From a virus: a stretch of 37,938 nt of DNA. The position numbers and the translations under genes are program-made. Within the stretch, counting starts at the first letter, position 1. Each line of letters opens with the position of its first letter. The stretch covers positions 1-37,938 of IMG/VR virus record IMGVR_UViG_3300042444_000169, one strand, 5' to 3'. This document shows positions 1-37,938 of this stretch, one piece after another. A model generated the notes under the pieces. It did not search any database, was not told the origin of the DNA, and saw only the letters and a list, made by a program, of their open reading frames with translations.

Positions 1-41
1 AACAGCGCGAAGCCCAGCAGCGCTTCCTGCTCGATGGTCAT
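1..41 (-). CDS. Start of a cut-off gene (partial)
   Basis: The first 13 codons of a gene that leaves the window begin at an ATG at 39-41 and read MTIEQEALLGFAL. The ATG overlaps the TGA of the 38..238 gene as ATGA, the coupling used all along this phage. Too little is visible to name it. In T7-like phages the position after the tail fibre and holin usually holds small terminase or lysis genes, so either is possible. Confidence 0.5.
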   Translation of the reverse strand, partial: MTIEQEALLGFAL

Positions 42-238
42 GGGTCGTGCTCCAGTCTGCGGATGCGGTCCTCGTGATCACCGAGCATTTGCTGCATGTT
101 CGCCAGGATGGTGGCAATGCGAGCGTCATGGGCGCCCAAGTTTTTGGCGATCGCCCACAGCCCCTTGACCCCGCTCCAAAGGCCTCCAACGGCCGCCAGT
201 CCGAGCCCGCCAAGGGCTATGGCTGTTCCCGGGTCCAC
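38..238 (-). CDS. Small membrane protein, possible holin
   Basis: This 66-residue protein begins at GTG and has one glycine/alanine-rich hydrophobic stretch at about residues 5-30, followed by a short charged, helical C-terminus (about 36-66) containing HDARIATILANMQQML and ending HEDRIRRLEHDP. One membrane segment plus a charged tail, placed downstream of the tail-fibre genes, fits a class II/III holin or a spanin-like accessory protein. The family itself is not recognisable to me. It follows an intrinsic terminator and its own copy of the putative phage promoter (248-263), so it seems to be expressed separately from the fibre genes. The stop overlaps the next start. Confidence 0.55.
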   Translation of the reverse strand: MDPGTAIALGGLGLAAVGGLWSGVKGLWAIAKNLGAHDARIATILANMQQMLGDHEDRIRRLEHDP

Positions 239-247
239 TGGCGCTGC

Positions 248-263
248 GCTGCATGGCTGCAGA
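248..263 (-). promoter_or_regulatory. Putative phage RNAP promoter, lysis gene copy
   Basis: The minus strand reads TCTGCA-GCCA-TGCAGC, a copy of the 16-bp TCTGCA-N4-YGCAG element found before other transcription units. It lies between the terminator at 288-320 and the GTG of the small membrane protein, 9 nt from the start. A promoter just after a terminator is the expected order for restarting transcription. Confidence 0.6.
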
Positions 264-287
264 GTAGCCAGCCAGGCTCAGACAAGC

Positions 288-320
288 AAAAAAACCGGGC
301 CCGTTGGCGCGGTGCCCGGT
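288..320 (-). terminator. Intrinsic terminator after the fibre genes
   Basis: On the minus strand a perfect 7-bp stem, ACCGGGC paired with GCCCGGT, encloses a 13-nt loop and is followed directly by seven T residues. It lies downstream of the 57-residue ORF at 369-542 and before the putative holin. It would end transcription of the tail-fibre operon. Confidence 0.85.
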
Positions 321-368
321 GGGGTGGTGGATGGTTGGGGGAATGTAGGGCGGAGAAGTCGAGGGACA

Positions 369-542
369 CTACGAGGTGCGGCTTGGCCTCTCGATCTCTT
401 TAGGCTTGATTGGCGTTCTGAGCCATGCCTTGAACTCTCGGTCCAGTTCTGCAAGGTCGCAGGCTGGGCCGATGCTGAACGAAAGCAGCGTTTCGGGCGG
501 ACGCTGGGCCAGAGTGTCCTGAGTGGTGGTAAGTGTGTTCAT
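369..542 (-). CDS. Small hypothetical protein (57 aa)
   Basis: An ORF of 57 codons starts at an ATG 4 nt after the stop of the adhesin gene (547-1365) and ends in TAG. It begins MNTLTTTQDT and contains DLAELDREFKAWL, probably a short amphipathic helix. I recognise no family. Tight spacing after the preceding gene and a terminator about 50 bp downstream support it as the last gene of the fibre operon. The stretch from its stop to 239 otherwise holds only that terminator and a promoter-like element. Confidence 0.5.
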   Translation of the reverse strand: MNTLTTTQDTLAQRPPETLLSFSIGPACDLAELDREFKAWLRTPIKPKEIERPSRTS

Positions 543-546
543 TGCT

Positions 547-1365
547 TTACGGTATCGCCGCCGCGAAGGCGTTGATCAGAGCGGTCACGCGGGCGTCGAG
601 CAGGGCGAGGTCTAGGGATTCGCCGATGGAGTAGAAGGCTAGGCGTGATGTGGCGTAAGAATCGGGTGGTGTCCCTGGTCGAGCATAAAATAGAATGTTG
701 CTGTTATTAGGAGCGCTGGAATTAGCTAATACCGTAGTATTAGACAAGTTTGTTCTGCAAGTGTAGTTAATCGAACTGGATCTAGAAACCCCTAGAAGGC
801 CGACAACAAGTAAGGGTACTGAATTAAAAGTTCCCGCATCGTTATTGCAACTGGCAAAGCCATCAGTCGCCAAACCTGTTCTTCCAGCAGTGCCGGCTGC
901 GCCAGAGTTAAAAATACTGCCGGCACCAATCGTGCTGACATGCACGGCAACGTGTTTGCTGTTTTGTGGATCAGCATTGTTATTGCGCCCACTATTGATG
1001 TAGTTATTCGTCCCATTCCCCTGCAGCCCCGTCTTGCGGTTGTAATTCCACCCGCCTTCAGTGCCGAACCGAGTCGGCGCCGCCCCCACCAACGGCACCA
1101 GCGCACCGGCCAGTGTGCAGGCTCCGGCCATGATCGGCGCGGCCTTGATGATGCTGTTGGCTTGGCTCAGCACGCCGCCGCTGGTGCCCAGGTCGCCGAC
1201 GTTGATTGAGTCGCGGATGAACACGTCGTAGGCGTCACGCACGCCAACCTCTAGGCCCAGCGTGTTGCCCGCTGCTACATCAGCAGCCACCACCCGGTCG
1301 ATGTAATCCTGAACAGGGCCGATGTAGGCGTTGAACCTCCCCGTCCCAACCCAGATGATTGCCAT
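547..1365 (-). CDS. Putative tail fibre / adhesin protein
   Basis: The protein has 272 residues. The N-terminal ~90 residues (MAIIWVGTGRFNAYIGPVQD) are high-GC and Ala/Gly-rich. The middle (about 95-240) is rich in Asn, Ser, Thr and Gly, as in beta-sandwich receptor-binding domains. The C-terminus has FYSIGESLDLALLDARV, a pattern common at the end of phage fibre modules. The ATG overlaps the preceding gene's stop. It lies last but one in the fibre cluster and probably contacts host surface glycans; that role is inferred from composition and position. The DNA coding for residues ~120-240 is clearly more AT-rich than the rest of the phage, which suggests recent exchange of the binding domain. 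Confidence 0.6.
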   Translation of the reverse strand: MAIIWVGTGRFNAYIGPVQDYIDRVVAADVAAGNTLGLEVGVRDAYDVFIRDSINVGDLGTSGGVLSQANSIIKAAPIMAGACTLAGALVPLVGAAPTRFGTEGGWNYNRKTGLQGNGTNNYINSGRNNNADPQNSKHVAVHVSTIGAGSIFNSGAAGTAGRTGLATDGFASCNNDAGTFNSVPLLVVGLLGVSRSSSINYTCRTNLSNTTVLANSSAPNNSNILFYARPGTPPDSYATSRLAFYSIGESLDLALLDARVTALINAFAAAIP

Positions 1366-2033
1366 CAGACCCTCTCCCAGATCAGCGATTCCTGGCTAGG
1401 GGTCGCCGGGTCATCGGAGGCGAACTGGCCATCCTCGCCGCGAGCTTGAACCACCACCCAAAGATCCCCGGCAGCGTCCACCCACTCCTGACCCACGCTC
1501 GCGGCAGCAGGCCGCAGGGAGCCGCCCAGTGCCGCCACGAATCCATCGGGCAGGTGGAGGGCAATCGCCAGCCCGCGAACCTCCTGCAGCAGCTCGGCAG
1601 ACACCAGCCCCAGCCGGCGGAGGCCAAGCCAGGCCGCCCGAAAATCGTCCACATCACCGCCGCCAGCAGCAGCCAGCAGGGTGGCAGGCAGGCTGAGCGC
1701 TGCAGCCGGGGCTGTGCTCACCCCGCCGCCCAGCAGGGCATTGATCGCCGGGTGGCCAAGCAGGGCGCGTTTGAACGTGCGCCAGTCGGCAGGCGGCGCG
1801 GGCTCCGGCAGATCCACGACGCTCCAGCCCCAGCGCCATTCGCCGGCCTCCAGGTCCACCGTGCGGGTCTGGCCGGCCTGCTGGCCGGGGAGAACTTCGG
1901 GGGCGGGCTCGCGCACCACCCGGAGAACTGCGTAGCGCGGGTCGAGGCCCTGCACTGGGTCGTCGTCCACCCTCGGGTAATCCCGGACCGCCCCGGTCTG
2001 TTGGTCGAACAGCACGAAGCTCCGAGCCGTCAT
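1365..2033 (-). CDS. Hypothetical fibre-region protein
   Basis: I chose the ATG at 2033 (222 residues) because it overlaps the preceding stop as ATGA. The N-terminus SFVLFDQQTGAVRDYPRVDD and the following ~60 residues look like a small beta domain. Residues ~70-170 are Ala/Leu-rich and helical, with RAAWLGLRRLGLVSAELLQ. I recognise no family. Its place between two fibre-type genes suggests a virion or fibre-assembly role, but nothing in the sequence proves it. Confidence 0.65.
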   Translation of the reverse strand: MTARSFVLFDQQTGAVRDYPRVDDDPVQGLDPRYAVLRVVREPAPEVLPGQQAGQTRTVDLEAGEWRWGWSVVDLPEPAPPADWRTFKRALLGHPAINALLGGGVSTAPAAALSLPATLLAAAGGGDVDDFRAAWLGLRRLGLVSAELLQEVRGLAIALHLPDGFVAALGGSLRPAAASVGQEWVDAAGDLWVVVQARGEDGQFASDDPATPSQESLIWERV

Positions 2034-2614
2034 GCGTCGTTCCTCCGCACGGTGAGGTACAGCTTGGCCAGTCGGCACCCGCCCCCGGCCTGCGAGATGT
2101 CGAATCGCAGAACGTCGCTAGCTGCTGCTGTCGTGATCGCCAGCGTGCCGCTGCTGCCCGTAGTGCTCCCCACCGCAATCTGTGGGCGGACGCTGTAGAT
2201 CGAGCTGGCGTTCAGTCGGGCGTTGACCTGAAACGCCGAGCCTGATGCTGCAGTATCTGCGCTGAGCGCCGATGCCAGGATCTGCGCAGGCCACTGGAAC
2301 GTGAAGGTTTCAATTCCGTTCGCTGCAGTCGGATCGCTCTGGCTGCCGCTCAGGTTGACCACCAGCAGATCCGTGCTGGCAGGGCCTGGAGGGCCTGGAG
2401 GGCCAGCAAAATCTCCAAGCCCATCCCACTCGGTCCCGTCCCAGACGAAGAACTCGCCGGTATCCTCCGCCTGCCAAACGTCGCCGATCGTGTTGCCGCT
2501 GTTGGGCAACGCTGCCTCGTTGGCGACTGTCCCCAGCAGGTTCAACAGCGAAGTGGCTGCATCGCCGCCAGCTGCATCCAAAGTCCCGGTGAAGGGGTTG
2601 AACTTGAATCGCAT
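2030..2614 (-). CDS. Putative virion/fibre protein with a collagen-like hinge
   Basis: This 194-residue protein begins MRFKFNPFTGTLDAAGGD, followed by a segment with GDVWQAEDTGEFFVWDGTEW, typical of phage fibre adaptor domains. A short collagen-like stretch, AGPPGPPGPAS, lies at about residues 89-99. The C-terminal ~95 residues look like a Ser/Thr/Ala-rich beta-sandwich. Adaptor, collagen hinge and beta head is a common layout of small trimeric fibres. Its stop overlaps the next ATG. The structural role is well supported by this layout; the receptor is unknown. Confidence 0.65.
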   Translation of the reverse strand: MRFKFNPFTGTLDAAGGDAATSLLNLLGTVANEAALPNSGNTIGDVWQAEDTGEFFVWDGTEWDGLGDFAGPPGPPGPASTDLLVVNLSGSQSDPTAANGIETFTFQWPAQILASALSADTAASGSAFQVNARLNASSIYSVRPQIAVGSTTGSSGTLAITTAAASDVLRFDISQAGGGCRLAKLYLTVRRNDA

Positions 2615-2617
2615 GGC

Positions 2618-2803
2618 TCAGCTCTTTTGCACGGTGGCCACGTTGCCGTTGGCGTGATAGGTGAGCGTCAGCGTGGCCACCACAGTGCCGCTGGCGCCAC
2701 CGGCCTTGAAGGTGAACACCGTGCCAGCCTCGTTGGCCTCGACCCGGTCGTGCTCAGGGATCCCCAGGCCGCGAACGGCAAGCCCGAAAGGTTCAGTTGC
2801 CAT
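2618..2803 (-). CDS. Small hypothetical protein (61 aa)
   Basis: It begins MATEPFGLAVRGLG and contains TVFTFKAGGASGTVVATLTL and YHANGNVATVQKS, giving a short, probably all-beta protein. I recognise no family. It starts 27 nt downstream of a copy of the putative phage promoter in one of the few real gaps of the fibre cluster (2804-2859), so it may head a short late transcript with the following fibre genes. It ends 3 nt before the next ATG. Confidence 0.6.
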   Translation of the reverse strand: MATEPFGLAVRGLGIPEHDRVEANEAGTVFTFKAGGASGTVVATLTLTYHANGNVATVQKS

Positions 2804-2830
2804 CAGCCTGCGGCAGCGCTACGGCTCCAT

Positions 2831-2846
2831 TCTGCAGGGGTGCAGA
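2831..2846 (-). promoter_or_regulatory. Putative phage RNAP promoter, fibre region
   Basis: The minus strand reads TCTGCA-CCCC-TGCAGA, a fully palindromic copy of the 16-bp element. It sits in the 56-bp gap between two genes, 27 nt before the ATG at 2803. Confidence 0.6.
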
Positions 2847-2859
2847 GCTGGCTGCCAGT

Positions 2860-3213
2860 TCACGCCCAGGGCACGGGCATAGGCACCACCGAGGGCGTCC
2901 GTTTGGCGGCGAGCATCCCGGCCAGGCCGGTGCGCATCTGGGCGACGGTGGGCTCTCCCTCCCCGGCGCGGGCGTCGATGGCGGCCTCCAGCCAGGTGAT
3001 CACCGTGGCTTCTGTGAGGTTCTCGAACAGGGTGAAGTCCTCGGGGTCGGCATCACCCACGGGCACGTCGCCGTAGAGGTCGAGGGTGTTGGTGCCGTCG
3101 GCTCCGAACAGGCGCCAGTGGATCTTGCGGACGACGTTGGTGAGGGCGCCTTCGGTGGGTGCGGCATCGAGGCGCTCGATGCGCCAGGTGTAGGTGACGG
3201 TGGGTTCAGTCAT
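2860..3213 (-). CDS. Cyanophage-type hypothetical virion protein
   Basis: This 117-residue protein begins MTEPTVTYTWRIERLDAAPT and contains VVRKIHWRLFGADG, followed by FTLFENLTEATVITWLE. A short beta N-terminus followed by an acidic helical part is, as I recall, found in small conserved proteins of cyanophages near tail-fibre genes. The biochemical role is unknown. Its ATG overlaps the upstream stop (ATGA at 3210-3213). Confidence 0.65.
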   Translation of the reverse strand: MTEPTVTYTWRIERLDAAPTEGALTNVVRKIHWRLFGADGTNTLDLYGDVPVGDADPEDFTLFENLTEATVITWLEAAIDARAGEGEPTVAQMRTGLAGMLAAKRTPSVVPMPVPWA

Positions 3214-3380
3214 CGGTCGGGGTTCTCCTCGGGGGTGGGGTTGGCGTCGCCCTTGGGGACGATCTCGACAGCGTCCAGGAAGGCGCCGAGTTGCTGAGCG
3301 GCGAACTGCTGCAGCACGGTGTCACCGCTGGCCCGTGCTGCGGCGTAGGAGTTCACGATGGTGATCAGTTGGTCCTTCAT
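3210..3380 (-). CDS. Small hypothetical protein (56 aa)
   Basis: An ORF of 56 codons from ATG at 3378-3380 to a TGA overlapping the next start. It begins MKDQLITIVNSYAAARASGD and ends with a proline/acidic tail, NPTPEENPDR. It is probably one amphipathic helix. Perfect ATGA coupling and phage-like codon use support it as real. No family is recognised. Confidence 0.55.
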   Translation of the reverse strand: MKDQLITIVNSYAAARASGDTVLQQFAAQQLGAFLDAVEIVPKGDANPTPEENPDR

Positions 3381-3394
3381 GGCGAGTGGTGGTG

Positions 3395-4138
3395 TCAGGC
3401 CCCGATGAGGCCGTGGGAGGTGAGGTCGTCGATGAGCGCTTTGACGCGCTCGGCGAGCTGGGCGACGGTGACGGTGGAGGTGGCGAACGCAGTGCGGGTG
3501 GCGGTGCCGGTGGGCGGCCCCCAGCCGGTCTTGCGGGAGCCGACGACGTTATTGGTGCCGACTCTGTAGCTGTCGGCGGTGTTGGTGAGTTGAATGTTGC
3601 CGGTGACGGAGAGCCGCTCAGTGCCGCTGGTGTTGTTGATCAGGACGTTGCCTGAGGAGGAGATGAATAGGCCAACCGGCAGATTTGGTATCGACCCGGC
3701 TAGGGCCAGCGGTCTGTACGAAAAACGCATAGAGGCCGAGATCGTATCCGGCGACGTAGGGGAATCGACGAATACATTTACCGAGCCACACTGAGCAATC
3801 AGCCCCGACTGATTGCGGGCCTCAAAGTTGATGCTCCCAATGTTGTCATTAACTGCAGCAAGGCTGGCGTCAGACCTCTGTTTCTCTAAAAAGATTGTCG
3901 CTGGCGTTGCATCGTTTCTGTCAAGCCTGATCAGCTGATTTCTGTTGCTCGTCCAGATTTGGCTCCAAGTGTAAAGGCCCGCTTCAGTAAAGACAGAGGC
4001 GTTCAGCCTGCCATTGCTGCCCAGCACTATCGCCCCAGGCATTGCAGCGGCGTCATACGGCACCGGCACCTGTACTACCGCGAGGGCTGCAGTGCGCAGT
4101 TGTTTGCCAGAGCCGGTCTTAAGCCTGTCCATCGTCAT
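3395..4138 (-). CDS. Tail fibre-like structural protein
   Basis: The protein has 247 residues. An N-terminal beta region is followed by a Ser/Asn-rich middle, then GLFISSSGNVLINNTSGTER, a repeat-like segment of phage fibre shafts. The C-terminal ~60 residues (VVGSRKTGWGPPTGTATRTA, then LAERVKALIDDLTSHGLIG) match a C-terminal module seen on many phage fibre and head-decoration proteins, probably for trimerisation. The ATG overlaps the preceding stop. It is most likely a side fibre subunit. The coding DNA around 3640-4000 is somewhat lower in GC than its neighbours. Confidence 0.7.
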   Translation of the reverse strand: MTMDRLKTGSGKQLRTAALAVVQVPVPYDAAAMPGAIVLGSNGRLNASVFTEAGLYTWSQIWTSNRNQLIRLDRNDATPATIFLEKQRSDASLAAVNDNIGSINFEARNQSGLIAQCGSVNVFVDSPTSPDTISASMRFSYRPLALAGSIPNLPVGLFISSSGNVLINNTSGTERLSVTGNIQLTNTADSYRVGTNNVVGSRKTGWGPPTGTATRTAFATSTVTVAQLAERVKALIDDLTSHGLIGA

Positions 4139-4662
4139 GCCTCCGTATCAGGTGCGTGGTCTGCCAGCTCCAGCTCGACGGCACTGCCCCAGAATTTGAG
4201 AGAGGCATCTGCTTCCGCCCTGCCCTGCAGCCTGTCGCCACGGGTTGAGGTGAAGTTCGTCTTGAACAGGCGGAACCCTTGGATCGGGAAAAACAAGGTT
4301 TCCCGGGGCGGGACCGAGATCCTCGGGGCGATCAGGATTTCCTGCAGTCCAGGGGTCTCATTGCCTCCCTGCTGAATCAGCCGAAGCTCAAACCAGCGAG
4401 GGACATCGACATAGCTCACGACTGCCAGAGGTGTCTCGAAAAACACTTCCCCTGGCCGCAACTCCCTGTCGTTGTTGTCGGGATCCGGCGTGACGCCATC
4501 GCCGCCAGTGTCGGGGAGCGAAAAGTCCTTCGCTTCAGCGATGTCCGACCAGCCGGTTGGCAGGAAGCCGTTGTTGAGCCCCGGCGGCCTGACGAGCTGG
4601 ATCGGTTTGCCGCTTGAGGGCTGGTCGGTGTAGATGCGCCAGGCGCGAGTAACTCTGGACAT
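4135..4662 (-). CDS. Hypothetical tail-associated protein
   Basis: This 175-residue protein begins MSRVTRAWRIYTDQPSSGKP. It is rich in beta-type segments (RWFELRLIQQGGNE, EILIAPRISVPPRETLFF) and has a central acidic linker, TPDPDNNDRELRPGEVFFE. It starts 3 nt after the main tail fibre gene and overlaps the next gene. A fibre-connector or baseplate-like role is plausible from position only; I do not recognise the family. Confidence 0.6.
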   Translation of the reverse strand: MSRVTRAWRIYTDQPSSGKPIQLVRPPGLNNGFLPTGWSDIAEAKDFSLPDTGGDGVTPDPDNNDRELRPGEVFFETPLAVVSYVDVPRWFELRLIQQGGNETPGLQEILIAPRISVPPRETLFFPIQGFRLFKTNFTSTRGDRLQGRAEADASLKFWGSAVELELADHAPDTEA

Positions 4663-4665
4663 GGA

Positions 4666-6699
4666 TCAGTAGCTCCTGGAAATGACAGAACGGGTCACTC
4701 GCCCGCGGATAGCGGTGTCGAAGGGCGGCCCGCCGACCTCGCCGCTGCGGGCGTCGATGCTCAAGCCACCGACAAACACCGCATTGCCGGCGTCGTCCTG
4801 GCCGCTGAACCTCACCCGCCCGCCGTTGCGTTGCACGATGCTGCGCTGGATGCGGCGGGCGGCCCGGGCTGGTGGCACCCGGTAGAACTCCACCCCCGCC
4901 AGTGGAGCGGTCCACTGGTGGTTGATGGCCGTGATCAGCGAGCGCAGCCGGCGCTGCACGGGCTCCACCGGGCTTGGGGCTGGGCCCTGGCCGACCTCGA
5001 ACCAGTAGTTGTCCATGGTGGCCTTGAGCCGTGCAACCAGAGCAAGAACCATCGTCTCGGCGCCGGATGTGAGCTGGCCGCCGGCAATCAGCTGCGATGC
5101 CAGCCGATCCCAGCTGGCCTTGAACGCAGCGTGGAAGCTGTAGGCGTAGACGCACACTCCGTTGAACCGGAACATGCCCTCGGCAAAGTTGAGCATCGGC
5201 CGCTCAAAGCCATGCACCAGGCAGGCGCTGATGGCATCGAGGAACAGGCCGCCATCCTTGCGGGTCAGGGTCTCGAAGCCGGCTGGCCAGGATGCGGCGT
5301 TGTGGTTGGCCACCAGGAAAGACCACATGTCATTCACCAGGGCCACCTTGCCGGCGTTGATGATCGTGGCGGCAGTGGACTGGCTCGTCAGCAGGGATGG
5401 GGTGATTGTGAGCGGCTTGATCTGCTGTGTGCTGCCCTCGCTCCAGAAGCTGTAGTCGCCGAACTGGGAGCTGGAGCCAGACACCACCATCTGGCCGCCA
5501 TCGAGGCAGACGAAGTGTTTGTGGGCGCCGATACCGATTGCATTGACCGGGTTGATGAAGCCACGGTTCCTGGACACATAGCCCATGCCGTTGGCACTGC
5601 TGGGCGTGAAGCCCCAGGTCATGATGTTCGGGTAGACCGAGTAGGGCGACAGCACCGAGGCATCGGCCAGCACGCAGCCGCCGCCCTTGGGGTGGGCGGG
5701 GTTGCCGGCAGCGGCATCCATCGGCAGCGGTGTCGGCACCTCGGTCAGGGCCGACGTGACCACGCAGTTCTGCCCGTAGGGAACGCCGCCGGGGAGGATG
5801 ATCGCGCCAGGCCGGAAGGCCATGGCGAAACCCTTGGTGGGGTTGTCGAAGTCATCAATCTCCCAGCCGGTGAACTTCAGGCCTTGCAGGTGGACACCAT
5901 TGCCGCAGAGGAACACGTTGCTCTGCTCGTCGCCGGCCGTGGGCCTGCAGACGGAGCGGCGCTGAAAGTTGACGCCGTTGATGGTGGTGAAGTCGGGAAC
6001 CCCGAGCTCGCCCGGGGTGTCGAAGTCGCCCAGCACCCGAACGGTCCAGCCGGTGGGTTCTGTTTGCGCCTCGATGAACTCCAGCGCCCGCTCGATGCTC
6101 AGGAACGCTCGGTCTTCATTGCGCCCACTGGAATTGTTGTTGCCATCCGGTGCGATGTAGACCGTTTTGTAGACGGAATGACTGGGTGCGGCCCGAACGG
6201 TGATGTTCTGGGTGCCGTTGAATGGCACGCCGTTGATGGTCCTCGCGGTTTGCAGGCGAACCGCCGCATTGGCCAGGTTGGCCGAGCCGGCCAGCGTGGC
6301 GAAGTCGGCCGTGTCCGCGCTGTTGCTCACTTCCGACAGCGCTGCAAAGCGGCTGCGGTCGAGCAGCTCCTGCACGATGTAAAGGATCTGCAGGTCGGCG
6401 GTGTTCTGATCGAACGACTGCAGGTTTGAGGCATCGGTCCACTGGACGAGCTGCGCCTCCTTGGGTGTGTTGCGCAGGATGGTCAGCTCGCGACCGCTTG
6501 CCGGTGGGTCCGTGAGCCTGATGGTGGTGCCGTTCAGCCAGGTGAAGCCGGTGGGGTCGAATAGCTCATCGACCAGGGTGTCCTCGAAGTAATCCCACTC
6601 GTAGCCGACCCTGACGTGCGCCCTGCGGAGATAGGGGAACGGCACGACGAAGTTGCGGGTGCTGCCGTCACCGGAATAGGAGACGTAGGAGAGGGGCAC
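4666..6699 (-). CDS. T7 gp17-like tail fibre protein
   Basis: The protein has 677 residues. The N-terminal ~110 residues (SYVSYSGDGSTRNFVVPFPY, then LTILRNTPKEAQLVQW and LQSFDQNTADLQILYIVQEL) match the T7 tail fibre N-terminal domain, which anchors the fibre to the tail. A helical neck is followed at about residue 180 by VYIAPDGNNNSSGRNEDRAF and repeated beta-strand segments, suggesting a right-handed beta-helix shaft or depolymerase-like domain. The C-terminus (about 590-677) is basic. The start is GTG, exactly 4 nt after the promoter-like element at 6704-6719, where T7 places phi17. Function: host recognition. Confidence 0.85.
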   Translation of the reverse strand: MPLSYVSYSGDGSTRNFVVPFPYLRRAHVRVGYEWDYFEDTLVDELFDPTGFTWLNGTTIRLTDPPASGRELTILRNTPKEAQLVQWTDASNLQSFDQNTADLQILYIVQELLDRSRFAALSEVSNSADTADFATLAGSANLANAAVRLQTARTINGVPFNGTQNITVRAAPSHSVYKTVYIAPDGNNNSSGRNEDRAFLSIERALEFIEAQTEPTGWTVRVLGDFDTPGELGVPDFTTINGVNFQRRSVCRPTAGDEQSNVFLCGNGVHLQGLKFTGWEIDDFDNPTKGFAMAFRPGAIILPGGVPYGQNCVVTSALTEVPTPLPMDAAAGNPAHPKGGGCVLADASVLSPYSVYPNIMTWGFTPSSANGMGYVSRNRGFINPVNAIGIGAHKHFVCLDGGQMVVSGSSSQFGDYSFWSEGSTQQIKPLTITPSLLTSQSTAATIINAGKVALVNDMWSFLVANHNAASWPAGFETLTRKDGGLFLDAISACLVHGFERPMLNFAEGMFRFNGVCVYAYSFHAAFKASWDRLASQLIAGGQLTSGAETMVLALVARLKATMDNYWFEVGQGPAPSPVEPVQRRLRSLITAINHQWTAPLAGVEFYRVPPARAARRIQRSIVQRNGGRVRFSGQDDAGNAVFVGGLSIDARSGEVGGPPFDTAIRGRVTRSVISRSY

Positions 6700-6703
6700 T
6701 TGC

Positions 6704-6719
6704 TCTGCACCGTTGCAGA
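6704..6719 (-). promoter_or_regulatory. Putative phage RNAP promoter before the tail fibre
   Basis: The minus strand reads TCTGCA-ACGG-TGCAGA in the 48-bp gap before the tail fibre gene, with 4 nt between the element and the GTG start. The location corresponds to promoter phi17 of T7. Confidence 0.65.
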
Positions 6720-6747
6720 TCCATTGTGCCCCTCTCCAGCGCCAGCG

Positions 6748-9700
6748 CTACCTCAAGGCGGGCTGGCCCAGGGCCTCCATCAGATCCTGCAGCCGGTTGG
6801 TCTGCTGCGTGAACTGCTGCTCGGCGATGGCGGTGCGCTTCTGGCGCCAGTCCTGGGCGTCTGGGGTGCTGGAGTCCTCGAGCTGATCAATGGTCATCCA
6901 CTGGTAGTAGTCGTAGATGCCCTGGATCATCCGCGATGCGGCCTGTTGCCGGCGCTGCGATGGCGGCATGTCGCGCACTTCCAGGTCGGAAGTGGTGCCG
7001 GGCTGGTCCTGCATCCGCTGGTACACCGGATCGTTGAACAGGCTGGTGAAGGCCTCCACGATCGTCTTGCCCTTGACGTGCTTGCTCAGGAACGGCCCCA
7101 GGTCGATCGTGGCTGAGTCGCCCGCCTTGGTGACCACCACACCAGAGCCGGCGAACTGGTTGCGGAGGTCGATCGGGATCTCCTTCTTGAAGCTGAAGGT
7201 GACGTTGACCTTCCGGCCAGCCAGCTCTGCGCGGGCCTCCAGGGGGATGCTGCCCTTCACGGTGCCGAAGGTGTCGTTGTACTCCTTCTGCAGCTCTGCA
7301 GACATCGCCACGCCCTCCAGCCGGCGGGTGAGCAGCGGCAGCGGCAGCCGCAGCTGGCCCTGGGCATCGAGCTCGGCATAGACCCGCTGGTTGGCGCGGG
7401 GCCACATGCGGGGGTGGAAGCGGCTCTTGAGTGCTTCCTTCCAGTCGGCGCCGAACTCCAGCTGGATCGGCTGGCCCAGGAAGTCCTGCTCCTTGCGTGG
7501 TGCGCCGCCGGGGAGGCCCAGCAGGGGGATGGTGCCGTAAGCGATGGCCCGCAGGGTCTTTAGTGCCTTGGCCTCGAAGGAGTCATCGCCCAGGTAGTAG
7601 TTCTCCTCTGCCAACGGGTCGCGGGACTGGTACAGATCGGCAGGCCCGTAGCCCGTGATGCGCTGCAGATCGCGCATCGGACCGCTGAACGCCATCTGGC
7701 CCTGCGCCAGCCAGCCAGCCACCCGCGCCATCCCGGCCTCTGGGTCCATCAGGGCGTCCACGATTCGGAGGAACTGGCCAAAGCCCGTCTGGCGGATCAG
7801 GTTTGTGGTCAGCAACTGGGCCGTCATCCACCAGGCCTTGTGCTGATCAAAGTTGGAGTACCCGCCCGTGATCAGCGTTTCCTTGATGTCCTTCCACAGG
7901 AACAGGGTGTTGAGGACCGGGAGCCCGCCCAGGTAGGGGATGCCGGCGATGCTGTTGGGCTTGCGGCCTTCCAGAAGCCATGCGCGGCGGGCGTTGGGCT
8001 CAATCGGGCCGTTGCCCTCGATCAGCCCGGCCATGTCCAGGCCGGCGAACAGGGTGAACAGCCCGCCGGTCATCACCCAGCCGGCCTGGACCTTGGAAAT
8101 CTGCTCCTTGGTGGGATTGGGGCCAAAGAGCACCTGGACCGTCTCGGCCAGCGGGCCAAAGGACAGCCGGGTGTCGAAAAGGTGGTTGACAAATGGCGCT
8201 CGCCAGTACGGCACCAGGCTTTCGATTGCCCAGTGCTTGCGAGCCGCCATCACGGACTCGTCCACCTGCCCGGCCAGGGTGCCTGGCTCGGGCACGCTCT
8301 GCATCCGGTTCGCCAGGCTGTAGTCCATGGCGGCCTGGGCCTCGGGCGTGTCCAGCGTGGGGTGCCCGTAGGTGTTGCGGGCGCGATCGGCCGTGATGAT
8401 CGAACGGATCTCGTCGTCGCTGATGTCGCTGCCCTTGAGCTTGTGCTGCCGGCGGAAGGCCAGCACGTTCTCCTCGGTGGGCGCCAGCTGGTAGAAGGCG
8501 TTGTCCAGCTGCTTCTCCACCCACTCCTCGCGGCTGCGCTGATCCAGCAGGCCCAGCTGCACACCGTCGCGGCGTGCCTTGATCTCCAGGTCGTTCTTGA
8601 GCTTGAACAGGAAGGCGTCGTAGCCGAGCACGCTGTCGGTGGCGCTCATCGCCCGCAGCGCCGGGGTGAGCACCTCATGCCGGCCGGTCCAGTGGAAGGC
8701 GAGCATCCGCACGGCGGCCTGCTGCTTGTGGACCAGCATTGCCCAGTTGATGGGGCGCAATGGGCCGCCGGGATACCACGGCTGCTCAAGCGTGGCCTGC
8801 ACCTTGGCCAGCAGCTGATCGTTGCTGCTGGCCCGGGGCCCGTAGGTGTCGAGGTTGCCACCGAACGGTGCATCGCCACGGAAGAAGGAATCAGCCGCCA
8901 GCTCGCGCCAGGCACGCCGCACCCCGTCGTGGGAGTATTTGGCGCTCTCCCACGCCACCCGCAGCCCCTCTCCAAACGCTTCCCGGCTGAACCGTGTGCC
9001 GTTGGGGGTGAGGTTGCCGATGTTCTCGAACGCCTGGTGGGCAAACCCGTGGGTGTTGGCCAGCCAGGTGCCCATGAGGTTGGCCCGCACCTGGCTGCCC
9101 AGGTTGGTCAGCTGGGCGTCCTTCACCAGCGCATTGCCAAAGCGCATGTGGGTGTTGGCCCAGCCCTTGCCCAGGGTGACGTTGGGGTCGATCGAGTCGA
9201 GCACCGCCGCGATCCGCAGCTGCTTGATCGCCTCGGCGTCTCCGTTGTCGATCGCCTGGATCACCTTGGCGAAGTGCTCATCCGGCTTCACGTCTGCGGC
9301 CTTGGCGCCCAGCGTCTGCGCTGCCTCGGCCATGTCGGGCATGAACATCTCCGGCCGGTCGAAGTCGGTCTGCAGCGACCGCAGGGCCTGGCCGGTGTTG
9401 CGCTTGGCGGCGGCCACATGCCGCTCAGCCATCAGCGCTGTCTTGTAGGAGCTCCAGGCCCGCTGCTTGAGGCCGTCAGGCACCTTGGAGCTGGTGCTGC
9501 CCATGAACTGGTGGATCTGATCCAGCGTGCTCAGGTAGCCCTCCTTGGCCATGTCGGAGACGAACCGCAGGCGGGTCATCTTCTCGGCCAGGTTCATGAA
9601 CCCTGCGGTGTTGTTGGCCAGCGATGTGGCGATGGCGTCCGCGTCGATGTAGTCCTTGTAGGCATTGGCCACGGTCTCCATCAGCCGGTCGCGGCCCCAC

Positions 9701-10131
9701 ACCTCCGTCACCAGGCGGAAGTCCTCGGGCGCCATCTGCTTCCAGGTGCCGACCAGCGCCTCGGTGAGCCGCAGCCAGTCCTCGGCATCGCTGATGTTGG
9801 CGGTGTCGATCAGCATCCGGTAGTTGACAAACCGTCCATTGCTGCCGACCGGCTTGGAGCGGTTGCCGACGCCTCGCTCGATCATCTGATCAAGCTCTTT
9901 CGACTCCAGCCGGTTGGCGAAATCGCTGTAGGCCCGGTCGATGTCGGCATCCGTGAGCGAACGGACCGAGCCGTCCTGCATCTTGAACACCCACTGCTTC
10001 TTCACCTCGGTGCGCAGGAAGGCCTCGCCGGCCTTGCGTGCGGCCTCGGATGTGGAGAGCTCCTGCCGCAGGCGGTCGTTGTCCTCCTGCAGCTTCTTGT
10101 ACGCGTCGTCGTAGCTGTTGCAGTTGGTCAT
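6748..10131 (-). CDS. Large internal virion protein (gp16-like position)
   Basis: This 1127-residue, mostly helical protein begins MTNCNSYDDAYKKLQEDNDR with a short coiled coil. Long helical blocks follow. A hydrophobic stretch, GWVMTGGLFTLFAGLDMAGL, may cross a membrane, with LLTTNLIRQTGFGQFLRIVD further on. A mixed alpha/beta part contains VNVTFSFKKEIPIDLRNQF, and the Gln-rich helical end is QQFTQQTNRLQDLMEAL. Size, order and composition fit the ejected inner-core proteins of T7-like phages, which form the channel through the cell envelope during DNA entry. It starts inside the end of the preceding giant gene (ATGA-type overlap at 10128-10131). Confidence 0.75.
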   Translation of the reverse strand: MTNCNSYDDAYKKLQEDNDRLRQELSTSEAARKAGEAFLRTEVKKQWVFKMQDGSVRSLTDADIDRAYSDFANRLESKELDQMIERGVGNRSKPVGSNGRFVNYRMLIDTANISDAEDWLRLTEALVGTWKQMAPEDFRLVTEVWGRDRLMETVANAYKDYIDADAIATSLANNTAGFMNLAEKMTRLRFVSDMAKEGYLSTLDQIHQFMGSTSSKVPDGLKQRAWSSYKTALMAERHVAAAKRNTGQALRSLQTDFDRPEMFMPDMAEAAQTLGAKAADVKPDEHFAKVIQAIDNGDAEAIKQLRIAAVLDSIDPNVTLGKGWANTHMRFGNALVKDAQLTNLGSQVRANLMGTWLANTHGFAHQAFENIGNLTPNGTRFSREAFGEGLRVAWESAKYSHDGVRRAWRELAADSFFRGDAPFGGNLDTYGPRASSNDQLLAKVQATLEQPWYPGGPLRPINWAMLVHKQQAAVRMLAFHWTGRHEVLTPALRAMSATDSVLGYDAFLFKLKNDLEIKARRDGVQLGLLDQRSREEWVEKQLDNAFYQLAPTEENVLAFRRQHKLKGSDISDDEIRSIITADRARNTYGHPTLDTPEAQAAMDYSLANRMQSVPEPGTLAGQVDESVMAARKHWAIESLVPYWRAPFVNHLFDTRLSFGPLAETVQVLFGPNPTKEQISKVQAGWVMTGGLFTLFAGLDMAGLIEGNGPIEPNARRAWLLEGRKPNSIAGIPYLGGLPVLNTLFLWKDIKETLITGGYSNFDQHKAWWMTAQLLTTNLIRQTGFGQFLRIVDALMDPEAGMARVAGWLAQGQMAFSGPMRDLQRITGYGPADLYQSRDPLAEENYYLGDDSFEAKALKTLRAIAYGTIPLLGLPGGAPRKEQDFLGQPIQLEFGADWKEALKSRFHPRMWPRANQRVYAELDAQGQLRLPLPLLTRRLEGVAMSAELQKEYNDTFGTVKGSIPLEARAELAGRKVNVTFSFKKEIPIDLRNQFAGSGVVVTKAGDSATIDLGPFLSKHVKGKTIVEAFTSLFNDPVYQRMQDQPGTTSDLEVRDMPPSQRRQQAASRMIQGIYDYYQWMTIDQLEDSSTPDAQDWRQKRTAIAEQQFTQQTNRLQDLMEALGQPALR
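7287..7302 (-). promoter_or_regulatory. Intragenic copy of the promoter-like element
   Basis: The minus strand reads TCTGCA-GAGC-TGCAGA, fully palindromic, inside the coding sequence for residues around MSAELQKEY of the large virion protein. It matches the element found in gaps, but the codons Ser-Ala-Glu-Leu-Gln alone could give it. It may be an internal promoter or chance. Confidence 0.25.
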
Positions 10132-13100
10132 AGCGAGCAGCCCTCGTCTTGCATTTTGCGGCGCAGTTCAGCCATGCGCTGTTCGTTGGCTTGGATCTGT
10201 TGGCGGGCGGCCTGGTCGGCTGTCTTGGTGCGGGGCTTGGGCATCTGCGCTTCTGGTTCCGGCACTCCATAGAACTGCCGGTACGCCGCGGCCACCGCTT
10301 CCACCTCAGGGGTGTTGCGGCCCATGGCCCGATCGTTGATCGCCTTGTCCAGGTCAAGGCCGGGGACACGCTCGGCGTAGAGGTTGCGGCCCTTCTTCAC
10401 CGCAAGGGATTTGGCCTCCTCGATCGACTTGATCGGGCCTCGCCCTTCGGGGTAGCCGGTGTTGCCCCAGTCGTAGAGGCTCGCCGCCACCGAATCTGCG
10501 CGGCTTGCGCTGAGCTTGGTAGAGGCCCTGGCCGGGATGTCGATCTTCGGTGCGGGCGCGGGCGTGTCCGCCAGCTGCAGCGGCTCGGGGCGCACCGGGG
10601 CGGGGGCCAGCCCAGCCCCGGCGATCCGGTTGGCCAGGTCGGTCTTGTAGATCACCACTTCGCTCGCGCCGGCGCCCACCTCGCTGAACATCGGATCGAA
10701 GCGGATGCCGTCGTAGCCGTTGTCCAGTGCCCACTGGCGAATCTGGCCCTGCTGCGCCTCGGAGAAGAAGCGCTCTCCCGCGAACACTTCCGCCGGCCGA
10801 CCCACGCCGATTTCCTCGGCGAAGTCGGAAGCGGTCTTGCCTTGGCCCACCAGATCGAGAATCCTGGCTCCTTCGGGCAGCTGGCCGCCAACTGCGGTGT
10901 CGCCATAGGCGCCCGCGTACCTGGGGTTGGTGGCCATGTAGACCCCATCGCCCAGGATCGTGCCGCCGCTCTTGGCCCGGGACGGGCGGAAGCCGCTCTC
11001 CATGATCGACTGGGCGGCCTTGCCTGATGTGCCATGCACCAGCTCGGTGCCCGGCGGCACCAGGTCGTAGCCATCCGTCATCCCCAGCGCCTTCTTCTCC
11101 TCGAAGGTCTTGAGCTCGTAGCCCATCGCGTCCTTGGCGCCCTCCTCGGCGATGGCCCGCATCTGCGCATCGCGCTCGGCGAACTCAGCCGTCAGCCGGA
11201 TCTCATCCGCCATGGCCTGCGCAGCAGGGGTGCCGGGCTCCACCTGGCCGCCACGGGTCTCCAGATCGGCCCTGGCCAGATCAGGGGTGAGCGCCGGGCC
11301 ATCGGGCAGCTCGGGGATCGGTGTCTCGGGTGGCCGCACCTCGGCTTCATCCACAGCGCGGCGGATCACCTCGATCTGCGCGGCCTGGCGCTGCTCGGGG
11401 GTGAGCGGCCTGGGGCTGGGGACGATCCGATCTGTCGCCCGGGCCCCGTCGATGTCCTCGATGCCGACCGATGCCTCCAGCCCGCGCCGGGCCATTTCGG
11501 CGTTGCGGCCGGCGCTGTCGCCCAGTGATCGAGCGATGCCTTCCATTTCATCGAAGACGGCCTGGGTCTCGGGGTCGAACTCCGCTGCAGCGGCAGCTGG
11601 GCGTGCGGTGGGCATGCCCTGCTCCTCGGCGCTCTGCCGCACCGCATCCACGATCTGATCACGGATCCGGTTGGCCACCACGCCAGGCTTGGCGCCATCG
11701 GCGATCTGCTTGGCGCCATCGTCAAGGATGCTGCTGACTGGCCCGGGGGCGTACTTCACCGCATCGAAAACCCCAAGCACAGCGCTGGCGTCGGTCGCCT
11801 CCATGGCGCTGCCTTCGACGCTGATCTTGTTGCCGGCCTGCTGCAGTCGCTCGGCCTTCCTGCCGACCTTGCCAAACAGGTTCTTGTCGCTGATCAGGTC
11901 GGCGCGAATCTTGGCCGCCAGCTTGCCCTTCTCCACCGCCAGGGAAAGCGCCTCCTCGCTCATCCCCATCATCTCCAGTAGGGTCGTCTGGGCCCCGTCC
12001 GACTGCTTGACCACGGGTGCGCTGCGCACCTGTTGCACCACCTCGTTGAAGGCGGAATCGGTGAGGTCTCTATCGCCCAGGATCTTCATCACGGACTGCA
12101 TCTGCGCCTCGTCCAGCCCGCTGCCGCCGATCGCCGCGGCCTTGCCAACGGACAGCCGGCCATCGACGGCAGCCTGGAAGATGTTGTCCGGCAGCTGGGA
12201 CAACGCCAGCCCACGGGCAGCGTGCCCATCGGTCATCGGCGCACCCATCCGCTGCAGCTGGTCAGGGCTGGTGATGCCGCTGTCGCGCATGAACTTGGCG
12301 GCATCGAACACCGTGCCGCGACCCTCCTTGATGTTCGCCAGCGCCCCCAGCGCCCGGGCCTCCTCGGCGGTGGCGGCCGGCAGCTCGCGCACCGGCACCG
12401 TGGGGATGCCCAGCTGGTTGGCGCGGGCCAGCCGGTTGTGGCCGTTCACCACATAGGTAGCGCCATTGGCCGGATCGGTCCACACATCCAGCGTGCCCTC
12501 GGCCACCGTGTCCCAGCGGTCCACGCCCGCCAGGCTGTTGCCCCCCTGCTCGCCAACCTCGTTGACACCCTGCTTGAACTGGAAGCGCTGCGGGTCGGCC
12601 TGGATCTCGCCCGTGGGGCGGAATGACTGCTGCCAGTCGCGCACCAGCAGGGCCTGGCCGGACTGCTCCCGGTACTTGGCGAGGCCCTCGATGATGTCGG
12701 CCTTGGTGAACTCCTCGAACTCGCGGCCGGTGATGTCGCCGATCAGCTGGGCCAGTGCCGGGTTGTTCTCCGGTGCGGCGGCGCCCCGCAGCGTCTCCAG
12801 CGGCATCGCCTCCAGCGTCTGCTCGTAGGGCAACGGCTGGCCATCGCCACCGATCCGCTCAGCCACGCTCTCGGCCGGTGCCATCACCCGGCCCTGCTCC
12901 AGCTCGGGCCGCACCGGCATGGCCTCCCTGGCCATGAGCAGCTCGTCAATGCGCGGCACCACCGGGCCGGGCTGGGCCAGCAGCGCCTGCAGGTCGGTGT
13001 CGTCCAGGTCCCGGACGAGGTTGAACACCACATCCGCCTCGGGCAGCTCGGGGTCGTAGATCAGCTCGAACGGGTCGATCTCGACGCCCTCCACCTCCAG

Positions 13101-14426
13101 CTCGCCGCCGGCAGCAGGCGCCGCGGCCGGTTCGGCGTCGGTCTTGGGTGCCGGGGCGGGTGAGTCGTTCCATGGGTCGCCAAGGCCTGCGGCCGGGGCC
13201 GGAGGGGCCTCGCCGGCTGGGCGGTCGCGGACTGGGCCAGCCCACTCATCCATGGCCGTGCTGGCCGGGGGCTTGGCCGGCGCCGCCTGCTGGCCGCCCC
13301 GCAGGCTGCCGAACACCGTCTGCGGCTGGTCGGTCTCGCCGATGTCCTCGAAGAACTGGTTGATCCGCGCCTGCTGGCCGGCCGGATCCGGCTCAGTCGG
13401 CTTGAAGGCCGTCGCACCCGTGGCCGGGTCGGTCTGGGTGATGCCGGCCTGCTGCAGCTGCGTGCGGGCATCCGTGACCTGCGAGACCGTGCGGCGATCC
13501 TTCAGCCAGCGACGGGTGTTCCTGAAGCCCCCGGCTGCTTCGCCCACGCCACCCAGCGCCAGGCCGGGGATGGCATTGGGGATCAGCGACTTCACCGCCG
13601 AGTCGATCCAGTCGTCCTCACCGACATTCACCGACAGGGGCAGCGGCCGGCCAACGGCCTCGCCCAGGTTGGCCAGGTTGCCGCCACGGTTGTCATCGAA
13701 GAAGGTGCTCAGCACCTCGCCAGCCGCAAGCCGCAAGCCGCCGGTCACCACGGCGCCAGCGGCGCCAACACCGATGGCGGGGATGGCCTTGGCCGCCACG
13801 GCGGTGCCGACGATGCCAGCGCCAGTACCGCGGGCGACCGCATCCAGACCCCGTTCAAACTGGTTCTGCTGCCCTGGCGGGGTGGCACCCAGCACCCGGT
13901 AGCCGGCATCGCTGATGCGCTCCACCAGGCTGTTTGCCCCGGCGTTCTCCGGGTTGGCCGGCCGGCCGCGGACCTTTTGCGTGAGGGCGATGCCCAGCTT
14001 GGCGGCGTTCTCGGCCGCGCCCACGGTAAGGCCCGCCTGCAGGTTGCGGCCGGTCTTGCCCAGCACCGTTGGCAGGGCGTTCACCACATTCACGCCAGGC
14101 AGCGCTCTGGTGACCGCCTGGCCAACACTGCGCAGGGGGCCCTGCTGTGCCCGCTGGTTCGTGGCCTGCGCCTGGCGGCCGATGTAGCGCAGCTCGTTGC
14201 CGATCACCCCCAGCGGGTCGCTGAAGATCGAGCGGTTGAGCTTGCCGCTGCCCTTGAGCTTCCCGAATGACTTGGGCGACTGCCACCGCCAGTCCGGCCC
14301 AGCCCACACCACCTGCCGGCCGCCCAGGATGGACTTGGCGCCGATCGGGCGGTTCTCGTCGGTGTACTTGGCCTGGGGCTGGTCGCGGACGACAGGCTGT
14401 GCGGGGCCGGTGAGTTTCAGTGGCAT
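10128..14426 (-). CDS. Giant virion polyvalent protein: ParB-like + ADP-ribosyltransferase-like
   Basis: The protein has 1432 residues. Residues ~195-240 are an Ala/Gly-rich hydrophobic region that could insert in a membrane. A Pro/Ala-rich linker covers ~375-460. A ParB/sulfiredoxin-like domain lies at about 620-720, with YVVNGHNRLARANQLGIPTV (H663) and an Ala/Glu-rich helix after it. Near residues 1125-1265 is a PARP/toxin-like ADP-ribosyltransferase pattern: ELVHGTSGKAA (H1131), GDGVYMATNPRYAGAYG (Y1163) and SEVVIYKTDL (E1256), an H-Y-E triad in the right order and spacing. It sits between two inner-core genes, so it is probably packaged and injected. The domain calls are mine by eye; the activity and targets are inferred. 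Confidence 0.75.
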   Translation of the reverse strand: MPLKLTGPAQPVVRDQPQAKYTDENRPIGAKSILGGRQVVWAGPDWRWQSPKSFGKLKGSGKLNRSIFSDPLGVIGNELRYIGRQAQATNQRAQQGPLRSVGQAVTRALPGVNVVNALPTVLGKTGRNLQAGLTVGAAENAAKLGIALTQKVRGRPANPENAGANSLVERISDAGYRVLGATPPGQQNQFERGLDAVARGTGAGIVGTAVAAKAIPAIGVGAAGAVVTGGLRLAAGEVLSTFFDDNRGGNLANLGEAVGRPLPLSVNVGEDDWIDSAVKSLIPNAIPGLALGGVGEAAGGFRNTRRWLKDRRTVSQVTDARTQLQQAGITQTDPATGATAFKPTEPDPAGQQARINQFFEDIGETDQPQTVFGSLRGGQQAAPAKPPASTAMDEWAGPVRDRPAGEAPPAPAAGLGDPWNDSPAPAPKTDAEPAAAPAAGGELEVEGVEIDPFELIYDPELPEADVVFNLVRDLDDTDLQALLAQPGPVVPRIDELLMAREAMPVRPELEQGRVMAPAESVAERIGGDGQPLPYEQTLEAMPLETLRGAAAPENNPALAQLIGDITGREFEEFTKADIIEGLAKYREQSGQALLVRDWQQSFRPTGEIQADPQRFQFKQGVNEVGEQGGNSLAGVDRWDTVAEGTLDVWTDPANGATYVVNGHNRLARANQLGIPTVPVRELPAATAEEARALGALANIKEGRGTVFDAAKFMRDSGITSPDQLQRMGAPMTDGHAARGLALSQLPDNIFQAAVDGRLSVGKAAAIGGSGLDEAQMQSVMKILGDRDLTDSAFNEVVQQVRSAPVVKQSDGAQTTLLEMMGMSEEALSLAVEKGKLAAKIRADLISDKNLFGKVGRKAERLQQAGNKISVEGSAMEATDASAVLGVFDAVKYAPGPVSSILDDGAKQIADGAKPGVVANRIRDQIVDAVRQSAEEQGMPTARPAAAAAEFDPETQAVFDEMEGIARSLGDSAGRNAEMARRGLEASVGIEDIDGARATDRIVPSPRPLTPEQRQAAQIEVIRRAVDEAEVRPPETPIPELPDGPALTPDLARADLETRGGQVEPGTPAAQAMADEIRLTAEFAERDAQMRAIAEEGAKDAMGYELKTFEEKKALGMTDGYDLVPPGTELVHGTSGKAAQSIMESGFRPSRAKSGGTILGDGVYMATNPRYAGAYGDTAVGGQLPEGARILDLVGQGKTASDFAEEIGVGRPAEVFAGERFFSEAQQGQIRQWALDNGYDGIRFDPMFSEVGAGASEVVIYKTDLANRIAGAGLAPAPVRPEPLQLADTPAPAPKIDIPARASTKLSASRADSVAASLYDWGNTGYPEGRGPIKSIEEAKSLAVKKGRNLYAERVPGLDLDKAINDRAMGRNTPEVEAVAAAYRQFYGVPEPEAQMPKPRTKTADQAARQQIQANEQRMAELRRKMQDEGCSL

Positions 14427-14429
14427 GGG

Positions 14430-17309
14430 TTATCTCCCTGAGATTTCGCGGCGGGCCTGGATCAGCATTTGCCGCACCTGAGCGGCAGGGATCCCGCCCT
14501 TGTTCCCTGCGCTGTCGCCGTCGTAAACCCCCCGACCGTTCGGGGCCTGGAGCGCCGCCCATTCGCGGGCGATGTCCCAGTGGGCGGCGTTGAGGTCATT
14601 GCTCTCCCCCTTGAGATACCTGGCCAGGGCAGGCCGCTTCGTGCCAGTGAGCAACGCCATCGCCATCCGGTTCTGGTTTTCGGGCGTGAACGGGGCACCC
14701 GGCGGCAGGCCCGACTCCCGCCGGGCCCGCGCCAGGACGCCGGGGGTGAATTGGTAGGCGCCAACCGCAAACACCCTGCCCTGAGCCTGCATCTGCTCAA
14801 GGGAGCCGATCGTCTTGCTTGTCAGCTGGCCGATCCCGCCGGGGGTATCACCAGCCACGCCGCGGTTGGCCGAGTTCCAGCTGCCCTCGCCGCTGCGGAT
14901 CAGGCCGAGCAGCCCCCCGGCCCGGCCACCACCGCTCCGCATCGCCACCTGCCCACCGCCGCCAACACCCACCGCCGACCGCAGCCGGGGCTGGGACTGC
15001 GATGCGACAGCTGGCTTGGTGCCCATCACCATGTCGAGCATCCAGCCAGCCGCCCGCGCTACCGGGCTGTCCTGTGGCGATCTGGCAGCGGTCTGCGTGG
15101 GCTGCGCTGCGCTGCGGGTGGCCTGCGCCCGCCGGCCGTCGCGCTGCAGCCGGTCGCGTTCTTCTGGTGTCACTCGGATGCCTCCGGGGTAGTAGTCGAT
15201 GTGCTTGTTGAGCAGGGCGCCTGGGGTGGTGCCGGCGTCCTTGGCGAACCGCTGCAGCGCTGCACTGGGCTTGCCGCCATCAAGGATCCGGTTGCCTTCC
15301 GTCACGACGGACTGCTGATCCAGCACCGGCTCGGATCGCCAGCTGCGCACCCGGCTCTGCCGATCGGGGATGTTGTCCAGCTGGCCGCTGGGGTAGACGG
15401 GCCTGGTGGCGGGCCTGGTGCCAGGTGGCGGGCCCTGCTGCTGGGCGCTGCTCCCTGCTGCTGCTCCCTGCTGCTGCGGCTGGCTGCCGGCAACACCCGG
15501 CTGGCCATCGACCCCGGGGAACAGGTACTTGCGAGCGGCCTGGTCGCTGCGCCCGTATTCATCAACTGCCTGGGTGGCCACGGAAACCGTCTCCGCTGCC
15601 GTGAGCGGTGCTCCCTTCTTGCCCTCGGCCTCCGAGATCCGGTTGCGGACGTGCGCCTGATAGGCCGAATACTGCCGCTGCGCCGACTGCGCGGCGTTGG
15701 CATCGCCCAGGCCAGCCATCACCTGCTCGATGTTGCCGCCGCGCAGCGCTGCTTCGGTGACCGTGCGGGGGTAGTTGGCGAGCAGGTTGGCCTTGATCTT
15801 GCGGTCGATCACCCCATTGGCTTCGCGGCTGGTGGGCGATGCCTCCCGCTCGTTGTTCCGGCGGCGGATCACGGCGAACTGCTGCCGCAACGCAGGCTTC
15901 TGATCCTCCGGGGCCCCGGCCAGGGCCGCCTCGAACTCGCTGGTTGCCTCGCTGGCGTTCCACAGAGTCCCCACCCGGCCGTCCATGTCCTGCAGCAGGG
16001 CCGCCACCCCGTCGGCGCTGCGGCCCAGGGCCGTCACCTTGTCGATGGTGGTGCTGACGCTCTGCTCCAGCTCCAGCTTCTCGCTGCGAGGCAGGGCCTT
16101 GAAGCGTGGGTCATCCCGCAGCTTTTCGATCTCCTGTAGCCGGGTCGCGCCATCAGGCATCCCATAGGTCTTGTTGATCAGCTCGTCCTGGTACGCCTGG
16201 CCCAGCGATTCCTGCTCGCGCTGCTGCCGCTTGTAGAACACCTCCCCGTATTTGATCTCGGCATCGAGGGCCTCACTCGTCATGTAGAACATGGCGTTCG
16301 GCCGCTGCCCGAACTTGTCCGGCGGACCGACGCTGATCTGCCGCAGCAGGTCCCGCAGCTCCGTGTTCCCGGACGACTCGGCCAGCGCCAGCGCACCCTC
16401 GATCGCCTTCACCTTCATCGGGATCACTTCCCCGGCGATCCCCAGCTCGTCCGCGAAGCCGTCAAGCGTCAGCGTCCATGCGGCGATGACAGCGGTGCGG
16501 AAGCGACTGCCCTGGTCGGGGGTGATGCGCTCCCCGTTGAACTCGATGCCATCCCGCAGCGCGGTCCCGTAGATGCCCAGCAGCTGCGCCTGGGCTGTGC
16601 GCCACACCGAATCCTTGAGGTAGTCCTGGCGGTCTTTCCACTGCAGCTCCGTGATCTTGTCGCTGGCCTGGTTCAGCTGCGGCAGGAACTTCTGCGCGAA
16701 CCCCGGGGAGCTCTCATCCAGCTGGTACTTCTGCACCAGGCCCTGGGTCACCTCGGCCTTGAGCTGCCCCAGCTTCGGGTCGCCGGGATTGAGTAGGTAG
16801 GCCCCTTCCATGCTCCGGTAGGCCGTGAGCATCGCGCCCGGGGCTTCGGCCGCGGCCAGCTCGGTCAACGCCCGCTGCCGCCCTGCTGCGCGGAACGGGT
16901 TGACCTGATCCATCATCAGGCCCGCGATCGGGTCCTGCACCGACAGCTTCCGGTTCTCGGCCGCGTACTCGGCGCCGGACTGGGCCGTCTGCCCATCGAG
17001 CAGCGCCTTGGCCCGCATCGCCTCGTTGATGCCCTGCTGCACCTCGTTCTTGGCGTAGAGCGCCAGCCCGGTGCCCACCAGCTGCGTCAGCTGCTGGTTG
17101 AACGGCGCCAGCGCTGCAGCGGTGCGGGCGAAGTTGTTGGCCCCGGCGATGCTGCCGCCGCTGCCCTGCTGGATCACATTGATCTGCTGCACCCGCGGGA
17201 TCTCCAGCGGCCCGGCCGGCGCCGCCACCTGGCGCTGCGCAGGCTGGATGAAGGTGCTCAGCGGCTGCGCCTCGGGGCGGATCTGGTTCAGCGGAAGGTC
17301 CCTGCTCAT
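14430..17309 (-). CDS. Internal virion protein with C-terminal lysozyme-like domain (gp15-like)
   Basis: The protein has 959 residues. The N-terminal ~650 residues are Ala/Gln-rich and helical, like T7-like internal core proteins, followed by a Gln/Pro-rich low-complexity linker. The C-terminal ~155 residues form a lysozyme/transglycosylase-like domain: LIRSGEGSWNSANRG carries the likely catalytic Glu (E808), then GGIGQLTSKTIGSLEQM and VFAVGAYQFTPGVLARA, resembling the Gly-x-Tyr-Gln-Phe signature of peptidoglycan lytic enzymes. It would open a local hole in peptidoglycan during DNA injection. In T7 this activity is at the N-terminus of gp16; here it is on the C-terminus of the preceding gene. 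The ATG overlaps the previous stop. Confidence 0.8.
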   Translation of the reverse strand: MSRDLPLNQIRPEAQPLSTFIQPAQRQVAAPAGPLEIPRVQQINVIQQGSGGSIAGANNFARTAAALAPFNQQLTQLVGTGLALYAKNEVQQGINEAMRAKALLDGQTAQSGAEYAAENRKLSVQDPIAGLMMDQVNPFRAAGRQRALTELAAAEAPGAMLTAYRSMEGAYLLNPGDPKLGQLKAEVTQGLVQKYQLDESSPGFAQKFLPQLNQASDKITELQWKDRQDYLKDSVWRTAQAQLLGIYGTALRDGIEFNGERITPDQGSRFRTAVIAAWTLTLDGFADELGIAGEVIPMKVKAIEGALALAESSGNTELRDLLRQISVGPPDKFGQRPNAMFYMTSEALDAEIKYGEVFYKRQQREQESLGQAYQDELINKTYGMPDGATRLQEIEKLRDDPRFKALPRSEKLELEQSVSTTIDKVTALGRSADGVAALLQDMDGRVGTLWNASEATSEFEAALAGAPEDQKPALRQQFAVIRRRNNEREASPTSREANGVIDRKIKANLLANYPRTVTEAALRGGNIEQVMAGLGDANAAQSAQRQYSAYQAHVRNRISEAEGKKGAPLTAAETVSVATQAVDEYGRSDQAARKYLFPGVDGQPGVAGSQPQQQGAAAGSSAQQQGPPPGTRPATRPVYPSGQLDNIPDRQSRVRSWRSEPVLDQQSVVTEGNRILDGGKPSAALQRFAKDAGTTPGALLNKHIDYYPGGIRVTPEERDRLQRDGRRAQATRSAAQPTQTAARSPQDSPVARAAGWMLDMVMGTKPAVASQSQPRLRSAVGVGGGGQVAMRSGGGRAGGLLGLIRSGEGSWNSANRGVAGDTPGGIGQLTSKTIGSLEQMQAQGRVFAVGAYQFTPGVLARARRESGLPPGAPFTPENQNRMAMALLTGTKRPALARYLKGESNDLNAAHWDIAREWAALQAPNGRGVYDGDSAGNKGGIPAAQVRQMLIQARREISGR

Positions 17310-18121
17310 CAGCCTGCGATGTTGGAGAGGGTTGAGTAGGCGCTGAGGCCGGTGCTCACGCCACCCATCAGGCCGGTCAGCCCGCCCAGCACGCCAGGGC
17401 CGCTACTCGGCCGCGCACCGGTGAGCGTCGGCGCAGGTGGGGCCAGCAGCGTCGGCAGCGGCTGGAAGGGCCGCATCGGCTCCAGATACGGCTGCTGCTC
17501 GTAGAACTGCTGGCTGTTGTACCGGCTCAGGAACTGCGTGATCTGCGCGGTCTGCGCCCGCGTGTACTGCCTGCTGCGCAGCCCCTCGTTGATCTGCTGG
17601 ATCGTGGCGTAGTCGCCCTGCTGGCGGGCGTAGTCGTTGATCAGCCGGTCGATGCTGCTGCCCTCCTGCCCGCTGGCCGCCGCCGATGCCCGCGCCTTGA
17701 GCGCCGCCACCTGGTACTGCTGGTAGGCCACCGCATCAGCCATTGAGGCCTCAGCAAACTGCTGGCCCAGCGCCTGCGACTGCAGGGCGAAATCGGCGCC
17801 GGCCGCGGCCCGTGTCTGCCCCACCACTTCGGCCTGAGCGATCGCCTTGCTCAGCTCGAAGTTGCGCAGGCTGTTCACATAGGCCCGCTGCTGGTTGTAG
17901 GCCAGCGTCGATTGCCAGTATTGGTACTGCTGGTTTGCGTCGGTGTAGCGCTTGGTGAACGCCGCCTGCCACTGGGCGAACTGCTGATTGGCGCCCTGCA
18001 GCGCTCGCTGGTTGAGATAGTCCTGCTCGGCGGCGGCCTGCTCCTGCGAAGCGCCAAAGATCCCCAGGCCTGCGTTCAGGCCACCCATCGCCAGGGATAG
18101 ACCCATCAGGGGCGCAACCAT
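17309..18121 (-). CDS. gp14-like internal virion protein
   Basis: I chose the ATG at 18121 (270 residues), which overlaps the preceding TGA; a GTG lies one codon upstream. The N-terminus VAPLMGLSLAMGGLNAGLGI is hydrophobic. A long Gln/Ala-rich helical region follows (NQRALQGANQQFAQWQAAF, AYNQQRAYVNSLRNFE), and the Gly-rich C-terminus has GVLGGLTGLMGGVSTGLSA. This composition and the position between the gp13-like and gp15-like genes match T7 gp14, an ejected inner-core protein that inserts in the outer membrane. Confidence 0.8.
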   Translation of the reverse strand: MVAPLMGLSLAMGGLNAGLGIFGASQEQAAAEQDYLNQRALQGANQQFAQWQAAFTKRYTDANQQYQYWQSTLAYNQQRAYVNSLRNFELSKAIAQAEVVGQTRAAAGADFALQSQALGQQFAEASMADAVAYQQYQVAALKARASAAASGQEGSSIDRLINDYARQQGDYATIQQINEGLRSRQYTRAQTAQITQFLSRYNSQQFYEQQPYLEPMRPFQPLPTLLAPPAPTLTGARPSSGPGVLGGLTGLMGGVSTGLSAYSTLSNIAG

Positions 18122-18570
18122 CACGCCCTCCTCTCGAAGTAGGCGAACAGCTGCCCGCAGGGCCCGTGCGGCGCAGGCGTGCCGATCTCAAACCCCAGCG
18201 ACCGCAGCCACCGCAGGGTGATCACATTGCTGGCCAGTGCCAGGTTCCACAGCGGGCCGGCGCCATCGGCGATCAGCTCATCCACCCAGAGCTTTGCACC
18301 CCTGGAGAACTGCCGGCGATGGGACGGTGTGGCCAGCAGGCCATCGGTGGCCAGCAGCCAGATCCTCCCCCTTGGCGCAATGCCACACAGGCCCACTGGC
18401 TCTCCGCTGTCGCCCTCTATGCAACGGCAATCAGGGCTGTTCTGCCAGCTGGTCATCACAGCTTCCGCCGGTTGCATCCCATTACTGCAGAACACCTCGA
18501 AGGCATCCTGCTTGCGCAGGTGGCGGGCAACATGCAGCGCCCGCTCCTGGGTGGGTGGAGCGAACCGCAT
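18121..18570 (-). CDS. gp13-like internal virion protein with GNAT-type fold
   Basis: The ATG at 18570 overlaps the stop of tail tubular B, giving 149 residues beginning MRFAPPTQERALHVARHLRK. The C-terminal part, ALASNVITLRWLRSLGFEI, matches the asparagine/RWL...GF signature of the N-acetyltransferase-like fold of T7 gp13-type proteins. RGRIWLLATDGLLATP is the preceding core strand region. In T7, gp13 is a minor internal virion protein needed for assembly; acetyltransferase activity has not been shown for such proteins to my knowledge. The gene order gp12-gp13-gp14 is conserved here. Confidence 0.75.
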   Translation of the reverse strand: MRFAPPTQERALHVARHLRKQDAFEVFCSNGMQPAEAVMTSWQNSPDCRCIEGDSGEPVGLCGIAPRGRIWLLATDGLLATPSHRRQFSRGAKLWVDELIADGAGPLWNLALASNVITLRWLRSLGFEIGTPAPHGPCGQLFAYFERRA

Positions 18571-21083
18571 CACAGCATCCTCGCCTTGCCGGACAGCATC
18601 CCCACCCATTCGCAGCTGGTGAACTTGCAGGGCACTGCGGTGCTGTTGTGGATCTCGACCACGCATGTTTCACCCTTTGCCTGAATCGGGATGGTGAACA
18701 CCCCGTCGTGGTAACGGCCTGGGTCGGGGTCAACCTGCTGCGGCTCGATGCCAATAAAGCTGTTCCGCACTGCCAAGACTGCTCCGTCGAAGGTGTAGAT
18801 AGCCTGCGGACGGCGCTCAGCCATCACCCACACCTGGAAATAGCCGGTTTCGTTGTAGCGCAACTTGGCATGGCGCACTTGCGTTCGCATGGCGTTGGCC
18901 GCCGACTTGCCGGCCTGGCCTTCCTTGTAGAACTTGAACCGCGTAAAGCGATAAACGAAATCATAAACCTCGCCGATGTAGACACTCTTGTTGCGCCAAT
19001 CGCCACGGCCAACAATCGTGTTCCCGCTTGATGCTTCGCCGAGCATCACGCCGCCGATCTGTCCGTTCTCATAGCCAGACCACACCTGGGTCTTGGCAGC
19101 GATGGTGTACGGCAGGGCCCAGGTGGTGGTCAGCGTGAGCGGATCCCACACGCCGTTGCCCACGCGCACTGCAGCTGGCGCTGCTGCGGAGGTGGTCACC
19201 TGGCGATCGAGCAGTGCTGGCGCCGGGTTGCCGTCCAGCTCGCTCATCCGATCCGCCACCGGGATCCGTTCCAGCCACACGGCCGCCCCGTAGCGCATCA
19301 AGGCGTAGAGGGTCTCCTGCACGCACAGAACCTGCAGCACCTGGTCGGCACCGCTGAACTGCCAGTAGCTCCAGCTGGCCTGCGCACGCTCAGCTGCCCC
19401 GCCGTTGTTGCGGTAGTAGAACTTGAACACATAGACCCGGTTTTGGTAGCCCTGCCGCTCAGAAATGGCAAGCCACATGTTGCCGGTGTCATTCGCAGTG
19501 AGCTTGGTGATGTCCGACGGGATGTAGCTGCCCACATGCCCGGTCAGCTCATCGGCCTCGGCCACCAGTGCAGTGCCTGCGCCGCGAACGCTGAACTCGC
19601 GGAACCGCGACCACCGGCCGCTGGCCTGGCAGAAGATGATGGTGCCGGCAACCGCGATCGGCCTCACGTCTGGGTCGCACTCGTACTGCGTAAGCACCGT
19701 GATCTGCGCAGTCGCTGGCGACAGCAAGGAATCAGGGGAACCAAAACGAAACTGCGTCTGATCAGAGAAGATGATCAGCTCATCCTGATAGGGGATTGCA
19801 TAGCGCAACACCGCAACTCGCGGGGAGCTGGCACTGAGATCAATCGGGTCGCTGTCAAGAACGGCTGTAACTGTTTCGGGGAAGAACTCGAAGAAGTCCC
19901 GCGCTCTGCTGAGGATGACGTTCTCGTCCGCCAGCATCCCCAGGCGATTCTTGTAGACGAACACGTCCTGGACGGGAAAGCCGATGAAGCTCGGGTCCGG
20001 GGCGCTCTCCAGATCGCCAGCCGTCCGCTCGCCCCACCCCGGCAGCGTCACACCGCCCTGGACACTGCCATCAGCGGGACCGAAGTGGAAGGTGCCGTTG
20101 GGCAGCCGCACCAGCACATGGGGCATGGTGGCCGGGTTGATCCGGTACGGCACGCCTGGCGCCACCGTCTCCTCCCACGCCCCCTCGCCGAAGGATCCCA
20201 TGCCCGGGAACACGGTCATGCCAGGCCGCGGCTGAAAGCGGACGTAGTAGGTGTCGAACTTGTTGCCCGGGTCGCCTGTCACCTCCACCTGATAGCCCTC
20301 AGGGGCGATGGCCGGAAGCTCGGAGAAGGCCTGCACCTTGCTGGTGATGGCCGTGATGTCAGCGTTGGCACGGGCATCAGTGGCTGCAACCGTGATCGGG
20401 CTGAAAGAGACGAAGTGAATGACGCTGCCGACCCGGAAGATCGACACGCCGGGAGCGCTGGTCAGCGCCCCGGCAAGGGATGTCGCGATTGCCTCCGAGC
20501 TGATGCGGTTCTCGATGGTCGTGCTGCCTGACACCACCACTGGCGCCACGGGCGTCTGCAATGTGGCTTCCAGCCCGTTCACGTTGACCCGGTAGGTCTG
20601 CCCGTAGTTAGCGGCCTTCACCCACACCAGGCACTCATGCGGGAAGGTGCGCGGCACTGCCGGCGCTGTCGCCGCATCCATCGCCGGCACCGCTCTGGCG
20701 TTGGAAATGAAGGTCACGTCAGCGATCGTGGCCGCCCGGATGGAGCTCTTGGCGGTGGTGGCGGTGGCCAGGTAGCTGTACCCCGCAGGGGCGCTCACCG
20801 TTTTCTCGTTGCCAGCGAGGTCGAACACCTTGACTCCAGCGGGGCCGATCGCCACCAGGTACTTCTCGGCCGAGTCGCGCTCGATCTGGTGGAAGAACAC
20901 ATCGCCGAAGCCCGATTCGCTGACCTTGGCGATGACGTGGCTGGGGTCCCGCTTGCGCAGGCCCTCGGCCATGGAGCTCATCCCGTTGACCTGCTCCTCG
21001 CCCTGGGCGGGGTCGCGCTGGGCATCCGGCTGCTGGCTAACACCCTGAGCCAGGTTGCCGATCAGGTAGCTGACCAGGCTCAC
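18570..21083 (-). CDS. Tail tubular protein B (gp12-like nozzle)
   Basis: The protein has 837 residues and begins MSLVSYLIGNLAQGVSQQPD, followed by EEQVNGMSSMAEGLRKRDPS, the hallmark N-terminus of T7-like tail tubular protein B. Later segments such as DVFVYKNRLGMLADENVILS, ELIIFSDQTQFRFG and YVFKFYYRNNGGAAERAQA are typical of the family, and the length is close to the T7 protein (794). It forms the tail nozzle through which DNA leaves. It overlaps tail tubular A upstream and the gp13-like gene downstream. Confidence 0.95.
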   Translation of the reverse strand: MSLVSYLIGNLAQGVSQQPDAQRDPAQGEEQVNGMSSMAEGLRKRDPSHVIAKVSESGFGDVFFHQIERDSAEKYLVAIGPAGVKVFDLAGNEKTVSAPAGYSYLATATTAKSSIRAATIADVTFISNARAVPAMDAATAPAVPRTFPHECLVWVKAANYGQTYRVNVNGLEATLQTPVAPVVVSGSTTIENRISSEAIATSLAGALTSAPGVSIFRVGSVIHFVSFSPITVAATDARANADITAITSKVQAFSELPAIAPEGYQVEVTGDPGNKFDTYYVRFQPRPGMTVFPGMGSFGEGAWEETVAPGVPYRINPATMPHVLVRLPNGTFHFGPADGSVQGGVTLPGWGERTAGDLESAPDPSFIGFPVQDVFVYKNRLGMLADENVILSRARDFFEFFPETVTAVLDSDPIDLSASSPRVAVLRYAIPYQDELIIFSDQTQFRFGSPDSLLSPATAQITVLTQYECDPDVRPIAVAGTIIFCQASGRWSRFREFSVRGAGTALVAEADELTGHVGSYIPSDITKLTANDTGNMWLAISERQGYQNRVYVFKFYYRNNGGAAERAQASWSYWQFSGADQVLQVLCVQETLYALMRYGAAVWLERIPVADRMSELDGNPAPALLDRQVTTSAAAPAAVRVGNGVWDPLTLTTTWALPYTIAAKTQVWSGYENGQIGGVMLGEASSGNTIVGRGDWRNKSVYIGEVYDFVYRFTRFKFYKEGQAGKSAANAMRTQVRHAKLRYNETGYFQVWVMAERRPQAIYTFDGAVLAVRNSFIGIEPQQVDPDPGRYHDGVFTIPIQAKGETCVVEIHNSTAVPCKFTSCEWVGMLSGKARML

Positions 21084-21721
21084 AGGAACAGGCCTCCCGC
21101 GAGACGATCAGTCAGCCCCTCGGCCGGCTGGAAGGTGGGGAATCGGCGGCGGCCGGTGATCATGTTCGGCGCCTCCTGGGTGTTCTCCACCCGCAGCAGC
21201 TCAATCAGCGCCTGCTGCTCATCCGCCAGGGTGTACTGCACCCCGCTCACATCGCCGATGGTGCGGGCGCTGAACACCCGGGCAGCGCGGATCAGCGACC
21301 AGCGGTTGTAGGCCTCGGGGCACTCGTCCCAGGGCAGCAGCCACACCACGTCCGCCTTGAGCTGGGCGACCGGGATCTGGTAGCTGCGGCTCTCCTTGTC
21401 GTAGACCCGCTGGCCGCGCAGCTGGTAACGGTGCTGGAACTCGTAGGGGTCCGGCTGCCAGCTGATCACGTTGGTGGGCAGCACGATCTCGCCGCTGCTG
21501 CTGCGGGCGAAGGGGTACTCGCGCTCGCTGTTCCAGCTCCAGCCGCGGGTCTGCCCCTCCTTGTGCATCTCCAGGATGGTGGCCTCGGCGGTGCGGGCCT
21601 CCAGCACCTGCTGGTTCTCGAGCGTGGACACCGGCTGCTCGCCGATGTTCATCAGCACGATGTTCACCGCCTCCAGCAGGGTGGTGCGGCCTGGCGTGGC
21701 CGACTGGTTCTCCAGGCCCAT
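21080..21721 (-). CDS. Tail tubular protein A (gp11-like adaptor)
   Basis: I chose the ATG at 21721 (213 residues, MGLENQSATPGRTTLLEAVN) over an upstream in-frame start, because LLEAVNIVLMNIGEQPV is the usual beginning of this family and the upstream stretch holds a terminator and a promoter-like element. ATILEMHKEGQTRGWSWNSE and RWSLIRAARVFSARTIGD are further family features. The protein is the ring between portal and nozzle. The start lies exactly 4 nt after the TCTGCA-N4-YGCAG element. Its stop overlaps tail tubular B. Confidence 0.93.
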   Translation of the reverse strand: MGLENQSATPGRTTLLEAVNIVLMNIGEQPVSTLENQQVLEARTAEATILEMHKEGQTRGWSWNSEREYPFARSSSGEIVLPTNVISWQPDPYEFQHRYQLRGQRVYDKESRSYQIPVAQLKADVVWLLPWDECPEAYNRWSLIRAARVFSARTIGDVSGVQYTLADEQQALIELLRVENTQEAPNMITGRRRFPTFQPAEGLTDRLAGGLFL

Positions 21722-21725
21722 AGCG

Positions 21726-21741
21726 GCTGCGACCGTGCAGA
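21726..21741 (-). promoter_or_regulatory. Putative phage RNAP promoter before tail tubular A
   Basis: The minus strand reads TCTGCA-CGGT-CGCAGC, between the terminator at 21763-21787 and the gp11-like ATG, 4 nt from the start codon. It would restart transcription of the tail genes after the capsid terminator. Confidence 0.65.
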
Positions 21742-21762
21742 CCAATGCTATCGGCAGGCATG

Positions 21763-21787
21763 AAAAAGCCCCACCCGAAGGCAGGGC
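21763..21787 (-). terminator. Intrinsic terminator after the capsid gene (T-phi-like)
   Basis: On the minus strand an 8-bp stem, GCCCTGCC paired with GGTGGGGC (two G-T wobbles), is closed by a TTCG tetraloop and followed by five T residues. It lies 28 bp after the capsid stop and before tail tubular A, exactly where T7 has its terminator T-phi. Confidence 0.9.
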
Positions 21788-21814
21788 CGTCGAACGCCTC
21801 ATCCCGAACGAAGT

Positions 21815-22849
21815 CTACGGAACCTCGATCACAGCGGCACACTCGGCGCGGAGAATCCCCATGCCGATTGCCATGCGTGCCACGAACAGCTGCGACTGGT
21901 AGACCACGTTGTAGTCACCGCCGGGGGCGGTCATCTGCAGCTGCGGGCGGCGCAGGGTGAGCACACCGATCGCATCACGGTGGAAGATCAGAGCCCGGCA
22001 CTTGGTCAGGTTCTGCTGGTAGGCCGCGTTGCGATCGAAGGACGTGTTGGTGTAGGCCGCCTGGGTGACGTGGTTGCTCCACATGATCGGGAGCCCCTTC
22101 ACCCGGCCGATGGTGCCGCCGCCATAGGTGCCATTGGCAGACCCTTGGTTGAAGTCGGCATTGATCACCTTGCTGCCCTCGTTGAGGAAGTCGTACTCGT
22201 CGGGGGGCACGACAACCACCAGGTCATCCGTGGGGACATCCTTCTTCTGCATGGCGACCTTGATGTCACCGATGACAGAGGCGAGCTCGTCACCCCGGGC
22301 CTGCTTCGAGGCGGTGGCATAGCCGGCGCTGAGAGTCCGTGCGGTGCCGGTGCGGCCGGCATTGCTGGCCTTGTTCAGCGGCTCGGTGTTGCGCTTGGCC
22401 GCGGCATAGAGCACCCGGGCAATCCGGGCGTCCTTCTCGCGGGCCAGGGCCTCGCCCAGCTGGTGCATCATGTCCTGCCGATACTGCACGTCCTCCATGA
22501 GGTCGTCCAGGTCGTACACGGTGTCGGGCGCAATCAGCAGACCATCAAGATTGATGATCTCCTCGTTGCGATCCGAAGGTGCGTTGCTGGGGTTGGGGTT
22601 GTTGCCGTCCGTGGGGACGTTGGTGATCGGCGTGCCAGGGGTGTGATACCCAGCGGTGCGCCGGCCAGTCACCTTGAACCGAGCACTTTGGCCGCCCCGA
22701 ATGGAGCGCTCTTTGACCCGGCCGGTGAAAACGGTTTTGCGGTCGAAGGCGGTCAGCACCTCCGACATGCCCAGTTTCAGGAACAGGGCGTAGTTGTCTG
22801 CGGCGTTGCCCTTAACTTGGCCAAGCCGCGAAAGGCTGATAGCGGTCAC
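21815..22849 (-). CDS. Major capsid protein (gp10-like)
   Basis: The protein has 344 residues, close to T7 gp10A (345). It begins TAISLSRLGQVKG after a GTG start and contains ALFLKLGMSEVLTAFDRKTV, then GGQSARFKVTGRRTAGYHTP and LDGLLIAPDTVYDLDDLME, as in T7-like HK97-fold capsids. DDLVVVVPPDEYDFL and GRVKGLPIMWSNHV are typical P-domain segments. A promoter-like element lies 73 nt upstream and an intrinsic terminator follows the stop, as around T7 gene 10, which allows very high expression. I see no frameshifted second form. Confidence 0.95.
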   Translation of the reverse strand: MTAISLSRLGQVKGNAADNYALFLKLGMSEVLTAFDRKTVFTGRVKERSIRGGQSARFKVTGRRTAGYHTPGTPITNVPTDGNNPNPSNAPSDRNEEIINLDGLLIAPDTVYDLDDLMEDVQYRQDMMHQLGEALAREKDARIARVLYAAAKRNTEPLNKASNAGRTGTARTLSAGYATASKQARGDELASVIGDIKVAMQKKDVPTDDLVVVVPPDEYDFLNEGSKVINADFNQGSANGTYGGGTIGRVKGLPIMWSNHVTQAAYTNTSFDRNAAYQQNLTKCRALIFHRDAIGVLTLRRPQLQMTAPGGDYNVVYQSQLFVARMAIGMGILRAECAAVIEVP

Positions 22850-22903
22850 TGCAATGTGTGCGGTGAGCCTCTGCTATCTCGACGGGTTCGCAGTCAGGGT
22901 GTC

Positions 22904-22913
22904 GGCCTAGGCC
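22904..22913. repeat. 10-bp palindrome in the capsid leader
   Basis: GGCCTAGGCC is a perfect palindrome lying between the promoter-like element (22923-22938) and the capsid start. Its CCTAGG core also occurs three times before the SSB gene and once before a winged-helix regulator. It may be a regulator site or an RNA hairpin in the capsid leader. The rest of the 107-bp gap shows nothing else clear. Confidence 0.35.
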
Positions 22914-22922
22914 GGCCTGTGC

Positions 22923-22938
22923 TCTGCGTGAGTGCAGA
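22923..22938 (-). promoter_or_regulatory. Putative phage RNAP promoter before the capsid gene
   Basis: The minus strand reads TCTGCA-CTCA-CGCAGA in the gap between the scaffold and capsid genes, 73 nt before the GTG start. The position matches promoter phi10 of T7, the strongest late promoter. Confidence 0.65.
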
Positions 22939-22956
22939 CGTACTCATGCACACCTT

Positions 22957-23913
22957 CTACACGAAGATTGGAGACCGTGCAAATTTCGCGTCGATGTAGC
23001 GCCGGTACTTCTCGTCCACCAGGTAGCGCTGCTTGCCGCCTTTGGTGAGCACCTGCTTGGCCTCCATCGCCTCCTCCTCCGTCTCGAACACATCCAGGGC
23101 AGGGTTGGCGGTGCCGCCGCTGGCCATCACCAGGGCCGGCTCCTTGTCCGCCGTGGCGGCCTTGCTCTGCAGCCAGCGCACTGCTGCCCGGGCTGCTGCA
23201 GGGTTGCCGGTGTTGACCGCCTCGTTGTAGTCGGACAGCTCGGCCTCGCTCAGGTTGGCCAGAGCCCACTGGCTGATCTCGGCGAACTTGGCATCGCCGC
23301 CCACCACGGCGCGAATGGCCGCGGCGTCCTCATCACTCAGGCTGGCGGTGGCGGGCTGGGCCTCGGCCGGGCGATAGGCCGACTCGTAGCGCTCGATCAG
23401 CGCCTCGGGCAGCCCCAGGGCCCCGGCCAGCTTCTGCCGCATGGCGCTGGTGTCCTCGCCACGCTGCACAGCGGCATCCCACTGCGCCAGGTCGATCCCC
23501 TCCTGCTCGGCAGCGGCCACCACGGTCTCGCCGTAGCCGGCCACGGCCTCCTCGCGGGTGAGCGTCTTGACCTCGGCGGGCTCAGGCTCAGCTGCAGGTT
23601 GCTCGGCGGCCCGCTGCCCCAGCTTCTTCTGGAGCTCCAGGTAGGCCTTCTCCAGATCCTCGGCGGACTTGAACTTCCCGGCCAGGGGCCGCTGCTCGCC
23701 CTGCTCCTGCTCAGCCTCCACCTCGTCGCCCTGCACCTCCAGGGTGGCGAAGTCAGGCGCAGCGACCGGGGCGGGCGGCTCCAGCGTGCCGGCGGCCAGG
23801 GCCGCATCCTCCTCGGCAATCTCCTGCAGGAAGCCAGCCAGGGCGTCCTTGTCGTAGCCAGGGCCGGCCAGGGCCAGCTGGTCGGCGGTGGGCTGGATTG
23901 GGGTGGCGGTCAT
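22957..23913 (-). CDS. Scaffolding / capsid assembly protein (gp9-like)
   Basis: This 318-residue, strongly acidic protein is rich in Ala, Glu and Gln, with predicted long helices: EVEAEQEQGEQRPLAGKFKS, LEKAYLELQKKLGQRAAE and LSEAELSDYNEAVNTGNPAA. KFKSAEDLEKAYLELQKKLG is a recurrent motif of T7-like scaffolds. The basic C-terminus (DEKYRRYIDAKFARSPIFV) is the usual coat-binding end. Its place between portal and capsid, and the ATGA overlap with the portal gene, are as in T7 gene 9. It shapes the procapsid and leaves before DNA packaging. Confidence 0.9.
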   Translation of the reverse strand: MTATPIQPTADQLALAGPGYDKDALAGFLQEIAEEDAALAAGTLEPPAPVAAPDFATLEVQGDEVEAEQEQGEQRPLAGKFKSAEDLEKAYLELQKKLGQRAAEQPAAEPEPAEVKTLTREEAVAGYGETVVAAAEQEGIDLAQWDAAVQRGEDTSAMRQKLAGALGLPEALIERYESAYRPAEAQPATASLSDEDAAAIRAVVGGDAKFAEISQWALANLSEAELSDYNEAVNTGNPAAARAAVRWLQSKAATADKEPALVMASGGTANPALDVFETEEEAMEAKQVLTKGGKQRYLVDEKYRRYIDAKFARSPIFV

Positions 23914-25547
23914 TGGGCGGGTTCCTCAGTGGGTTGTTGCATGTCCTGAACGGTGGCCGCGGCGGTGGCCAGCTTCTGCGGATCCGCCACTGGCGATTGC
24001 AGCAGGGCCTGCTGCTGGGCGGCCTGCTGGGCCGCGTCCTGCTCCTCCTCGATCTGCTGCTGGGTCTTGATCAGCCCCACCGTGTCGATGCCCATCGCTG
24101 CTGCCAGCCGGCTGATCAGCTCGGTGGGCATCAGGTATTGCAGCGTGCCCTCGGGGGTGATCGTCTGTTGCAGGATCTGCATAAATCGGGCGTGGCGCTC
24201 CAGGTCGTTGCCCCGGCCCACTGCCGCCAGGCCCACGCTCACCACCGGCTTGATCGAGTCATCCGGCAGCGGCGGCAGGCCGCCTGCCTTGGTGAGCAGG
24301 TGCAGCTTGCGGCTGATGTAGGGGTACTGAAACTCGGTCGTGAGGATCGAGTAGACGCTGCCCAGGCTGTTCTCGATCTGCTGGGCCTGCAGCCGCACCT
24401 CCTCGGCGGTGGTGCGCTCGCTGTCGCGCACATCGGTGAGCATGAAGGCAGTGGCCAGCCGGGCCTGCACCCGCTGCAGCCGCTGCTCAGCCACGGCCAG
24501 GTCGCTGCCCTTGCCCACCTGCACGGCGGTGATGTCCTCAGGGTTGCCGGTCAGGCAGTCGCCGTTCTTGGCCTCGTTGAACTGCTTGGCGGTGACGGCA
24601 GCGCCGGGCTTGGCCAGGAACTTGCAGATGGCGCTCACCAGCGCACCCTCGGTCAGGGCCCGGGTGAGGGCGTTCGCGGTCTGCAGGTCCGCCATGCACG
24701 CGGCCTCGACATAGCCGGGGCTGTAGTCCTCGGCGTCGATGCGGAACATGCGCAGCGGGATCCACGGCGCCACGTCGCGGGGTGCGCGGCCCTCACTGCC
24801 CTCGATGCGGTGCCCTTTGAGCTCCTGATACCAGCGGCACTTGTCCTTCTCCCAGCGGATGTGGGTGTAGACCTTCACCATCCGCTCGTCGGGCTGCTCC
24901 TCCCGCCCGCCGCCGGGGAGGTCCTCGTAGGCGGCATCCATCGGCTCGGCCTTGTCGAGGATCTCGCGGGCCGCCTTGGGCAGCTCATCCGCCGGGATCC
25001 GCTCACAGGCGATTGCTTCGAGCGGCTTGCCCATCGGGTCGCGCCGCAGGACATAGCGGTAGAGGTTGAACACCTTGCACCCTTCCTCGGGGACATAGGC
25101 CATGCAGTTGCCGGCCACGATCAGGTGCAGCAGCGCCTCATGCAGCGCGGTGCGGTCGTTGCTGGTCTCGATGCTGCGCAGCACCGCACGTTCCATCAGG
25201 CCCAGGGTCTTGTCGATCTGGGTCTTGAGCTCAGCGATCTGCTCGGGGCCCATCCCCATTGCTGCGGCTTCCGCCTGCTGGCGGGCAAACTCCATGTCGT
25301 CGTGAACGAACCGGAAGAAGCTCTCGGTGGGCGGCAGCAGGGCCAGCAGCAGCCGGCTGGCGATGTTGTGGACGCCCCGCTGGCCAATGCCATCCCACGG
25401 GTGGCTGATCTTCTCCAGCGCCTGGGGCTCGGGGTCGCCATCAAACGGCAGCAGCCATGGCAGCGTCAGCGCCCCCGCCTCGCGCCCGCGGTCGATCCAG
25501 TGGTTCCTGGCGGGTTCGAGCTTCTTGTAGCGAGCTTCTGCTGTCAT
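23910..25547 (-). CDS. Portal (head-tail connector) protein (gp8-like)
   Basis: The protein has 545 residues against 536 in T7 gp8. It begins MTAEARYKKLEPARNHWIDR, with RGVHNIASRLLLALLPPTES and FFRFVHDDMEFARQQAEAAA, typical of T7-type connectors. LIVAGNCMAYVPEEGCKVFN and SERTTAEEVRLQAQQIENSL are core family segments. A Gln-rich, acidic C-terminus ends TEEPAQ. The dodecameric portal docks the terminase and the tail adaptor. Translation is coupled to both neighbours by short overlaps. Confidence 0.95.
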   Translation of the reverse strand: MTAEARYKKLEPARNHWIDRGREAGALTLPWLLPFDGDPEPQALEKISHPWDGIGQRGVHNIASRLLLALLPPTESFFRFVHDDMEFARQQAEAAAMGMGPEQIAELKTQIDKTLGLMERAVLRSIETSNDRTALHEALLHLIVAGNCMAYVPEEGCKVFNLYRYVLRRDPMGKPLEAIACERIPADELPKAAREILDKAEPMDAAYEDLPGGGREEQPDERMVKVYTHIRWEKDKCRWYQELKGHRIEGSEGRAPRDVAPWIPLRMFRIDAEDYSPGYVEAACMADLQTANALTRALTEGALVSAICKFLAKPGAAVTAKQFNEAKNGDCLTGNPEDITAVQVGKGSDLAVAEQRLQRVQARLATAFMLTDVRDSERTTAEEVRLQAQQIENSLGSVYSILTTEFQYPYISRKLHLLTKAGGLPPLPDDSIKPVVSVGLAAVGRGNDLERHARFMQILQQTITPEGTLQYLMPTELISRLAAAMGIDTVGLIKTQQQIEEEQDAAQQAAQQQALLQSPVADPQKLATAAATVQDMQQPTEEPAQ

Positions 25548-25945
25548 GCGCCGATGTTCAGGCCTGCGCCTGGGGTGACGGCAGTGGCGCCGGGCGTGAT
25601 CCGCAGGCTGGCGGCCTGGGGCCGAACGGGCGTCACCACCTCGGTGGTCTGCGCAGTGGCCGGTAGCGTCTGCTGCTGCGTGGTCACGGCGTAGTTGTTG
25701 GCCAGCACGGTGTTAACCGGCGGCGCCACCGCTTCTGCAATCTGTTGCTGGAGCTGCTGGGTCTGGTTGGCGGCTGCGTCGATCTGGTTCTGCAGCTGCT
25801 GCTGAAACTCCTGAGCCTGCGTCCTGGAATCCTTGCGGATCTGCTTGAGCTCTTTCTTCTCCTGCTTCCTCTCCTTCCTGAGCTCCTTGCGGGTGGGCCC
25901 CTCCACCACGACCGTGGGCTGTTGCGGTGCCGATCCAACGCACAT
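25544..25945 (-). CDS. Small virion-assembly protein, GLNIGA tail (copy 1)
   Basis: This 133-residue protein begins MCVGSAPQQPTVVVEGP. A very basic and acidic coiled coil follows (RKELRKERKQEKKELKQIRK), then a Gln-rich helix (QAQEFQQQLQNQIDAAANQT). The C-terminus, ASLRITPGATAVTPGAGLNI plus GA, shares LRI...G.GLNIGA with the next upstream gene. Short proteins with an N-terminal Met-Cys-x-Gly and a C-terminal LRI..GLNI tail are common next to podoviral portal genes; their function is not settled. It overlaps the portal start. Confidence 0.7.
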   Translation of the reverse strand: MCVGSAPQQPTVVVEGPTRKELRKERKQEKKELKQIRKDSRTQAQEFQQQLQNQIDAAANQTQQLQQQIAEAVAPPVNTVLANNYAVTTQQQTLPATAQTTEVVTPVRPQAASLRITPGATAVTPGAGLNIGA

Positions 25946-25947
25946 GA

Positions 25948-26343
25948 TCAGTACGCTCCGATGTTGAGTCCGGTGCCAGCTGCAGCTGCCCCCTGCTCGA
26001 TTCGCAGCTGCTTGCGCCCTGGGGCGCGGCGCTTGCCGGTGCGGTTGCTGGCCAGCACCGGCGCCTTGGCGGTGGGTTCGGGGGCTGGTGCGCCAATCAG
26101 GGCCGTGATGCGCCTGGCGTCAGCCTCCGTGCTCTTGGCTCGCTGCATCGTTGCAGCGTTCAGGCGCTCCAGCGTTGCCTGCTGATTGAGCAGGGCAGCG
26201 TCGTACTCCCCCTGCCTCTTGGTGGTTCGCCGCTGCTGCGCACTGTTCATCAAGGCCAGCTGCCGGTCGAGCCGCCAGTCGCTGGTGTCGGTGTCGGGCA
26301 TCCTGATCACTGCCCGCTGGCTGCCACCTGAGCCGGAGCACAT
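25948..26343 (-). CDS. Small virion-assembly protein, GLNIGA tail (copy 2)
   Basis: This 131-residue protein begins MCSGSGGSQRAVIRMPD and has a central helical part (LALMNSAQQRRTTKRQGEYD, LLNQQATLERLNAATMQRA). The C-terminus, RKQLRIEQGAAAAGTGLNIG, closely resembles the end of the following gene, while the middle is unrelated. This gives two adjacent proteins with the same head and tail signals. A role in portal or inner-core assembly is plausible from position. Its ATG overlaps the stop of the upstream 55-residue gene. Confidence 0.7.
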   Translation of the reverse strand: MCSGSGGSQRAVIRMPDTDTSDWRLDRQLALMNSAQQRRTTKRQGEYDAALLNQQATLERLNAATMQRAKSTEADARRITALIGAPAPEPTAKAPVLASNRTGKRRAPGRKQLRIEQGAAAAGTGLNIGAY

Positions 26344-26510
26344 CAGCTGATGCCCTCCTGCTGTTCAGCGTGCCAGCGCCGGATGCAGTCCACCACGGCC
26401 TGCTCACCGATCAGGTGGTCGATCTCCCTGTGGGACATCGACCGATCAGGCTTGCGGCCAAAGGTGGCATCCAGCTTGGCGATCAGTTCGTCGCTGACGA
26501 GTGGAAACAC
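26343..26510 (-). CDS. Small cyanophage-type protein (55 aa), head of structural module
   Basis: A 55-codon ORF from GTG at 26510, containing LVSDELIAKLDATFGRKPDR, HREIDHLIGEQAVVDCIRRW and a C-terminal HAEQQEGIS. It is compact, charged and helical, and resembles small proteins found before the portal in T7-like cyanophages. It lies just after the exonuclease gene, the place of T7 genes 6.5-6.7. The GTG overlaps the promoter-like element (26509-26524), so the true start could be later or the transcript leaderless. Confidence 0.6.
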   Translation of the reverse strand: MFPLVSDELIAKLDATFGRKPDRSMSHREIDHLIGEQAVVDCIRRWHAEQQEGIS

Positions 26511-26524
26511 TGCACCTATGCAGA
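26509..26524 (-). promoter_or_regulatory. Putative phage RNAP promoter at the start of the structural module
   Basis: The minus strand reads TCTGCA-TAGG-TGCAGT in the short gap after the exonuclease gene. T7 has promoter phi6.5 at the same place, directly after gene 6. It touches the proposed GTG start of the 55-residue gene. Confidence 0.6.
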
Positions 26525-26529
26525 CTTCA

Positions 26530-27291
26530 TCAGGCTACCGGGGGCTCCCACAGTCGGACAGTGTGGGTGTCGAGGTCGTATTCGCCTGGCCGGAGGATGC
26601 GTGCGCAGCGTGCTTGCTGGATGGCATAGCGCTGATCGAGACCCTTCTTGCCAAAGGCGGCAACGACAGCGGCCCACATCTCCCGTTCAGTCATGCAGCC
26701 GGCCAGCGCCTTCTCAGCGGTGACAGGCCCAAAACCAGGGCAGCCGGGGTAGTTGTCGCTGGTGTCACCCACCAAGGCCTGGGTGTAGAAGGCCAGGTCC
26801 GCGTCGTATTCGGACACCTCGATGACCTGCCCGTTTCGCAAGTGGCAGCCGGGGAGGGTGAGCATGTCCTTGTCGGTCGAGGCGATCACGTCGCCTTGCT
26901 CGTAGAGGATGCCGAGCACGTCGTCGCCCTCCACGTCGGGCAGCTCAACCACCTGCCATCCGCGGGCCGGGGCAACCTTGCGGACCCACTCGCGCAGCTT
27001 GCCGTAGCCAGCGGGCTTGCGGGTCTTCTTGCGGTTGGCCTTGTAGGTGGGCCACACGCCATAGCGGAACGACACACCAGCGGAGAACACCAGCACCGGC
27101 CGCATAGCGGCAAGGGTATGAGTTGCCTTCGCAACCGTGTCAAGGATCTCGGCGATCGAGTCCTGAAACAGGGCCTGCGCATCGCCATGGCGGCAGACGT
27201 AGGTCCAGTCATCAGGTGCCCACTCGGCTTCCATTTCGCACGCCGCAGCGGCGCGGAATAGATACACCTCGGTGTCAATTAGGGCTTTCAT
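26530..27291 (-). CDS. 5'-3' exonuclease (T7 gp6 / FEN-like)
   Basis: Starting at the ATG at 27291, the protein has 253 residues. MKALIDTEVYLFRAA gives the first metal-binding Asp. YKANRKKTRKPAGYGKLREW is the helical-arch-like basic region. VVELPDVEGDDVLGIL and VIASTDKDMLTL supply further acidic metal ligands, and GDTSDNYPGCPGFGPVTAEK is the helix-three-turn DNA-binding motif. This is the flap-endonuclease/exonuclease family; in T7, gp6 degrades host DNA and removes primers. Position between replication and structural genes matches T7 gene 6. The start overlaps the end of the preceding gene. Confidence 0.9.
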   Translation of the reverse strand: MKALIDTEVYLFRAAAACEMEAEWAPDDWTYVCRHGDAQALFQDSIAEILDTVAKATHTLAAMRPVLVFSAGVSFRYGVWPTYKANRKKTRKPAGYGKLREWVRKVAPARGWQVVELPDVEGDDVLGILYEQGDVIASTDKDMLTLPGCHLRNGQVIEVSEYDADLAFYTQALVGDTSDNYPGCPGFGPVTAEKALAGCMTEREMWAAVVAAFGKKGLDQRYAIQQARCARILRPGEYDLDTHTVRLWEPPVA

Positions 27292-27520
27292 CTGCGGGCG
27301 GTTCAGCGGTGGGTGGTGAATCGAGGGCCTCGGTCCATGCGTCGAAGGCCTGGCGGCCTGGCGTGCCTGGCGGCAGCGAGAGAAACCGGCGCAGCCGCTG
27401 CGCATCGGCAAACAGGGCGCTGGTGCCTTTGCGGTATCCCACGAACCAGCGACCCGTTGGCCCGACGCTATGGCAGCTGGCGGACATTCCGCCCCCCAGA
27501 TCGAGCGTGACAACCTTCAT
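27275..27520 (-). CDS. Hypothetical protein (81 aa)
   Basis: It begins MKVVTLDLGGGMSASCHSV, with GRWFVGYRKGTSALFADAQR, RLRRFLSLPPGTPG and an acidic, Pro-rich C-terminus. It is a small mixed alpha/beta protein without a recognisable family. It overlaps the exonuclease start by 17 nt and the preceding gene by 4 nt, so it belongs to the same transcript. Confidence 0.6.
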   Translation of the reverse strand: MKVVTLDLGGGMSASCHSVGPTGRWFVGYRKGTSALFADAQRLRRFLSLPPGTPGRQAFDAWTEALDSPPTAEPPADESPN

Positions 27521-27744
27521 TCGATCGCCTCCGCTTCACACCCGGGCCAGCGGTTCCGGCAGTACATGATCGCCTTGCCGCGGGTAGGTGCGGGCAGCGT
27601 GATGGTCATGACGGGCTTCTGCGGGATCTTGACCCGCAAGCGGTAGAGCCTGGTGGATTGGTTGGGCAGGGGCCGGGACTGGCCAGGGCCCAGCACGGGC
27701 GGCGGGCCATCGCAGAACTCAGTTGCGGGGAAGTTGCGATTCAT
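27517..27744 (-). CDS. Hypothetical protein (75 aa)
   Basis: The ATG at 27744 overlaps the upstream TGA; a GTG lies one codon earlier. The protein begins MNRNFPATEFCDGPPPVLGP and is Pro/Arg-rich and basic. It has three Cys residues, including YCRNRWPGCEAEAIE at the C-terminus. It could be a small nucleic-acid-binding protein, but no family is recognised. Confidence 0.55.
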   Translation of the reverse strand: MNRNFPATEFCDGPPPVLGPGQSRPLPNQSTRLYRLRVKIPQKPVMTITLPAPTRGKAIMYCRNRWPGCEAEAIE

Positions 27745-27911
27745 CACTCGTTCTCCATGTCAAGGATGTGCTCGATAGCCCTGAGGTAGCCATCCCACCA
27801 GCGGCCGGAGAATGACTCTCCCGCCTGTTGCGCCTTGACGGTGGCTTCATTCTTCAGCCGAACGACAGCTGATCGTTCGAGGTCGAGCCGGTCGTCTTGG
27901 TTGGTGGGCAT
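27744..27911 (-). CDS. Small hypothetical protein (55 aa)
   Basis: I chose the ATG at 27911, giving MPTNQDDRLDLERSAVVRL, then NEATVKAQQAGESFSGRWWD and YLRAIEHILDMENE. It is helical and charged. It overlaps the preceding gene by 58 nt, which is unusual here, so either this start or the end of its neighbour carries uncertainty. No known family. Confidence 0.5.
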   Translation of the reverse strand: MPTNQDDRLDLERSAVVRLKNEATVKAQQAGESFSGRWWDGYLRAIEHILDMENE

Positions 27912-28081
27912 GGCTGGATGTTGCGGGGGTCGTGGATGTTGATGGTCTGTTGATTGCTGCCGCGCACCAGCAGGACCATGCAGCTGCGGGTGCGGGTGGT
28001 GACCACCTGGCCGCTGCGCCATCCGCCCTGGTAGTGAACGCGCACCGGCTGGCCGATCTCGTACTCAGTGGGCCAGGTCAT
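27854..28081 (-). CDS. Small beta protein, KOW/SH3-like pattern (75 aa)
   Basis: The protein begins MTWPTEYEIGQPVRVHYQGG, followed by WRSGQVVTTRTRSCMVLLVR and INIHDPRNIQPCPP. The alternation of strands around YQGGWRSGQVV resembles small SH3/Tudor-like barrels; this is only a pattern impression. ATGA overlap with the preceding gene supports the start. Confidence 0.55.
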   Translation of the reverse strand: MTWPTEYEIGQPVRVHYQGGWRSGQVVTTRTRSCMVLLVRGSNQQTINIHDPRNIQPCPPTKTTGSTSNDQLSFG

Positions 28082-28329
28082 GCCCGCCCCTCCTGCCGCA
28101 GCTCGTTGGCGATTCGCTCTAGAAAGTCTGACGATGCTTCAATGCCTTCCATGTACTTTGGATGGCATGTATCGCCAATTAAGTTCATCATGCGATCCGC
28201 TGCAGCGGTCAGCGCGGCGGCAAGCGGGTAACCCATGTCCTCTAGTGGGCCTTGGGCTTCGTAAGCGTCATTCCAGGTATTCCATACATACTGCGCGGCG
28301 GGGGACAGGGGTGTAGTTGGGGCGGTCAT
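28078..28329 (-). CDS. Cyanobacteria/cyanophage-type hypothetical protein (83 aa)
   Basis: It begins MTAPTTPLSPAAQYVWNTWN, contains ALTAAADRMMNLIGDTCHPK and ends DFLERIANELRQEGRA. This short helical protein with the SPAAQ...ALTAAADR pattern is, as I recall, frequent in marine and freshwater picocyanobacteria and their phages; its function is unknown. It supports a cyanobacterial host. It overlaps both neighbours by 4 nt. Confidence 0.65.
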   Translation of the reverse strand: MTAPTTPLSPAAQYVWNTWNDAYEAQGPLEDMGYPLAAALTAAADRMMNLIGDTCHPKYMEGIEASSDFLERIANELRQEGRA

Positions 28330-28505
28330 GGTTGAGGTTCTTGGGGCAGTTTGGAATCCAGCAGTTCAATCAGTTTGTCTCTCCGGTTGCAAAAATGAGC
28401 GCGATTGCCGTAGTACCAGCCATCGCGGGATGACTGATGCAAGTGAGTGAGAATCATTGATATGTCTCTGTACTCAAGCTCGACGGAAACGCGGGGCTTG
28501 GCCAT
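28326..28505 (-). CDS. Small hypothetical protein (59 aa)
   Basis: The ATG at 28505 overlaps the upstream stop. The protein reads MAKPRVSVELEYRDISMIL, then THLHQSSRDGWYYGNRAHFC and KLIELLDSKLPQEPQP: a small alpha/beta protein with no known family. Its DNA (about 28350-28480) is AT-richer than the surroundings, as is part of the preceding gene. Confidence 0.55.
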   Translation of the reverse strand: MAKPRVSVELEYRDISMILTHLHQSSRDGWYYGNRAHFCNRRDKLIELLDSKLPQEPQP

Positions 28506-29002
28506 CACCCCACCTCCGCACCGGGCACCGGCAGGGCGTGGTGGGGGAGGGAGAAGTCGCCGTAAGGGCCATCACTGGCTAGTTGCCATTCAGGAATGCC
28601 TGCATGGTTAAACCACCAACACATCCCGTATTCATCACACCAACCCTCCCGCTCCCAAGGCCCCTCAGCCACGGGCACCGGCTCGATGGTGGGGCGGGCG
28701 TAGTGGGTGAGGATGGCGCCACATAGATCGGCAACATCTTCGGCGCAGACATTGCCGATCAGTCGCGCAGTAGGTTCCCAGCCGAAAGCGCACTCTCGAA
28801 CCGCCGTTGCAATGGATGCGATTCGCTCCGTCACCCCCTCCGGCTCGGGCTGGGCCAGGGCGGCGCGGGCTTCAGCCGCAAGTCGCTCCAGCTCGTCTAC
28901 ATCGACTGTCAGGATCAACCTGTGGCCAGGGCCATTGGGAGAGTCGCCGTGGCTGGTCAGCCGGTCGATAGCTTCAAGCAATCGCTCTGTCCAGTTAGTC
29001 AT
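28505..29002 (-). CDS. Hypothetical protein with a Trp-rich C-terminal module
   Basis: The protein has 165 residues. The N-terminal half is helical (ERLLEAIDRLTSHGDS; DELERLAAEARAALA). The C-terminal half, EGPWEREGWCDEYGMCWWF, then PEWQLASDGPYGDFSLPHHA and LPVPGAE, is a module I recognise from many small proteins of picocyanobacteria and their phages, usually at the end of otherwise different proteins. The function of that module is not known to me. It points to a cyanobacterial host. Confidence 0.65.
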   Translation of the reverse strand: MTNWTERLLEAIDRLTSHGDSPNGPGHRLILTVDVDELERLAAEARAALAQPEPEGVTERIASIATAVRECAFGWEPTARLIGNVCAEDVADLCGAILTHYARPTIEPVPVAEGPWEREGWCDEYGMCWWFNHAGIPEWQLASDGPYGDFSLPHHALPVPGAEVG

Positions 29003-29026
29003 TGGTGGCCTGTTGCGGTGGTGTAA

Positions 29027-29245
29027 TCAAAACCAGTCCCTCCTGCCCGCGCCTTGGGCGTAGGCGTCGAGATCGCGGTGGGTCTTGTCGAAGAACTGCG
29101 GGTGCTCGGTGATGAACCCAGGCGTGGGCAACACCGGCTCGCCCTTCCGACTGGTGCGGTTGAACTGGTCGATCGACCAGAAGCCCTGCAGCAGACCCTT
29201 TTCGAGGATCCCCTGGAGAGCAGTGCTGCTGATCAGGGGCTGCAT
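29027..29245 (-). CDS. Hypothetical protein (72 aa)
   Basis: I chose the ATG at 29245 ([20 protein letters not shown]), which overlaps the preceding gene's end by 13 nt. It continues GFWSIDQFNRTSRKGEPVLP and ends HRDLDAYAQGAGRRDWF. It is small and basic, with no recognised family. The 24 bp after its stop hold nothing notable. Confidence 0.55.
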   Translation of the reverse strand: MQPLISSTALQGILEKGLLQGFWSIDQFNRTSRKGEPVLPTPGFITEHPQFFDKTHRDLDAYAQGAGRRDWF

Positions 29246-29751
29246 GTCGCCTCCTCCTTGACCCGCTGCAGGTAGGCCCGCCACTGTTCATCGGTGAGGC
29301 CCTGGGCCTCGTCAGCAGGCGGCAGCGCCGGCCGCTGGCTGCCCTGCACCAGTGCATAAGCCTGGGCATTGGCCGGGTCGGGCGCGGCATGGATGGAGAC
29401 GGGCTGCTGGGGCAGCAGCGCCAGCTGGGCCAGCTTGAACTGCACGAACTTGGGCAGGCCCTCCTTCGGGCCCCAGCTGCGATTCGCCAGCCCGCCCTCG
29501 GTCCGGTACAGCGGCGCCATCAGCTCAGCCCACACCGGGAAGCGGCGGAAGGCCTGGGGATCGGTGGACTGGATCCACCGCTCGGCGGCCCACATCAGCT
29601 GCGGGTCGTTGACCTCGGGGAACTCAGCGGTGAAGCTGTGGAGCTTGAGCCGGCAGACATGGGGGCTCCACCGATCGGCCTCCTTGAGCCGCAGGTGGCC
29701 GGCGACCATTTCGGCCACGGCCAGGAAGGTCTCGGGGGTCAGGCCGGCCAT
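29233..29751 (-). CDS. Possible helicase-loader-like replication protein
   Basis: The ATG at 29751 gives 172 residues beginning [20 protein letters not shown]. It is helical and Trp-rich, with [20 protein letters not shown] and [20 protein letters not shown], then [12 protein letters not shown]. The FP-W-x-ELxxPLYR pattern resembles small phage proteins encoded beside replication genes, and the size and layout recall lambda P/DnaC-type helicase loaders. That function is a guess: no AAA+ motif is present. It lies directly after a zinc-ribbon protein and starts inside its end, so the two probably work together. Confidence 0.55.
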
Positions 29752-30308
29752 GGCTCCTCCAGCGCGGCGAGCATGGCGGGGTCCTTGGGCATGGGCCGGC
29801 GGCTGATCTGCGACAACCCGAGCGGCTTGTGGGCGCCCAGGTAGTCCTCCTTGAGAGCCATCCAGCCGTTCTCCACCCCAGCGGTGCAGAGCTCCAGCTG
29901 GCGGGCTGGCGGGAGCGCACCCACCCGGCTCGCGCTGGACAGCCAGGCGGCCTCGGTCCAGGTGGCCCGGCTGCCGTGCTTGCTGCGGCGGCTTTCGCGC
30001 CACCACTGCAGCAGCAGGGGGGCGGCGTCGGCGGTGATGCCGAAGTCATCGGGCACCTCCTCCGGCATGAACCGAGCAGCGCGGGCGGCCTTGGCTGGCG
30101 CCTTGGCGGGTTGCTGGGGCTCCGGCACCACCCGCAGGGCAGGCGCATCGAGGTAGCCCTTGGCGCCTGGGTTGCTGACGCACACCCGCTCCATGGTTGG
30201 GAAGCGGTGGGCGCATTTCATGCACCGCCGGTAACGCAGGTCGCCGTCCTCGCGGGGCCTGGTCTCCAGCACCCGGGTCACGTCGTGGTCGCAGTTGGGG
30301 CACCTCAT
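29739..30308 (-). CDS. NrdR-type zinc-ribbon fused to a helical domain
   Basis: The ATG at 30308, preceded by a strong GGAGGTGA ribosome-binding site, gives 189 residues. [18 protein letters not shown], then [20 protein letters not shown], closely matches the zinc-ribbon of the bacterial NrdR repressor (CxxC...CxxC). The ATP-cone of NrdR is absent. Instead there is a Pro/Ala-rich linker and a helical domain: [40 protein letters not shown] and [13 protein letters not shown]. That domain resembles the C-terminal helical repeats of phage replication initiators. It is probably DNA binding, with a role in replication or transcription. Confidence 0.65.
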
Positions 30309-30493
30309 CGAGTCACCTCCTGCGGGGCCCATTCGCCGCACCAATCCCCCTCTTCATCTGTGCCTGGCCATTTCGCCTCGCCCATCTGGCCAAGGATCGG
30401 GGCCGGAGCGTGGCGATGGCACTCATAGTTCATGTAATAACGGCAGTTACCGCACACCTGCTCACTTTGCGGTGGATAGTTGTGGTTGCTCAT
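30305..30493 (-). CDS. Small Cys-rich protein (62 aa)
   Basis: It begins [20 protein letters not shown], followed by [17 protein letters not shown] and [12 protein letters not shown]. The CGNCRYY...C.R..P...WCGEW pattern is a widespread tiny zinc-binding phage/bacterial protein of unknown role. It overlaps the RusA gene by 32 nt and the next gene by 4 nt. Confidence 0.65.
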
Positions 30494-30851
30494 CCCAGAT
30501 CACCTTTAGAAGAATGGATTGCTGTTTCTTGGGAGCCTGCTCCCACTGGGCCTCGATTCGCCTGACAACCGTTACCCGATCGTCGGCCCACAGGATGCCC
30601 TTGCCTGCATCCATCACGGCGCCGCAGAGGTTGTCCAGATCGCTCGTCCCAGGTCCCCGAAAGAGGAAGTAGACAGCGATCAGCTGGCCCTTTTCAAGCG
30701 GCGGGACTGTCCACCACTCGCCGAGAATTGCTCGGCATTGCTTCATCCAGTCCCGATACTTCTTGCTGTTGTAAGCATGGCCAGAGAAGCGGGGCCGCTC
30801 CTTGGGCTGGAGCGGCAGCGGCAGCTCAAAGTCAGCTGATCGCGTGCTCAT
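30462..30851 (-). CDS. RusA-type Holliday-junction resolvase
   Basis: This 129-residue protein has the RusA signature GTSDLDNLCGAVMDAGKGIL followed by WADDRVTVVRRIEAQW. The Asp residues of SDLDN and of ADDRV are the metal-binding catalytic residues of the family. It cleaves branched DNA. T7-like phages normally use the unrelated gp3 endonuclease I in this place, so this is a functional replacement. The start overlaps the SSB stop as ATGA. Resolution of replication intermediates before packaging is the likely job. Confidence 0.88.
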   Translation of the reverse strand: MSTRSADFELPLPLQPKERPRFSGHAYNSKKYRDWMKQCRAILGEWWTVPPLEKGQLIAVYFLFRGPGTSDLDNLCGAVMDAGKGILWADDRVTVVRRIEAQWEQAPKKQQSILLKVIWDEQPQLSTAK

Positions 30852-31471
30852 CAGAAGGGGACTTCCTCCTCGGACAGTTCGCCACCGAAGCCGAACGGGT
30901 CGGCGTCGCCAGCCTCCTGGGCGGGGAGCTCGTAGCCCTCCTCGGCATCACCGAAGGCGGCGGCATGATCGGGCGGGACGTAGGGCTGGAAGCTGATCAC
31001 TCGCACCGCTTCGAGCTGAAGGCTGATCCCCTTGCCGCCTTCCGGGCTATCCCAGGCGTAGTGGGTGAAGGCAATCTTGCCGGTGCTGCCGTTGCCGATC
31101 AGCTTGTCCGCCGGCCACGGCTTGCCTTTGGCGTCCTGCACCACCGGCGGCGGCAGTGGGGTGCCCTTGTAGGTCGCAGTCTTTCTGTTAAAGCTGAACT
31201 TCCAGAGATCAGTTTCATCCCCTTTTTCGTCCAGGTAGGTCTTGAACGGCAACCCGTTCTGACCAGGGCGCGAAGCGTTGCCGTGTTCGGCCATAAACAA
31301 CAGCTTGATCTTCTTCGCAAACGCTTCCGCCTCGGGGTCGCCCTTCGGCATCAGCAGCTCGACGCTGTAGGCCTCCTTCTCTGATTCTTTCCCTGCGTTC
31401 TGGATTCCAGGGGTCAGGACTTTCGCCCACATCAGGTCCCCCATAGGGGTCACCATGGTTTCTCGGGCCAT
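30851..31471 (-). CDS. gp2.5-like single-stranded DNA-binding protein
   Basis: I chose the ATG at 31471 (206 residues, MARETMVTPMGDLMWAKVLT), which lies exactly 4 nt after the promoter-like element, as in two other genes; starts up to 20 codons upstream are possible. KEAYSVELLMPKGDPEAEAF and LWKFSFNRKTATYKGTPLPP, then IGNGSTGKIAFTHYAW, fit the OB-fold ssDNA-binding proteins of phages. The acidic tail ends GGELSEEEVPF, with the terminal aromatic residue that T7 gp2.5 uses to contact replication partners. It follows the RNA polymerase gene, as in T7-like cyanophages. Confidence 0.8.
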   Translation of the reverse strand: MARETMVTPMGDLMWAKVLTPGIQNAGKESEKEAYSVELLMPKGDPEAEAFAKKIKLLFMAEHGNASRPGQNGLPFKTYLDEKGDETDLWKFSFNRKTATYKGTPLPPPVVQDAKGKPWPADKLIGNGSTGKIAFTHYAWDSPEGGKGISLQLEAVRVISFQPYVPPDHAAAFGDAEEGYELPAQEAGDADPFGFGGELSEEEVPF

Positions 31472-31475
31472 TTGT

Positions 31476-31491
31476 GCTGCATAGATGCAGA
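31476..31491 (-). promoter_or_regulatory. Putative phage RNAP promoter before the SSB gene
   Basis: The minus strand reads TCTGCA-TCTA-TGCAGC, 4 nt before the chosen ATG of the ssDNA-binding protein. T7 has promoter phi2.5 before the equivalent gene 2.5. Confidence 0.6.
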
Positions 31492-31510
31492 GGTACTGCA
31501 GCAGCATGGC

Positions 31511-31541
31511 ACCTAGGAGGCACCTAGGCAATACCCCTAGG
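31511..31541. repeat. Three CCTAGG boxes, two in an 11-bp direct repeat
   Basis: CCTAGG occurs at 31512-31517, 31523-31528 and 31536-31541. The first two are in a direct repeat (GCACCTAGG) spaced by 11 bp, one helical turn. The cluster lies at the RNA polymerase stop codon and just upstream of the SSB promoter-like element. It shares the CACCTA half-site with the palindrome at 35543-35555. It is a possible regulator-binding site. Confidence 0.4.
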
Positions 31542-33936
31542 AGAACAGATAGGGGTTCCCGCCGATCTCGCCCACCTCCAGCGTCCCCACCATCGGCGGC
31601 GCCGGCAGCCTCGCCCCAGCCGTGGCCTGGATTTCGGCCGTGATCTCAGCCAGCCAGTCCGGCCGGTAGAGCTCCCCGGTGCGCCACAGCAACGTGCTGT
31701 GCAGCCACTCGGCATCGCAGGGCGGCACCGCGAAACAGTCGTGGTTGGGCAGCACCGTGCGGCCTTTGTCTGCACCATCGCAGACCATTGCCCACACCAG
31801 GGCGGCGTCGAAGGAGTGGATCAGGTTGGCGGTGATCGACCGGCCGGTCTCCACGGCGCTGAGCTTCCCCGGTGGTGGCGCATCGAGCAGGGTCTGCCAG
31901 CGGCGGGTGCCATGCAGCAGCGACTTGATGCCGCTGCTGGCGGTGAGCTCCTTGCCCAGCTGGATGGGCAGCCCCATCGGTGTTGTCCACCGCAGCGGCT
32001 GGCTCTTGGCACTGCAGCAGCGCACCACCGCCCGCAGCCAGGCCTGAAATGCCACTGCGCCAGCCAGCCGGGCGCCAACGGCCAGGCCGAACTTCCGCGC
32101 CAGGTAGCGGGCGGGTATCAGCCGCTCGCGCTCCAGCACCCCCAGCGACACGGTGCCCTCAGCGTCATCCAGCAGGGCCACCAGCTGCTCGGTCACCCCC
32201 AGCAGCTTCGCTCCGTAGACCGTGCTCATCACCGGCACCTTGGCCATGGCCCGGCTGATGCCACGCTCCAGCCACCAGCCCGCCAGCCGCTGCTCCTTGG
32301 CATCCCCGGCCTCCAGATCAGAGCGCAGCAGCAGCATCACCTCCTGGGCCAGCTCGGTGTAGAGGTCGTGGCAGGTGGTGCCGACCAAGTTGCAGGCCCG
32401 GGCCAGGCCTCGATCCCGCAGCAGGGCGCCGATGATGCCAGGGCCTGAGCTGGTCTGATCCAACCGCACCGGCTGATGGATGGGCTGGTTGGGGTCCTCG
32501 ATCCACCGCTGCAGCGCCCGGCAGCAGGCCAGGAACTGCCACGGCTCCTTGGCATCACGCCACAGATGCACCCGCTCCAGGGGTTCCTCGGCCGCAGCCA
32601 GCATCCGCTCGATCTGATCTCGGCCGAACTGCAGCCGATCGGCCCAGCTGCCCTTGATCCCCCAGTGGATCGCGGCAGCCTTGAGGATCCAGTCGGCGGC
32701 CCGGTCATCGCACGGCTTGGCGTTGGCGATCAGCACCTGAGCCTTTTCGTGGTCGGGGCCCTGGTGGGTGGTGAGCCGGTTCGCGGTGTAGACGCGCCCC
32801 CGGATGTCCATGCACCAGCTGAACCAGAGCGGCTCGCCGGCCAGCTGCTCGGCCTGGCGGATGGACCCCTCGATGCGGCTGCGGGCTTCCCGGCCCTCGA
32901 TCCGGTCGCGGTGGAACGCCTGCTCCTGCTGATGCCAGCGGGCCATGGCCTCCTTGCCCACCAGCTCAACCGGCTTGGGCGGGGCCTCGGCCGGATCGCG
33001 CAGCAGCGGGAACAGGCCGCGCAGGTTGGCATCCCAGGCGATCCGCTGGTTCCCCACCATCCACGGATCCAGCATCAGCCCCTGGCCCTGGAGGGTGTTC
33101 ACCACCTTCAGCGCCGGCTGCAGGGCCTGGGTGGTCAGGTAGTCGATCGGATGCCCCTTGCGGCTGCGCACCAGCGGCTCGGTGTTGCTCAGGTGCCCGC
33201 CGCCCGTCATCCCCTCCCACGGCCTGGGCGGGGTGAGCATGGGCAGCTTGCGAGCTTTGGCGGGTGTCGGCGGGTGGGCGGCGATGATTTCGGCCACCAC
33301 GGGCGCCGGCTCAAGCTGCAGGCCGCGGCGCCCTGGCTTGGTCGTCGTTCGCAGTAGCTCGGTTTCGGTGGTGATGATCTCCAGCAGGAAGGCACCCACC
33401 TGGAAGCGATCGGCGGCACACCAGGGCTCCAGCTGGATGCGCAGCTGCTCCAGCCGCGCCTTCGATGTGAGCCCCTTGCCGTGGCGGCGCCGGGCGATGC
33501 GGAGCAGGTCTTGGCCGCGGTCCTCGATCGGGAGCGCCCTGATCTCTGCCTCGATCGCTGCGCCGATGGCAGATGCCATGGCCCGGTGGCTGGCGGGCTT
33601 GCTGATCCGATCGAGCACCACCCCCAGGGCGACCGCAGCGATCGAGCGGGGCCCCTTCTCTCCCAGCTGGAACAGCAGCCACATGCCGGCGTGATACGGG
33701 CCGGCCAGCTCGTCGCGGTTGATGGCCTTGCCCAGCTTGTGCTCCAGCGCCAGCGCCACACGCTCGCCGTGGGCCTGGAACAGGGCCCGCCCGTACTCGG
33801 TGGCGCTCTCCTTCTCCTGCTGTTTGAGCTTTGCCCGGGCGATGCGTGAGCGGTTGGTGGCGGCCTCCTGGGCTGCCGTTTCCAGATGCCGCTGACGGTC
33901 CTCCGAGGGTGTGTAGGAATTGCCGGATGCAGACAA
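31537..33936 (-). CDS. Single-subunit T7-type DNA-directed RNA polymerase (gp1-like)
   Basis: This 799-residue protein carries the family motifs in order: WCMDIRGRVYTANRLTTHQG; RLDQTSSGPGIIGAL with catalytic D493; SRAMAKVPVMSTVYGAK with K566 and the Tyr that selects ribonucleotides; and PNHDCFAVPP with catalytic D733. The end, GNPYLFS, differs from the T7 FAFA foot. It is about 84 residues shorter than T7 RNAP (883), mostly in the N-terminal promoter-recognition and exit-channel part. The only start that fits is TTG at 33936. It would transcribe the middle and late genes, presumably from the TCTGCA-N4-YGCAG elements. Confidence 0.95.
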   Translation of the reverse strand: MSASGNSYTPSEDRQRHLETAAQEAATNRSRIARAKLKQQEKESATEYGRALFQAHGERVALALEHKLGKAINRDELAGPYHAGMWLLFQLGEKGPRSIAAVALGVVLDRISKPASHRAMASAIGAAIEAEIRALPIEDRGQDLLRIARRRHGKGLTSKARLEQLRIQLEPWCAADRFQVGAFLLEIITTETELLRTTTKPGRRGLQLEPAPVVAEIIAAHPPTPAKARKLPMLTPPRPWEGMTGGGHLSNTEPLVRSRKGHPIDYLTTQALQPALKVVNTLQGQGLMLDPWMVGNQRIAWDANLRGLFPLLRDPAEAPPKPVELVGKEAMARWHQQEQAFHRDRIEGREARSRIEGSIRQAEQLAGEPLWFSWCMDIRGRVYTANRLTTHQGPDHEKAQVLIANAKPCDDRAADWILKAAAIHWGIKGSWADRLQFGRDQIERMLAAAEEPLERVHLWRDAKEPWQFLACCRALQRWIEDPNQPIHQPVRLDQTSSGPGIIGALLRDRGLARACNLVGTTCHDLYTELAQEVMLLLRSDLEAGDAKEQRLAGWWLERGISRAMAKVPVMSTVYGAKLLGVTEQLVALLDDAEGTVSLGVLERERLIPARYLARKFGLAVGARLAGAVAFQAWLRAVVRCCSAKSQPLRWTTPMGLPIQLGKELTASSGIKSLLHGTRRWQTLLDAPPPGKLSAVETGRSITANLIHSFDAALVWAMVCDGADKGRTVLPNHDCFAVPPCDAEWLHSTLLWRTGELYRPDWLAEITAEIQATAGARLPAPPMVGTLEVGEIGGNPYLFS

Positions 33937-33962
33937 GGTGCAGCATCTGTAGCGGGATGCAC

Positions 33963-33968
33963 TTATTA
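33963..33968 (-). promoter_or_regulatory. Possible host sigma70 -10 box for the RNAP gene
   Basis: The minus strand reads TG-TAATAA about 27 nt before the TTG start of the RNA polymerase, with a weak CTGATC as a -35 candidate 18 nt further upstream. An RNAP gene must first be read by host polymerase, so a promoter here is reasonable. The match is weak. Confidence 0.25.
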
Positions 33969-34024
33969 CACCCCACCCCCGCAGAGTTGATCAGTGGGCC
34001 CCTGGCTGCAGTTCAGGCCAGACA

Positions 34025-34040
34025 TCTGCAGGGTTGCAGA
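34025..34040 (-). promoter_or_regulatory. Copy of the promoter-like element inside attP
   Basis: The minus strand reads TCTGCA-ACCC-TGCAGA, fully palindromic, pointing at the RNA polymerase gene about 90 bp downstream. It directly abuts the tRNA-like core. It could give self-amplifying RNAP expression, or serve as an inverted repeat of the attachment site. Confidence 0.45.
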
Positions 34041-34091
34041 ACTGGAAAACGGATTATGAGTCCGCTGCTTTCACCAGATAGCTAGACCCCC
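34041..34091 (-). other. tRNA(CAU)-like half, probable attP core
   Basis: On the minus strand, GGGGGTC (34085-34091) could be the 5' acceptor strand. It is followed by TA and a D-arm-like GCTA...TGGTGAA-AGC, then an anticodon arm: GCGGA, loop CTCATAA and TCCGT (34049-34065), with anticodon CAT at 34056-34058. No matching 3' acceptor strand or normal T-arm follows, so it is not a working tRNA. A fragment of a host tRNA-Met or tRNA-Ile(CAU) gene at the integration core explains it best. The D-arm fit is imperfect. Confidence 0.45.
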
Positions 34092-34204
34092 GGCCAGTCG
34101 TGGCAAGGCTTCTCGGGAAATGAGAAGGGTGCGGAGGATGCAGAAACCTGCACCCAACCGCACCCAGTTTGCATCCTTCCGTGATCCGGTGGACGCATCC
34201 ACAG

Positions 34205-35191
34205 TCAGCCCTCAAGCGCTGCCACGCAGGACGCCAGGGCGTCGGTGTGCAAATGCAGGTAGCGCTGCACGCTCTGGAGGGATGTCCAGCCGCCGTAGGC
34301 CATCAGCTGGTGGAGCGGGATCCCCTTGGTCGCCAGCTTGCTCGCGCAGGTGTGGCGGGTGCAGTGGATCGTGAGGGCCGGGTCGGTGATGCCCAATCCC
34401 TCCTTGGCGCACTCAAACAACCACTTGAATTGCCGGTAGCTGTAGGGGTAGACCCGATGACCCGGCACGGCCGGCAGGTGGGGCAGTAGGGCATCGAGGG
34501 CCCGGCGGGTGAGCGGCACGCTGCGGGCGCGGTTGGCCTTGGTCTCCCAGAAGGTGACGCGGGCCCGATCCACATCCACATCAGCCCCACGCAGGCGCTC
34601 GGCTTCGCCCCACCTGCAGCAGGTCTCGAGAAGGAACACAAAAAGGTCGGCCGCGGCGGGTTGGCCTGCGGCATGGAACCGATCGCAGAACGCTGCGATC
34701 TCAGCATCCGAAAAGATGCGGTCCTTGGTGTTGCGGTTGGTCAGCTGCCGGGGCAGGGGAGGGATGGCAGCCAGGTGCCCATGGAGCACGGCATCACCGA
34801 ACATGGCCCGCAGGCAGGACACCTTGGCGTTGACGGTGCCGGGGCGGTTGCCGCCACGGAGCAGCAGCTGCCGCCACTCCTCCACGGCCGGGGCGGTGAT
34901 GCCGCCCAGCTGGGTGAGCGGGCCGAAGTGATCCACGGCGGCTTGGCTGTAGATGGCAGCGGTCCGCTCGAAGGCCTTGCCGGCCCAGCGGATGCGCAGG
35001 GAGAGGGCCCGGGCGTCGGTGATGGTGATGCCCTGGGGTTCACCCGTGCCACGGGCTACCAGGAGCTCCAGCAGCTGGCGCTTGGCCTCGATGGCCTCGG
35101 TCTTGGTGCGGCGCTTGGCAGTGCGGCGGGTGCCGCCGATGGTCACATCGGCAATCCAGCCGTCCGCCGTGCGGCGAACTGATCCGGTCAT
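34205..35191 (-). CDS. int: Tyrosine-family integrase
   Basis: The protein has 328 residues. An N-terminal arm-binding-like part begins GSVRRTADGWIADVTIGGTR. A SAM-like core-binding domain lies at about 70-150, then the catalytic domain: CRWGEAERLRGADV with R193, HCTRHTCASKLATKG with H276 and R279, GGWTSLQSVQRYLHLH with the nucleophile Y311. All catalytic residues are present, so it should be active in integration and excision. It is encoded beside the attP candidate, as in T7-like cyanophages with integrases. The leader is CACACCACCACCACC-rich, similar to the early-gene leaders. Confidence 0.93.
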   Translation of the reverse strand: MTGSVRRTADGWIADVTIGGTRRTAKRRTKTEAIEAKRQLLELLVARGTGEPQGITITDARALSLRIRWAGKAFERTAAIYSQAAVDHFGPLTQLGGITAPAVEEWRQLLLRGGNRPGTVNAKVSCLRAMFGDAVLHGHLAAIPPLPRQLTNRNTKDRIFSDAEIAAFCDRFHAAGQPAAADLFVFLLETCCRWGEAERLRGADVDVDRARVTFWETKANRARSVPLTRRALDALLPHLPAVPGHRVYPYSYRQFKWLFECAKEGLGITDPALTIHCTRHTCASKLATKGIPLHQLMAYGGWTSLQSVQRYLHLHTDALASCVAALEG

Positions 35192-35219
35192 GGTGGTTCC
35201 TTTGGTGGTGGTGGTGTGA

Positions 35220-35537
35220 TCAGATCCGCTGCAGCTGCTGGAGCAGCAGCCGGCCCTTGGGGCTCAAGCGGACCAGGAAGCGGCGCCCCTCCTCGGGGTC
35301 GCGTTCCACGGTGAGCAGCCGATAGCCGCGGTCGCCGTGGCGGTTGCGATCGCTGAGGGCGGCGACCGATCGGGAGACGCTGGAGTTGGTCAGGTTGAGG
35401 GCCTGCTCCAGGTGCTCGAAGGTGGCCGGCTCATTGAGGGCAACTTCAAGAAACAGGCGTGCATGGTGCAGCGGAAAACGGGTGGGGTCCTGGGTGGCAA
35501 AAGTGCCTAAAGCCAGGGCCAGTGAAGCGAGATCCAT
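35220..35537 (-). CDS. MarR-like winged-helix regulator 1
   Basis: I chose the ATG at 35537 (105 residues); a GTG five codons upstream is the alternative. LFLEVALNEPATFEHLEQAL, then NLTNSSVSRSVAALSDRNR, is a helix-turn-helix with its recognition helix. YRLLTVERDPEEGRRFLVRL is the beta-wing and SPKGRLLLQQLQRI the dimerisation helix, the MarR layout. It lies between the integrase and a second winged-helix gene, so a role in the lysis-lysogeny decision is likely. A 13-bp palindrome (35543-35555) sits just before its ATG, consistent with self-repression. Confidence 0.75.
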   Translation of the reverse strand: MDLASLALALGTFATQDPTRFPLHHARLFLEVALNEPATFEHLEQALNLTNSSVSRSVAALSDRNRHGDRGYRLLTVERDPEEGRRFLVRLSPKGRLLLQQLQRI

Positions 35538-35683
35538 GGTCCTAGGTGACACCTATTCCCTGGAGTTTGGCACCGCTGCAGAACAAGCCGACAACGGCCG
35601 CCGTGGCGTTCTAGCCACAGCGACCACTCAAGCCAGCGCCCTGCGATAGGGATCGCCACGGTGGCGAGCAGGCGCACTCTCAT
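35507..35683 (-). CDS. Possible small protein between the two regulators (58 aa)
   Basis: An ORF of 58 codons starts at an ATG that overlaps the stop of regulator 2 (ATGA) and ends 30 nt inside regulator 1. It reads MRVRLLATVAIPIAGRWLEW and is basic and Trp/Arg-rich. The coupling supports it, but the long overlap with regulator 1 and odd composition argue against. Without it, 35556-35679 is a gap with only a weak copy of the promoter-like element (35567-35582). Confidence 0.35.
   Translation of the reverse strand: MRVRLLATVAIPIAGRWLEWSLWLERHGGRCRLVLQRCQTPGNRCHLGPWISLHWPWL
35543..35555. promoter_or_regulatory. Palindromic operator candidate
   Basis: TAGGTG-A-CACCTA is a perfect 6+1+6 inverted repeat directly upstream of the ATG of winged-helix regulator 1. 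The CACCTA half-site recurs twice at 31511-31528 before the SSB gene. MarR-type dimers bind such palindromes. Confidence 0.5.
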
Positions 35684-36015
35684 GTCTCAAATAGTCCAAA
35701 TGTACTGGCAATCAGTTCTCTGCCGTCTGGGGTCAGTTCCAGCCGAAACCCGGTCCGGTCCGGGTGTTTCGACCGCTGCACCAGCCCCAGCCGGGACCGG
35801 GCCCGCCCCTTCCCGATCCGGCCGCGGCCGATCAGGTGGGCCACGTTCCGGTTAGCGGTTTGGCGCACGACGCCCATCCGCCGGCATAGCTCGGCGCTGC
35901 AATCTGCGCCAGTTGCGATGTGCAAAAGCGTCTCAACTGCACTGGCACTGATGGCCTGATGGTGGTGTCTGATGCCGCGCAGCATGGCTGCCACGTCTGC
36001 AGGGGTGGCGGTCAT
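35680..36015 (-). CDS. Winged-helix regulator 2
   Basis: This 111-residue protein begins MTATPADVAAMLRGIRHHHQ. AVETLLHIATGADCSAELCR, RMGVVRQTANRNVAHLIGRG (helix-turn-helix), HPDRTGFRLELTPDGRELIA (wing and last helix) give the same MarR-like order as regulator 1, with little identity. A tandem pair of winged-helix proteins next to the integrase suggests a two-component switch. It overlaps the preceding membrane protein gene by 4 nt. Confidence 0.65.
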   Translation of the reverse strand: MTATPADVAAMLRGIRHHHQAISASAVETLLHIATGADCSAELCRRMGVVRQTANRNVAHLIGRGRIGKGRARSRLGLVQRSKHPDRTGFRLELTPDGRELIASTFGLFET

Positions 36016-36158
36016 CGCCTCCCCCTGATCAGCCCGACCGCACAGAAGCCCAGCAGGGCGAGCCAGGCCAGGGGCAGCACCAGGGGCCAGCCGGCGAGGA
36101 TGACCACGAACAGCAGCGGCACGCGCAGCGGCGTGACGAATCGCAGTAGGCGCCTCAT
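36012..36158 (-). CDS. Tiny membrane protein (48 aa)
   Basis: Beginning MRRLLRFVTPLRVPLLFVVI, it has one long or two short hydrophobic segments (about residues 11-43: LAGWPLVLPLAWLALLGFCA) between Arg-rich ends. It is ATGA-coupled on both sides. An early membrane protein beside the regulators could be a superinfection-exclusion protein, but this is inferred from topology and place only. Confidence 0.55.
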   Translation of the reverse strand: MRRLLRFVTPLRVPLLFVVILAGWPLVLPLAWLALLGFCAVGLIRGRR

Positions 36159-36343
36159 CGGATCGCTTCCACCTTGGAGAGGGCAGCCCGGGCGGTCTCT
36201 AGTTGGTCCTCGGTGTCGGCCCAGCTGGAATCGCCAGGCGGCAGGCATTGGACCTGAGCGGCCAGCAGTTCGCTGAGCGCTGTGACCCTTGGGCGAAGCA
36301 GGGCAGCCAGCAGGGCCGCCTCTGTGGTGTTGATGGTGTGCAT
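36155..36343 (-). CDS. Small early protein (62 aa)
   Basis: It begins MHTINTTEAALLAALLRPRV and continues LSELLAAQVQCLPPGDSSWA, ending DQLETARAALSKVEAIR: two or three helices. No family is recognised. Its ATG follows the first of three double-hairpin leaders (36363-36398) and an A/C-rich spacer. Confidence 0.55.
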   Translation of the reverse strand: MHTINTTEAALLAALLRPRVTALSELLAAQVQCLPPGDSSWADTEDQLETARAALSKVEAIR

Positions 36344-36362
36344 GGTTGGGGTTGTGGTGGTG

Positions 36363-36398
36363 TGCTGGTGAACCCAGCAGGGAGGGCCGCAGCCCTCC
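36363..36398 (-). repeat. Double-hairpin early leader, copy A
   Basis: The 64-bp gap before the 62-residue gene is almost entirely this module. On the minus strand, hairpin 1 is GGAGGGC-TGCG-GCCCTCC and hairpin 2 is TGCTGG-GTTCA-CCAGCA, followed by CACACCACCACAACC and the start codon. Hairpin 2 keeps its pairing although its bases differ from copies B and C. It could be an RNase III-type processing site or translation element. Confidence 0.65.
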
Positions 36399-36407
36399 GG
36401 GATGGGA

Positions 36408-36584
36408 TCACGCCTCAGCAATGAACGAACAAAGGCGAACCCGGTTAGCCAGTTGTTCGCCGTGGCGGATTGCGTCGCGCTCGTTGTAATGCCAGGTCCG
36501 GTCGTTGCCGATTTGGCACCCCCAGGCGGCGCGGGTGGTGCTCCACCAGACGCAAGCGGTCGGGGTGGTGGTGGTGGTGTCCAT
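36408..36584 (-). CDS. Small early protein (58 aa)
   Basis: It begins MDTTTTTPTACVWWSTTRAA, then WGCQIGNDRTWHYNERDAIR and HGEQLANRVRLCSFIAEA. The central GNDRTWHYNERDAIRHGEQL recalls small proteins of unknown function in other phages. The poly-Thr start is encoded by repeated ACC, in line with the ACC-rich leaders of this region. Hairpin leader copy B precedes it. Confidence 0.55.
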   Translation of the reverse strand: MDTTTTTPTACVWWSTTRAAWGCQIGNDRTWHYNERDAIRHGEQLANRVRLCSFIAEA

Positions 36585-36608
36585 GTTTGGCTGCTTGGTT
36601 GTGGTGTG

Positions 36609-36641
36609 CTGCTGAGGGCAGCAGAGGGCCCCGCAGGGCCC
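36609..36641 (-). repeat. Double-hairpin early leader, copy B
   Basis: On the minus strand, hairpin 1 is GGGCCC-TGCG-GGGCCC and hairpin 2 is CTGCTG-CCCT-CAGCAG, followed by CACACCACAACC and, after a short spacer, the ATG at 36584. It occupies most of the 79-bp gap. The TGCG loop of hairpin 1 is the same as in copy A. Confidence 0.65.
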
Positions 36642-36663
36642 CGGGATGCCGTCAGGGGCGGCC

Positions 36664-37143
36664 TCAGCGCACGCCGAGACAGAACAGACCGGCGAACCAA
36701 CACAAGGCGTCCTCGTCGGCCCCGTGGTACTCGGTCCAGGGCGTGCTCCAGTCCTGGTATTCCATCCGCCACGACTCGGCGCCGCGGTGGGTGTCGAAAC
36801 TGCCCGTGATTTGCAGGGCCGGCCCCCCATAACTGAGCAGGATCCGGTATTCGTCCGCTTCCATTTCCGAAGCGCTGGATGTCCACTGGCGGCAGCGGAA
36901 CTCAACAGACAGCGCCTGTTCCCTTGCCGCTTCCTCGATCGCTTCGGCGGTGTCCTCGCGGTTGGTGCCGTCCCAGCCGTGTTCGTGCATGGCTGCCCGT
37001 GCTTCGCGGCTGGTCTCTGATGCTTCCTCTGGTGCTTCGCGGTATTCGCGCAGCCATGCGACCGCTTCCGCGTAGGCCTCGATCGTTTCAGCGTGGCCTT
37101 GTGCGTTCTCTTGTGCGTGGTTGGCCTCTTTGGTGGCGTTCAT
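36664..37143 (-). CDS. Acidic early protein, possible DNA mimic
   Basis: This 159-residue protein is strongly acidic. The N-terminal ~80 residues are Glu/Ala-rich and helical (VAWLREYREAPEEASETSRE, NREDTAEAIEEAAREQ). The C-terminal part, YRILLSYGGPALQITGSF, then SWRMEYQDWSTPWTEYHGAD and EDALCWFAGLFCLG, contains an EYQDWxTPWT pattern I recall from phage proteins of unknown function. Its early position and charge resemble anti-restriction DNA mimics such as T7 Ocr, but there is no sequence match. Hairpin leader copy C precedes it. Confidence 0.6.
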   Translation of the reverse strand: MNATKEANHAQENAQGHAETIEAYAEAVAWLREYREAPEEASETSREARAAMHEHGWDGTNREDTAEAIEEAAREQALSVEFRCRQWTSSASEMEADEYRILLSYGGPALQITGSFDTHRGAESWRMEYQDWSTPWTEYHGADEDALCWFAGLFCLGVR

Positions 37144-37168
37144 GGTTGGTTTGGTTGGTGGTGGTGTG

Positions 37169-37206
37169 CTGCTGAGGGCAGCAGGGAGAGGGCTGGCGCC
37201 CCCTCC
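37169..37206 (-). repeat. Double-hairpin early leader, copy C
   Basis: Hairpin 1 on the minus strand pairs GGAGGGGGC with GCCCTCTCC around a GCCA loop. One pair is G-U, which becomes an A-C mismatch on the other strand, so the RNA is read from the minus strand. Hairpin 2 is CTGCTG-CCCT-CAGCAG, identical to copy B, then CACACCACCACCAACC and the ATG at 37143. Confidence 0.65.
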
Positions 37207-37215
37207 GTGCTGTCG

Positions 37216-37512
37216 TCACACCGGCACCAGTCGGCCGGCTTCCTTCCTCCATTTGCGGCGGCTGGTGTTGCCCCGCTTGATCGGTGCGGAGCGGTGGCCG
37301 CGGCCGAGAATCCAGCCGGTGCCGTGGCAGCCGAAACAGGCGCCCCCCTGGATGTGCGCAAACTCCGGTTTGCGGCCGGTGCCGTTGCATCCCCAGGGGC
37401 ACGGGTAGGCGTTGTCATCCCCGGGCCATGGGTTGGGCGCCAGTGGTCGCCACCAGTCCGGGCGGCCATCGGCGCAGCTGCGCCAGATCGGACAGTCGGT
37501 GGTGCCTGTCAT
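37216..37512 (-). CDS. Zinc-finger early protein (DnaJ-type Cys motif)
   Basis: The ATG at 37512 overlaps the upstream stop, giving 98 residues. YPCPWGCNGTGRKPEF, then GGACFGCHGTGWILGRGHRS, resembles two CxxCxGxG repeats of the DnaJ zinc-finger (the first with spacing C-W-G-C). The Arg/Lys-rich end is KRGNTSRRKWRKEAGR. No J domain is present. Such stand-alone motifs occur in small phage proteins. It is probably zinc-binding and may contact nucleic acid or protein. Confidence 0.6.
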   Translation of the reverse strand: MTGTTDCPIWRSCADGRPDWWRPLAPNPWPGDDNAYPCPWGCNGTGRKPEFAHIQGGACFGCHGTGWILGRGHRSAPIKRGNTSRRKWRKEAGRLVPV

Positions 37513-37685
37513 CGGTCGCCCTCCCGCCAGATGGTCGGGCTCCAGATCGGGTCCGGCTGCCGTGCGTTGGTGCGTTGCTGCCAGGCCTTGAACTCCTCGA
37601 GCTCGGGCAGGTGTGGGCAGCCAGCGGGGCAGGCCGTTTCCCCGCAATACAGGGAGCGGCACCACTGCGGATAGGTGCGGGTCAT
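37509..37685 (-). CDS. Small Cys-rich early protein (58 aa)
   Basis: It begins MTRTYPQWCRSLYCGETACP and continues AGCPHLPELEEFKAWQQRTN. The WC..LYCG..ACP.GCPHLPEL.EFK.W pattern is a compact four- to five-Cys knot, probably zinc-binding, which I recall from small phage and bacterial proteins of unknown role. It is ATGA-coupled to both neighbours. Confidence 0.6.
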   Translation of the reverse strand: MTRTYPQWCRSLYCGETACPAGCPHLPELEEFKAWQQRTNARQPDPIWSPTIWREGDR

Positions 37686-37861
37686 CGGGCCCCCTCCGGC
37701 TGGCAGGGCTCGATCGTGTAGCCGGTGCCGTCGGACGGCAGGGCCAGCAGCCGGGCGCGGGCCTGGATTGCCTCGTAGTAGGTGGCGAAGTGGCGCCAGT
37801 CGCTGCCCCATGTCGGGTGGTAGCTGACCAGTCGCCAGCGTTGCGCCGTGGCGTGGGTCAT
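37682..37861 (-). CDS. Small early protein (59 aa)
   Basis: An ORF of 59 codons from an ATG at 37859-37861 that overlaps an upstream TGA. It reads MTHATAQRWRLVSYHPTWGS, DWRHFATYYEAIQARARLLA and ends IEPCQPEGAR. It is a small alpha/beta protein that I cannot assign. Confidence 0.55.
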   Translation of the reverse strand: MTHATAQRWRLVSYHPTWGSDWRHFATYYEAIQARARLLALPSDGTGYTIEPCQPEGAR

Positions 37862-37938
37862 CGGTCGGCCTCGGTGGTGGTGGTGTGGTCGTTGAACAGC
37901 GGACCCAGGGCCCCACCGTCAAGGGCCAGCCAGCCCTG
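37858..37938 (-). CDS. C-terminal end of an early gene (partial)
   Basis: An open frame enters from the right edge and ends in a TGA overlapping the next ATG. The visible 26 residues end LGPLFNDHTTTTEADR. The ACC repeats that code for Thr-Thr-Thr-Thr are again the CACACCACCACC motif of this region. The product cannot be identified. Confidence 0.4.
   Translation of the reverse strand, partial: QGWLALDGGALGPLFNDHTTTTEADR

Follow-up and report, generated by a model that had tools for sequence, protein, structure and literature searches.

A stop-codon-linked, three-armed RNA element with two alternative predicted folds between early genes of cyanophages

Introduction

In the trp leader and the erm leaders, one RNA segment has two alternative partners, and a ribosome on an upstream reading frame chooses between them. 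The put RNA of phage HK022, which modifies the transcribing polymerase, consists of two stem-loops lying side by side in an early transcript; to our knowledge put sites are few per genome, and we know of no competing third arm or stop codon in them. The early transcript of phage T7, of about 7,000 nt, is cut at five RNase III sites, and the R1.1 substrate is cut once, into fragments of 47 and 13 nt (PMC4858673). Cyanobacteria have one to three RNase III genes, and an RNase III-deficient Synechococcus PCC 7002 is viable (PMC10989914). Cluster K mycobacteriophages carry a conserved 13-bp SAS and 17-bp repeats, and RNA pairing of the ESAS repeats was unsupported in the authors' analysis (PMC3203893).

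Here, an RNA element lying between consecutive early genes of a viral contig and its relatives is compared with these systems. It has the look of a switch, as yet undescribed, by which translation of the upstream gene is read out.

Results

The window and its likely host

The whole stretch of DNA that was analysed (the window) is viral and 37,938 bp long, with a GC content of 66%. It is a T7-like, integrase-bearing cyanophage contig, and its genes also include portal, major head and tail proteins and two small regulators of one family. Among isolates, Synechococcus phage S-SRP02 has the closest RNA polymerase (46.6%). A 66% relative is located within a Cyanobium metagenome-assembled genome (MAG), which makes a freshwater picocyanobacterium the most likely host. 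The polymerase and integrase genes lie as follows.

31537-33936, minus strand: T7-type RNA polymerase
34205-35191: integrase

Anatomy of the element

Three consecutive minus-strand gene gaps of the window (64, 79 and 72 nt), followed by the genes that start at 36343, 36584 and 37143 respectively, hold the same element (copies A, B and C). An earlier note, made from the window's sequence, had recognised the common layout as a G/C-rich hairpin followed by a second hairpin. Both are present, the second as TGCTGG/CCAGCA in A and CTGCTG/CAGCAG in B and C; what that description missed is a 5' arm, opening with a stop codon, whose pairing partner is the left arm of hairpin 2. The element thus consists of arm1 (10 nt, starting with UGA), hairpin 1, arm2 and arm3, followed by a C/A-rich leader.

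36344..36410, minus: element A, complete linker starting at the stop codon of the 36584-36408 gene and reaching to the ATG at 36343; 78.1 bits with covariance model R1
36401..36410, minus: A arm1, TGATCCCATC; TGA is the upstream gene's stop, and 8 of 10 positions pair with arm2
36381..36398, minus: A hairpin 1, GGAGGGC-TGCG-GCCCTCC
36369..36378, minus: A arm2, GCTGGGTTCA; partner is arm1 or arm3
36363..36368, minus: A arm3, CCAGCA, the right arm of hairpin 2
36344..36362, minus: A leader, C/A-rich and unstructured, ahead of the ATG at 36343
36585..36654, minus: element B; 73.3 bits with R1
36645..36654, minus: B arm1, TGACGGCATC
36625..36642, minus: B hairpin 1
36613..36622, minus: B arm2, GCTGCCCTCA
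36607..36612, minus: B arm3, GCAGCA
37144..37218, minus: element C; 79 bits with R1
37209..37218, minus: C arm1, TGACGACAGC
37185..37206, minus: C hairpin 1, holding the G-U pair pointed out in the earlier note
37173..37182, minus: C arm2, GCTGCCCTCA
37167..37172, minus: C arm3, GCAGCA

Arm1 and arm2 are complementary in each copy (TGATCCCATC/GCTGGGTTCA in A, TGACGGCATC/GCTGCCCTCA in B and TGACGACAGC/GCTGCCCTCA in C). Upstream of B, the gene's stop TGA (36664-36666) lies 12 nt ahead of the element, and a second in-frame TGA occupies position 1; in C, the upstream gene (ATG at 37512) terminates at the TGA 37216-37218. Compared with dinucleotide shuffles, the RNAfold z-scores of the sense strand were -3.6 for A, -1.6 for B and -4.7 for C, the fold of B being only weakly better than its shuffles.

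The C/A leader that had been noted before the start codons is present in all three gaps. A CACACCACCAC leader (window 35208-35218 and 37877-37887) also stands ahead of the integrase (35191) and of the gene at 37861, both of which lack hairpins; the leader is therefore not specific to the element, and such C/A-rich leaders look like the general start region of the window phage.

Copies and distribution

Pattern scans, an RNA-polymerase search and two covariance models (R1 and R2, whose E-values are rough after a short calibration) yielded 121 distinct intergenic copies (context 1) in 58 loci; some of these loci share one contig and the copies are related, so that they cannot be counted as independent events. 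An initial loose-pattern motif scan produced noise only. The copies come from relatives of the window, the isolate S-SRP02 (at 11605, 12019 and 12527), marine fosmid phages and two host-family genomes. Mediterranean fosmid podoviruses (L100, L102) carry copies, as does an S-EIV1-like contig (L080), while S-EIV1 itself gave a weak match (E=0.008). No match was obtained at E<=1e-3 in P-SSP7, Syn5 or T7, nor by a distant blastn of the element region against phages. Rfam release 15 gave no gathering-score match in the window, none up to E=5 in 36300-37300 and none in ten relatives. Covariance-model matches to the same palindromes on the reverse strand score far lower.

In the whole records that were checked, strong matches cluster in the early region, upstream of the integrase and the RNA polymerase. 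Around the first 60 copies, the upstream genes form 34 protein clusters and the downstream genes 36, and genes downstream of elements include the ArdC and ArdA antirestriction proteins. At several loci (L014/L027, L003, L033, L068, L070, L072, L075, L084), one upstream gene is followed in relatives by differing element-plus-gene units, which suggests that early genes are swapped as cassettes together with the linker.

A host origin of the element was rejected: matches were found in 0 of 13 genomes of the MAG's genus and in 2 of 300 in the family, an absence that is weak evidence as only top candidates were scored. One of the two host-family matches sits on a phage-like 4.9-kb contig with an integrase. 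On a 2.5-Mb cyanobacterial contig (L164; genome G289, position 1351288), a copy immediately precedes a gene for the antirestriction protein ArdA. Five nearby proteins were tested and none was recognised as a phage structural protein, so this copy may be a remnant or a captured module.

A second context comprises 20 copies in 12 loci, in arrays that keep the three arms and show no coupling to stop or start codons. Non-coding intergenic arrays of other phages, at L137:3440-3960 (plus strand), at L110:8340-8760 (minus strand) and in L106, L107, L108, L111, L115, L117, L124, L134 and L153, comprise two or three units with this three-arm layout. The L110 array lies between a phrog_4652 gene and the portal gene. 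Units in L137 are about 126-130 nt apart, and long quasi-period-5 GGYNN repeats separate array units. The three-arm arrays have no Rfam match.

A stop codon within the element

Positions 1-3 of the element are a stop codon in 114 of 121 copies. In 101 of 120 copies the stop of the upstream ORF coincides exactly with these positions; in the others (about one in six) that ORF ends 1-12 nt earlier. Hairpin 1 starts a fixed 9 nt after the stop. Where the stop lies upstream, C can stand at position 1 (L006, L026, L080), or position 1 and its partner can both be changed, as in S-SRP02 and in one marine fosmid phage (AGA/UUU, AGA/UCU). By computational comparison of the copies, the stop codon is an integrated part of the predicted element. 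Stop-codon readthrough or recoding was rejected, as the stop-to-ATG distances modulo 3 were distributed 42/36/34 and an open in-frame passage existed in just 24 of 112 copies.

Two mutually exclusive folds

Arm2 is complementary to both arm1 and arm3, which gives two mutually exclusive computed folds. In state 1, arm1 pairs with arm2 and closes hairpin 1 across a 2+2 internal loop, forming one long imperfect hairpin; in state 2, hairpin 1 is followed by hairpin 2 (arm2 with arm3). The state 1 duplex spans about 19-22 base-pair lengths, compared with about 7-10 bp for hairpin 1 and about 6 bp for hairpin 2. Nearly all copies have the same 2+2 nt internal loop (linkers MC/CT), and arm1 position 4 is mismatched with the opposite base in 118 of 121 copies.

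The computed energy difference between the states was -2.1 +/- 3.1 kcal/mol, with 94 of 121 copies within 4 kcal/mol. Both states lay within about 3.5 kcal/mol in the first 19 copies, and some copies prefer state 1 by up to about 11 kcal/mol. When the transcript was ended after arm2, before arm3 is made, folding gave state 1 in 117 of 121 copies; when the first 12 nt were masked, it gave state 2 in 120 of 120. Arm2 still paired downstream in 69% of controls whose 3' part had been shuffled, so that the masked test is weak alone and the arm-swap test described below carries the weight. The computation shows the element to be bistable in these folding models.

Covariation and the selected strand

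Both helices covary across the 121 copies, so the pairings in the window are not due to chance. At positions 5-9 of arm1:arm2, 326 of 355 cells were paired, against 221 +/- 7 after arms were swapped between copies (71 unique pairs; 5000 permutations, maximum 246). The mean dG of arm2:arm3 was -9.85 kcal/mol, against -4.97 +/- 0.23 kcal/mol when swapped (n=101). This control leaves the phylogenetic relatedness of the copies in; counts from a single alignment agree with it. Three diverged copies have few arm letters in common and retain both pairings: L019 (TGATGCCTGC...GCAGGCTTCA...GCCTGC), L010 (TGACCACCAC...GTGGTGCTCA...GCATCAC) and L080 (TGACTCACTC...GAGTGGTTCA...AACCACT). The proposal that pairing is kept while sequences change, for which a covariance-model search in related phages had been put forward as the check, is thus borne out by strong covariation.

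The pair in element C that can form as G-U only in minus-strand RNA is an instance of a general pattern, in that hairpin 1 shows 60 G-U against 4 A-C combinations over all copies. The co-directional transcript is therefore the selected molecule.

Discussion

A candidate translation-sensing linker

The element could well be a portable, three-armed, bistable cis-acting RNA between consecutive early genes that reports upstream translation and whose long-hairpin state is handled by a nuclease. In this reading, arm1 opens with the stop codon of the upstream gene, and arm2 can take either arm1 (state 1) or arm3 (state 2) as its partner. A ribosome with a stop codon in its A site protects about 9 nt of downstream RNA, a reach at which a terminating ribosome would cover arm1 and the linker and leave hairpin 1 free. 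Termination at the UGA would occupy arm1 and the 2-nt linker, up to the base of hairpin 1, and force state 2; in ribosome-free RNA, state 1 would form first because arm2 is made before arm3. The linker would in this way report on translation of the upstream gene.

The most likely output would be mRNA handling. The length of state 1 would suffice for cleavage close to the internal loop by a nuclease that acts on double strands, host RNase III for example. The upstream message would then end in hairpin 1 and the downstream message begin with hairpin 2, and state 2 would be spared. Judged by its predicted fold, the long-hairpin state is probably an RNase III-type substrate. We infer gating by ribosomes, the nuclease step and an effect on expression from the design of the element: the two-way covariation calls for a role that needs both folds and the fixed stop codon for one that needs the ribosome, or the join itself, and a linker set by upstream translation accounts for these most simply. 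The array copies without codon coupling mean that ribosomes cannot be essential everywhere, which argues against gating as the only role.

Processing by RNase III alone

The strong rival to a translation-sensing linker is RNase III processing alone, which we consider rather unlikely: a constitutive site, as in T7 early mRNA, cut whatever the state of translation, with arm3 capping the new 5' end. If only RNase III matters, such capping would explain arm3. Like the R1.1-type sites, the element forms internal-loop hairpins in the sense transcript of a T7-like phage, where they separate early genes, and its position upstream of the integrase and RNA polymerase parallels T7. State 1 resembles a T7 substrate in size and in having an internal loop in nearly all copies, cyanobacteria carry the enzyme, and constitutive cutting also accounts for the arrays without codon coupling. 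It does not require a stop at position 1 in 101 of 120 copies or near-equal energies of two folds. Unlike the T7 sites, the element has a built-in stop codon, and the covariance model (R2) has no match at E<=1e-3 in T7 800-6600. We know of no arm3 or two-state design at T7 RNase III sites.

The earlier note had raised RNase III processing, and the idea gains plausibility because the alternative fold is one imperfect duplex of state 1 length in place of short hairpins; the structure on which it was based lacked the 5' arm, the stop codon and the two-state design. Together these three features point to sensing of upstream translation, not to static processing or a leader hairpin.

Attenuators and translational control

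The element shares with ribosome-controlled attenuators exclusive helices that both covary, and an upstream ORF that ends exactly at arm1 in most copies, positioning the ribosome to cover the first arm. Unlike attenuators, the ORF sensed is a full gene and not a leader peptide, sensing would take place at termination, the element has no terminator U-tract, its start codon is unpaired in both folds, and it is repeated between unrelated genes. A translational switch, in which the states alter 30S access or reinitiation at the downstream start and arm3 lengthens the single-stranded leader in state 1 and not in state 2, appears improbable. The start codon does lie at a narrow distance, a median of 31 nt after arm2, and the leader is 47% C and 33% A with a Shine-Dalgarno-like motif in just 17 of 119 copies; however, the start codon and the last ~20 nt before it are unoccluded in either state, and genes without the element have the same C/A leader.

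Other phage elements

State 2, with its two stem-loops one or two nucleotides apart in the early transcript of a phage, resembles the put RNA of HK022. An RNA of this kind acting on the transcribing polymerase is very improbable here, since the element occurs once per gene gap and not once per operon, and the covarying arm1 and built-in stop codon would have no role.

There is an even slighter chance of a DNA-level module for the exchange of early gene cassettes, such as an integron attC-like hairpin or a boundary sequence. It would suit the differing element-plus-gene units behind one upstream gene and the variety of neighbouring protein clusters. The excess of G-U over A-C combinations nevertheless indicates selection on one RNA strand, the arms vary freely with no conserved crossover sequence, and cassette exchange is possibly a by-product of homology.

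Like SAS/ESAS of cluster K mycobacteriophages (PMC3203893), the element is repeated, gene-independent, made of inverted repeats and placed before many non-structural genes. Unlike ESAS, its RNA pairing covaries in two ways, its sequence is unconserved and it includes a stop codon; GGGATAGGAGCCC is absent from the elements, and the arms differ between neighbouring copies. A phage-polymerase promoter was rejected, as strong copies are confined to the early region with none before late genes, and so was an intrinsic terminator, as the elements have no T-run stem, T makes up 8% after the element and TTTT occurs in 3 of 121 copies.

Scope of the element

We put forward, with some doubt, that these copies belong to a widespread, undescribed class of RNA linkers through which the message of each early gene depends on termination of translation in the preceding gene, free in sequence bar the stop codon, the internal loop and self-complementarity, and present in unrelated cyanophage lineages and in the tandem arrays of other phages. 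The RNA family is absent from Rfam and combines two-way covariation with a stop codon as a structural part. It precedes antirestriction and other early genes in phages of abundant picocyanobacteria and, because it marks such genes, offers a handle for finding uncharacterised early anti-host genes. The isolate S-SRP02 and the RNase III-deficient Synechococcus PCC 7002 make it directly testable.

Two neighbouring genes were noted in passing. The small protein upstream of element C (window 37216-37512, minus strand) has a weak Pfam resemblance, below the cut-off, to Anti-TRAP (E=0.0036). In S-SRP02 (L095), positions 12333-12524 hold an apparently unannotated ORF whose TAG end lies a few nucleotides before the third copy of the element.
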